The translations under genes were made by a program, and so were the position numbers. Source: Candidatus Rokuibacteriota bacterium (GTDB taxonomy: Bacteria; Methylomirabilota; Methylomirabilia; Rokubacteriales; CSP1-6). From it: a stretch of 36,335 nt of DNA. The notes beneath the pieces were generated by a model. The model saw only the letters and a list, made by a program, of their open reading frames with translations, ran no database searches and was not told the origin of the DNA. Every line of letters starts with the position of its first letter. The stretch's first letter is position 1. Where the stretch lies: contig QHSA01000089.1 of assembly GCA_003220315.1 (NCBI GenBank), forward strand, positions 1 through 36,335, in the 5' to 3' direction. This document shows positions 1-36,335 of this stretch, in pieces.

Positions 1-264
1 CCCACGGGGCGCGACAAGACCTCGATCCTCTTCGCGATGCGCAACGTGCCCGGGGCCCTCTATCGGATCCTGGAGCCGCTCGCGCGCGACGGCATCAACC
101 TCACGAAGATCGAGTCGCGCCCGGCCAGGCAGAGTCCCTGGGAGTACGTCATCTTCGTCGATCTCGAGGGCCATCGCGAGACCCACCAGATCGCCGCGGT
201 GCTGCGTGAGATGGGGGAGCGGACCCTGTTTCTGAAAGTCCTCGGGTCGTACCCGGCCGCATAA
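1..264 (+). CDS. pheA: Prephenate dehydratase (P-protein), C-terminal ACT domain, 5' partial
   Basis: The frame is open from base 1, so the gene is cut by the window edge and only about 87 C-terminal residues remain. These form the regulatory ACT domain: a GRDKTSILF strand, the NVPGALYRIL segment and the LTKIESRP motif, which in PheA proteins forms the phenylalanine-binding site for feedback inhibition. The missing upstream part should carry the prephenate dehydratase domain, possibly with chorismate mutase. The product would convert prephenate to phenylpyruvate in the cytoplasm. The stop lies 9 bases before the hisC-type aminotransferase start, with TAAGGAG serving as stop plus ribosome binding site, so the two are probably one operon with tyrA and aroA. 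Confidence 0.93.
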   Translation, partial: PTGRDKTSILFAMRNVPGALYRILEPLARDGINLTKIESRPARQSPWEYVIFVDLEGHRETHQIAAVLREMGERTLFLKVLGSYPAA

Positions 265-273
265 GGAGACAGC

Positions 274-1386
274 ATGCCTACGCAGTGGGAGTCACTGGCC
301 AACGAACACATCCTCGGGATCGCGCCGTACGAGCCGGGCAAGCCGATCGAGGAGCTGGAGCGCGAGCTCGGGGTCCACAACGCGATCAAGCTCGCGTCGA
401 ACGAGAACCCGCTGCCGCCATCCGACCGCGTGCAGAAGGCGATCCTCGCGACGCTCAACCACCTCAACCGCTACCCGGACGGCAGCGGCTTCTACCTGCG
501 CCAGGCGCTCGCCAAGAAGCACGGCGTGTCGCCCGACCATGTCGTGCTCGGCAACGGCTCGAACGAGCTGATCGAGCTGCTCGTGCGGACCTTCCTCCGG
601 CCCGGCGACGAGGCGGTCGTCCCGCACCCGTCGTTCGTCGTCTACCCGATGATCGTCCAGGCGGCCGGGGGCGTCCGCGTTATGGTGATGCTGAAGGAGC
701 ACCGCCTCGACCTCGAGGCGATGGCGCGCGCGATCACGCCGATGACGAAGGTCGTCTTCATCGCGAACCCCAACAACCCCACCGCGACGATCGTGACGGC
801 CGACGAGGTCGAGCGCTTCATGGCGCGCGTCCCGGAGCGGACCATCGTCGTCTTCGACGAGGCGTACATCGAGTTCGCGCTCGGCCCCGACTTCCCGGAC
901 ACGCTCAACTACGTCAAGCAGGGGCGCAAGGTCGCCGTCCTCCGCACCTTCTCGAAGGCGACGAGTCTGGCGGGGCTCCGCGTGGGCTACGGCGTCGCGG
1001 AGGCGGACGCTGTCGCGTTGATGAACCGGATCCGCCAGCCGTTCAACGTCAACTCGCTCGCGCAGGCGGGCGCGCTCGCCGCGCTGGAGGACGAGAGCCA
1101 CGTCCTCGAGTGCGTCCGGATGATCGAGGCGGGGCGGCATTTCCTCTACGACGAGTTCAAGACGCTCGGCGTGCAGTACGTGCCCTCGCGTGCCAACTTC
1201 ATCCTGGTCGACGTCGGCCGGAGCGCGGCGGACATCTACCAGAAGCTCCTCCACGAGGGCGTGATCGTGCGCCCCATGACGCCGTTCGGCATGGAGACGG
1301 CGCTGCGCATCACGGTGGGGACTCCCGAAGAGAACCGGAAGCTCGTCAGGGCGCTGCGCACCGTGCTCGGAAAGAAGTCTGTGTGA
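274..1386 (+). CDS. hisC: Histidinol-phosphate / aromatic aminotransferase (HisC family)
   Basis: A 370-aa class I/II PLP aminotransferase of normal HisC length. The SNENP motif (residues 42-46), NPNNPT (166-171), FDEAYIEF (194-201) and the Schiff-base lysine in TFSKATSLAG (K228) are visible. The ATG follows AAGGAG at good distance. HisC enzymes transaminate histidinol phosphate, and HisC2-type paralogues use aromatic keto acids. Lying between pheA and tyrA, this copy is more likely to make phenylalanine and tyrosine from phenylpyruvate and hydroxyphenylpyruvate, or to serve both pathways. That role is inferred from context only. The stop overlaps the tyrA GTG. Confidence 0.93.
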   Translation: MPTQWESLANEHILGIAPYEPGKPIEELERELGVHNAIKLASNENPLPPSDRVQKAILATLNHLNRYPDGSGFYLRQALAKKHGVSPDHVVLGNGSNELIELLVRTFLRPGDEAVVPHPSFVVYPMIVQAAGGVRVMVMLKEHRLDLEAMARAITPMTKVVFIANPNNPTATIVTADEVERFMARVPERTIVVFDEAYIEFALGPDFPDTLNYVKQGRKVAVLRTFSKATSLAGLRVGYGVAEADAVALMNRIRQPFNVNSLAQAGALAALEDESHVLECVRMIEAGRHFLYDEFKTLGVQYVPSRANFILVDVGRSAADIYQKLLHEGVIVRPMTPFGMETALRITVGTPEENRKLVRALRTVLGKKSV

Positions 1387-2231
1387 TCCAGCGGCTCGCG
1401 ATCGTCGGCGTCGGGCTCCTCGGAGGATCGGTCGCCAAGGCGGCCCGCTCCGGCGAGCTGGTGCGCGAGATCGTGGGCGTGGGTCGCGACGAGGCGCGCC
1501 TGGGCGCGGCGCTGAGTGACGGCACCCTCGATCGCGTCACCACCGACCTCAACGTTGGTGTGAGCGACGCCGACTTCGTCCTCCTCGCCGTCCCGGTCCT
1601 GGCGATCGAGGCGCTCCTGCCGCGCGTCTGGCGGGCGGCGGCCGACGGCGCCGTCGTGACGGACGTCGGCTCGACGAAGGCCGGAATCGCGCGCGTCGCG
1701 GATCGGCTCACCGCGGGACGGGCGCTCGCCTTCGTGGGAAGCCACCCGATGGCGGGCTCCGAGCGGAGCGGCTACGGCGTCGCGCGGGCGGATCTCTTCC
1801 GGTCGGCCACGGTGGTCGTGACCCCGACCGACCGGACCGAGCCGCACGCCGTGAAGGCCGTGGCCGGGTTCTGGGAAGCGCTGGGCGCGCGCGTGAGCGC
1901 CCTCGATCCGGAGACTCACGACCAGGCGGTCGCGGCCATCAGTCACCTGCCGCACCTCGTCGCCTACGCGCTTGTGGACGGCGCGGCACGCTTCGGACCG
2001 ACCGCCCTCGAGCTCGCCGCGCGTGGGTTCAAGGACACGACGCGCATCGCGGCCTCCGACCCCGACGTCTGGGCCGAGATCTTCCTGGCCAATCGCGCCG
2101 CGCTCGCGGCGAGCCTCGATGCGTTCCGGCAGGCCCTCGCCGAGCTCGAGCGTGCCATCGCGCGCGGCTCCGCCGCGGAGCTCCGCGCCGCGCTCGCGCG
2201 GATCAAGGCGGCGCGGGAGGCGCTCCGGTGA
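1383..2231 (+). CDS. tyrA: Prephenate (arogenate) dehydrogenase
   Basis: A 282-aa protein with an N-terminal Rossmann NAD(P)-binding motif GVGLLGGS (residues 9-16), DVGSTKA (94-100), the catalytic-site SHPMAGSE segment (H121) and the C-terminal helical HDQAVAAISHLPHL segment. It oxidatively decarboxylates prephenate (or arogenate) in tyrosine synthesis. The start is the GTG at 1383 in a GTGTGA overlap with the hisC stop; the same frame stays open far upstream to 285, but that extension is antisense-like noise within hisC. There is no ACT or chorismate mutase domain, so this is the short monofunctional form. The stop overlaps the aroA GTG, consistent with translational coupling. Confidence 0.93.
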   Translation: MIQRLAIVGVGLLGGSVAKAARSGELVREIVGVGRDEARLGAALSDGTLDRVTTDLNVGVSDADFVLLAVPVLAIEALLPRVWRAAADGAVVTDVGSTKAGIARVADRLTAGRALAFVGSHPMAGSERSGYGVARADLFRSATVVVTPTDRTEPHAVKAVAGFWEALGARVSALDPETHDQAVAAISHLPHLVAYALVDGAARFGPTALELAARGFKDTTRIAASDPDVWAEIFLANRAALAASLDAFRQALAELERAIARGSAAELRAALARIKAAREALR

Positions 2232-3541
2232 GGTTCAGGGTCCATCCGGTGAACCGGCTCCGAGGGACCGCGGAGGTGCCGGGGGACAAGTCGATCTCCC
2301 ACCGCGCCGCACTCCTCGGCGCGCTCGCGGAGGGCGTGACGGAAATCCACGGCTGCCTCGAGGCCGAGGACTGCCTGCGCACGCTCGCGGCGGTCGGGGC
2401 CCTCGGCGCCGACGTCACCCGGAAGGGGCCCGGCCACTACCGGGTCGCGGGCGCGGGTCGCCACGGCCTCCACGAATCTGACGATGTCATCGACTGCGGC
2501 AACTCGGGGACGACGGCGCGTCTGCTCTTGGGGGTGCTGGCGGGCCAGCCCTTCTGCACGCTGCTCACCGGCGACGCGTCCCTCCGGCGGCGCCCGATGG
2601 CGCGCGTGACCGAGCCGCTCGGTCGCATGGGCGCGACGATCGTGGGGCGGGCCCAGGCCACGCGCTTGCCGCTCGCGGTGCAGGGGGCGCGGCCGCTCCG
2701 GGCGATCGCGCACACCTCTCCCGTCGCCTCGGCGCAGGTGAAGTCGGCGGTCCTGCTCGCCGGGCTCTACGCCGACGGCCCCGTCTCGGTGCACGAGCCG
2801 GCGCCCTCGCGCGACCACTCCGAGCGTATGCTCCGCCGCTTCGGCGCGCGGCTCCGCGCGGAGGGGACCGCGGTGAGGCTCGAGCCCGGCGACCTCTACG
2901 GGACCACCGTGCACGTCCCCGGCGACATCTCCTCGGCCGCGTTCCTGCTCGTCGCCGCGGCGATCGTACGCGACGCGGAGGTGAGCGTGACGCGGGTCGG
3001 CGTGAATCCGACGCGCACGGGGATCCTGACGGTGCTCGAGGCGATGGGCGCGCGCGTCGAGGTGGCGCGGGCCGAAGAAGACGAAGACATTGAGCCCACG
3101 GCGAATCTCACCCTCGGCGCGGCCGAGCTGCGGGCGGTGCGCGTGGGCGGGCCGCTCGTGCCCCGCTTGATCGACGAGGTTCCGGCGCTGGCCGTCGCCG
3201 CCGTCGTCGCGCGCGGGCTCACCACGATCGGCGACGCGGGCGAGCTACGGGTCAAGGAGTCGGACCGCATCGCAACGCTGGCGCGCGAGTTCGGGAAGAT
3301 GGGGGTGCGTGTCGAGGAGCGGGCTGACGGCATGGTGATCGAGGGCCCCCAGCCCTTCCGCGGCGCACGCGTCGCGAGCGGCGGTGATCACCGGATGGCC
3401 ATGGCGCTGGTGGTGGCGGGGCTCGTGGCCGACGGCGAGACGGTCGTGGAGGACACGGCGTGCGTCGCGACGTCCTTCCCCCAGTTCGTCGAGACGCTGA
3501 ACGGGCTGGCCGGCGGGCCGGCGGTGACCGTCGAGGCATGA
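2228..3541 (+). CDS. aroA: 3-phosphoshikimate 1-carboxyvinyltransferase (EPSP synthase)
   Basis: A 437-aa EPSP synthase that joins shikimate-3-phosphate and PEP in the shikimate pathway. It has GDKSISHR (K21, S22, R26), GNSGTTARLL (91-100), RRPMARV, SAQVK (168-172), RDHSER (195-200) and the late KESDR segment. The GDK, RxHxE, SAQxxK-like and NPTRTG motifs are those usually listed for class II AroA (the CP4-like, glyphosate-tolerant type), so class II is likely; actual inhibitor tolerance cannot be read from sequence. The GTG start overlaps the tyrA stop (GTGA), and the stop overlaps the cmk ATG (ATGA). Confidence 0.95.
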   Translation: MRFRVHPVNRLRGTAEVPGDKSISHRAALLGALAEGVTEIHGCLEAEDCLRTLAAVGALGADVTRKGPGHYRVAGAGRHGLHESDDVIDCGNSGTTARLLLGVLAGQPFCTLLTGDASLRRRPMARVTEPLGRMGATIVGRAQATRLPLAVQGARPLRAIAHTSPVASAQVKSAVLLAGLYADGPVSVHEPAPSRDHSERMLRRFGARLRAEGTAVRLEPGDLYGTTVHVPGDISSAAFLLVAAAIVRDAEVSVTRVGVNPTRTGILTVLEAMGARVEVARAEEDEDIEPTANLTLGAAELRAVRVGGPLVPRLIDEVPALAVAAVVARGLTTIGDAGELRVKESDRIATLAREFGKMGVRVEERADGMVIEGPQPFRGARVASGGDHRMAMALVVAGLVADGETVVEDTACVATSFPQFVETLNGLAGGPAVTVEA

Positions 3542-4251
3542 CGGAGCGTGAGGGACGTGAGCCGGTGATCACGATCGACGGTCCAGCGGGCGCGGGCAAG
3601 AGCACGGTGGGGCGACGCCTCTCCGAGCGGCTCGGGTACCGGTTCATCGACACCGGGGCCATGTACCGCGCGCTGGCGCTCTCGGTGGACGAGGCCGGGC
3701 TCTCGCCCGACGACGAGGCGAAGCTCTCCGCCCACCTCGAGGGCGTGGAGGTCCGCCTTCAAGGGGATCGGGTACTCCTGAACGGACGGGACGTGACCGC
3801 GGCGATCCGGACGGCACGCATCAGCGGACTCACGTCGCGCCTCACGCGGCACGCGATCGTCCGGGAGAAGGTCACGCCGCTCCAGCGACGTGAGGCTGCC
3901 CAGGGCGGCGTGGTCCTCGAGGGCCGCGACACGGGGACCGTCGTGTGTCCGGACGCCGAGGTGAAGTTCTACTTGGACGCGACGCTCGACGAGCGCGCGC
4001 GGCGACGGAAGGCCGAGTTCGCCGCGCAGGGCGTTCAGGTCGACTTCGCGGCGGTGCGAAGCGAGATCGCCCAGCGTGACACGGACGACACGGCCCGTGC
4101 GCTCGCGCCGCTGCGAAAGGCGGACGACGCGATCGAGGTGGACAGCTCGGCGCTCGCGATCGACGAGGTCGTCGAGCGGATGCTGGCCGAGGTCGCCCGG
4201 CGCCGGCGGGGCGGGGGCCGGACCGCCGCGCCGCGGGCGGGACGCCGATGA
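3538..4251 (+). CDS. cmk: Cytidylate kinase
   Basis: A 237-aa CMP/dCMP kinase. The P-loop GPAGAGKST is at residues 15-23, followed by FIDTGAMYRALAL, the ISGLTSRLTR lid-side segment, VVLEGRDTGTVVCPDA and KFYLDATLDERARRR, all typical of Cmk. It phosphorylates CMP to CDP with ATP. The ATG at 3538 overlaps the aroA stop in ATGA; the frame is open upstream to 3460 but that part lies inside aroA. aroA-cmk-(plsC)-rpsA is a widely conserved order. The stop codon falls within the first copy of the 65-bp tandem repeat described separately. Confidence 0.95.
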   Translation: MTEREGREPVITIDGPAGAGKSTVGRRLSERLGYRFIDTGAMYRALALSVDEAGLSPDDEAKLSAHLEGVEVRLQGDRVLLNGRDVTAAIRTARISGLTSRLTRHAIVREKVTPLQRREAAQGGVVLEGRDTGTVVCPDAEVKFYLDATLDERARRRKAEFAAQGVQVDFAAVRSEIAQRDTDDTARALAPLRKADDAIEVDSSALAIDEVVERMLAEVARRRRGGGRTAAPRAGRR

Positions 4252-4446
4252 AGCCCCGGGCTCCTTGGGCAGGCCACCCACGATATGCGCCGGCCTCGCG
4301 GACCCCGCTTATGATGAAGCCCCGGGCTCCTTGGGCAGGCCACCCACGATATGCGCCGGCCTTGCGGACCCCGCTATGATGAAGCCCCGCGCTCCCTGGG
4401 CAGGCCACCCACAAGGTGAGCCGTGCTCGCGGACCTCGGTACAATG
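4247..4446 (+). repeat. Three-copy 65-66 bp tandem repeat between cmk and plsC
   Basis: Units begin GATGAAGCCCC at 4247, 4313 and 4378 (periods 66 and 65). Copies 1 and 2 differ by one substitution and one T; copy 3 is diverged in its second half and runs into the plsC start. The first copy contains the cmk stop. Each unit ends in a -10-like hexamer: TATGAT at 4310 and 4375 and TACAAT at 4440, spaced exactly 65 bases. No good -35 box stands 16-18 bases before them, so promoter function is only possible. Confidence 0.9.
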
Positions 4447-5142
4447 AGCCGTCCCTACGCGTGCGTGAAGCCGGTGGTCGCGGTGCTGATGCGGCTCTTT
4501 TTCCGGGTCGAGGTGAAGAACCCCGAGCACGTGCCGCTCGCCGGGGCGGTGCTGCTCGTCGCCAACCACTCGAGCCTGCTCGATCCGCCGCTGGTCGGCG
4601 GGGTCGTGCCGCGGCAGCTCTCGTTCCTGGCGAAGGCGGAGCTGTTCCGGATCCCGTTGTTCGGGCCGCTGATCCGGCGGCTCAACGCGCGGCCAGTCCG
4701 GCGCGAGGGGCCGGACCCCGGCGCGCTCCGGATGGCGCTGCGCGTCCTCGAGGAGGACGGCGCGCTGCTGATCTTCCCCGAGGGAACCCGGGGCGCGGAG
4801 GGGGTGCTCCGGCCGGCGAAGGCGGGCGCGGGCATGCTGGCCGTCAAGAGCGGCGCCCCCGTGGTGCCGGTGTACATCAGCGGCAGCGGGCGCGCGTGGC
4901 CGCGGGGCCAGCGGCTCTTCCGGCCCGCGAAAGTCACCGTGGCGTTCGGCCCGCCGCTCCGCTTCGACGGCGGGCGGCGGGCCGAAGGCCACCGGCGCAC
5001 CCAGTACGAGACCGCGAGCCGCGCCATGATGGCGGCGATCGCACGACTCAAGGACTCCGCGGCGACCGACGGGACGCGAGTGGTCGTGCGAGCCGCAGGG
5101 CGTCGCGGGGCTGGGGCCCCGCCGCCCGCGGCGAGCCTATGA
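4423..5142 (+). CDS. plsC: 1-acyl-sn-glycerol-3-phosphate acyltransferase (PlsC family)
   Basis: About 232-239 aa. The acyltransferase motifs are in order: NHSSLLD (HxxxxD catalytic pair), the FLAKAELF segment, IFPEGTRG (glycerol-phosphate binding) and VPVYISG. It would acylate lysophosphatidic acid at sn-2 at the inner membrane, or another lysophospholipid. Two starts are possible: GTG 4423, preceded by AAGGTGAG at short distance, and ATG 4444, which gives the more usual N-terminus MSRPYACVKP but has no Shine-Dalgarno. Both lie in the last tandem-repeat unit. The last 19 codons (from 5086) are supplied by a 57-bp dispersed repeat, so the C-terminus VRAAGRRGAGAPPPAASL is probably not ancestral. 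Confidence 0.9.
   Translation: MLADLGTMSRPYACVKPVVAVLMRLFFRVEVKNPEHVPLAGAVLLVANHSSLLDPPLVGGVVPRQLSFLAKAELFRIPLFGPLIRRLNARPVRREGPDPGALRMALRVLEEDGALLIFPEGTRGAEGVLRPAKAGAGMLAVKSGAPVVPVYISGSGRAWPRGQRLFRPAKVTVAFGPPLRFDGGRRAEGHRRTQYETASRAMMAAIARLKDSAATDGTRVVVRAAGRRGAGAPPPAASL
5086..5142 (+). repeat. 57-bp palindromic gene-end repeat, copy in plsC 3' end
   Basis: This segment starts GTGCGAGCCGCAGGG and ends GCGAGCCTATGA. It matches 13242-13298 at 55 of 57 positions. Its core GCGGGGC-TGGG-GCCCCGC forms a 7-bp stem hairpin. In the plsC frame it encodes VRAAGRRG...AASL and the stop codon. Its placement at gene ends suggests a REP-like element; no run of T follows, so it is not a standard terminator. 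Confidence 0.85.
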
Positions 5143-5194
5143 ACCGCGAGCCGCGAGCCCACGCTCAAATCCAATGACTGGAGGAACAGGCGGG

Positions 5195-6907
5195 ATGAAG
5201 ACGGACGAACCCAAGCACCCCCTCGGCGGACCGCGAAAGGAGGGACACGAGCCGGCCGAGGAGCGGATGGAGGACTGGTTCCGCGAGGGCGCGACCAGCG
5301 AGTTCGAGGAGGGCGAGGTCGTGCGCGGCCGCGTCGTCCAGGTGACCCCGACGGAGGTCCTCGTGGACGTCGGCTACAAGAGCGAGGGCGCGATCCCGAT
5401 CGAGGAGTTCCACCGTCACGGCAAGCTCCCCAAGGTCGGCGACCAGATCGAGGTCTACCTCGAGGCGAAGGAGGACTCCGAGGGGCTGATCGTCCTCTCG
5501 AAAGACAAGGCCGACAAGATCAAGGTGTGGGACGCGATCACGCAGGCCCACGACAAGGGGCTGCCGGTCGAGGGCCGGGTCGTGGAGGTCGTCAAGGGCG
5601 GCCTGGCGGTGGACGTGGGCGTGAAGGCCTTCCTCCCCGGCTCGCAGGTGGACCTCCGGCCCGTGAAGAACCTCGCCGCGATGGTCGGGCAGACGATCCG
5701 CGCGAAGGTGATCAAGCTGAACCGGCGCCGTGGCAACGTCGTCCTTTCCCGACGGGCCGTCCTCGAGGAGGAGCGCGAAGAGAAGAAGAAGCACACGCTC
5801 GAGGTCCTCTCGGAGGGCATGGTGCTCACGGGCACCGTGAAGAACATCACGGACTACGGCGCGTTCATCGACCTGGGCGGCATCGACGGGCTCCTGCACG
5901 TCACCGACATGAGCTGGGGGCGCGTGGGGCACCCGTCGGAGATCTTTCAGGTCGGTGACCAGATCGAGGTGGTCGTGCTGCACTTCGACCGCGAGACGGG
6001 CCGCGTCTCGCTCGGCTACAAGCAGAAGTCGTCGGACCCGTGGGAGCGCGTCGAGCAGACGTTCGCGCCGGGCACGAAGACCCGCGGCAAGGTGGTGAGC
6101 CTCACCAATTACGGTGCGTTCATCGAGCTGGAGCCCGGCGTCGAGGGGCTCGTCCACGTCTCGGAGATGTCGTGGACGCGCCGCGTGCGCCATCCGTCGA
6201 AGCTGGTGAACGTGGGCGACGAGGTCGACGTGATCGTCCTCGACGTCAACCGCGCCGCCAAGCGCATCTCGCTCGGGATGAAGCAGGTCGAGCCCGACCC
6301 GTGGGCGACGATCGAGGAGCGCTACCACCCCGGGGCGCGCGTCGCGGGCAAGGTGCGCAACCTGACCGACTTCGGCGCGTTCATCGAGCTCGAGCCCGGC
6401 GTGGACGGCCTCCTGCACATCTCCGACATGTCCTGGACGCGCAGCGTCGGCCATCCGTCGGAGATCCTCAAGAAGGGGCAGGACCTCGAGACGCAGATCC
6501 TCAACGTCGACAAGGAGAACAAGCGGATCTCCCTCGGGCTCAAGCAGATCCAGCCCGACCCGTGGGCGACGGTCGCCCAGCGCTTTCCGATGGGCTCGCG
6601 CGTCACCGGCAAGGTGGTGCGGCTCACCGACTTCGGCGCGTTCATCGAGCTCGAGCCCGGCGTGGACGGCCTCCTGCACATCTCGCAGATGTCGAACCGG
6701 CCGATCAACCGGCCCGACGAGATCGTCAGCGTCGGCGACGAGCTCACGCTGCTCGTCATCCGCGTCGACCCCAACGAGCGGCGCATCGGGCTCTCGCTGA
6801 AGGAGCTCGCCCACGCCATCGAGCCGCCGCGGCCGGAGGAGAGCCCCCGCGGCCGCCGAGGGAAGCGCGGCAAGCATCGGGATGACTTCGACGACGACGA
6901 GGAGTAG
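5195..6907 (+). CDS. rpsA: 30S ribosomal protein S1 (six S1 domains)
   Basis: A 570-aa protein with six consecutive S1 RNA-binding domains, starting near residues 32, 121, 205, 291, 378 and 465. The last four share the [TN][DN][YF]GAFI signature and LLH[IV]-type strands, as in typical S1. It binds mRNA and docks it on the 30S subunit. The C-terminus is a charged RRGKRGKHR...DDDEE tail. I chose ATG 5195 because GGAGG at 5180-5184 is well placed for it; the in-frame ATG at 5174 has no ribosome binding site. cmk-rpsA-ihfB is a conserved order. Confidence 0.95.
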   Translation: MKTDEPKHPLGGPRKEGHEPAEERMEDWFREGATSEFEEGEVVRGRVVQVTPTEVLVDVGYKSEGAIPIEEFHRHGKLPKVGDQIEVYLEAKEDSEGLIVLSKDKADKIKVWDAITQAHDKGLPVEGRVVEVVKGGLAVDVGVKAFLPGSQVDLRPVKNLAAMVGQTIRAKVIKLNRRRGNVVLSRRAVLEEEREEKKKHTLEVLSEGMVLTGTVKNITDYGAFIDLGGIDGLLHVTDMSWGRVGHPSEIFQVGDQIEVVVLHFDRETGRVSLGYKQKSSDPWERVEQTFAPGTKTRGKVVSLTNYGAFIELEPGVEGLVHVSEMSWTRRVRHPSKLVNVGDEVDVIVLDVNRAAKRISLGMKQVEPDPWATIEERYHPGARVAGKVRNLTDFGAFIELEPGVDGLLHISDMSWTRSVGHPSEILKKGQDLETQILNVDKENKRISLGLKQIQPDPWATVAQRFPMGSRVTGKVVRLTDFGAFIELEPGVDGLLHISQMSNRPINRPDEIVSVGDELTLLVIRVDPNERRIGLSLKELAHAIEPPRPEESPRGRRGKRGKHRDDFDDDEE

Positions 6908-7796
6908 GCCGCCCCGCCGCGTCGCGGTGATCGGCGCGGCGCTCGTCATCTATCTGGGCACGGCCGCGCTCTTCGTGGCGGTCGCGTCGTCCATGCTCGG
7001 CGTGTCACGGCGCGGGGGCGGCGCCCTCTTCGGCGAGCGCATCGCCATCGTCGAGCTGGAGGGCCTCATCGTCGACGTCGACGACCAGGTCCGCGAGCTC
7101 CGTGCCTATCGTGACAACCCCGGCATCCGTGCGGTCGTGCTTCGCATCAACAGCCCCGGCGGCGCGGTCGCGCCCACGCAGGAATTGTACGGCGCGATCC
7201 GGCGGCTCCGGGAGGCGGGGAAGCCCGTGGTTGCCTCGCTCGGCGCGGTGGCGGCGTCGGGCGGCTACTACATCGCCGTCGCGGCCGACCAGATCTACGC
7301 GAACCCCGGGACGCTCACGGGGTCCATCGGCGTGGTCATGCAGATGGCGAACCTGAACGCGCTCATGAAGAAGGTGGGCGTCGAGTACGTGGTCGTGAAG
7401 GCGGGCGAGTTCAAGGACGTCGGCAACTTCGCGCGTCCCATGACCGCCGAGGAACGCCGGATCCTCCAGGCGCTCCTCGACGACGTCCACGGCCAGTTCA
7501 TCGCCGCGGTGGCCGACGGCCGCAAGCTCGACCGGGCGGTGGTCCGGCGGTTCGCCGATGGCCGCGTCTTCTCGGGAACCCAGGCCAAGGCGCTCCACAT
7601 GATCGACGAGCTGGGTGGGCTCGAGGAGGCGGTCGAAGGCGCCGCCACGCTGGCGGGGCTCCCGAAGCCGCCGAGGGTGATCGGCCCGCGGCGACGGTTT
7701 TCGATCGTCGATCTGCTCCGGAACCAGCTCGGCCTGACGGGTCTCGCCACGCCCACGCTCCCACTGCTCAAAACGCCACTCTACCTGATGGACTGA
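6882..7796 (+). CDS. sppA: Signal peptide peptidase SppA, 36K type
   Basis: A 304-aa protein with one N-terminal membrane anchor (about residues 14-38) and a ClpP-fold domain. The motifs are INSPGG (89-94), the nucleophile in AASGGYY (S126) and GSIGV. K178 in FKDVGN lies 52 residues after the serine, the spacing of the Ser/Lys dyad in Bacillus SppA. It degrades cleaved signal peptides in the membrane. The ATG lies inside the end of rpsA (26-base overlap), with no strong ribosome binding site, suggesting coupling to rpsA. rpsA-sppA-ihfB order is also seen in deltaproteobacteria-like genomes. Confidence 0.93.
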   Translation: MTSTTTRSRPPRRVAVIGAALVIYLGTAALFVAVASSMLGVSRRGGGALFGERIAIVELEGLIVDVDDQVRELRAYRDNPGIRAVVLRINSPGGAVAPTQELYGAIRRLREAGKPVVASLGAVAASGGYYIAVAADQIYANPGTLTGSIGVVMQMANLNALMKKVGVEYVVVKAGEFKDVGNFARPMTAEERRILQALLDDVHGQFIAAVADGRKLDRAVVRRFADGRVFSGTQAKALHMIDELGGLEEAVEGAATLAGLPKPPRVIGPRRRFSIVDLLRNQLGLTGLATPTLPLLKTPLYLMD

Positions 7797-8001
7797 GGAC
7801 GGTGATCACGAGCCAATGCTCGAGCCGAGTCGTATCGATCGAGAGGTAAATCGCCGTGGTGGTTTGAGAATATGAGCTCGGAGACCTGCCAAGGACCCCA
7901 GCGCGCGTCCACCCCAACAACGCGTGAAAACGGCGTTTCCGAGGCGCTCGCCGGAGCCCGACGGCAGCCGCGACCCGGTGGGGTCTAACTCCTTACGTTG
8001 G
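7797..8001. other. Gene-free stretch before ihfB
   Basis: About 200 bases with less extreme base composition than the neighbouring genes. I see no coding signal, hairpin with a T-run or repeat. A reverse-strand frame is open through part of it but matches nothing I recognise. Confidence 0.5.
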
Positions 8002-8031
8002 TTGACATTCTTCCAGACAGCGTGCTAGGTT
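8002..8031 (+). promoter_or_regulatory. Sigma70-type promoter for the ihfB-like gene
   Basis: TTGACA at 8002-8007 is followed after 18 bases by TAGGTT at 8026-8031. A consensus -35 box stands out in this GC-rich DNA. It lies about 50 bases before the ATG of the IHF-beta-like gene, so that gene can be transcribed apart from rpsA-sppA. Confidence 0.7.
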
Positions 8032-8082
8032 GCCAGAGAGCTTCGAGCGCGGGATTTGGCCCAATCAGGACGGGAGCCGACG

Positions 8083-8358
8083 ATGACCAAAGCAGACCTG
8101 ATCGACGAAGTCTCGAAGATCGCGAACCTGACCAAGAAGGAAACCGAGACGATCGTCAACACGATCTTCGACAACATCACCGACGCGTTGTCGAAGGGTG
8201 ACAAGGTCGAGCTGCGGGGGTTCGGGAGCTTCCGTATCCGTCACCGGAACTCGCGCAAGGGCCGCAACCCCAAGACCGGGTCGAGCGTGGACGTCCCCCA
8301 GAAACGGGTCCCGTTCTTCAAGGTCGGAAAGCGACTGCGCGAGCTCGTCAACGCGTGA
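8083..8358 (+). CDS. ihfB: Integration host factor beta-like / HU-family DNA-binding protein
   Basis: A 91-aa HU/IHF-family protein, the normal length. It starts MTKADLIDEVSK and contains GDKVELRGFGSF and the DNA-arm RGRNPKTG-type segment (here KGRNPKTGSSVDVP). It bends DNA as a dimer. The ATG at 8083 follows GGGAG, giving the conserved N-terminus; an in-frame TTG at 8056 would add nine unrelated residues. Position after rpsA-sppA argues for the IHF-beta subunit, and the second family member at 20705 sits in the ihfA-merR context, so the two probably form a heterodimer. HU cannot be excluded by sequence alone. Confidence 0.9.
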   Translation: MTKADLIDEVSKIANLTKKETETIVNTIFDNITDALSKGDKVELRGFGSFRIRHRNSRKGRNPKTGSSVDVPQKRVPFFKVGKRLRELVNA

Positions 8359-8374
8359 GCTCTCCCCGCCCGGT

Positions 8375-8857
8375 GTGAAGCGCCTCTGGGCGCCCTGGCG
8401 CATGGGGTACGTCGGCGCCGCGCGGGCGCCCGTCGGCTGCGTGTTCTGCGCGGCCCACTCAGGCAGCGATGACCGATCGAGTCTCGTGCTCTGCCGCCGG
8501 GACCTCGCCTTCCTCATTCTCAACGCCTATCCCTACACGCCGGGCCACCTCATGGCCGTGGTGAACCGCCACGTCGGGACGCTCACCGACGCGACCGCCG
8601 ACGAGATCGGCGCCGCAATGGAGCTGGTGAAGCTCGCCGTCGCGGTCCTCACCGTCGAATACCGCGCGGAGGGGTTCAACATCGGGCTGAACCAGGGGCG
8701 CGTCGCGGGCGCCGGCATCACCGATCACCTGCACGTCCACGTCGTGCCGCGCTGGAACGGCGACACGAACTTCATGCCCGTGCTCGACGACGTCCGCGTC
8801 CTCCCCGAGGCGCTCGAGACGACCTACGACCGGCTCCGGGGTCGCGTCGTTGGCTGA
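8375..8857 (+). CDS. HIT-family nucleotide hydrolase/phosphorylase
   Basis: A 160-aa HIT-superfamily protein. It begins MKRLWAPWRMGYV, the typical opening of the Ap4A-phosphorylase-like HIT branch, followed by a CVFC zinc knuckle and the catalytic HLHVHVVP motif. Such proteins hydrolyse or phosphorolyse nucleotide derivatives such as Ap4A; the true substrate is unknown. The start is GTG 8375, 16 bases after the ihfB stop; the frame is open further upstream but only over ihfB. Its end overlaps the mutS TTG start by 8 bases. Confidence 0.9.
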   Translation: MKRLWAPWRMGYVGAARAPVGCVFCAAHSGSDDRSSLVLCRRDLAFLILNAYPYTPGHLMAVVNRHVGTLTDATADEIGAAMELVKLAVAVLTVEYRAEGFNIGLNQGRVAGAGITDHLHVHVVPRWNGDTNFMPVLDDVRVLPEALETTYDRLRGRVVG

Positions 8858-11486
8858 CCTCGGCGGCGCGCTCACGCCGATGATGCGGCAGTACCGGGAG
8901 CTCAAGCGCCGGTATCCCGACTACCTCCTGCTCTTCCGCCTCGGCGACTTCTACGAGACCTTCTTCGAGGACGCCGAGGTCGCCGCGCGGCTGCTCCAGA
9001 TCACGCTGACGTCGCGCCAGGGCGCGCCGATGGCGGGGATCCCCCACCACGCGGCCGACGGCTACATCGCGCGGCTCGTCCGCGCGGGGCGGAAGATCGC
9101 GATCTCGGAGCAGCTCGAGGCGCCGGACAAGGCCAAGAAGCTCCTCAAGCGGGACGTCGTCCGCATCATGACGCCCGGCACGATCACCGACACCGCGTAC
9201 CTGGCGGGCGCGGCGAACAACTTTCTCCTGACCGTCGTCCGGGGCCGCGAGGCTCGGGGTGTGGCGCTCCTCGACGTGTCCACGGGTGACTTCTGGGTCG
9301 GCGAGGACGGCGCGCGCGAGGATGCCGTGCTCGCCGCCGCACTGCTCCGGCGGCCCGCGGAGATCCTGATACCCGCGCGGACGCGCGAGGACCGCGCGCT
9401 CCTCGCGCGCCTCGAGGCCAGCGGTGCGACGCTGACCTTCTGGGAGCCCGATGCGGGCGGCCCGCGCCGCGCCGCCGCCGATCTCTGTGCCCACTTCCAG
9501 GTCGACGCGCTCGATCGGTTCGGCGTCGGTGACATGACCGCGGGGGTGGAGGCCGCGGCCCTCGCCCTGGCCTACCTCCGGGCCACCCAGGGCGCCGCGC
9601 TCGGTCACCTCCGGCACCTCACGCGGCTCACGGCGGTGGACGCCATGGTCCTCGACGCGACGGCGGTCGAGACCCTCGAGCTCCTCCAGGGCAGCGGCGG
9701 GGACGCTCGCGCGTCGCTCTTCGGCGTGCTCGACCGGACGATGACGGCGATGGGGGCGCGGCTCCTCCGTCACTGGCTTCTCCGCCCGCTCGTCGATCCC
9801 GCGGCGGTCGACGAGCGCCAGGCCGCGGTCGCCGCGCTGGTCGCGGAGCCCGCCCGGCGCGCGCGGCTGCGCGCCCTCCTCCGGCCCATGGGTGACCTCG
9901 AGAGGCTGACGAGCCGCGCGGCGCTCGGCCAGGCCCACGCGCGCGACCTGGTCGGCCTCCGGGCGTGTCTGGCACCGCTCGGCGAGATCCGCGAGACCTG
10001 CCGGGGGGTCGAGGCGTCGCTACTCGCCGCCGCGGCGGCGGACCTCGCCGACCTCGAGCCGTTGCGCGCGCTCCTCGAGACCGCGTTGGTCGACGAGCCG
10101 CCTCTCGGGCTGCACGACGGCGGGATCATCCGGGAGAGCTGGAACGACGCGCTCGGAGCGATCGTGCGGGAGGCGAGAGAGGCGCGAGACTGGATCGCCG
10201 GGCTCGAGGAGCGCGAGCGCGTCCGCACCGGGATCCCGTCGCTGCGCGTCCGGTTCAATCGCGTGTTCGGCTACGGCATCGAAGTCACCCACGCCCACAC
10301 GGCGCGCGTCCCCGACGGGTACATCCGCCGGCAGACGCTCACGGGCGCCGAGCGCTACGTGACCGCGGAGCTGAAGGAGTACGAGGCCAAGGTGCTCGGC
10401 GCCGACGAGCGGCGCCGGCGGCTCGAGCACGAGCTGTTCGAGGAGGTCCGGCGCCAGGTCGGCGCGCAGGCCGCGGAGCTGATCACGACGGCGCGCGCGC
10501 TGGCGCGGCTCGACGCCCTCGCCTCACTCGGCGAGATCGCCCACGCGCGGGGCCACGTCCGTCCCGTCGTGGACCGCGGTGATGGCCTCTCGATCGTCGA
10601 CGGCCGCCACCCGGTGCTCGAGGCCCACCCCGGGGTCGTCGTGACGCCGAACGACGTCGCGCAGGACGGCCTGGCGCCCATCGTCATCCTCACGGGGCCG
10701 AACATGTCGGGCAAGTCCGTCTACCTTCGGCAGACGGCCCACATCGTGATCATGGCGCAGATGGGAGCCTTCGTGCCCGCGCGCGAGGCGCGGATCGGCG
10801 TGATCGACCGGATCTTCACGCGCGTCGGCGCCCAGGACAACCTCGCCCGCGGCCAGAGCACGTTCCTGGTCGAGATGGTCGAGACCGCCACGATCCTCAA
10901 CAACGTCACGCCGCGGAGCCTCGTGCTCCTCGACGAGGTCGGGCGGGGTACCTCTACCTTCGACGGGCTCGCCATCGCCTGGGCCGTCGTCGAGGCGCTC
11001 CACGAGCAGGGGCGGGGCGCGAAGGTCCTCTTCGCGACGCACTTCCACGAGCTGACCCGCCTGGCCGGACGGCTGCCGGGTGTGCGGAATTTCCACGTCG
11101 CGGTGCGCGAGTGGAACGACGAGATCATCTTCCTGCACAAGGTCCAGCCGGGGGCGACCGACCGGAGCTACGGGATCCAGGTGGCGCGGCTCGCGGGGCT
11201 GCCGCCCGAAGTCATCGCGCGCGCCAAGGCGCTCCTCGCCGAGCTCGAGGAGGCGGGGCAGGTGCGGGCCGACGCGCGTGACGCCGTCCAGCTCGGCCTC
11301 TTCGCGTCCGCGGCGCCCGGTCCCATCGTCACGGAGCTCACGACGCTCGACCTCGCTCACCTGACGCCCCTCGAAGCGCTCAACCTCCTGCACAAATGGC
11401 AAGCGCAGGCTGTTGGAGCGGGGGCCGCCACGCCGGCTCGCGCCGTGGGAGTGCGAGCCGCAGCCGAAGGCGAGGCGAGCCTGTGA
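8850..11486 (+). CDS. mutS: DNA mismatch repair protein MutS
   Basis: An 878-aa MutS. The mismatch-reading FYE motif is at residues 34-36 (GDFYETFF), and the ATPase has GPNMSGKSVYLRQ (Walker A), DEVGRGTSTFDG (Walker B/signature) and FATHFHEL. Near the C-terminus QLGLF fits the beta-clamp binding consensus QLxLF. The start is TTG 8850, overlapping the HIT gene and placing LTPMMRQY at the usual position; the first ATG (8880) would trim it. MutS recognises mismatches and passes the signal to MutL, encoded next. The final residues VRAAAEGEASL come from a degenerate copy of the gene-end repeat. Confidence 0.96.
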   Translation: MADLGGALTPMMRQYRELKRRYPDYLLLFRLGDFYETFFEDAEVAARLLQITLTSRQGAPMAGIPHHAADGYIARLVRAGRKIAISEQLEAPDKAKKLLKRDVVRIMTPGTITDTAYLAGAANNFLLTVVRGREARGVALLDVSTGDFWVGEDGAREDAVLAAALLRRPAEILIPARTREDRALLARLEASGATLTFWEPDAGGPRRAAADLCAHFQVDALDRFGVGDMTAGVEAAALALAYLRATQGAALGHLRHLTRLTAVDAMVLDATAVETLELLQGSGGDARASLFGVLDRTMTAMGARLLRHWLLRPLVDPAAVDERQAAVAALVAEPARRARLRALLRPMGDLERLTSRAALGQAHARDLVGLRACLAPLGEIRETCRGVEASLLAAAAADLADLEPLRALLETALVDEPPLGLHDGGIIRESWNDALGAIVREAREARDWIAGLEERERVRTGIPSLRVRFNRVFGYGIEVTHAHTARVPDGYIRRQTLTGAERYVTAELKEYEAKVLGADERRRRLEHELFEEVRRQVGAQAAELITTARALARLDALASLGEIAHARGHVRPVVDRGDGLSIVDGRHPVLEAHPGVVVTPNDVAQDGLAPIVILTGPNMSGKSVYLRQTAHIVIMAQMGAFVPAREARIGVIDRIFTRVGAQDNLARGQSTFLVEMVETATILNNVTPRSLVLLDEVGRGTSTFDGLAIAWAVVEALHEQGRGAKVLFATHFHELTRLAGRLPGVRNFHVAVREWNDEIIFLHKVQPGATDRSYGIQVARLAGLPPEVIARAKALLAELEEAGQVRADARDAVQLGLFASAAPGPIVTELTTLDLAHLTPLEALNLLHKWQAQAVGAGAATPARAVGVRAAAEGEASL

Positions 11487-11537
11487 CCGTGGCCGTGCGA
11501 AGCCGCAGCGCGTCCGAGGCGCGAGGCGAGCCTGAGT
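11451..11537 (+). repeat. Degenerate gene-end repeat copies between mutS and mutL
   Basis: GTGCGAGCCGCAG...GGCGAGCCTGTGA at 11451-11486 and GTGCGAAGCCGCAG...GGCGAGCCTGAGT from 11494 repeat the ends of the 57-bp element but lack its palindromic core. The first supplies the mutS C-terminus and stop, like the copy in plsC. Confidence 0.6.
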
Positions 11538-11562
11538 CAGCGGGCCTGCCCGAGGAGCCTGA

Positions 11563-13242
11563 GTGACGCGGATCCGACGGCTGCCCGATCACCTCGTCAA
11601 CAAGATCGCAGCGGGCGAGGTCGTCGAGCGTCCCGCCTCCGCGGTCAAGGAACTGGTGGAGAACGCGCTGGACGCCGCGGCCGGGAGCATCGCGGTGGAC
11701 CTGTCGGACGGCGGCGCCGTTCTGATCCGGGTGACCGACGACGGCGCCGGCATCGCGCCCGAAGACGTGCCGCTCGCACTCGAGCGGCACGCGACCTCCA
11801 AGCTCGGCGGCGACGAGGACCTCGAGGGGATCGCGACGCTCGGCTTCCGGGGCGAGGCGCTCGCGGCGATCTGCGCGGTCTCGCGCTTCACCCTGACGAG
11901 CCGCGCGCGCGGCCAGGCGGAGGGTGTGCGCCTCGCGGGCGAGGGCGGCAGGGTCACGCAGCGACTCACGGTGCCTGGGGAGCCGGGGACGACCGTCGAG
12001 GTGCGCGACCTCTTCTTCAACACGCCGGCCCGGCTCAAGTTCTTGAAGGCGCCCGCCACCGAGCTCGCGACGAGCCTGCGCGCGCTCACCCAGCTCGCGC
12101 TGGCGCATCCGGTCGTCGCGCTCCGCGTGACGAACAACGGGCGCGCCGCGCTCACGGCGCCCGCGGCGAAGGATCTGCGCGAGCGGGCGGGCGCCGTCTG
12201 GAGCTGGGAGGTCGCCGGCCGGCTCCTGGCCGTCGACCACGCCGCGTACGGCGTCGCCATCGACGGCCTCGCGAGCCCGCCCGACCTCACGCGCGGCGGC
12301 CGCGAGGAGCTGGTGATGATCGTCAACGGACGTCCCGTGCGCGATCCCGCCCTCACGCAGGCGATGCTCGACGCGTACCGGCCGCTGCTCCCGCGTGACC
12401 GGTTCCCGATGGTGGTCCTCACGATCGCGCTCCCGGAGACCGATGTGGACGTGAACGTCCATCCCACAAAGGCGTGGGTGCGCTTCCGCCACCCGCGCCT
12501 GATCGCCGAGACGGTGGCCGCGGCGCTCCAGCAGGCGCTGCGGCGCCCCGCCGTGGTCCCCGGCGTCCCCATAGAAGGCCGGGAGGCGCAGGCGCCCGCC
12601 ACCGGACCCGCGAGCTTCGCCGCCGAGCAGGCCGCGCTCTTCGGGGAAGCCGCCCTGGTGGACGCGCGTCCGCTCTTCGGCCGGGTGCTCGGGCAGGTCC
12701 AGGACACGTTCGTCGTGTCGGCGTCCGACGAGGAAGTCTTCTTCCTCGACCAGCACGTCGCTCACGAGCGCGTGATCTTCGAGCGGCTCCGGCGCGAGCT
12801 CGACGCCGGGACGCCCGGCGCGCAAACGTTGCTCTTCCCCGAGCCGCTCGACCTCGCGCCCGGCGCGCGGGCCGTGCTCGAGCGCTGGCGGGCGCCGCTC
12901 GAGCGGCTCGGCTTCGCCTTCGAGGAGTTCGGCGGCGGCGCGATCGTCCTCCGCGCCGTTCCCGCGCTCCTGAAGGGCGACGAGCCCAAACGGCTCATCG
13001 AGGCGGCGGTGGACGAGTTCGCGGGGCCGAAGGCCGGCGAGCCGGCCGTCGACCGGGCGTTGGCGTTCGTCGCCTGCCGGGCGGCGGTGAAGGCGAATAC
13101 GGCGCTCGCGCGCGAGGAGATGGAGCGGCTCGTGACGGAGCTCGGCACGACCGAGACGCCCTACTTCTGCCCGCACGGGCGGCCGATCGTGAGCCGCGTG
13201 TCGCTGGGTGACATCCGGCGAGAGCTCAAGCGGAGCTGGTAG
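11563..13242 (+). CDS. mutL: DNA mismatch repair endonuclease MutL
   Basis: A 559-aa MutL. The N-terminal GHKL ATPase shows NKIAAGEVVERPASAVKEL, DDGAGI, HATSK, LGFRGEAL, FFNTPARLKFLK and DVNVHPTK. The C-terminal half carries DQHVAHERVIFE (DQHAxxExxxxE with A to V), ACRAAVKAN and CPHGRP, the metal-binding endonuclease motifs. MutL should therefore nick DNA itself, as in organisms without MutH. The GTG at 11563 follows CGAGGAG at good distance. The TAG stop abuts a copy of the 57-bp repeat. Confidence 0.95.
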   Translation: MTRIRRLPDHLVNKIAAGEVVERPASAVKELVENALDAAAGSIAVDLSDGGAVLIRVTDDGAGIAPEDVPLALERHATSKLGGDEDLEGIATLGFRGEALAAICAVSRFTLTSRARGQAEGVRLAGEGGRVTQRLTVPGEPGTTVEVRDLFFNTPARLKFLKAPATELATSLRALTQLALAHPVVALRVTNNGRAALTAPAAKDLRERAGAVWSWEVAGRLLAVDHAAYGVAIDGLASPPDLTRGGREELVMIVNGRPVRDPALTQAMLDAYRPLLPRDRFPMVVLTIALPETDVDVNVHPTKAWVRFRHPRLIAETVAAALQQALRRPAVVPGVPIEGREAQAPATGPASFAAEQAALFGEAALVDARPLFGRVLGQVQDTFVVSASDEEVFFLDQHVAHERVIFERLRRELDAGTPGAQTLLFPEPLDLAPGARAVLERWRAPLERLGFAFEEFGGGAIVLRAVPALLKGDEPKRLIEAAVDEFAGPKAGEPAVDRALAFVACRAAVKANTALAREEMERLVTELGTTETPYFCPHGRPIVSRVSLGDIRRELKRSW

Positions 13243-13298
13243 TGCGAGCCGCAGGGCGTCGCGGGGCTGGGGCCCCGCCGGCCGAGGCGAGCCTATGA
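13242..13298 (+). repeat. 57-bp palindromic gene-end repeat, copy after mutL
   Basis: It matches the plsC copy at 55 of 57 positions, with the same hairpin core GCGGGGC-TGGG-GCCCCGC. Its first base is the last base of the mutL stop codon. A weaker partial copy (GTGCGAGCCGAGCGG) follows from 13307. Confidence 0.85.
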
Positions 13299-13367
13299 TT
13301 CTGATCGTGCGAGCCGAGCGGACACGACGAGCCCGAGAGGAGTGGTAGGACGCGTACACTGGGGTCG

Positions 13368-14327
13368 ATGGCCGGACACGCGAAGCCCCGCCTGGTCGTG
13401 ATCGCAGGCCCGACCGGCGCCGGAAAGACGGCGGTCGCGGTGGCGCTCGCCCGCCTGCTGCCGATCGAGGTGATCAGCGCGGACTCGCGGCAGGTCTACC
13501 GCGGCATGGACGCGGCGACCGGGAAGCCTACCGCCGAGGAGCGCGCCGCCGTCGTCCACCACTTGATCGATGTGGTCGATCCCGACGACCGGTACCAGGC
13601 GGCTCGATTCCGCGGAGACGCCGCGACGCTCGTCGAGCGGATCCGCGCGCGGGACGCCGTGCCCGTCGTCGTCGGGGGCACCGGGCTCTACATCCGCGCG
13701 CTCGTCCGCGGCCTCGACACGGCTCCCGCCGCCGATCCGTCGTTCCGGCGTGAGCTGGCCGCGATCGCCCGCCGTGAGGGGCGTCCCGCGCTCTGGGAGC
13801 GGCTCCGGTCCCTGGCGCCGGAGATCGCGGCACGCCTGCACCCGAACGACGAGGTGCGGGTGATCCGGGCCCTCGAGATCGTGCGGGGGGGCGGCGGCGC
13901 GCTCTACGGTGCCGGCCGCTGGCGGGATGCAGGCGGGCCGTACGACGTGACGTACGTCGGGCTCACACTGGACCGCGCGGCGCTGGCGAAGCGCTTGCGC
14001 GCGCGTGCCCAGGCGTTTGTTGCCGCCGGCCTCAGGCAGGAGATCCGGCGGCTCCTGGCCCGGGGCTACGCTCCCGAGCTGCCGTCGCTCCAGTCGATAG
14101 GCTACCGTGAGTTCGTCGAGGTCGAGCAGGGCCGGCTCACGGAGGACGAGGCGCTCCGGCGGATGCAGCGGGACACGGTGCGCTACGCCAAGCGGCAGTG
14201 GACCTGGTTCACGCGCGAGCCCGACATCGAGTGGGTCGACGTCGAGGCGGCCGGTAGCCCGGCGAGAGTCGCCGAGAGGATCGCGCGCCAGCTCGCCCCG
14301 GCGTGGAAGGAGGGCGTAACCGCGTGA
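13368..14327 (+). CDS. miaA: tRNA dimethylallyltransferase
   Basis: A 319-aa MiaA. The P-loop is GPTGAGKT (14-21), followed by ISADSRQVYRGMD, GKPTAEE, HHLIDVVDP, VVVGGTGLYIRAL and the C-terminal RYAKRQWTWFTRE. It adds a dimethylallyl group to A37 of tRNAs reading UNN codons. The ATG is preceded by CTGGGG. It follows mutL across about 125 bases that include the repeat, and overlaps hflX by four bases. mutL-miaA-hflX (usually with hfq between the last two) is a common order; no hfq is present here. Confidence 0.95.
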   Translation: MAGHAKPRLVVIAGPTGAGKTAVAVALARLLPIEVISADSRQVYRGMDAATGKPTAEERAAVVHHLIDVVDPDDRYQAARFRGDAATLVERIRARDAVPVVVGGTGLYIRALVRGLDTAPAADPSFRRELAAIARREGRPALWERLRSLAPEIAARLHPNDEVRVIRALEIVRGGGGALYGAGRWRDAGGPYDVTYVGLTLDRAALAKRLRARAQAFVAAGLRQEIRRLLARGYAPELPSLQSIGYREFVEVEQGRLTEDEALRRMQRDTVRYAKRQWTWFTREPDIEWVDVEAAGSPARVAERIARQLAPAWKEGVTA

Positions 14328-15613
14328 GGGACGGTCGGCGGAACGGGGTCACACGGAGCGGCGAGCGGGCCGTCATCGGGGCGGTGCGCCTGCCCTCGCA
14401 GCGTCGGTGGGAGATCGAGGAGTCGCTCGAAGAGCTGGTGGGGCTGGTCGAGGCGGCCGGCGGCTCCGTCGTCGAGCGCGTCGTCCAGGAGCTGCGGTCG
14501 CCGACCCCGGCGCTCTACTTCGGTAAGGGGAAGATCGACGAGATCGGGCGGACGGCGCAGGAGAGGGACGCCAACCTCTTCGTCTCCGACGACCAGCTGT
14601 CGCCCATCCAGGAGCGCAACGTCTCCAAGGCGCTCGGGATCAAAGTGGTCGACCGCACCGCGCTGATCCTCGACATCTTCGCGCAGCGCGCGCGCTCGAG
14701 CGAGGGCAAGCTCCAGGTGGAGCTCGCCCAGCTCACCTATCTCCTGCCGCGGCTCGTGGGACAGTGGCGCCACCTCGAGCGTCTCGGCGGCGGCATCGGC
14801 ACGCGGGGTCCGGGCGAGACCCAGCTCGAGTCCGACCGCCGCGTCATCCGCCGCCGCGTCATGAAGATCCGGGGCGAGCTCGAGCGGGTCCAGGTCCACC
14901 GCCGCCTCCAGCGCGCCGGGCGGCGGCGGATGGGCGCGCCCGTCGTCGCGCTCGTCGGGTACACCAACGCGGGCAAGACGACGCTCCTGAACCGTCTCGC
15001 CGGCGTGGCCCTCACGACCGCGGATCGGCTCTTCGTCACGCTCGATCCCGCGGCGCGGCTGGTCGAGCCCGCGGACCACCAGCCGTTCATCCTCACGGAC
15101 ACGGTCGGCTTCATCCGCAAGATTCCGCACGAGCTGGTCGCCGCGTTCCGCGCCACGCTCGAGGCGCTGAAGGACGCCGACCTCCTCCTGCACGTCGTGG
15201 ACGCGAGCCACCCGGCCATGGAGGAGCATATGCGGGCGGTCGAGGCGCTCCTGGGCGAGCTCGAGGTCGCCGACCGGCCGACGGTGCTCGCGTTCAACAA
15301 AATGGACCGGGTCGACGGCGACCTCGGGGCGTACCGGCAAGGGGTCGCGATCTCCGCGGCGACCGGCGCCGGGATCGATCGGCTCCTGACGGCGATCGAC
15401 GCGGCGTTGCCGGTCGCCGGGGTCGTCACGCTCTCCATCCCGCACGCGGACGGTCCCGCGCTCGCGCTGTGCTACGAGCGAGGGCGCGTGCTCGCCCGCG
15501 CCGACGGGCCCGACGCCGTGCGCCTCGAGGTCCAACTGCCGCGGGCGCTCCGTGCACGGCTCGCGCCGTACCTCATCGGCCCGCCCGCAGCGTCGATCGA
15601 GATGCTAGACTGA
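14324..15613 (+). CDS. hflX: GTPase HflX
   Basis: A 429-aa ribosome-associated GTPase. The N-terminal HflX domain includes YFGKGKIDEI and GGIGTRGPGETQLESDRR (155-172), followed by the G domain with GYTNAGKTT (212-220), DTVGFIRKIPHELV and FNKMD. HflX splits stalled ribosomes under stress. The start is GTG 14324 (GTGA overlap with miaA), with AAGGAGGG at 14308-14315 as ribosome binding site; an in-frame GTG at 14303 lies before that site and is less likely. Confidence 0.94.
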   Translation: MRDGRRNGVTRSGERAVIGAVRLPSQRRWEIEESLEELVGLVEAAGGSVVERVVQELRSPTPALYFGKGKIDEIGRTAQERDANLFVSDDQLSPIQERNVSKALGIKVVDRTALILDIFAQRARSSEGKLQVELAQLTYLLPRLVGQWRHLERLGGGIGTRGPGETQLESDRRVIRRRVMKIRGELERVQVHRRLQRAGRRRMGAPVVALVGYTNAGKTTLLNRLAGVALTTADRLFVTLDPAARLVEPADHQPFILTDTVGFIRKIPHELVAAFRATLEALKDADLLLHVVDASHPAMEEHMRAVEALLGELEVADRPTVLAFNKMDRVDGDLGAYRQGVAISAATGAGIDRLLTAIDAALPVAGVVTLSIPHADGPALALCYERGRVLARADGPDAVRLEVQLPRALRARLAPYLIGPPAASIEMLD

Positions 15614-15623
15614 GCGCTCGTCC

Positions 15624-16190
15624 ATGGGGCTTGCCAACTGGCTCACGATCCTCCGCATCCTCCTGATCCCGGTCTTCGTCTCGCTCCTCGTGTACCGGAA
15701 GCCGGGACCGGCGCTCGTCGTCTTCGCGGCCGCCGCCCTCACGGATCTGCTCGACGGCTGGATCGCCCGCCGGCAGCGAAGCCAGAGCCGCCTGGGCGCG
15801 TTCCTCGACCCGATGGCCGACAAGCTCCTGCTCACGGCGTCCTTCGTGACGCTGACCTATCTCAAGGTGCTCCCGTTCTGGATCGCGGCCGTCGTGATCA
15901 GCCGCGACGTGATCCTCGTCGTCGGTACGCTCCTCGTCTACATGCTCGGTGCGCGCGTCCACCCGCGGCCGACGTGGGCGGGCAAGGCCGCGACGTTCTT
16001 CCAGGTCCTGACCGTGCTGACCGGGCTCGTCGCGCGCTATCTGCACCTGCCGCTCGTCCCGCGCTTCGTGCTCTGGCTGGCCGCGGCGTTCACGGTCATC
16101 TCGGGCCTGCAGTACATCGTGCAGGGGATGAATTTCTTAGAGCCGGGCGAGGAGCGCGAAGAGTCTCGTGAAGACGCCATCGTCCGCTGA
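15624..16190 (+). CDS. pgsA: CDP-alcohol phosphatidyltransferase (PgsA-like)
   Basis: A 188-aa integral membrane enzyme with about five to six hydrophobic segments. The CDP-alcohol phosphatidyltransferase motif is complete: D41xxDG45xxAR49...G58xxxD62xxxD66. The likely reaction is CDP-diacylglycerol plus glycerol-3-phosphate giving phosphatidylglycerophosphate, but other members of the family use other alcohols, so the substrate is inferred. It begins 10 bases after hflX and overlaps the DUF512 gene by 23 bases. Confidence 0.88.
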   Translation: MGLANWLTILRILLIPVFVSLLVYRKPGPALVVFAAAALTDLLDGWIARRQRSQSRLGAFLDPMADKLLLTASFVTLTYLKVLPFWIAAVVISRDVILVVGTLLVYMLGARVHPRPTWAGKAATFFQVLTVLTGLVARYLHLPLVPRFVLWLAAAFTVISGLQYIVQGMNFLEPGEEREESREDAIVR

Positions 16191-17493
16191 CGCGCCCGGG
16201 GTGGTGGTCGCCCGCGTCCGACCGCGCACCGCGGCCGCTCGGGCCGGCCTCGCCCGCGGCGACCGGGTCCTCGCGATCAACGGCCAACGGCTCCGGGACG
16301 CGATCGACTTCGGCTTCCACGCGGGCGAGGAGACGCTCGCGCTCACGGTCGAGCGCGAGGGCGCCGCGCTGACGCTCCCGCTCGAGCGCCGCGGCGCCGA
16401 TCTCGGCGTCGAGCTCGAGCCGCCCCGGGCGGGCGAGATCGCGACCTGCGCGAACAAGTGCGTGTTCTGCTTCATCCACCAGCTCCCGAAGGGGATGCGG
16501 CGGAGCCTCTACGTCAAGGACGACGACTTCCGGCTGTCGTTCCTCCACGGCAACTACATCACGCTCACCGATCTCGACGAGGCGGCGTTCGAGCGCATCA
16601 TCGAGCAGCGGCTCTCGCCGCTCTACGTCTCCGTGCACGCGACCGACCCGACGCTGCGTCACGCGCTGCTCGGGCGCCCGCGCGTCTCCGCCGAGATCCT
16701 CCCGCGGCTCGAGCGCCTCGCGAAGGCGGGGATCCGCATGCACGCCCAGATCGTGCTCTGTCCGGGCTGGAACGACGGCCCGTCCCTCGAGCGCACCGTC
16801 TTCGACCTCGCCCCCCTCCAGCCGCGGGTTGCGACGACCGCGATCGTCCCCGTCGGGCTCACGCGTCACCGCGAGCGGCTGCCCGCGCTCCGGAGCCTCA
16901 CCCCGGACGAGGCGCGCGCGCTGATCGGGGTCGTGGAGGGCTGGCAGCAAGGCTGGCTCGCCGCGCTCGGCAGCCGTTTCGTCTTCCTCGCCGACGAGAT
17001 CTACCTGCTCGCCGGCCGGGCGCTGCCGCCCGCCCGCGCCTACGAGGGGTTTCCGGTGGTCGAGGACGGAATCGGGCTGGTCCGCCGGTTCGAGGACGGC
17101 TTCGCCCGGGCGATCGCGCGGCGGTCGCGGCCCGCGGTGCGGGGACCCGTCACGCTCGTCACGGGGACGATGTTCGGCCCGCGCCTCGGCGCGCTGCTCA
17201 GAGGGGCCGGGCTCGACGGCGACGACGTCCGGATCGTGCCCGTGCCGAACGACTTCTTCGGCAGCGCAATCGGCGTCGCGGGCCTCCTCACCGGCCAGGA
17301 CATCCGGCGGCATCTCGCGACGCTGCCCGACCTCGGGCGCGCGGTGCTCGTTCCCGCCGTCGCAGTCCGTGACGCGGACGGCGTGTTCCTCGACGACCTG
17401 ACGCCCGCCGACCTCGGGCGCGACCTCGGCGTGCCGGTGCGGGTCGTCGAGCCGTCGCCGCAGGCGCTCCTCGGAGCCCTCGGCCGCGCGTGA
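16168..17493 (+). CDS. DUF512 family protein: PDZ domain plus radical SAM-like Fe-S domain
   Basis: A 441-aa protein. Residues about 10-75 form a PDZ-like domain (RVRPRTAAARAGLARGDRVLAING). It is followed by CANKCVFCFIHQLPKGMR, a CxxxCxxC radical SAM-type cluster (C94, C98, C101), and the KDDDFRLSFLHGNYITLT signature. The C-terminal DUF512 part carries VPNDFFG. The family (TIGR03279-like) has no settled function known to me. It often lies directly before der, as here. Start GTG 16168, inside the pgsA end, with an AGGAG upstream. Confidence 0.88.
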   Translation: MKTPSSADAPGVVVARVRPRTAAARAGLARGDRVLAINGQRLRDAIDFGFHAGEETLALTVEREGAALTLPLERRGADLGVELEPPRAGEIATCANKCVFCFIHQLPKGMRRSLYVKDDDFRLSFLHGNYITLTDLDEAAFERIIEQRLSPLYVSVHATDPTLRHALLGRPRVSAEILPRLERLAKAGIRMHAQIVLCPGWNDGPSLERTVFDLAPLQPRVATTAIVPVGLTRHRERLPALRSLTPDEARALIGVVEGWQQGWLAALGSRFVFLADEIYLLAGRALPPARAYEGFPVVEDGIGLVRRFEDGFARAIARRSRPAVRGPVTLVTGTMFGPRLGALLRGAGLDGDDVRIVPVPNDFFGSAIGVAGLLTGQDIRRHLATLPDLGRAVLVPAVAVRDADGVFLDDLTPADLGRDLGVPVRVVEPSPQALLGALGRA

Positions 17494-17506
17494 GCGGTCC
17501 ACGGCG

Positions 17507-18865
17507 ATGGCCCGCGCCACCGATCTGCCCGTCATCGCGATCGTCGGTCGGCCGAACGTCGGCAAGTCTACGCTCTTCAACCGGCTCGTCGGCAGGCGCC
17601 GGGCGCTCGTACGCGACGTCCCCGGCGTCACCCGCGACCGGCTCTATGGCCAGGTGAGCTTCGAGCGCTGGCAGGCGACGGTGATCGACACGGGCGGGTT
17701 CGACCCCTCCTCGGAGGAGCCCCTGATCGAGGGCGTGCGCCGTCAGATTCTCACTGCCATCGAGGAGGCGGACCTGGTGCTCTTCGTGGTGGACGGACGG
17801 GACGGGGCGACGGCGCTCGACGCCGAGATCGCGCGCGTCCTCCGCCGCACCGGCCGGCCGGTCGTGCTCGCGGCCAACAAGGTCGACGGGCCGGCGCAGG
17901 AGCCCGGCCTCGCCGACCTTTATCGTCTCGGCGTCGGCGAGCCAGTCCCGGTCTCCTCCGAGCACGGCCGAGGCGTCGGCGAGCTGCTCGAGCTGCTGCG
18001 CGCCAGGATTCCTGAGGTCTCCATGCCTCCGCCGCGTCCAGGCGCGCCGGTGGACGTGGCGGTCGTCGGCCGGCCGAACGTCGGCAAGTCGTCGCTCGTG
18101 AACGCGATGGTGGGCGCCGAGCGGGTGCTCGTACACGAGGCCCCGGGAACGACCCGGGACGCTGTGGATACGACGCTCGTCTACGAGGGGCGCACATACG
18201 TGCTCGTGGACACTGCGGGCATCCGGCGCAAGGGGCGCGTCTTCGAGCCCCTCGAGAAGCTGGCCGTGGTGATGGCGCTCCGGAGCCTCGAGCGGTGCCA
18301 TGTGGCGCTGGTCGTCCTCGACGCCGCCGAGGGAGTCACGGCGCAAGACGCTCACATCGCGGGCTACGCAGATCAGGCGGGCCGCGCGGCCGTGCTCGTC
18401 GTCAACAAGTGGGATCTGGTGCCCAAGGGACTGGTAACCAAGGCGGACGTCGTCGAGCAGCTCCGCGACCGGCTGCCCTTTCTCGAGCACGCTCCCGTCT
18501 GCTTCACCTCTGCCGTGCGCGGCGAGGGCGTGTCCGACCTGTTCGACACGATCGACGAGGTCGCCGCCGCGTTTGGCCGACGGGTCGGCACGACGGAGGT
18601 CACCACGACGCTCCGCTCGGCGATCGAGCGCCGCCCCGTCTCGATCGCCGGCGTGCCGCTGATCTTGAAATCCGCCGCCCAGGTGAGCGCGGCTCCCCCG
18701 ACCTTCGCGCTGCGCGTGAACAAGCCCGACGACGTCCACCCGTCCTACCAGCGCTACCTGATAAAGTCCCTGCGGCGCGCCTTCGGATTCCCCGGCACGC
18801 CGATCCGCCTTTCGCTCCGGAAGGGAGCGGCGAAGCGCGTGCGAGCCCGCAAGGTCCGCCGGTGA
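17507..18865 (+). CDS. der: Ribosome biogenesis GTPase Der (EngA)
   Basis: A 452-aa GTPase with two tandem G domains: first P-loop GRPNVGKST (14-22), second GRPNVGKSS near residue 187, with NKVD and NKWDLV guanine-specificity motifs. The C-terminal KH-like domain includes VNKPDDVHPSYQRYL, giving the full Der architecture. It acts in 50S subunit assembly. The ATG is 13 bases after DUF512; the stop overlaps the next GTG (GTGA). Confidence 0.96.
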   Translation: MARATDLPVIAIVGRPNVGKSTLFNRLVGRRRALVRDVPGVTRDRLYGQVSFERWQATVIDTGGFDPSSEEPLIEGVRRQILTAIEEADLVLFVVDGRDGATALDAEIARVLRRTGRPVVLAANKVDGPAQEPGLADLYRLGVGEPVPVSSEHGRGVGELLELLRARIPEVSMPPPRPGAPVDVAVVGRPNVGKSSLVNAMVGAERVLVHEAPGTTRDAVDTTLVYEGRTYVLVDTAGIRRKGRVFEPLEKLAVVMALRSLERCHVALVVLDAAEGVTAQDAHIAGYADQAGRAAVLVVNKWDLVPKGLVTKADVVEQLRDRLPFLEHAPVCFTSAVRGEGVSDLFDTIDEVAAAFGRRVGTTEVTTTLRSAIERRPVSIAGVPLILKSAAQVSAAPPTFALRVNKPDDVHPSYQRYLIKSLRRAFGFPGTPIRLSLRKGAAKRVRARKVRR

Positions 18866-19731
18866 GCCGCCGCGAGCGGAACCTCGCCATCACGTTGCTC
18901 GCGCTCGTCCTCGCGAGCGGCGCGGGCGTGCTCTGGTCGAATCCGCGCCACCGCGCGTTCTACTTCGGCAGACGGGCCGGCCCGGCGCCCGCATCCGGGC
19001 TCGGCGACTCCGCTGGCGCGCCGGCGGTCTCCCCGGTGGCGGCGCTCATTCCGGGGCGTCGCGTGCCGCTGCCCGACGCCGCGGGCCGCATCGTCGTCCG
19101 CGTCGCCGACCGGGTCTCGCGTCAGCTGCCGGTCGAAGGGGTGCCGCCCGGCTGGACGCTCAGGGAGTTTGCCGGTCGCGCCTCGATCGAGCTCGTGCGC
19201 GCCGAATCGGGCCCGGCGCTCTCGCTGCGGAGCTCGCAGGCATCGTTCGCCCTCTATCGTGACGTGATCGTGGATCTCAGAGAGTTCCCGCTCCTCACGT
19301 GGTCGTGGAAGGTGGTCCGCCTCCCGGCGGCCGGTGACGTGCGCCACGCGGCGACCGACGACGAGGCCGCCCAGGTCTACGTCATTTTCCCGCGCTGGCC
19401 CGCACCCTTTACGAACAGCGACGTGATCGGCTATGTCTGGGACAGCCGTGCGCCCGTCGGGACCCAGCTCACGAGCCCGAAGGCGGCCAACGTCAGGGTC
19501 GTCGTGGTCGAGTCCGGGACGTCGCGCCTGGGCGCCTGGCGGCGCCAGGAGCGGAACGTCGCCGCCGACTACGCCGCCTTGTTCGGGCGCCAGCCGCCTC
19601 GGGTGGGGCAGGTGGCTGTCATGATCGACAGTGACGACACGCGGGGCGATGCCGGGGCCCTCTTCGGCGATCTCGTGTTCTCGCGCGGGACCACGGAACG
19701 CACGGAAATTCCAACGTCTATGCTAAGATGA
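18862..19731 (+). CDS. DUF3047 domain protein with N-terminal membrane anchor
   Basis: A 289-aa protein. Residues about 8-24 are hydrophobic (AITLLALVLASGAGVLW) and look like a signal anchor, then a variable linker and a DUF3047-like domain: SLRSSQASFALYR, TWSWKV, DDEAAQVYVIFPRW, RRQERNVAADYAALFG and MIDSDDTRGDAGALFGDLVF. Function is unknown; it is probably periplasmic. The start is GTG 18862 overlapping the der stop; the long open frame upstream lies antiphase in der. Confidence 0.82.
   Translation: MSRRERNLAITLLALVLASGAGVLWSNPRHRAFYFGRRAGPAPASGLGDSAGAPAVSPVAALIPGRRVPLPDAAGRIVVRVADRVSRQLPVEGVPPGWTLREFAGRASIELVRAESGPALSLRSSQASFALYRDVIVDLREFPLLTWSWKVVRLPAAGDVRHAATDDEAAQVYVIFPRWPAPFTNSDVIGYVWDSRAPVGTQLTSPKAANVRVVVVESGTSRLGAWRRQERNVAADYAALFGRQPPRVGQVAVMIDSDDTRGDAGALFGDLVFSRGTTERTEIPTSMLR
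19714..19728 (+). promoter_or_regulatory. Possible extended -10 promoter before the SPOR gene
   Basis: TATGCTAAGAT reads as an extended -10 (TGCTAAGAT) at the end of the DUF3047 gene, about 10 bases before the next ATG. No convincing -35 box is seen, so this is tentative. Confidence 0.3.
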
Positions 19732-19738
19732 CGCGCAA

Positions 19739-20695
19739 ATGGCAGCTGACGACAAACGGGGGGGCGGGCTCTATGACATCGAGCCGCGCCGGTCGATCTT
19801 CGCCGCCTTGTGGTTCCGAGTAATCCTGGTCCTGATCGTGGTCGGGGTCATCGGCGCGCTCGCCGTGCCGTACGTCCTCGACGTGGTGAACCCCCCGGGG
19901 GTCAAGCCTGCCGTCGTTCCGAAGCCGGCAGCGCCCGCGGTGGCGACGCCGGCTCCTCCTCCGGCTCTGGCACCAGCTCCTGCTCAGGCCCCGGCTCCTG
20001 CGCAGCCTCCCGCTCCGAAACCACCCGCGGTCGCGCCGGCCCCGACGCCCGCACCCGCGGCTCAGCCCGCCACGACTGACGAGAAGCAGGCGGAGCGCCC
20101 CACGACGACGAAGCCCGCGAAGCAGACCGCACGCCGGGTTGCGAAGGCGACGGCGACGCCCGTGGCCCCGGCGCGCGGCGCCTACTGGGTCCAGGTCGGC
20201 GCGTTCAAGGACCTGGAAAGCGCCAAGCGGCTCGCCGCGCGACTGCGTGACCAGAACTACCCCGTCGAGGAGTCTTCCACGGGCGGTCCGACGCGGCACA
20301 ACCCGGGCAACACCCCGGCAGCGCCGCCCGGTGGCGACGCGGGCTCCGACAAGTACGACGTGTTCGTCGTCGGCGCGGCCCTCGCGGACGTCACCGCGAA
20401 GCTCTCCGCCAAGGGGCTCACGACCGAGCCCGCGCGCGACGGCGTCGTCGTCCGACCGAGCCTGCCCCTGCGCGACGCCGTGGCGCTGTCCAAGGACCTG
20501 GCCGCCATGGGCCTGAAGGTCCAGGTGCGCCGGTCCGGCGCGGCGGCTTCCCCGGCGAGCACGCCCGCGGCGAACCCGGGCGGCGACGGGCTCCACCGCG
20601 TGCGGGTCGGGCCCTACCCGGATCGCGCCGCCGCGACCTCGGCGCTGAAGGAGCTCGAGGCGAAGGGCTACAAGCCCTTCCTCGCGAGGAGGTGA
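19739..20695 (+). CDS. SPOR-domain membrane protein
   Basis: A 318-aa protein: short cytoplasmic N-terminus, one transmembrane helix (about 26-48, VILVLIVVGVIGALAV), and a long Pro/Ala-rich linker (about 55-135). A SPOR-type repeat follows (YWVQVGAFKDLESAKRLAARL), then a final SPOR repeat (HRVRVGPYPDRAAATSALKEL). SPOR domains bind denuded septal peptidoglycan, so a role in division or wall remodelling is likely but unproven. The architecture resembles FtsN/DedD without being assignable to either. It begins 7 bases after the DUF3047 stop. Confidence 0.85.
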   Translation: MAADDKRGGGLYDIEPRRSIFAALWFRVILVLIVVGVIGALAVPYVLDVVNPPGVKPAVVPKPAAPAVATPAPPPALAPAPAQAPAPAQPPAPKPPAVAPAPTPAPAAQPATTDEKQAERPTTTKPAKQTARRVAKATATPVAPARGAYWVQVGAFKDLESAKRLAARLRDQNYPVEESSTGGPTRHNPGNTPAAPPGGDAGSDKYDVFVVGAALADVTAKLSAKGLTTEPARDGVVVRPSLPLRDAVALSKDLAAMGLKVQVRRSGAAASPASTPAANPGGDGLHRVRVGPYPDRAAATSALKELEAKGYKPFLARR

Positions 20696-20704
20696 GGCGT
20701 CACC

Positions 20705-20986
20705 GTGACGAAGAACGATCTGGTCAATGCCGTCGCGGCCCACGGGCTCTCCAAGCGCCAGTCGTCATCGGTCGTCGAGTCCGTCTTCGACATCATCTTT
20801 CGCTGCTTCGAGCGGGGTGAGGACGTCAAGATCGTCGGCTTCGGGCACTTCCGCATCCGGAAGAAGGCCTCACGGCGTGGACGGAATCCTCAGACGGGCG
20901 AGTCGATCGAGATCACGGCCCGTCGGGTGCTCACTTTCAAGCCGAGCAAGGGGCTCAAGCAACGGATCAACAGCGCCACGCCGTAA
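20705..20986 (+). CDS. ihfA: Integration host factor alpha-like / HU-family protein
   Basis: A 93-aa HU/IHF-family protein starting MTKNDLVNAVAAHGLSK, with EDVKIVGFGHFRIRKK and the arm RGRNPQTGESIEI. The GTG start follows GGAGGTGAGG. Placement directly before a MerR regulator is the classical ihfA-merR arrangement, so it is probably the IHF-alpha partner of the gene at 8083. The TAA stop sits where the merR start is expected. Confidence 0.88.
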   Translation: MTKNDLVNAVAAHGLSKRQSSSVVESVFDIIFRCFERGEDVKIVGFGHFRIRKKASRRGRNPQTGESIEITARRVLTFKPSKGLKQRINSATP

Positions 20987-21348
20987 CCGACGGACCGACG
21001 CCAGCCCCCGAGAAGCTCTACTATCGGATCGGCGAGGTCCAGACGATCACCGGCGTGCCGGCGTACGTCCTCCGTTACTGGGAGTCGGAGTTCAAGCTCC
21101 TCCGGCCGAAGAAGAACCCGGCGGGACAGCGCCTCTATCGCCGGCGCGACCTCGACCTCGTGCAGCGCATCAAGGCCCTGCTCTACGAAGAGCGCCTCAC
21201 GCTCGAGGGCGCCAAGAAGCGCCTCATCGCCGAATCGCGGAAGTCGAGCGACCAGCTCGAGCTCGGCATGAAGGAAACGATCTACGCCGAGGCGCTCCGG
21301 CGGATCCGCGACCGCCTCAGCGCGCTCCGCGCGCGCCTGGTCCCTTGA
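20983..21348 (+). CDS. MerR-family transcriptional regulator, start codon unclear
   Basis: The frame encodes EKLYYRIGEVQTITGVPAYVLRYW, QRLYRRRDLDLVQRIKALLYEE and a short helical tail: a complete MerR winged-helix N-terminal domain of the small kind found after ihfA. Reading frame evidence requires translation from upstream of 21010, but the frame, open from 20821, has no ATG, GTG or TTG before GTG 21055, which would cut off recognition helix 1. At 20983 the codon GTA overlaps the ihfA TAA. Five genes here start at a GTGA overlap, so GTAA looks like a mutated GTGA. I annotate from 20983; the function (ligand, targets) is unknown. Confidence 0.8.
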   Translation, partial: VTDGPTPAPEKLYYRIGEVQTITGVPAYVLRYWESEFKLLRPKKNPAGQRLYRRRDLDLVQRIKALLYEERLTLEGAKKRLIAESRKSSDQLELGMKETIYAEALRRIRDRLSALRARLVP

Positions 21349-21373
21349 AGGGGTGGGGGGATTCTGCGACAAT
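21345..21373 (+). promoter_or_regulatory. Promoter of tRNA-Pro(GGG)
   Basis: TTGAAG at 21345-21350, a 17-base spacer, then GACAAT at 21368-21373. Transcription would start about 7 bases before the tRNA. The -35 box overlaps the merR stop. Confidence 0.6.
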
Positions 21374-21386
21374 TCACGCCTGAGGT

Positions 21387-21463
<77 letters not shown>

Positions 21464-21475
21464 TTTTTCTCTCCG

Positions 21476-22255
21476 ATGCCCTCGCTGCTGGTCACCAACG
21501 ATGACGGCGTTCACGCGCCCGGGCTCGCCGCGCTCGAAGCGGCGCTGGCCGAGCTCGGCGACGTGTATGTCCTGGCGCCGGAGCGCGAGCAGAGCGCCTG
21601 TGGCCACGCGCTGACCCTCCACCGGCCGCTCCGGGTCGACCGCCTCGGGGAGCGGCGGTTTGCGGTGAACGGCACGCCCTCCGACTGCGTCAACCTCGGC
21701 GTGCTGGGCTTCTTGCCCGAGCGCCCCGTGCTCGTCGTCGCCGGCGTCAACCACGGCACGAACCTCGGCGACGATGTGACGTACTCCGGTACCGTGTCGG
21801 CGGCGATGGAGGGGACGCTGCTCGGCGTGCCCGCGGTCGCCGTGTCGCTCGCGCCCGACGGCGACCTGGCCGTCGCCGCCGAGCTCGCGCGGCTCATCGC
21901 GCTGCGGGTGCTCGTCACGGGCCTGCCCAAGAAGACCCTCCTCAACGTCAACGTGCCGGCGCATCCGCCGCGCGGCATCCGCCTCACGCGGCTCGGCCAC
22001 CGCGTCTACAGCGAGAAGATCGTGGAGCAGACGGATCCCCGGGGGCGCACCCACTACTGGATCGGCGCGGGCGAGGCCCAGTGGGAGGAGCTCCAGGGCA
22101 CCGACATGGGCGCGCTGCACGAGGGCTACGTCTCGATCACGCCGCTCCACCTCGACCTCACCGACCACCGAGCGGTCGACGCGCTCGCGGACTTCGGGAG
22201 AAGCCTCGACGCCCAGTACCGCCCGACGGCCCGAAAGCGCGCGCGGAGCGAGTAG
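21476..22255 (+). CDS. surE: 5'/3'-nucleotidase SurE
   Basis: A 259-aa SurE. The metal site TNDDG (residues 7-11), EREQSACGHALTL, NGTPSDCVNLG and GVNHGTNLGDDVTYSGTV are all present. It dephosphorylates nucleoside monophosphates and short polyphosphates in stationary phase. The ATG is 12 bases after the tRNA end with no clear ribosome binding site. The TAG stop overlaps the pcm GTG. First gene of a surE-pcm-(acyP)-nlpD-rpoS-like set. Confidence 0.95.
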   Translation: MPSLLVTNDDGVHAPGLAALEAALAELGDVYVLAPEREQSACGHALTLHRPLRVDRLGERRFAVNGTPSDCVNLGVLGFLPERPVLVVAGVNHGTNLGDDVTYSGTVSAAMEGTLLGVPAVAVSLAPDGDLAVAAELARLIALRVLVTGLPKKTLLNVNVPAHPPRGIRLTRLGHRVYSEKIVEQTDPRGRTHYWIGAGEAQWEELQGTDMGALHEGYVSITPLHLDLTDHRAVDALADFGRSLDAQYRPTARKRARSE

Positions 22256-22911
22256 TGGCGCGGGTGTGGGACCCGTTCGAGCTCGTGCGCGCGCAGATGG
22301 TGGAGGAGCAGCTCGTGCGCCGCGGGATCACCGACGCGCGCGTGCTCAGCGCCATGGGGAAGGTGCCCCGCCACCTCTTCGTCGAGGAAGCCCTGCGCGG
22401 GCGCGCGTACGGTGACCACCCGCTCCCGATCGGCGAGGAGCAGACCATCTCCCAGCCCTACATCGTCGCGCTCATGACGCAGCTCCTCGAGCTCTCGGGG
22501 TGCCTGAAGGTGCTCGAGATCGGCACGGGCTCGGGCTACCAGACGGCGGTGCTCGCCGAGCTGGCGCGCCGCGTGTGCTCGGTCGAGCGGCTGCCGCGCC
22601 TCGCGGAGCGTGCCCGTGCCCTCCTCGAGCAGCTCGGCCACACGAACGTGTGGGTCCGCGTTGGCAGCGGGACGCTCGGGTGGCCGGACGAGGCGCCGTT
22701 CGACCGGATCCTGGTCACCGCCGGCGGCCCCGCGGTGCCACCGCCGCTCTTCCAGCAGCTCGCCGAGGGCGGGCGAATGGTGGTGCCGATCGGCGACGCC
22801 GTGAACCAGGTGCTGACGCTGGTCGAGAAGGTCGGTGGGGAGATGAAGACGCGCGAGTGCGGCGAGTGCAAGTTCGTCAAACTCGTCGGAAAGTACGCGT
22901 GGGAGACGTGA
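22255..22911 (+). CDS. pcm: Protein-L-isoaspartate O-methyltransferase
   Basis: A 218-aa PCMT. The SAM-binding motif I VLEIGTGSGYQ is at 87-97, with the ISQPYIVALMTQLLEL segment before it and the ILVTAGGPAVPPPLFQQLAEGGRMVVPIG segment after. It repairs isoaspartyl residues in ageing proteins. The start is GTG 22255 in a TAGTG overlap with surE; the frame is open upstream only over surE. A 7-bp inverted repeat follows the stop directly. Confidence 0.95.
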   Translation: MARVWDPFELVRAQMVEEQLVRRGITDARVLSAMGKVPRHLFVEEALRGRAYGDHPLPIGEEQTISQPYIVALMTQLLELSGCLKVLEIGTGSGYQTAVLAELARRVCSVERLPRLAERARALLEQLGHTNVWVRVGSGTLGWPDEAPFDRILVTAGGPAVPPPLFQQLAEGGRMVVPIGDAVNQVLTLVEKVGGEMKTRECGECKFVKLVGKYAWET

Positions 22912-22912
22912 C

Positions 22913-22935
22913 CCGGCTTGTGTACAATAAGCCGG
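22913..22935 (+). promoter_or_regulatory. Inverted repeat enclosing the -10 box of tRNA-Pro(CGG)
   Basis: CCGGCTT (22913-22919) and AAGCCGG (22929-22935) are perfect inverted arms around GTGTACAAT. The loop contains TACAAT (22923-22928), a good -10 hexamer 13 bases before the tRNA. The -35 position is weak (TGGGAG). It could be an operator, a pcm 3' hairpin or chance. Confidence 0.45.
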
Positions 22936-22941
22936 TCGCGT

Positions 22942-23019
<78 letters not shown>

Positions 23020-23026
23020 TGTTCTT

Positions 23027-23062
23027 CCGCCCGGCGGCCAGCGTCGGCCGGTCGCCGGGCGG
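23027..23062 (+). terminator. Strong hairpin after tRNA-Pro(CGG)
   Basis: A perfect 10-bp inverted repeat CCGCCCGGCG / CGCCGGGCGG with a 16-base loop, 8 bases after the tRNA. No T-run follows, so it may act as a processing or Rho-assisted end rather than an intrinsic terminator. Confidence 0.5.
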
Positions 23063-23086
23063 TCCCCGAATCCGAGTCGAGCCCGC

Positions 23087-23386
23087 ATGAGTGAGCCACG
23101 ATCCGCGGCGGAGATCATCATCGAGGGCTACGTGCAGGGAGTCGGGTACCGCAACTTCGCCCAGCGGCGCGCCGAGCGGCTCGGGCTCTCGGGCTTCGTG
23201 GCGAACCTCAAGGACGGCCGCGTGCGGGCACGGGCCGAGGGGCCGCGCGCGCTGATCCAGGAGTTCGTTCGCGAGCTCGAGAAAGGGCCGCCGCTGTCAC
23301 GCGTGGAGAAGGTGACGGTCCGCTGGCTCCCGCCCACCGGCCGCTTCGCCTCGTTCGACATCCGCTTCGCCGAGTTCGAGCCGTGA
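23087..23386 (+). CDS. acyP: Acylphosphatase
   Basis: A 99-aa acylphosphatase of normal size. The phosphate-binding loop GYVQGVGYRNF carries the catalytic arginine, and GFVANLKDGRVRARAEG holds the catalytic asparagine. It hydrolyses acyl phosphates such as carbamoyl or 1,3-bisphosphoglycerate. The stop overlaps the next gene's GTG (GTGA). It is an insertion within an otherwise surE-pcm-nlpD-rpoS-like order. Confidence 0.94.
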   Translation: MSEPRSAAEIIIEGYVQGVGYRNFAQRRAERLGLSGFVANLKDGRVRARAEGPRALIQEFVRELEKGPPLSRVEKVTVRWLPPTGRFASFDIRFAEFEP

Positions 23387-24213
23387 GGCTCGGCGTGCGT
23401 CGTGATGTCACGATGCTCGGCCTGGCCGCGGCGGGGCTCGTCGTCGTCGTGAGCGCGTCCGCGGCGGCCGCCGGTGCGCCCCTGGACGGCGTGCCCGCCG
23501 AGCCGCGCGTCCACGAGGTGAAGGCCGGCGACACGCTCGTCAAGCTCGCGGAGCGCTACGGCGTGAGCGTCATGGCGATCGTGGCCGAAAATCGCCTGCC
23601 GAGCGCGCGCGTCGTGCTCAGGATCGGCCAACGCCTCGACATCCCGCTCGCGGCGTCCGCGAGCGTACGCCGCGTCGCCGTGCAGCAAGACGACGCGGGC
23701 GAGCGCGCCGCCGCGCGGCCCGCGTCGCGGCCGCCGAGCCCGCGCGTCCCGGAGCACCTCGAGCTCGGAGTGCCCGACGCGGACGAGCTCGGCGGGGTGT
23801 TCGTCTGGCCCATCGAGGGCCCCGTGTCCTCCACCTTCGGCCGGCGGCGCGGCGGCTGGCACGCCGGCATCGACATCAAGGCCGAGCCCGGCACGCCCGT
23901 CAAGGCGGCGGCACCCGGCGTCGTCGTGATGAGCGGCGTCGAGCCCCGCTACGGTCGCGTCGTCAAGATCGCGCACGACGGCGGCTTCCTCACGGTCTAC
24001 GCCCACAACGATGCGAACCTCGTCGAGGCGGGCGACCGGGTCGCGGCCGGCGAGACGATCGCGACGGTCGGCCGGACCGGCCGCGCGACGACCGACCATC
24101 TGCACTTCGAGATCCGTCGCCAGGGGCGCACCTACAATCCCCTGTACCTCCTGCCGCTCCCGCCGCGGATTGCGCGCGTGGAGGAGACGGACGACAATCC
24201 GTCCGATGAGTGA
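23383..24213 (+). CDS. nlpD: NlpD-like LysM / M23 peptidase
   Basis: A 276-aa exported protein. It has an N-terminal signal sequence (about 9-31, no lipobox cysteine), a LysM domain (about 42-88, [19 protein letters not shown]), a basic/Pro linker, and a C-terminal M23 (LytM) domain. The zinc and catalytic residues H160, D164 (HAGID), H208 (YAHN), H239 and H241 (HLHFE) are all present, so unlike E. coli NlpD, which is a degenerate activator, this protein may cut peptidoglycan itself. GTG start overlaps acyP; the end overlaps the sigma factor ATG by 8 bases. Confidence 0.9.
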
Positions 24214-25126
24214 CGAGGCCCACGAGGTCCTTCCCGACGAGCCGCTCGACACGCTGCCCGACGAGGTCGACGAGGACGTTCGGGACGAGACACGCGAGAC
24301 CAGCCGCGAGAACCTCCGCGTCTACCTGAAGGAGATCGCGCGGATCCCGCTCCTGACGCGCGAGCAGGAGGTGGAGCTCGCGCGGCGCGCCCGCACCGGC
24401 GACGAGGCCGCGAAGGCGAAGCTCATCGAGTCGAATCTGCGCCTGGTCGTGCAGATCGCCCGCCGCTACCTGAACCGCGGCCTCCCGCTTCCCGACCTGA
24501 TCGAGGAGGGAAACCTCGGGCTCCTGCGCGCCGTCGACAAGTTCGACGCCGAGCGCGGCACCCGTTTCTCGACCTATGCGGCGTGGTGGGTGCGCCAGGC
24601 GGTCGAGCGGGCGCTCGCGAACCAGGCGCGGACGATCCGCCTCCCGGTGCACGTCGAGCTGCTGCTCGGGCGCTACGCGCGCGAGCAGAAGCGACTGAGC
24701 CAGGAGCTCGGGCGCCCGCCGACGTCCGCCGAGCTGGCCGCCGCCCTCGGCATGGGCGTCGAGCAGGTGGAGGAGCTCGAGGAGATCAACCAGCGCCCGG
24801 TCTCGCTCGAGGCCCCGCTGAAGGACGGCGAGGGCCGTGTCGCCGACCTCGTCGCCGATCCGTCGCCCGGCCCGAGCGACGCCGTCGGCGCCCTGCTACG
24901 CGAGCGCGCAGACCTCGTGTCCGTCCTCGACGACCTCGCCGAGAATGAGCGCCTGGTCCTCCGCCGCCGCTTTGGCCTCGATAGCGAACCGCCCGAGACG
25001 CTCGAGGCGATCGGCCGGCGCCTGGGCCTCACCCGCGAGCGCGTCCGCCAGATCGAGGCCGGAGGCTTGCGGAAGCTGCGCGCGCTGCTCGCGGCGCGTG
25101 GCGTGGATCCGTCGGACTTCTTCTGA
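24206..25126 (+). CDS. rpoS: RpoD/RpoS-family RNA polymerase sigma factor
   Basis: A 306-aa sigma70-family factor without the long region 1.1. Region 1.2 [26 protein letters not shown], region 2 [38 protein letters not shown] and [15 protein letters not shown], then regions 3 and 4 with [18 protein letters not shown]. The acidic N-terminus is short. Sequence alone shows a group 1/2 type; the position after surE-pcm-nlpD argues for the RpoS (stationary-phase) role. ATG 24206 overlaps the peptidase stop. Confidence 0.88.
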
Positions 25127-25144
25127 GATCGACGGCGCTCGGTG

Positions 25145-25699
25145 TCAGCCCCGCGGCCGCGACGCGCGCGCGAGACGAGAGCCGAAGATGAACGAGCGCC
25201 AGAAGCCTGCGGGCGCGATGCGGGGCTCCGAGCCGAAGAGCGTCGTGGCGTCGAAGCCGTGCGCGAGGCGAAAGCCCAGGCTGTAGAACGCGAAGATATT
25301 CTTCGGCGTGAGCCGGCCGTTGAAGACGATGTCGAGCCCCAGGTGCATCGCCCCCCCCGCGAGGTAGCCCGCGAGCCACGCCGAGTCGAGCCACCACGCG
25401 AGCGCGGCAAGGGCCAGCCACAGCTCGTAGGAGTGGAGTACCAGGACCACCCGTCGTGTGTGGCCCTCGATGTAGTGGCGGAGGAACGCGGCCGGCGTGA
25501 GCTCGCGCCGGCGCTCGACGATCAGGTAGTCCGCCAGGTGGTCCACGTCGATGAGGAATCCGCCGGCGACGATGCCGGCCGCGAGCGGAGCCGAGCCCGT
25601 GAGGACCAGGCCGGCGCCGGCGGCGAGCACCGCGGTCATGAGGTGGCCGCCAGGGCTCATGTCCGAGATAGCATCGACGAGGTCCGTCGCTGACGTCAA
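25145..25699 (-). CDS. Membrane hydrolase-like protein (YdjM/DUF457-like)
   Basis: Up to 184 aa with several hydrophobic segments. Conserved-looking acidic and histidine residues sit in them: GGHLM, FLIDVDHLADY, HSYELW and GGAMHLGLDIVF, the pattern of membrane-bound metal-dependent hydrolases (DUF457/YdjM-like). It is the first minus-strand gene and converges with the sigma factor 18 bases away. The longest frame starts at TTG 25699; ATG 25660 gives MSPGGHLMTAV, a more family-like start, and neither has a clear ribosome binding site. Substrate unknown. Confidence 0.6.
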   Translation of the reverse strand: MTSATDLVDAISDMSPGGHLMTAVLAAGAGLVLTGSAPLAAGIVAGGFLIDVDHLADYLIVERRRELTPAAFLRHYIEGHTRRVVLVLHSYELWLALAALAWWLDSAWLAGYLAGGAMHLGLDIVFNGRLTPKNIFAFYSLGFRLAHGFDATTLFGSEPRIAPAGFWRSFIFGSRLARASRPRG

Positions 25700-25741
25700 C
25701 AGGCCCGTCGTGCGAGGGCTCAGCGCGGCGAAGGCCTAGGA

Positions 25742-25969
25742 CTAGGCGGTCCTCACCAGCGCCCAGCCGGACGCCTGGAGATCCATGCTGATGTCGCGTT
25801 GGCGTCTGGACTCTTGGCGCCGGTCGTCTGCCGCTTGCTCCAGACGCTGGCGCCGCTCCGCCACCCGCCGGTCGACGATGACGTCCACGGCCGCACCGCC
25901 GAAGACACGCTTGAGATACGTGTAGTGTCCCGGGTCGGTGCGCGAGACGATGAGGAGCAGACGGACCAC
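25742..25969 (-). CDS. Small conserved protein, paralog A of a 75/76-aa family
   Basis: A 75-aa protein starting VRLLLIVSRTDPGHYTYLKRVF, then VDVIVDRRVAERR, a charged ERR/DRR-rich stretch and RQRDISMDLQASGWALVRTA. It is a clear paralog of the protein at 26596-26826. The N-terminal half looks like a short beta-alpha-beta (RLLLIVSR.....YLK) unit followed by a charged helix. GTG start, no strong ribosome binding site. I do not recognise the family function; it might be a receiver-like or nucleotide-binding fold, but no phospho-acceptor pattern is clear. Confidence 0.65.
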   Translation of the reverse strand: MVRLLLIVSRTDPGHYTYLKRVFGGAAVDVIVDRRVAERRQRLEQAADDRRQESRRQRDISMDLQASGWALVRTA

Positions 25970-26083
25970 GGAAGCGAGGCTAGGCCCGCGATGTCCCTTC
26001 GTGAAATTCGGAGAACCATGGAGGCGGCAGGGGGGAAAACCCTGAGACGCCCGCGTGACACCGTCCTTGAAGGGTAAGGAGGT

Positions 26084-26536
26084 CTATCGGGGAGTAATCG
26101 AGATACGATCCTCGACGACGAAGTCCTGGCGGAGTCGAGACACTTCCGCACGTACGATCCCGAGCGCAACGTCTCTCTGCTCGGGTGCGGCCACGTGGCC
26201 GGCCACCTCAATCAGAGCCGGCGAGCCCCGCCAGAAGGGCACGTGAACGTTGAGGGTGAGATGGAGTTCAATCGGCGCCGCTTGGCGGCGCAAGGCACCA
26301 GTCACTGATGATTGGAGACGCATGGCCTCGGCGGCGCGCCTCTCTCGGAGATCGCCAACCGCGATGACGGCGATGAGAAGGCCCACGAGGCTTACCACTG
26401 CGATGACGGCGAAAGCGCCGGCCGAGTGAGATTCGGCGGGCACGTGCTGGGCCCAGGCCAGGCGATAGACCGTGAGGAACGCGAGGCCGAGGCCGGCACA
26501 GACCATGACGGGCACGACACGACCCTTCCGGATCAA
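26084..26536 (-). CDS. Two-TM membrane protein with BON-like C-terminal domain
   Basis: A 150-aa protein with hydrophobic segments at about 7-28 and 41-61, a basic linker, then about 60 residues (LHLTLNVHVPFW...ALIEVAGHVAAPEQRDVALGIVRAEVSRL...VEDRISI) shaped like a BON/OsmY domain: strand, GxV strand, helix, strand. The fit is by pattern only. The start is TTG 26536, preceded on this strand by AGGAG six bases away. It lies between two copies of the 75/76-aa paralog family, all on the minus strand, suggesting a functional cluster. Confidence 0.6.
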   Translation of the reverse strand: MIRKGRVVPVMVCAGLGLAFLTVYRLAWAQHVPAESHSAGAFAVIAVVSLVGLLIAVIAVGDLRERRAAEAMRLQSSVTGALRRQAAPIELHLTLNVHVPFWRGSPALIEVAGHVAAPEQRDVALGIVRAEVSRLRQDFVVEDRISITPR

Positions 26537-26595
26537 GCGCGTCTCCTGCAGCCGAGACGGTAGAGCGGCGTACGTGGCGCCAGAGGACGTACCGG

Positions 26596-26826
26596 CTAGC
26601 GCCTCACCACCGCCCAGCCGTAAGTCTGGAGATCTTTGGCGATGTCCCGTTGGCGCCGGTCCTCACGGCGCCTCTCGACCGCCCTTCGCTCACGGAGTGG
26701 AAACCGCCGACGCTCCTCTGCCCGACGGTCGAGGATCACATCCACGGTCTCGCTGGCGAAGACATGCTTCAGGTACGTGGTGCGTGACGGTTCGTTGCGG
26801 GAGACGATGACGAGCAGACGGGCCAT
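26596..26826 (-). CDS. Small conserved protein, paralog B of a 75/76-aa family
   Basis: A 76-aa protein: MARLLVIVSRNEPSRTTYLKHVF, VDVILDRRAEERR, charged RERRAVERRREDRRQR, and DIAKDLQTYGWAVVRR. It matches paralog A through both halves. The ATG at 26826 is preceded by GGAGGG six bases upstream on this strand, a strong ribosome binding site that settles the start, although the frame is open to 27102. Function unknown. Confidence 0.72.
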   Translation of the reverse strand: MARLLVIVSRNEPSRTTYLKHVFASETVDVILDRRAEERRRFPLRERRAVERRREDRRQRDIAKDLQTYGWAVVRR

Positions 26827-27224
26827 AGACTGCCCTCCGCGGGACTCGCCCCTTCCGATCCACATCGTCACCGCTGGCAAACCGGAGAGGCGCGACGCCG
26901 CCGGGCCGTGATTGCGCCGTGGATCGAGACCGCTTGGCGCACGATGGGATGCTAGGCGCGGCTTCATGCTTCCGGAAATTCGGGTAAAACCCGAAATACT
27001 ACACGGAAAAGTCTTGACGTGACCTTCAGCGGTCGCCGGACGAGCGAGGGGCGGCCCGGCGCGCGCGCCAGGCGCGCTGAGGAACTCACGCCACGGAGAC
27101 ATCCTCGCCCGGGAGCCGCTTCTCAGGCATCTTCCCTCTGCCGACCCCCTGAACCACCTGATGTCGAGTGTTTACCATCGAGCCTAGGCTGAACCATGGT
27201 CGCGGTGCGCTCGAGGAGTGCAGG
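26827..27224. other. Non-coding stretch with palindrome
   Basis: About 400 bases between divergent genes. It holds the 17-bp palindrome listed separately and a TTGACG at 27013. No supported gene is visible; open frames here lack start signals or similarity. Confidence 0.5.
26979..26995. promoter_or_regulatory. Short palindrome TTCGGGT-AAA-ACCCGAA
   Basis: A perfect 7-bp inverted repeat with a 3-base centre, in locally AT-richer DNA between the divergent paralog B and the 27225 gene. The size fits a regulator operator; no T-run follows. Confidence 0.4.
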
Positions 27225-27401
27225 ATGAACCGGCTCACGATTGAAGAGCGTCGTCGGATCTACCTGGCCCAGCAACGGACGCGCGAGACACTGCGAGCCC
27301 GACCCCATTCCGAAACTGTCGGGGCCTTCGCCCCGCCCTCGGACCGGGGAAGGCTCAGGTGGAGGCCCTGCTGCTCACGCTGTAACGCCGGGACGAGATG
27401 A
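27225..27401 (+). CDS. Small protein with conserved-looking N-terminus, possibly frameshifted
   Basis: A 58-aa frame MNRLTIEERRRIYLAQQRTRE..., with GAGGAG at good distance before ATG 27225. The first 25 residues look like a genuine charged helix. The second half (SDRGRLRWRPCCSRCNAGTR) is out of character and may follow a frameshift. It ends 7 bases before the DksA-like ATG, so it may be a leader gene in that operon. Function unknown. Confidence 0.45.
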   Translation: MNRLTIEERRRIYLAQQRTRETLRARPHSETVGAFAPPSDRGRLRWRPCCSRCNAGTR

Positions 27402-27408
27402 GGATGTT

Positions 27409-27879
27409 ATGGGGAGGACATGTTCGCTTGATCGCCAGATCGTAAGGGCGTTCCAAGCCCTTCTCCTGGAGAGGCGCGCCAAGCTCCGGGAGTCAGTCCG
27501 CGCGAGGATGGCGGAGCGCAGGGCGGGCGAGCCCCGCCGGAGCCCGGAGGACGCGACTAACGCGGTCGAGTCGCTTGGTGAAGAACTCGAGGTGGCCATG
27601 CTCGACCGCGAGAGCCGCGAGGCCGCGCAGATCGACGCTGCGCTCGAGCGTCTGGCCCGAGACGAGTACGGGATCTGCCGCAGCTGCGGCACGGTCATCG
27701 GGCTCGGGCGGCTCAAGGCGCTGCCATTCGCCCAGTGCTGCACCGCGTGTCAGGCAGGAGTGGAGGCGCGCGAGCGCGGAGTCGGCGCCGAATGGCGGTC
27801 CCGCTCCATCCGTCCAGAACCCCGAGCGCCCCGGCCGGCCTTCGCGGTTAGCCGAGGAGGGCCGTGGCGGGAGACTTGA
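27409..27879 (+). CDS. DksA/TraR-type zinc-finger protein
   Basis: A 156-aa protein with an N-terminal coiled-coil-like helical part (about 10-85) and a DksA/TraR C4 zinc finger: C90xxC93 (YGICRSCG) and C111xxC114 (CCTACQ), 17 residues between the pairs. The C-terminal 40 residues are Arg/Pro-rich and unusual. DksA proteins bind the RNA polymerase secondary channel and work with ppGpp; whether this one does is inferred. The coiled-coil tip acidic pair of true DksA is not obvious. ATG 27409 has a GATGAGG-type ribosome binding site. Confidence 0.78.
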   Translation: MGRTCSLDRQIVRAFQALLLERRAKLRESVRARMAERRAGEPRRSPEDATNAVESLGEELEVAMLDRESREAAQIDAALERLARDEYGICRSCGTVIGLGRLKALPFAQCCTACQAGVEARERGVGAEWRSRSIRPEPRAPRPAFAVSRGGPWRET

Positions 27880-28142
27880 CGTCTGTGGGGACCCGGGGGT
27901 CGCATCAGATTGTGCTCGCCTCCTCAGCGAACCCGAGGCCGATTGGGACGGTCCGACGCACGACGACGAGCCAGAAGCGGATGTGGATCAACCGGTCCAC
28001 GACTGGCCCGATGACCCCGTGGTGGTGCGTCCTGCTCCACCGACGGCTGTGGGAGGACGAGCAGGTCTTTGAGAAGCCCGACTACACGTTCATGCGGAGC
28101 ACGTCGAGCTGGTGTCCGAAGTGCGAAGAGCGGAGGATGTGA
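27864..28142 (+). CDS. Hypothetical small protein with possible zinc ribbon
   Basis: A 92-aa frame overlapping the DksA-like gene by 16 bases, GTG start after GAGGAGG. The first 40 residues look random; the rest (MTPWWCVLLHRRLWEDEQVF...WCPKCEERRM) has CxxxH and CxxC pairs about 30 residues apart, as in a small metal-binding ribbon. The true start could be ATG 27981. I recognise no family. Confidence 0.3.
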   Translation: MAGDLTSVGTRGSHQIVLASSANPRPIGTVRRTTTSQKRMWINRSTTGPMTPWWCVLLHRRLWEDEQVFEKPDYTFMRSTSSWCPKCEERRM

Positions 28143-28222
28143 TGGTCTGGATGATCGAGAACCTCGTCGCCCCCGCGCATACACCGTGGGGGATGCCTGG
28201 AGAGGTGATCCCCGCCGGGCGG

Positions 28223-28430
28223 CTACTCCACGCGCCGCTTCACACGCTCCTGGCGTGGTCCTGGGGGTTCATCCCGGTCGAAGCCTCGGAACGCTTCGGG
28301 GGCGACCAGCTCGCCGCGCTGGACGACCAGGGTTCGTTCGTACAGGGCGCCGCCTGGCTGCCGGTACGCCCCGAGGCGCTCGGCTTGAAGGTCGACGATC
28401 AACGCCTCCGCGATGCTCGCCTCAGGAGGG
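28223..28430 (-). pseudogene. Uma2-family endonuclease, C-terminal remnant
   Basis: On the minus strand the frame reads EASIAEALIVDLQAERLGAY, RQPGGALYERTLVVQRG and ELVAPEAF, the closing strands of Uma2 (DUF820) nucleases. The rest of the enzyme (about 120 residues) is missing upstream, and after APEAF the sequence leaves the family pattern. It is a decayed fragment with no good start. Confidence 0.6.
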
Positions 28431-28509
28431 AGGCAGAGAACGCGGGCTGATCCTCTTCGTCAACCGATCTGGACCATCTGAACCACGAGCGGTCAGAGTG
28501 CGACTCGCC

Positions 28510-28620
28510 GCGGACTCCGTCGTTCTCCTCATCGAACTTGGCGGTGATCGCCGCGACGATGGTGATCGGGCTCGAGCGGTTCGCTAAATCGTTTTGAAGA
28601 ATCAACGCTGGGCGTAGTGA
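28510..28620 (-). pseudogene. MazF/PemK-type toxin remnant
   Basis: The minus frame reads SLRPALILQNDLANR, SSPITIVAAITAKFDEEN, matching the core of MazF/PemK endoribonucleases (RPALILQND...SPITIVAAIT). The N-terminal strand before RPAL and the C-terminal third are absent, and no antitoxin gene is adjacent. It is a toxin-antitoxin relic. Confidence 0.6.
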
Positions 28621-28669
28621 GAACCAATCGGCGACGAGCTGCAGGTCGCGCTCGGCCCGGCGCGCCGCG

Positions 28670-28768
28670 CTCCGCTACGCCCCCCTGAGTCCCGACCGCC
28701 TGCGCGCCGCCGTCGCCGGTCTCGAAGGGTTCAGCACAAAATCAGCACAACGCGGTAGAATCCACTAG
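28670..28768 (+). pseudogene. Tyrosine integrase, C-terminal tail remnant
   Basis: The frame reads LRYAPLSPDRLRAAVAGLEG then FSTKSAQRGRIH and stop. LRYA.LSP..LR.AV is the region containing the catalytic tyrosine in phage-type integrases. Nothing recognisable precedes it. It ends 21 bases before tRNA-Arg(CCT), a usual target of such integrases. Confidence 0.55.
28756..28761 (+). promoter_or_regulatory. Possible -10 box of tRNA-Arg
   Basis: TAGAAT lies 28 bases before the tRNA and just inside the integrase remnant. No good -35 box stands at the right distance. Confidence 0.3.
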
Positions 28769-28789
28769 GCGTGTCTCGTAAGTCCGCGT

Positions 28790-28866
28790 GCCCCCGTAGC
28801 TCAGGTGGATAGAGCAGCAGTTTCCTAAACTGCGTGCCGGGTGTTCGAGTCACCCCGGGGGCACCA
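28790..28866 (+). tRNA. tRNA-Arg (CCT anticodon)
   Basis: A 77-nt cloverleaf with acceptor GCCCCCG/CGGGGGC, encoded ACCA, anticodon stem GCAGT/ACTGC with loop TTCCTAA (anticodon CCT), and T-arm with TTCGAGT. It stands at the border between ordered genes and decayed accessory DNA. Confidence 0.96.
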
Positions 28867-29261
28867 CTCTCACGCGTAGTTGGCGATCATTCGCCGGAGC
28901 TGCGGCGCTCCTGCGGCGGTACTTGCTTGACACTCCCTGCGGATCGGGCATCAATTGAGAGGAGCGGTAAGTCCGTTGCAGCTTCCTCCGGTGTTCCCAT
29001 CCGTAGGTTGGCCAAGCCGGAGGGTGCTAAACCTGCACGGCACGCTCATTCCTTTTTCCCGTCCCACGGATAGCGGCCGTCGTATCGGACCTCTGACCGG
29101 GCCCCTGCGTAGGTGGCGTACAGCCCGTCATCCAGCCCGTGGTCCGATATCAGTTGGACGGGGGGTGGCGTTGCCACCCCCCTCGACTCTCCGTGAACTC
29201 TTCGTGTTTCTGATCCAGGTCGTTACCCCAAATCGTGACGATGGATAGCCGCCGGAACCGG
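28867..29261. other. Stretch without a supported gene, after tRNA-Arg
   Basis: About 395 bases. On the minus strand one frame reads QLISDHGLDDGLYATYAG, ARSEVRYDGRYPWDGKKE and stop at 29052, which looks like a real protein C-terminus, but I do not recognise it and it has no start. A strong hairpin is listed separately. Confidence 0.4.
29160..29182. terminator. G/C hairpin downstream of the ArsI gene
   Basis: GGGGGGTGGC-GTT-GCCACCCCCC, a perfect 10-bp stem with a 3-base loop. It lies about 80 bases past the minus-strand ArsI stop, where a terminator is expected, but lacks a T-run on that side. Confidence 0.45.
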
Positions 29262-29705
29262 TCAGGACGTGCAGCAGGCGCTGCCCTTGGCCAGTTGGAG
29301 CCCTTCGAACGGCTGCGACAGACCGCCCTCGTCCTCGAGGTCGTAGTTGAGGTGGTAGACCTCCCACTCCACGCCGTCCGGATCCTGCACCCAGAACTTA
29401 TCTTGGTTGGCGTGGCAGCAGTTGACACCCATCTCCTCGCGCACGGCTACGCCCGCCGCTTTCACACGCTGAAGCTGAACCATCACAGTCTCCGGCGCGT
29501 CCACCTGGATGCCCATGTGATCAACCGTCCCCTCTCCACCGGCGCGGCCTTGAGACAGCCCGAGATTCACGGACGCCCAGTCCGGCAGGAACTTGACGTA
29601 GCCGGGTTTCATCTTCACCGGGGCGCCGCCGAAGAACCGCTCGTAAAACTCACGACTCTTGGTCAGATCCGAGACCTGCATGTGGACATGGACCTTCGAG
29701 CCCAT
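29262..29705 (-). CDS. arsI: ArsI/CadI-family VOC dioxygenase (organoarsenical or cadmium resistance)
   Basis: A 147-aa vicinal-oxygen-chelate protein. It starts MGSKVHVHMQVSDL and contains HMGIQVD (H63), VNCCHANQDKFWVQDPDG and EWEVYHLN (E115). The vicinal cysteines C96-C97 and the H/H/E set sit at almost the same positions as in the studied ArsI C-As lyase of Thermomonospora, which cleaves methyl from trivalent methylarsenicals; CadI is the related cadmium-induced branch. A further CC near the C-terminus (GSACCTS) is common in this family. It follows an ArsR regulator by 10 bases on the same strand. Confidence 0.85.
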   Translation of the reverse strand: MGSKVHVHMQVSDLTKSREFYERFFGGAPVKMKPGYVKFLPDWASVNLGLSQGRAGGEGTVDHMGIQVDAPETVMVQLQRVKAAGVAVREEMGVNCCHANQDKFWVQDPDGVEWEVYHLNYDLEDEGGLSQPFEGLQLAKGSACCTS

Positions 29706-29715
29706 AGACTCCTCC

Positions 29716-30183
29716 TCAGCAGCACGCGGTGAGCAGGCGCACCAACGCGGTCACCGTTTCGCGCTGCACCGAATAGTAGATGTACCGCTCGTGCCTGCGG
29801 CTCTCGACGAGACCCGCGCGTCGCAGCACGTCAAGATGGTGCGAGAGCGTCGGGCCTGGCACTTCCACCGCTTCCTGGATCTCGCTCACTGAGACTTCAC
29901 GTTTGGCTCGGGCGAGAAAGAAGAAGACCTGCAGCCGAGTCAAATGGGCGAGAGCGTTGAGGGCTTCGACATGGCTCTCGTTGGCCTCTAGCTTGGCGAG
30001 TGGGAGCGTGGGAGCGCCGTCCTCACAAGCATCGTCGCGTTCCCGCTCTTCTGGGCGCTTGAGACGTCGCTGGTCGGATGGGTCGCCGGTCTCCGCTGGG
30101 CGCTCGCCTTCTTCCTCTCGCTCCCGCTCGGGGGTCTGATCGCCTATCGGTATCTGGTCGGCACGGGGCGCTTGCGCCACCAA
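29716..30183 (-). CDS. arsR: ArsR-family metalloregulator with chimeric N-terminal extension
   Basis: The core (about residues 65-155, from 29994 down) is an ArsR/SmtB winged helix: ESHVEALNALAHLTRLQVFFFL, EIQEAVEVPGPTLSHHLDVLRRAGLV, SRRHERYIYYSV, ending TACC. It lacks the usual CVC in the DNA-helix; the terminal CC pair may bind metal(loid). The only in-frame starts are TTG/GTG at 30183/30180, giving about 64 extra Glu/Arg-rich residues that are the antisense of an acyltransferase tail. Its own start was therefore probably lost at a junction near 29990. It likely controls arsI. Confidence 0.75.
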   Translation of the reverse strand: MVAQAPRADQIPIGDQTPEREREEEGERPAETGDPSDQRRLKRPEERERDDACEDGAPTLPLAKLEANESHVEALNALAHLTRLQVFFFLARAKREVSVSEIQEAVEVPGPTLSHHLDVLRRAGLVESRRHERYIYYSVQRETVTALVRLLTACC

Positions 30184-30324
30184 CTCAGGTTTGGCGCGCT
30201 CCTCCTCACGCGCGCTCAGGAAGCGAGGCGCCTTCTCGCTGAACGCCGCGAGATCGTCGAGGAACTCGAGCGCGCCAAGCGCGACTACCTGGGGAGGCGC
30301 GAAAGGACCGAGCGTTTGAAGTAG
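29992..30324 (+). pseudogene. Lysophospholipid acyltransferase, C-terminal tail remnant
   Basis: About 110 codons without any early start: WERGSAVLTSIVAFPLFWALE, TSLVGWVAGLRWALAFFLSLPL, GGLIAYRYL, then a charged helix LLAERREIVEELERAKRDYL and stop. Two membrane segments plus a charged tail fit the C-terminus of large glycerol-3-phosphate-type acyltransferases. The catalytic NHxxxxD half is missing: an in-frame TAG at 29989 and the ArsR gene lie where it should be. Family assignment is from memory of the pattern. Confidence 0.5.
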
Positions 30325-30337
30325 ACGCTGGCTGCCG

Positions 30338-30547
30338 TCAAATCATGCCGAAATGCCGAAGCGCCTCCTCGATCGCCTCACGCTTTTCGGGCGGGCATGG
30401 CTCGATATCACGATTCCGACGGGCTCGGTTCGCCCCACGCAGCGTCGGTATGCCGTGAATCTCCTTGACATGAGCGATCCACCCCGTTTTCGGGATGAAG
30501 CCGTGGTGATGCTGCACGAACTTCTGAATCTCGGCGTCCGTGGCCAT
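30338..30547 (-). CDS. Conserved 69-aa hypothetical protein
   Basis: MATDAEIQKFVQHHHGFIPK, TGWIAHVKEIHGIPTLRGAN and EPCPPEKREAIEEALRHFGMI. The ending PCPPEKREAI..A..HFGMI looks strongly conserved and I believe similar small proteins occur in other soil bacteria, without known function. ATG 30547 is set by GGAGG seven bases upstream; longer frames upstream are antisense to mgtA. It is on the same strand as, and 68 bases past, the Mg2+ ATPase. Confidence 0.72.
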   Translation of the reverse strand: MATDAEIQKFVQHHHGFIPKTGWIAHVKEIHGIPTLRGANRARRNRDIEPCPPEKREAIEEALRHFGMI

Positions 30548-30615
30548 TTCATGCCCTCCACGATCGTACCTTCCTGCCTGAGAGGACCTATGATGCTGGC
30601 GTGACTGATTTCGCC

Positions 30616-33141
30616 TCAAGTGTTGCGGGGGCCCGTCCCGAGCAGTTTGCGCATCAGTCGCCGTTTGACCATCTCGACGAGGACGAGATAGGTCATGGTG
30701 ACTCCGCCGAGAAACACGAAGTACGCGCCCGGGAGTGGCACGAAGCCGAGCGTAGCGGCCAGCGGGGTGAAGGGCAAGATCACGCCGATCAGCACCACGA
30801 GCACCGTGGTCACCGCCAGCGGGAGGCTCGGCCGACTGCGCAAGGGATTGGCGGCGGTCCGGATGACGAAGAGCACGAGCGTCTGGGTCGCGAGCGACTC
30901 GACGAACCAACCTGTCTGGAACAGCGCTTCGGAGGCGCGAAAGACCCACAGCAGCACCCCAAACGTGAGGAAGTCGTAGATCGAGCTGATGGGCCCGATC
31001 ACCACCATGAACCTCTGGATGATCCCGATGTCCCACCGCTGCGGGGTCCGGATGAATTCTTCGTCGACATTGTCGGTGGGGATCGTGACCTGGGCGAGAT
31101 CGTAGAGGAAGTTGTTGAGCAGGATCTGGGTCGGCAGCATCGGCAGGAAGGGCAGGAAGAGGAACGCGCCCGCCATGCTGAACATGTTGCCGAAGTTCGA
31201 GCTGGTCCCCATCAGCAGGTACTTCATCACGTTGCCGAAGGCCCGGCGGCCCTCGAGAATTCCGGCGTGGAGGACGTCCAGGTCGCGTTCAAGCAGGATG
31301 ATGTCGGCAGCGTCCTTGGCGACGTCGACGGCGGTCGCGACGGACACGCCGACGTCCGCCGTGTGGATGGAAGGCGCGTCGTTGATGCCGTCGCCCAGGA
31401 AGCCGACGACGTGGTTGCGACTCTTGAGCGCGAGGATGATGCGGTTTTTCTGCGCGGGGGAGACGCGGGCGAAGACGGTCGTTTGCTCAGCTACCGCGGC
31501 GAGAGCGCTGTCGGTCATGCGCTCGATCTGGTCGCCACCGACGATGCGGGCACTGTCGAGGCCGACCTGACCGCAGACGTGTTGGGCGACAAGCTCGTTG
31601 TCGCCGGTGAGGATCTTCACCACGACGCCGTCGCGGCGGAGCGCGCGGAGCGTCTCGGCGACGCCTTTCATCGGCGGATCGAAGAAGGTCACGAAACCGG
31701 CGAGCACGAGCTCACGCTCGCCGCGAGCAGAATACGCGGCCTGGAGCGGCGCCACCGCGTAGGCGACGGCCAAGACCCGTGATCCTTGAGCGCTCAGCTC
31801 GCGGTACGTTGTTTCGCAGCGCCCCCGCATCGCCTCATCGAGCGGGGTCCGGCGGTCGTCGATCTCGTATTCCGTGCAGCAGGCGATGACGCCCTCCGGA
31901 GCCCCCTTCGTGATCATCAGGCGCCCGCCGCTGTTTTCGACGACGACGGAGAGGCGTCGGCGCTGGAAGTCGAACGGGATCTCGTCGATCTTGCGGTAAC
32001 CGTTGCTAGCGACCCCGCCGCGCTTGAGAATCGCCTCGTCCAGCGGACTCTTGATGCCAGTCTGGTGCGCGCTGTTGATGTAGGCGAGGGTGAGCGGTCG
32101 CTCCGATACCTGCCCGAACGGGTCGAGGTGCCGGTCAAGCACCATGTCTCCGCTCGTGAGCGTTCCGGTCTTGTCGCTGCAGAGGACGTCCATGCTGCCG
32201 AAGTTCTCGATCGCCTCGAGATGTTTGACGATCACCTTCTGGCGCGCCATGTGCGCGGCCCCGCGAGAGAGGGTGACGGCGCTGATCATGGGCAGGAATT
32301 CAGGCGTCAGGCCCACCGCGAGCGCGACCGCGAAGAGCAAGGACTCGAGAAACGCGTGGTGCAGGAGCGCGCCGGCTAGGAGCACGAAGAGAACGAGGAA
32401 GAACACCGTGCGCATGATGAGGAGCGCGAACTGCCGGGTGCCGCGCTCGAACTCCGTCTCGGGCGGGCGGGTCGACAGGCGCGCGGCAATGTCGCCGAAC
32501 GCAGTCGCCGGCCCAGTCGCGACGACCAGCGCCGTCGCCGTACCGCTCACGACCGACGTGCCGAGGAAAACGACGTTGCGTGCATCCGCCGGCTGACGCG
32601 GCGCGATGTCGAGATCGCCCGCGTCCTTCTCGGCCGGCATCGACTCGCCCGTGAGTGCTGCCTGCTGGACGTGGAGGTCTCGCGCCTCGAAGAGGCGCGC
32701 GTCGGCAGGAACGCGATCGCCGGCCGCGAGTCGGACGATGTCACCGGGGACCAGGTCGCGCCGTCGAATCTCGGTCCAGGTGCCATCGCGCAGGGCGGTC
32801 GCCGTCGGCGCCACGGCGTCGCGCAGTCGCTCGGCGACGCGATGGGAGCGATAGGTCTGCACGAAGTTGAGTACCACACTCAGTGCCACCATGAGAACGA
32901 TGATGGAGGCGTTGACCCGCTCGCCGAGGATCGCGGAGGCGGCGCTCGCGATCAGCAGAATGATGACCAGCGGATTCGCCAGGAGCAGGAGGATCTGAAG
33001 GAGACCGGCCGTGCGCGGCGCCCGCGCGGGCTCGTTCGGGCCGACCTCGCCGAGCCTCCGGCGCGCGTCGTCGGTAGTCAAGCCTCCGCGTGATGCGTGG
33101 AGCTCCGCGAGGAGCGTGTCGAGGGCGTGTGGCGCCGTCAC
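30616..33141 (-). CDS. mgtA: Magnesium-translocating P-type ATPase (MgtA-like, type IIIB)
   Basis: An 841-aa P-type ATPase from GTG 33141 (AGGAG upstream); ATG 33198 (860 aa) is the alternative. Motifs: N-terminal GLTTDDARRRLGEVGPNEP, LTGESMPAEK (actuator), PEFLP in the fourth helix, CSDKTGTLT with phosphorylated D323, TKGAPEGV, TGDNELVA and GDGINDAPS. The C-terminal membrane domain has NFGNMFSMAGA and LLNNFLYDLAQVTIPTDNVD, the hallmark of MgtA/MgtB. It imports Mg2+ at the inner membrane. It lies in a decayed accessory region, so horizontal gain is possible. Confidence 0.93.
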   Translation of the reverse strand: MTAPHALDTLLAELHASRGGLTTDDARRRLGEVGPNEPARAPRTAGLLQILLLLANPLVIILLIASAASAILGERVNASIIVLMVALSVVLNFVQTYRSHRVAERLRDAVAPTATALRDGTWTEIRRRDLVPGDIVRLAAGDRVPADARLFEARDLHVQQAALTGESMPAEKDAGDLDIAPRQPADARNVVFLGTSVVSGTATALVVATGPATAFGDIAARLSTRPPETEFERGTRQFALLIMRTVFFLVLFVLLAGALLHHAFLESLLFAVALAVGLTPEFLPMISAVTLSRGAAHMARQKVIVKHLEAIENFGSMDVLCSDKTGTLTSGDMVLDRHLDPFGQVSERPLTLAYINSAHQTGIKSPLDEAILKRGGVASNGYRKIDEIPFDFQRRRLSVVVENSGGRLMITKGAPEGVIACCTEYEIDDRRTPLDEAMRGRCETTYRELSAQGSRVLAVAYAVAPLQAAYSARGERELVLAGFVTFFDPPMKGVAETLRALRRDGVVVKILTGDNELVAQHVCGQVGLDSARIVGGDQIERMTDSALAAVAEQTTVFARVSPAQKNRIILALKSRNHVVGFLGDGINDAPSIHTADVGVSVATAVDVAKDAADIILLERDLDVLHAGILEGRRAFGNVMKYLLMGTSSNFGNMFSMAGAFLFLPFLPMLPTQILLNNFLYDLAQVTIPTDNVDEEFIRTPQRWDIGIIQRFMVVIGPISSIYDFLTFGVLLWVFRASEALFQTGWFVESLATQTLVLFVIRTAANPLRSRPSLPLAVTTVLVVLIGVILPFTPLAATLGFVPLPGAYFVFLGGVTMTYLVLVEMVKRRLMRKLLGTGPRNT

Positions 33142-33220
33142 GGCGAACGGCGCTCCTGCACTGTCATCACTCCAATGTCCAGTCGCGCACCTCCACATGT
33201 CGTAGCGGTGTCTGGCGATG

Positions 33221-33364
33221 TTACTCCTTGTGCTTGATGAGCGCGCCGAGGAGCATCTGCGTGACGTACGCCATCCACACGCCAAGACCGGGCACGCGGT
33301 CGATCACGTCGCCGGCTTGGTTCCGTTTGAGCGGGTTCGTCAGGACCCAAGCGGAAATCGACAA
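33221..33364 (-). CDS. Possible 47-aa small ORF upstream of mgtA
   Basis: TTG start after GAGGG; reads MSISAWVLTNPLKRNQAGDV, IDRVPGLGVWMAYVTQMLLG, ALIKHKE. The amphipathic WMAYVTQMLLGALIKHK end looks protein-like. It ends 80 bases before the mgtA GTG on the same strand. It could be a leader peptide or small membrane partner, or the tail of a lost gene. Confidence 0.35.
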   Translation of the reverse strand: MSISAWVLTNPLKRNQAGDVIDRVPGLGVWMAYVTQMLLGALIKHKE

Positions 33365-33535
33365 GGCCGACGCCCTCGCGCGTGGGATCGCGGGTCAAGT
33401 CCGTCAAGAACGAGAATCCGGATAAAATGCGCGGAGGAGCGCGATGCGCACCAAGTCGAACTGGGGCGAATCGGCTTGACGGGCAAGGGTCGAAGTTTTC
33501 TGCTTCGACCTCGCGGGCGTTGAGGGTGTCGTCGC
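33365..33535. other. Gene-free stretch with hairpin
   Basis: No supported gene. GGTCGAAG-TTTTCTG-CTTCGACC at 33488-33510 is a perfect 8-bp stem with a 7-base loop; on the minus strand it lies between the receiver-domain remnant and the small ORF and could separate them. Confidence 0.45.
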
Positions 33536-33655
33536 GCTGGTCACCGCGATGACTAGCCGCCGCACGTCCGGCGATGCGCGACGGACTTCGCTGAACAGCT
33601 ACTAGAAGCCATCCTCGCGGGGCATCGTCAGGTCGGTCACTGCGAGGTCGGCGGC
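33536..33655 (-). pseudogene. Response-regulator receiver domain fragment with two in-frame stops
   Basis: On the minus strand: ADLAVTDLTMPREDGF, then TAG TAG (33602-33604, 33599-33601), then LFSEVRRASPDVRRLVIAVTS in the same frame. VTDLxMPxxDGF...L...R...P...VIAVT is the phospho-acceptor core of a REC domain (acceptor D at 33632-33634). Both ends of the domain are missing. Confidence 0.62.
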
Positions 33656-33728
33656 GATAGTGGCGATTACGAGGCTCTTTTGGGGCACGGCACCACTGTC
33701 AACACCGGTTCGAATCCCACCCTGGACC

Positions 33729-34097
33729 CTAGCGCCCGCCCGCTTCCCGCAGTCGCCGCAACAACTCGTCCAAGCGGCGCAGCTCTTCGTTGGCGCGCGT
33801 GAGCGCGGAGGCCGCGTCATCCAGCAGCGCTTTCACCGAGCCCGCGGCTCCCACCGGCGCACTCGGCGCTACCTCCGCCCCCGCCTGCGGCAACGGTCCC
33901 CCAAATACCCGAGCGATCGCGCCGTCCAGTGTCTCCTCCATCGCGATCCGGTCCCCGAAGCCGACGATCACGCGCTTGAGCTCCGGGAGCTGCCCCTTCT
34001 CGGCGGCGATGTACAGCGGCTCGACATACACGAGGGAGCGCTCGATGGGGATGACCAGGAGATTCCCACGGATCACCTGAGAGCCCCGCTGAAGTCA
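33729..34097 (-). pseudogene. UPF0182 family membrane protein, C-terminal remnant
   Basis: The frame reads [59 protein letters not shown] and IARVFGG, then a helical tail to the stop. This is the end of UPF0182 proteins, normally about 900 aa. An in-frame TGA stands immediately before LQRG, so only the last ~120 residues remain. A GTG at 34076 could still allow a 115-aa product. Confidence 0.72.
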
Positions 34098-34226
34098 TTG
34101 AAAAAGGTGGCTGGGATAAGATGCCCGGGCAAGCAGAGGCTGGCTATGCTGTCGCCCGAGCATGCGCCGATGGGCTTGAACTTCCTATCAAGAAATGAGA
34201 TTGGTACGTGCGCTTGAGCTTTGCCA

Positions 34227-34349
34227 TCATCGAGACGAGCGACGATCGCTCCCACTGCGCTGTTCCTTTTTCAGATCAGCTTCGCGGCGGCGGCGCGCGA
34301 GACGTCGGAGTCGTTGAACCGCGCGATTGGTTTTCGAGTGTGAGCCCAT
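34227..34349 (-). CDS. 40-aa basic small protein
   Basis: MGSHSKTNRAVQRLRRLARR then RREADLKKEQRSGSDRRSSR. The ATG follows AGGAGGAGG by about nine bases, the strongest ribosome binding site in this region. About half the residues are charged. It is downstream of the guanylyltransferase pseudogene on the same strand. Function unknown; it could also be a remnant. Confidence 0.4.
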   Translation of the reverse strand: MGSHSKTNRAVQRLRRLARRRREADLKKEQRSGSDRRSSR

Positions 34350-34484
34350 AAAGACGGCCTCCTCCTGTAGAGTTGAGACGCGTACCCTGACGCACAGTAT
34401 CATCGCCTGATCCGGCCCTTGTGCACGAATCGCCGGCGATAAACCTCGCCTCCCAGGAAAAGCGTCCGTGCGGTCGCCACGAGC

Positions 34485-34723
34485 GTGGTGAGGCGGAGCA
34501 GAAGCGCTCGTGAGCGCGAACAACGAGGGGGTGCGGTCAGGCAACACCAGCAGCGCGGCGCGCTGCAGGGTCTGTTCCAACAGCGTCTCTTTGCTCAGCA
34601 CCGGGCAGAACTGCTTGGGCCGTGAATCCCCCGAGATCTGTCGCGTCAGTCGGCGAAGCCGCGTTGACGTCCTCCGCCGGCGAGAATGAGTGCCAACCGT
34701 GAACGCGTGTCCGACTCTGACAT
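34485..34723 (-). pseudogene. Mannose-1-phosphate guanylyltransferase-like, N-terminal part with frameshifts
   Basis: From ATG 34723 (AGGGGG six bases upstream): MSESDTRSRLALILAGGGRQR, then a one-base loss near 34660, then RLRRLTRQISGDSRPKQFCP, VLSKETLLEQTLQRAALLV; near 34527 a second shift leads to VVRAHERF. LILAGG, RPKQFCP, TLLEQT and AHERF are the ordered N-terminal motifs of ManC-type nucleotidyltransferases. The remaining ~250 residues are gone. Confidence 0.72.
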
Positions 34724-35127
34724 GGGTAACCCCCTGTCCTTCAGTGAACTCCGAGGACCGAATCTGAGCACGAGGGTTGCTGGCGGCCAGACGTTAGGGC
34801 CGATCCGGAAACGTCAGCCCTCTCCCCCCTCTCGAACTGCTGTTTGGCGTGCTCCGGTGCGCAAGGGGAGTGGCTGACCGAGGACGAGGCCGCCGTGTGC
34901 CACGGCAAGGCGAGCTAAAGGCTCGAAGGGTGGCCGTGGGCAGCCGAAGCTCGATCCGAGGGAACGACAGGATGACCAGCGTACTCCAGATCGGGAGTGA
35001 GGGATGAGCATCACTCGAGAGACAGGAATCGAAGGACCACGTGAGCGGTATAGTTTACGAAGCTCGCTGAACACCAAGTGCGTTTCGCCAGCGTGTGCAG
35101 GAGCGCATCGGCGCAGGAGAGATCCGC
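34724..35127. other. Stretch without a supported gene
   Basis: About 400 bases. It contains one copy of the 35-bp direct repeat (34797-34831). Open frames on either strand show no family pattern or ribosome binding site. Confidence 0.5.
34797..34831. repeat. 35-bp direct repeat, copy 1
   Basis: Begins GGGCCGATCCGGAAACG and ends CTCTCCCCCCTC. It is identical to 35798-35832. On the minus strand it lies 74 bases before the ManC-like pseudogene start. Confidence 0.85.
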
Positions 35128-35283
35128 TCAGGAGGCGGGTGGAGGCTGGGTGGCGTGCTCGCTGAACGCTCGGATGAGCGCAAGGGCCATTGACTTCAGG
35201 AACGCCTGGTGGCTGAACGGGATGGGCGGCCGCTGTGCATCGTTGTGGCGAAGGCCGGGGCACGTGCCGGTCGACACCGGCAC
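35128..35283 (-). CDS. Possible 51-aa ORF after hsp20
   Basis: GTG 35283 opens a frame ending PPIPFSHQAFLKSMALALIR, AFSEHATQPPPAS. The middle looks protein-like (helical, hydrophobic spacing), but there is no ribosome binding site and no recognised family. It begins 24 bases past the hsp20 stop on the same strand. Confidence 0.25.
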   Translation of the reverse strand: MPVSTGTCPGLRHNDAQRPPIPFSHQAFLKSMALALIRAFSEHATQPPPAS

Positions 35284-35306
35284 GGCTTCGGCCCCGGCCG
35301 GCCTGA

Positions 35307-35741
35307 TCAGGCGGCCTTGACTTCGATCGTCCTCGGCGTCGCGGCTTGCGGCGCGGGGATCCTCACCTCGAGCATGCCCCTCGCGTACTTCGCCTCCACT
35401 TGGGCGGCGTCGACGCCCTCAGGAAGGGTGAAATTTCGCTCGAACGCGCCGTATGCGACCTCGCGGACGAAATAGTCCTTGCCCGCGGTGTCGTGATCGG
35501 CCTTGCGCTCGCCCTTGACGGTGAGGACCTTGTCCATCACGGACACCTTCACGTCCTTCGAATCCACGCCCGGCAGGGCGAGCTGGATGACGTAGGTGCC
35601 ATCCTCCATCCGCCCCTCCGCGGCGGGAAGCCACGGACGCTGAGCGGCCCCATCCGTGGCGCCGCCGGAGAATCTCTCGGATAGGTCGTCGACGTCGTAG
35701 TGGAACTGCCGGGTCGGGGACCAGCGAAGCATGGTGTTCAT
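35307..35741 (-). CDS. Hsp20/alpha-crystallin small heat-shock protein
   Basis: A 144-aa sHsp. The alpha-crystallin domain (about 45-138) has TYVIQLALPGVDSKDVKVSV, LTVKGERKAD, YGAFERNFTLPEGVDAAQVE and the ARGMLEVRIP strand, with the usual short C-terminal extension. It holds unfolding proteins in the cytoplasm. ATG 35741 follows AAGGAG by six bases. A GATAAT-like -10 (ATTATC at 35781-35786 on the plus strand) lies upstream with no clear -35; I saw no CIRCE element. Confidence 0.93.
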   Translation of the reverse strand: MNTMLRWSPTRQFHYDVDDLSERFSGGATDGAAQRPWLPAAEGRMEDGTYVIQLALPGVDSKDVKVSVMDKVLTVKGERKADHDTAGKDYFVREVAYGAFERNFTLPEGVDAAQVEAKYARGMLEVRIPAPQAATPRTIEVKAA

Positions 35742-35797
35742 GGTGTTCTCCTTTTCAATGTCTTTGTGTTTACCACTAAGATTATCCCCCTCGGTTC

Positions 35798-35832
35798 GGG
35801 CCGATCCGGAAACGTCAGCCCTCTCCCCCCTC
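35798..35832. repeat. 35-bp direct repeat, copy 2
   Basis: Identical to 34797-34831, exactly 1,001 bp away. On the minus strand it covers the last six codons and stop of the small lipoprotein gene and ends 57 bases before the hsp20 ATG. Confidence 0.85.
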
Positions 35833-35976
35833 CTCCGTATACGGATCGCGCTCGACCGCTGGGTCGCCGTAGGTCTTGTCCTCAACCATCGCTGCCGTCC
35901 CTGACGGCTGCTGGGGGCAGCCGAGGATCACCGCCACCCCAGCGGCCAAGATTGTCGGCCTCATCCATTTCGACAT
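35815..35976 (-). CDS. 53-aa small lipoprotein
   Basis: MSKWMRPTILAAGVAVILGC then PQQPSGTAAMVEDKTYGDPA and an acidic tail ending EEGGEG. A basic n-region, hydrophobic core and VILGC lipobox (C20) predict a signal peptidase II-processed lipoprotein with a mature length of about 34 residues. ATG 35976 follows AAGGAG by exactly six bases, a near-ideal ribosome binding site. It is immediately upstream of hsp20 on the same strand and may share its transcript. Function unknown. Confidence 0.65.
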   Translation of the reverse strand: MSKWMRPTILAAGVAVILGCPQQPSGTAAMVEDKTYGDPAVERDPYTEEGGEG

Positions 35977-36025
35977 CGTCGTCTCCTTGCTACGACACTG
36001 ATCCTCAGGTCCTGCGCCTCTGCGG

Positions 36026-36277
36026 TCAGTTCCCCCTCAGTCCTGCTCGACCCGCCACGCTCCGCAGGTGGCGAACCGCCTTGGCCTGACCCTCAACGTT
36101 GGCGCGGAGGGCCGGGTGGTTATCCCGCTTCAGCCCCACTTCGATGAGGGCCCGGAGGACGATCTGGAGGCTCACCGGGAGCTTGAGCGCGGTCGTGGCC
36201 TTCCCCGCGAAGACCCGAGCCCGGTCCAGGACGTCCTGCGTGAGAACGAGGAGGACTTTCGTCTTGTTCGTGAGCAT
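36026..36277 (-). CDS. Hypothetical 83-aa protein, ribbon-helix-helix-like
   Basis: MLTNKTKVLLVLTQDVLDRA, RVFAGKATTALKLPVSLQIV, LRALIEVGLKRDNH and a basic tail. The short strand (KVLLVLTQD) followed by two helices (VLDRARVFAGKAT, SLQIVLRALIEVGLK) resembles the CopG/ribbon-helix-helix layout used by antitoxins, but the match is loose and no toxin gene is adjacent. ATG 36277 follows AGGGGGTGG; a GTG two codons earlier is also possible. Confidence 0.5.
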   Translation of the reverse strand: MLTNKTKVLLVLTQDVLDRARVFAGKATTALKLPVSLQIVLRALIEVGLKRDNHPALRANVEGQAKAVRHLRSVAGRAGLRGN

Positions 36278-36335
36278 CACCACCCCCTGCCGGCCCAGCG
36301 GACTCCTGACCGGACACCCAGCCCCTATCGTCTAG

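Follow-up and report, generated by a model that had tools for sequence, protein, structure and literature searches.

An arginine-rich, multi-copy domain family of the Rokubacteriales and its possible role in stressosome-linked signalling

Two small paralogous proteins encoded on either side of a membrane protein in a Rokubacteriales contig raise the question of what they are and whether the three genes belong together. The window analysed is the entire 36,335-nucleotide contig (C12) of the genome G000 (Candidatus Rokuibacteriota bacterium; assembly of 4.26 Mb, 98% complete). Open reading frames were called with a simple home-made codon-usage caller, and codon usage supports all three genes as coding. 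P1 (25742..25969, minus strand; GTG start) encodes 75 amino acid residues and P2 (26596..26826, minus strand) encodes 76. The first-pass annotation had described 75- and 76-residue paralogs lying close together on one strand around a membrane protein; this is confirmed by the open reading frames and by the pairwise alignment of P1 and P2 (E = 4e-17, 56% identity), which are true paralogs. The domain of approximately 75 residues that they share is named X here, and both proteins are stand-alone copies of it, P1 being supported also by a profile match and by its place in the 31-row clade described below, and P2 by a genome search.

A search of G000 with P2 as the query located X in 21 places, the weakest of which are marginal, and a profile located 24. 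X was found in 65 of 95 genomes of the phylum, with 1–36 copies each, and the copy number differs strongly among relatives; none of the f5 genomes among the 95 contains a copy. No X was found in plasmids (tblastn with P2) or in viral contigs. X is a modular, multi-copy and apparently lineage-specific domain family of the Rokubacteriales. Its members share the pattern DRRxxERR...(E/D)RRxxxRR, the seven arginines of which are invariant in 18 members from G000; across 80 members R34, R35 and R58 are invariant, and at least 90% keep R39, R40, R53 and R57. All seven arginines, and a nearly invariant glycine near the C-terminus, are present in both P1 and P2, which places them in the family.

Searches of Pfam with 18 members, and of NCBIfam and PHROGs with 80, gave either nothing or sporadic matches to single members, and X has no match in the PDB. 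AlphaFold2 predicts for X alone a β-α-β unit, a low-confidence arginine-rich stretch and a final α-β (pLDDT 68, pTM 0.49); the first β-α-β is predicted with higher confidence within a fusion of X to an RsbT-like kinase. Foldseek with stand-alone X returned nothing significant and assigned no fold. The first half of a receiver domain has a β-α-β start of similar length, and X both adjoins and is fused to receivers, but X is about two thirds of the size and the conserved acidic residues of the receiver are not conserved in it. A relationship to receivers was not supported by hhalign (probability 0.3%, E 0.19), nor was one to the STAS proteins RsbS and RsbV (probability 0.2%).

In the X tree, which was built from 78 columns and leaves many forks open, the nearest paralog of P2 is not P1 but a copy on contig C191 of the same genome (85% identical; sister with support 98/80). 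An origin of P1 and P2 by local tandem duplication was rejected on this ground. The P2 region lies within a segmental duplication, as in both the window and C191 it is followed by a gene for a small transmembrane (TM) protein and then by a DksA/TraR-type gene. In the window the former (27226..27399, plus strand; MNRLT...) is a truncated copy and the latter (27409-27879) encodes a DksA/TraR zinc-finger protein (Pfam zf-dskA_traR, E 6.8e-9); both are divergent from P2. Intact forms of the small TM-protein gene occur divergent from the X gene on C191 (L141) and near an X fragment (L129).

The proteins to which X is fused in frame, with partner domains identified by Pfam, are mostly signalling proteins. 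They comprise MASE1-PAS-HisKA-X, which has no HATPase domain (L101, L102); X-HATPase_c_2, in which X is N-terminal to an RsbT-like kinase (L110, L117); GAF-X (L107); GAF-MshEN-X (L034); X-Response_reg (L118); X-SLT (L111); and Guanylate_cyc-AAA_16-TPR-X (L099; the retrieved part of L098 contains AAA_16-TPR-X). HisKA-X was found in four genomes (G030, G078, G081, G082) and X-HATPase in five (G030, G077, G079, G076, G006), the G006 copy having one TGA within the aligned stretch, where a separate reading gives a 229-residue open reading frame. In X-HATPase the kinase half has structural matches to SpoIIAB/RsbW, with E as low as 3.8e-10, and is approximately 50-55% identical to the RsbT proteins of the stressosome operons described below. 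Signalling genes directly adjoin X genes in 11 of 118 cases and control genes in none of 176, counts that are not fully independent because some of the loci are orthologous.

Other neighbours, named by eye, recur with particular classes of X. In several genera the gene that directly precedes X is purA-like (L103, L104, L105, L128, L148, L170); a different class of X comes after an amidase-like gene (L112, L143, L165) and a further one after an NYN/PIN-like gene (L114, L133, L167).

Stand-alone X genes are found upstream of a stressosome operon, on the same strand and with zero to two genes between X and RsbR, in G001, G002, G003, G006, G010 and G079. In G000 the linkage can only be inferred, as X (C121) and the operon (C137) are split by a contig break; their flanking genes match those in G002. 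This gene order occurs in at most 7 of approximately 21 genomes with a close RsbS, the others examined having no X there. The operon encodes RsbR, RsbS, RsbT, a SpoIIE-type phosphatase, an RsbU_N histidine kinase and a NarL-type regulator, in which Pfam identifies STAS with RsbRD_N, STAS, HATPase_c_2, SpoIIE and an RsbU_N-PAS-HisKA_3-HATPase kinase, respectively for the first five. RsbR, RsbS, RsbT and RsbX thus stand in one operon, the defining content of a stressosome module, with the RsbRD_N score under the curated cut-off. A tree clade of 31 rows (support 88/87) unites P1, P2, seven stressosome-adjacent X, four of the five X-RsbT fusions and both HisKA-X.

Coupling of stressosomes to two-component systems has been reported (PMC10014275), as have RsbU_N histidine kinases in stressosome operons and the RsbT-RsbU_N principle (PMC12143880). 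The present operon has the same components as the Vibrio vulnificus-type stressosome; it differs in that in some genomes it is headed by an X gene of about 75 codons, that it encodes a MASE1-PAS-HisKA sensor lacking an ATPase domain, and that X is fused to an RsbT paralog. The sensor gene lies upstream of the RsbR gene at L208:2656-4182 and L257:3526-5049, and no HATPase domain was matched by Pfam in the L208 protein. Literature searches found no paper linking the stressosome with Rokubacteria or with MASE1, and the papers and libraries searched gave no description of X, of its fusions to the RsbT paralog and the ATPase-less HisKA sensor, or of the promoter-like element described below. A small cysteine-containing protein (KVVCAWCQ...) is also encoded beside stressosome operons (L211, L220), and a module similar to it is fused N-terminally to X at L173/L174.

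Many X genes of the P1/P2 clade have upstream of them a promoter-like element with the sequence TTTCCGGAA-N14/15-TAGNCT, before which a TTnCGG...CCC box is usually found. The copy before P2 (26949..26978, minus strand) reads TTTCCGGAA-N15-TAGCAT and has the dyad TTCGGGTTTTACCCGAA before it. The copy before P1 (25977..26006, minus strand) reads TTTCACGAA-N15-TAGCCT, with two mismatches to the family element, and ends 7 nt before the P1 start codon, between the membrane-protein gene and P1. With up to three mismatches allowed, the window contains no match besides these two; as a mean of 0.75 is expected by chance, their weight lies in their positions and not in their number.

Counted at up to two mismatches within 250 nt, and with the clade chosen by sequence signature and not by tree, the element lies upstream of 17 of 34 clade genes (15 of 32 after the duplicate locus of the window is dropped), against 2 of 90 X genes outside the clade and none of 944 non-X genes. 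Fisher values overstate this enrichment, as the motif was discovered on the same sequences in which it was then counted; the match before P1 and a genome-wide pattern search are more independent support. In the latter, a shortened exact pattern (TTCCGGAA-N14/15-TANNNT) occurred five times in G000, always before an X gene, and 14 times in six genomes, 12 of them before X and the remaining two in G001; the reversed control pattern occurred four times. At the two-mismatch threshold a recognisable element is missing in about half of the clade, including the stressosome-adjacent genes of G006, G010 and G079. No sigma-54 promoters beyond three scattered matches were found upstream of X genes.

The genes preceded by this promoter-like element make up a candidate regulon. 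On C191 it heads X, the small TM gene and two regulators, and in G076 a gene for a NarL-type regulator has one full element, box included, in front of it. Taken by itself, the short pattern is not specific to X everywhere: TTTCCGGAA-N14-TATACT is kept, without the upstream dyad box, before a gene for an RRM-type RNA-binding protein in G030, G078 and G081 (L284, L285, L286), and the bare pattern is located elsewhere in G044 and G045, which belong to another family.

Based on the fusions, the gene order and the element, X may be a docking or regulatory domain of signalling proteins, tied genetically to a stressosome and two-component network and possibly expressed under its control; we hold this reading at about even confidence. 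The stressosome would release RsbT, the released RsbT would activate the RsbU_N kinase, and the NarL-type regulator of that kinase would switch on X genes through their shared promoter. The supposed binding of the regulator to the element is a guess drawn from one promoter and one operon. Stand-alone X proteins would then dock on HisKA sensors lacking an ATPase domain, on RsbT-like kinases and on receivers, where they could bridge partners in the network or compete with the X domains fused to those partners. Several points stand against this reading: the X-stressosome gene order occurs in at most 7 of the approximately 21 genomes, many X copies have purA, an amidase gene or another gene outside signalling as their neighbour, and the fold is only moderately predicted and has no PDB match.

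A stronger form of the proposal, which is doubtful, is that X is a new docking domain joining split signalling proteins in Rokubacteria (ATPase-less histidine-kinase sensors, RsbT-like kinases and receivers), and that the dozens of stand-alone copies, many expressed from a dedicated stressosome-controlled promoter, would be plug-in connectors, changing the wiring of the network when the cell is under stress. With up to 36 copies per genome, and fusions to serine-kinase parts of the stressosome and to histidine-kinase parts, X offers a concrete test of how bacteria connect a large number of sensors to a small number of outputs. Hundreds of otherwise unassigned proteins of an uncultured soil lineage also gain a family and a likely role in signalling.

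The main rival to docking is ligand binding, a tentative possibility. PilZ-type single-domain adaptors are small, have conserved arginines, occur alone or fused to many signalling proteins and are present in many copies per genome. X resembles them by analogy in size, arginines, fusions and copy number, and could be a small regulatory domain of similar logic whose (D/E)RRxx(D/E)RR pairs recognise a ligand rich in phosphate, such as a nucleotide second messenger, polyphosphate or a phosphoprotein, the stand-alone copies being mobile adaptors that report the ligand. The near-invariance of the pairs formed by R34, R35, R39, R40, R53, R57 and R58 fits this proposal, as does the fusion of X to the N- or C-terminus of widely differing signalling proteins, among them the MshEN protein and cyclases; part of the arginine-rich stretch is, moreover, predicted at very low confidence, which would suit a segment that is disordered until it meets a partner. 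However, X matches no ligand-binding family, either by fold or by profile, and there is no sequence match to PilZ (no Pfam match at E up to 1), which is a β-barrel while X is predicted to begin with β-α-β and to end with α-β around its low-confidence stretch. The arginine pairs also alternate with acidic residues, so that salt-bridged protein interfaces are equally possible.

That X is a basic protein binding nucleic acid is improbable. Its pI of 11.0-11.4 and its 15-21 Arg/Lys residues would suit such a role, and one class (L131, L171) is fused to a short module judged by eye to resemble a transposase helix-turn-helix; the recognised fusion partners, however, are dominated by kinases, receivers, GAF domains and cyclases, acidic residues alternate with the basic ones, and no DNA- or RNA-binding family is matched consistently.

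That duplication or mobile elements account for the spread of X copies, and that these do little in the cell, is very improbable. The variable copy number, the segmental duplication that holds P2 and its C191 paralog, and a pN/pS of 0.74 for the P1/P2 pair point in that direction. Among the other compared copies, however, pN/pS is 0.23-0.57, and it is 0.23-0.28 for G000 and G002 copies in matching gene contexts; gene order is conserved at several loci (purA-X, amidase-X) and in-frame fusions are kept across genomes.

The protein encoded between P1 and P2 (26084..26536, minus strand; 150 residues) had been described as a BON-like protein with two TM helices. Two hydrophobic stretches are indeed present, 19-residue hydrophobic windows starting at residues 5-10 and 36-47, but an AWAQ motif, found in several homologues too, sits between them, and the protein probably has a signal peptide and one TM helix, followed by a C-terminal domain. 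None of 11 homologues matches Pfam BON at E up to 1, and at most a very distant relation by pattern is possible. The gene is single-copy in G000 and lies approximately 60 bp from P2, with which it is possibly co-transcribed. The protein was not found in three of three genomes of the same genus, one of which is 100% complete and has 32 X copies. At 29 fetched loci of its homologues, some shorter at contig ends, no X was found within about 1.5 kb by a profile search that does recover X at the positive loci.

A conserved envelope-stress unit made up of P1, P2 and the membrane protein is hardly credible and was rejected: the common strand, the tight spacing, the possible co-transcription and the small unrelated TM proteins that come after a few other X genes (L267, L271, L279) speak for it, but the membrane protein is missing in the three same-genus genomes, its homologues lie at X-free loci, all three genes are missing from the syntenic sigma-factor/YdjM-like locus of G002 and G003 (same genus), and P1 has a promoter-like element of its own. 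The paralogs are likewise no matched pair, and in the profile survey most X homologues stand singly and dispersed, with no partner that recurs throughout, which is the outcome that the first-pass annotation had named as refuting its proposal. The membrane protein is thus seen as an incidental neighbour. What survives of the suggested envelope-stress or signalling function is, for the paralogs, the signalling part and possibly the stress part, from the family-wide fusions and the stressosome linkage. A second YdjM-like gene of G000 (C141:14403-14909; L252), 76% identical to the window copy, lies just upstream of an X-receiver fusion gene.
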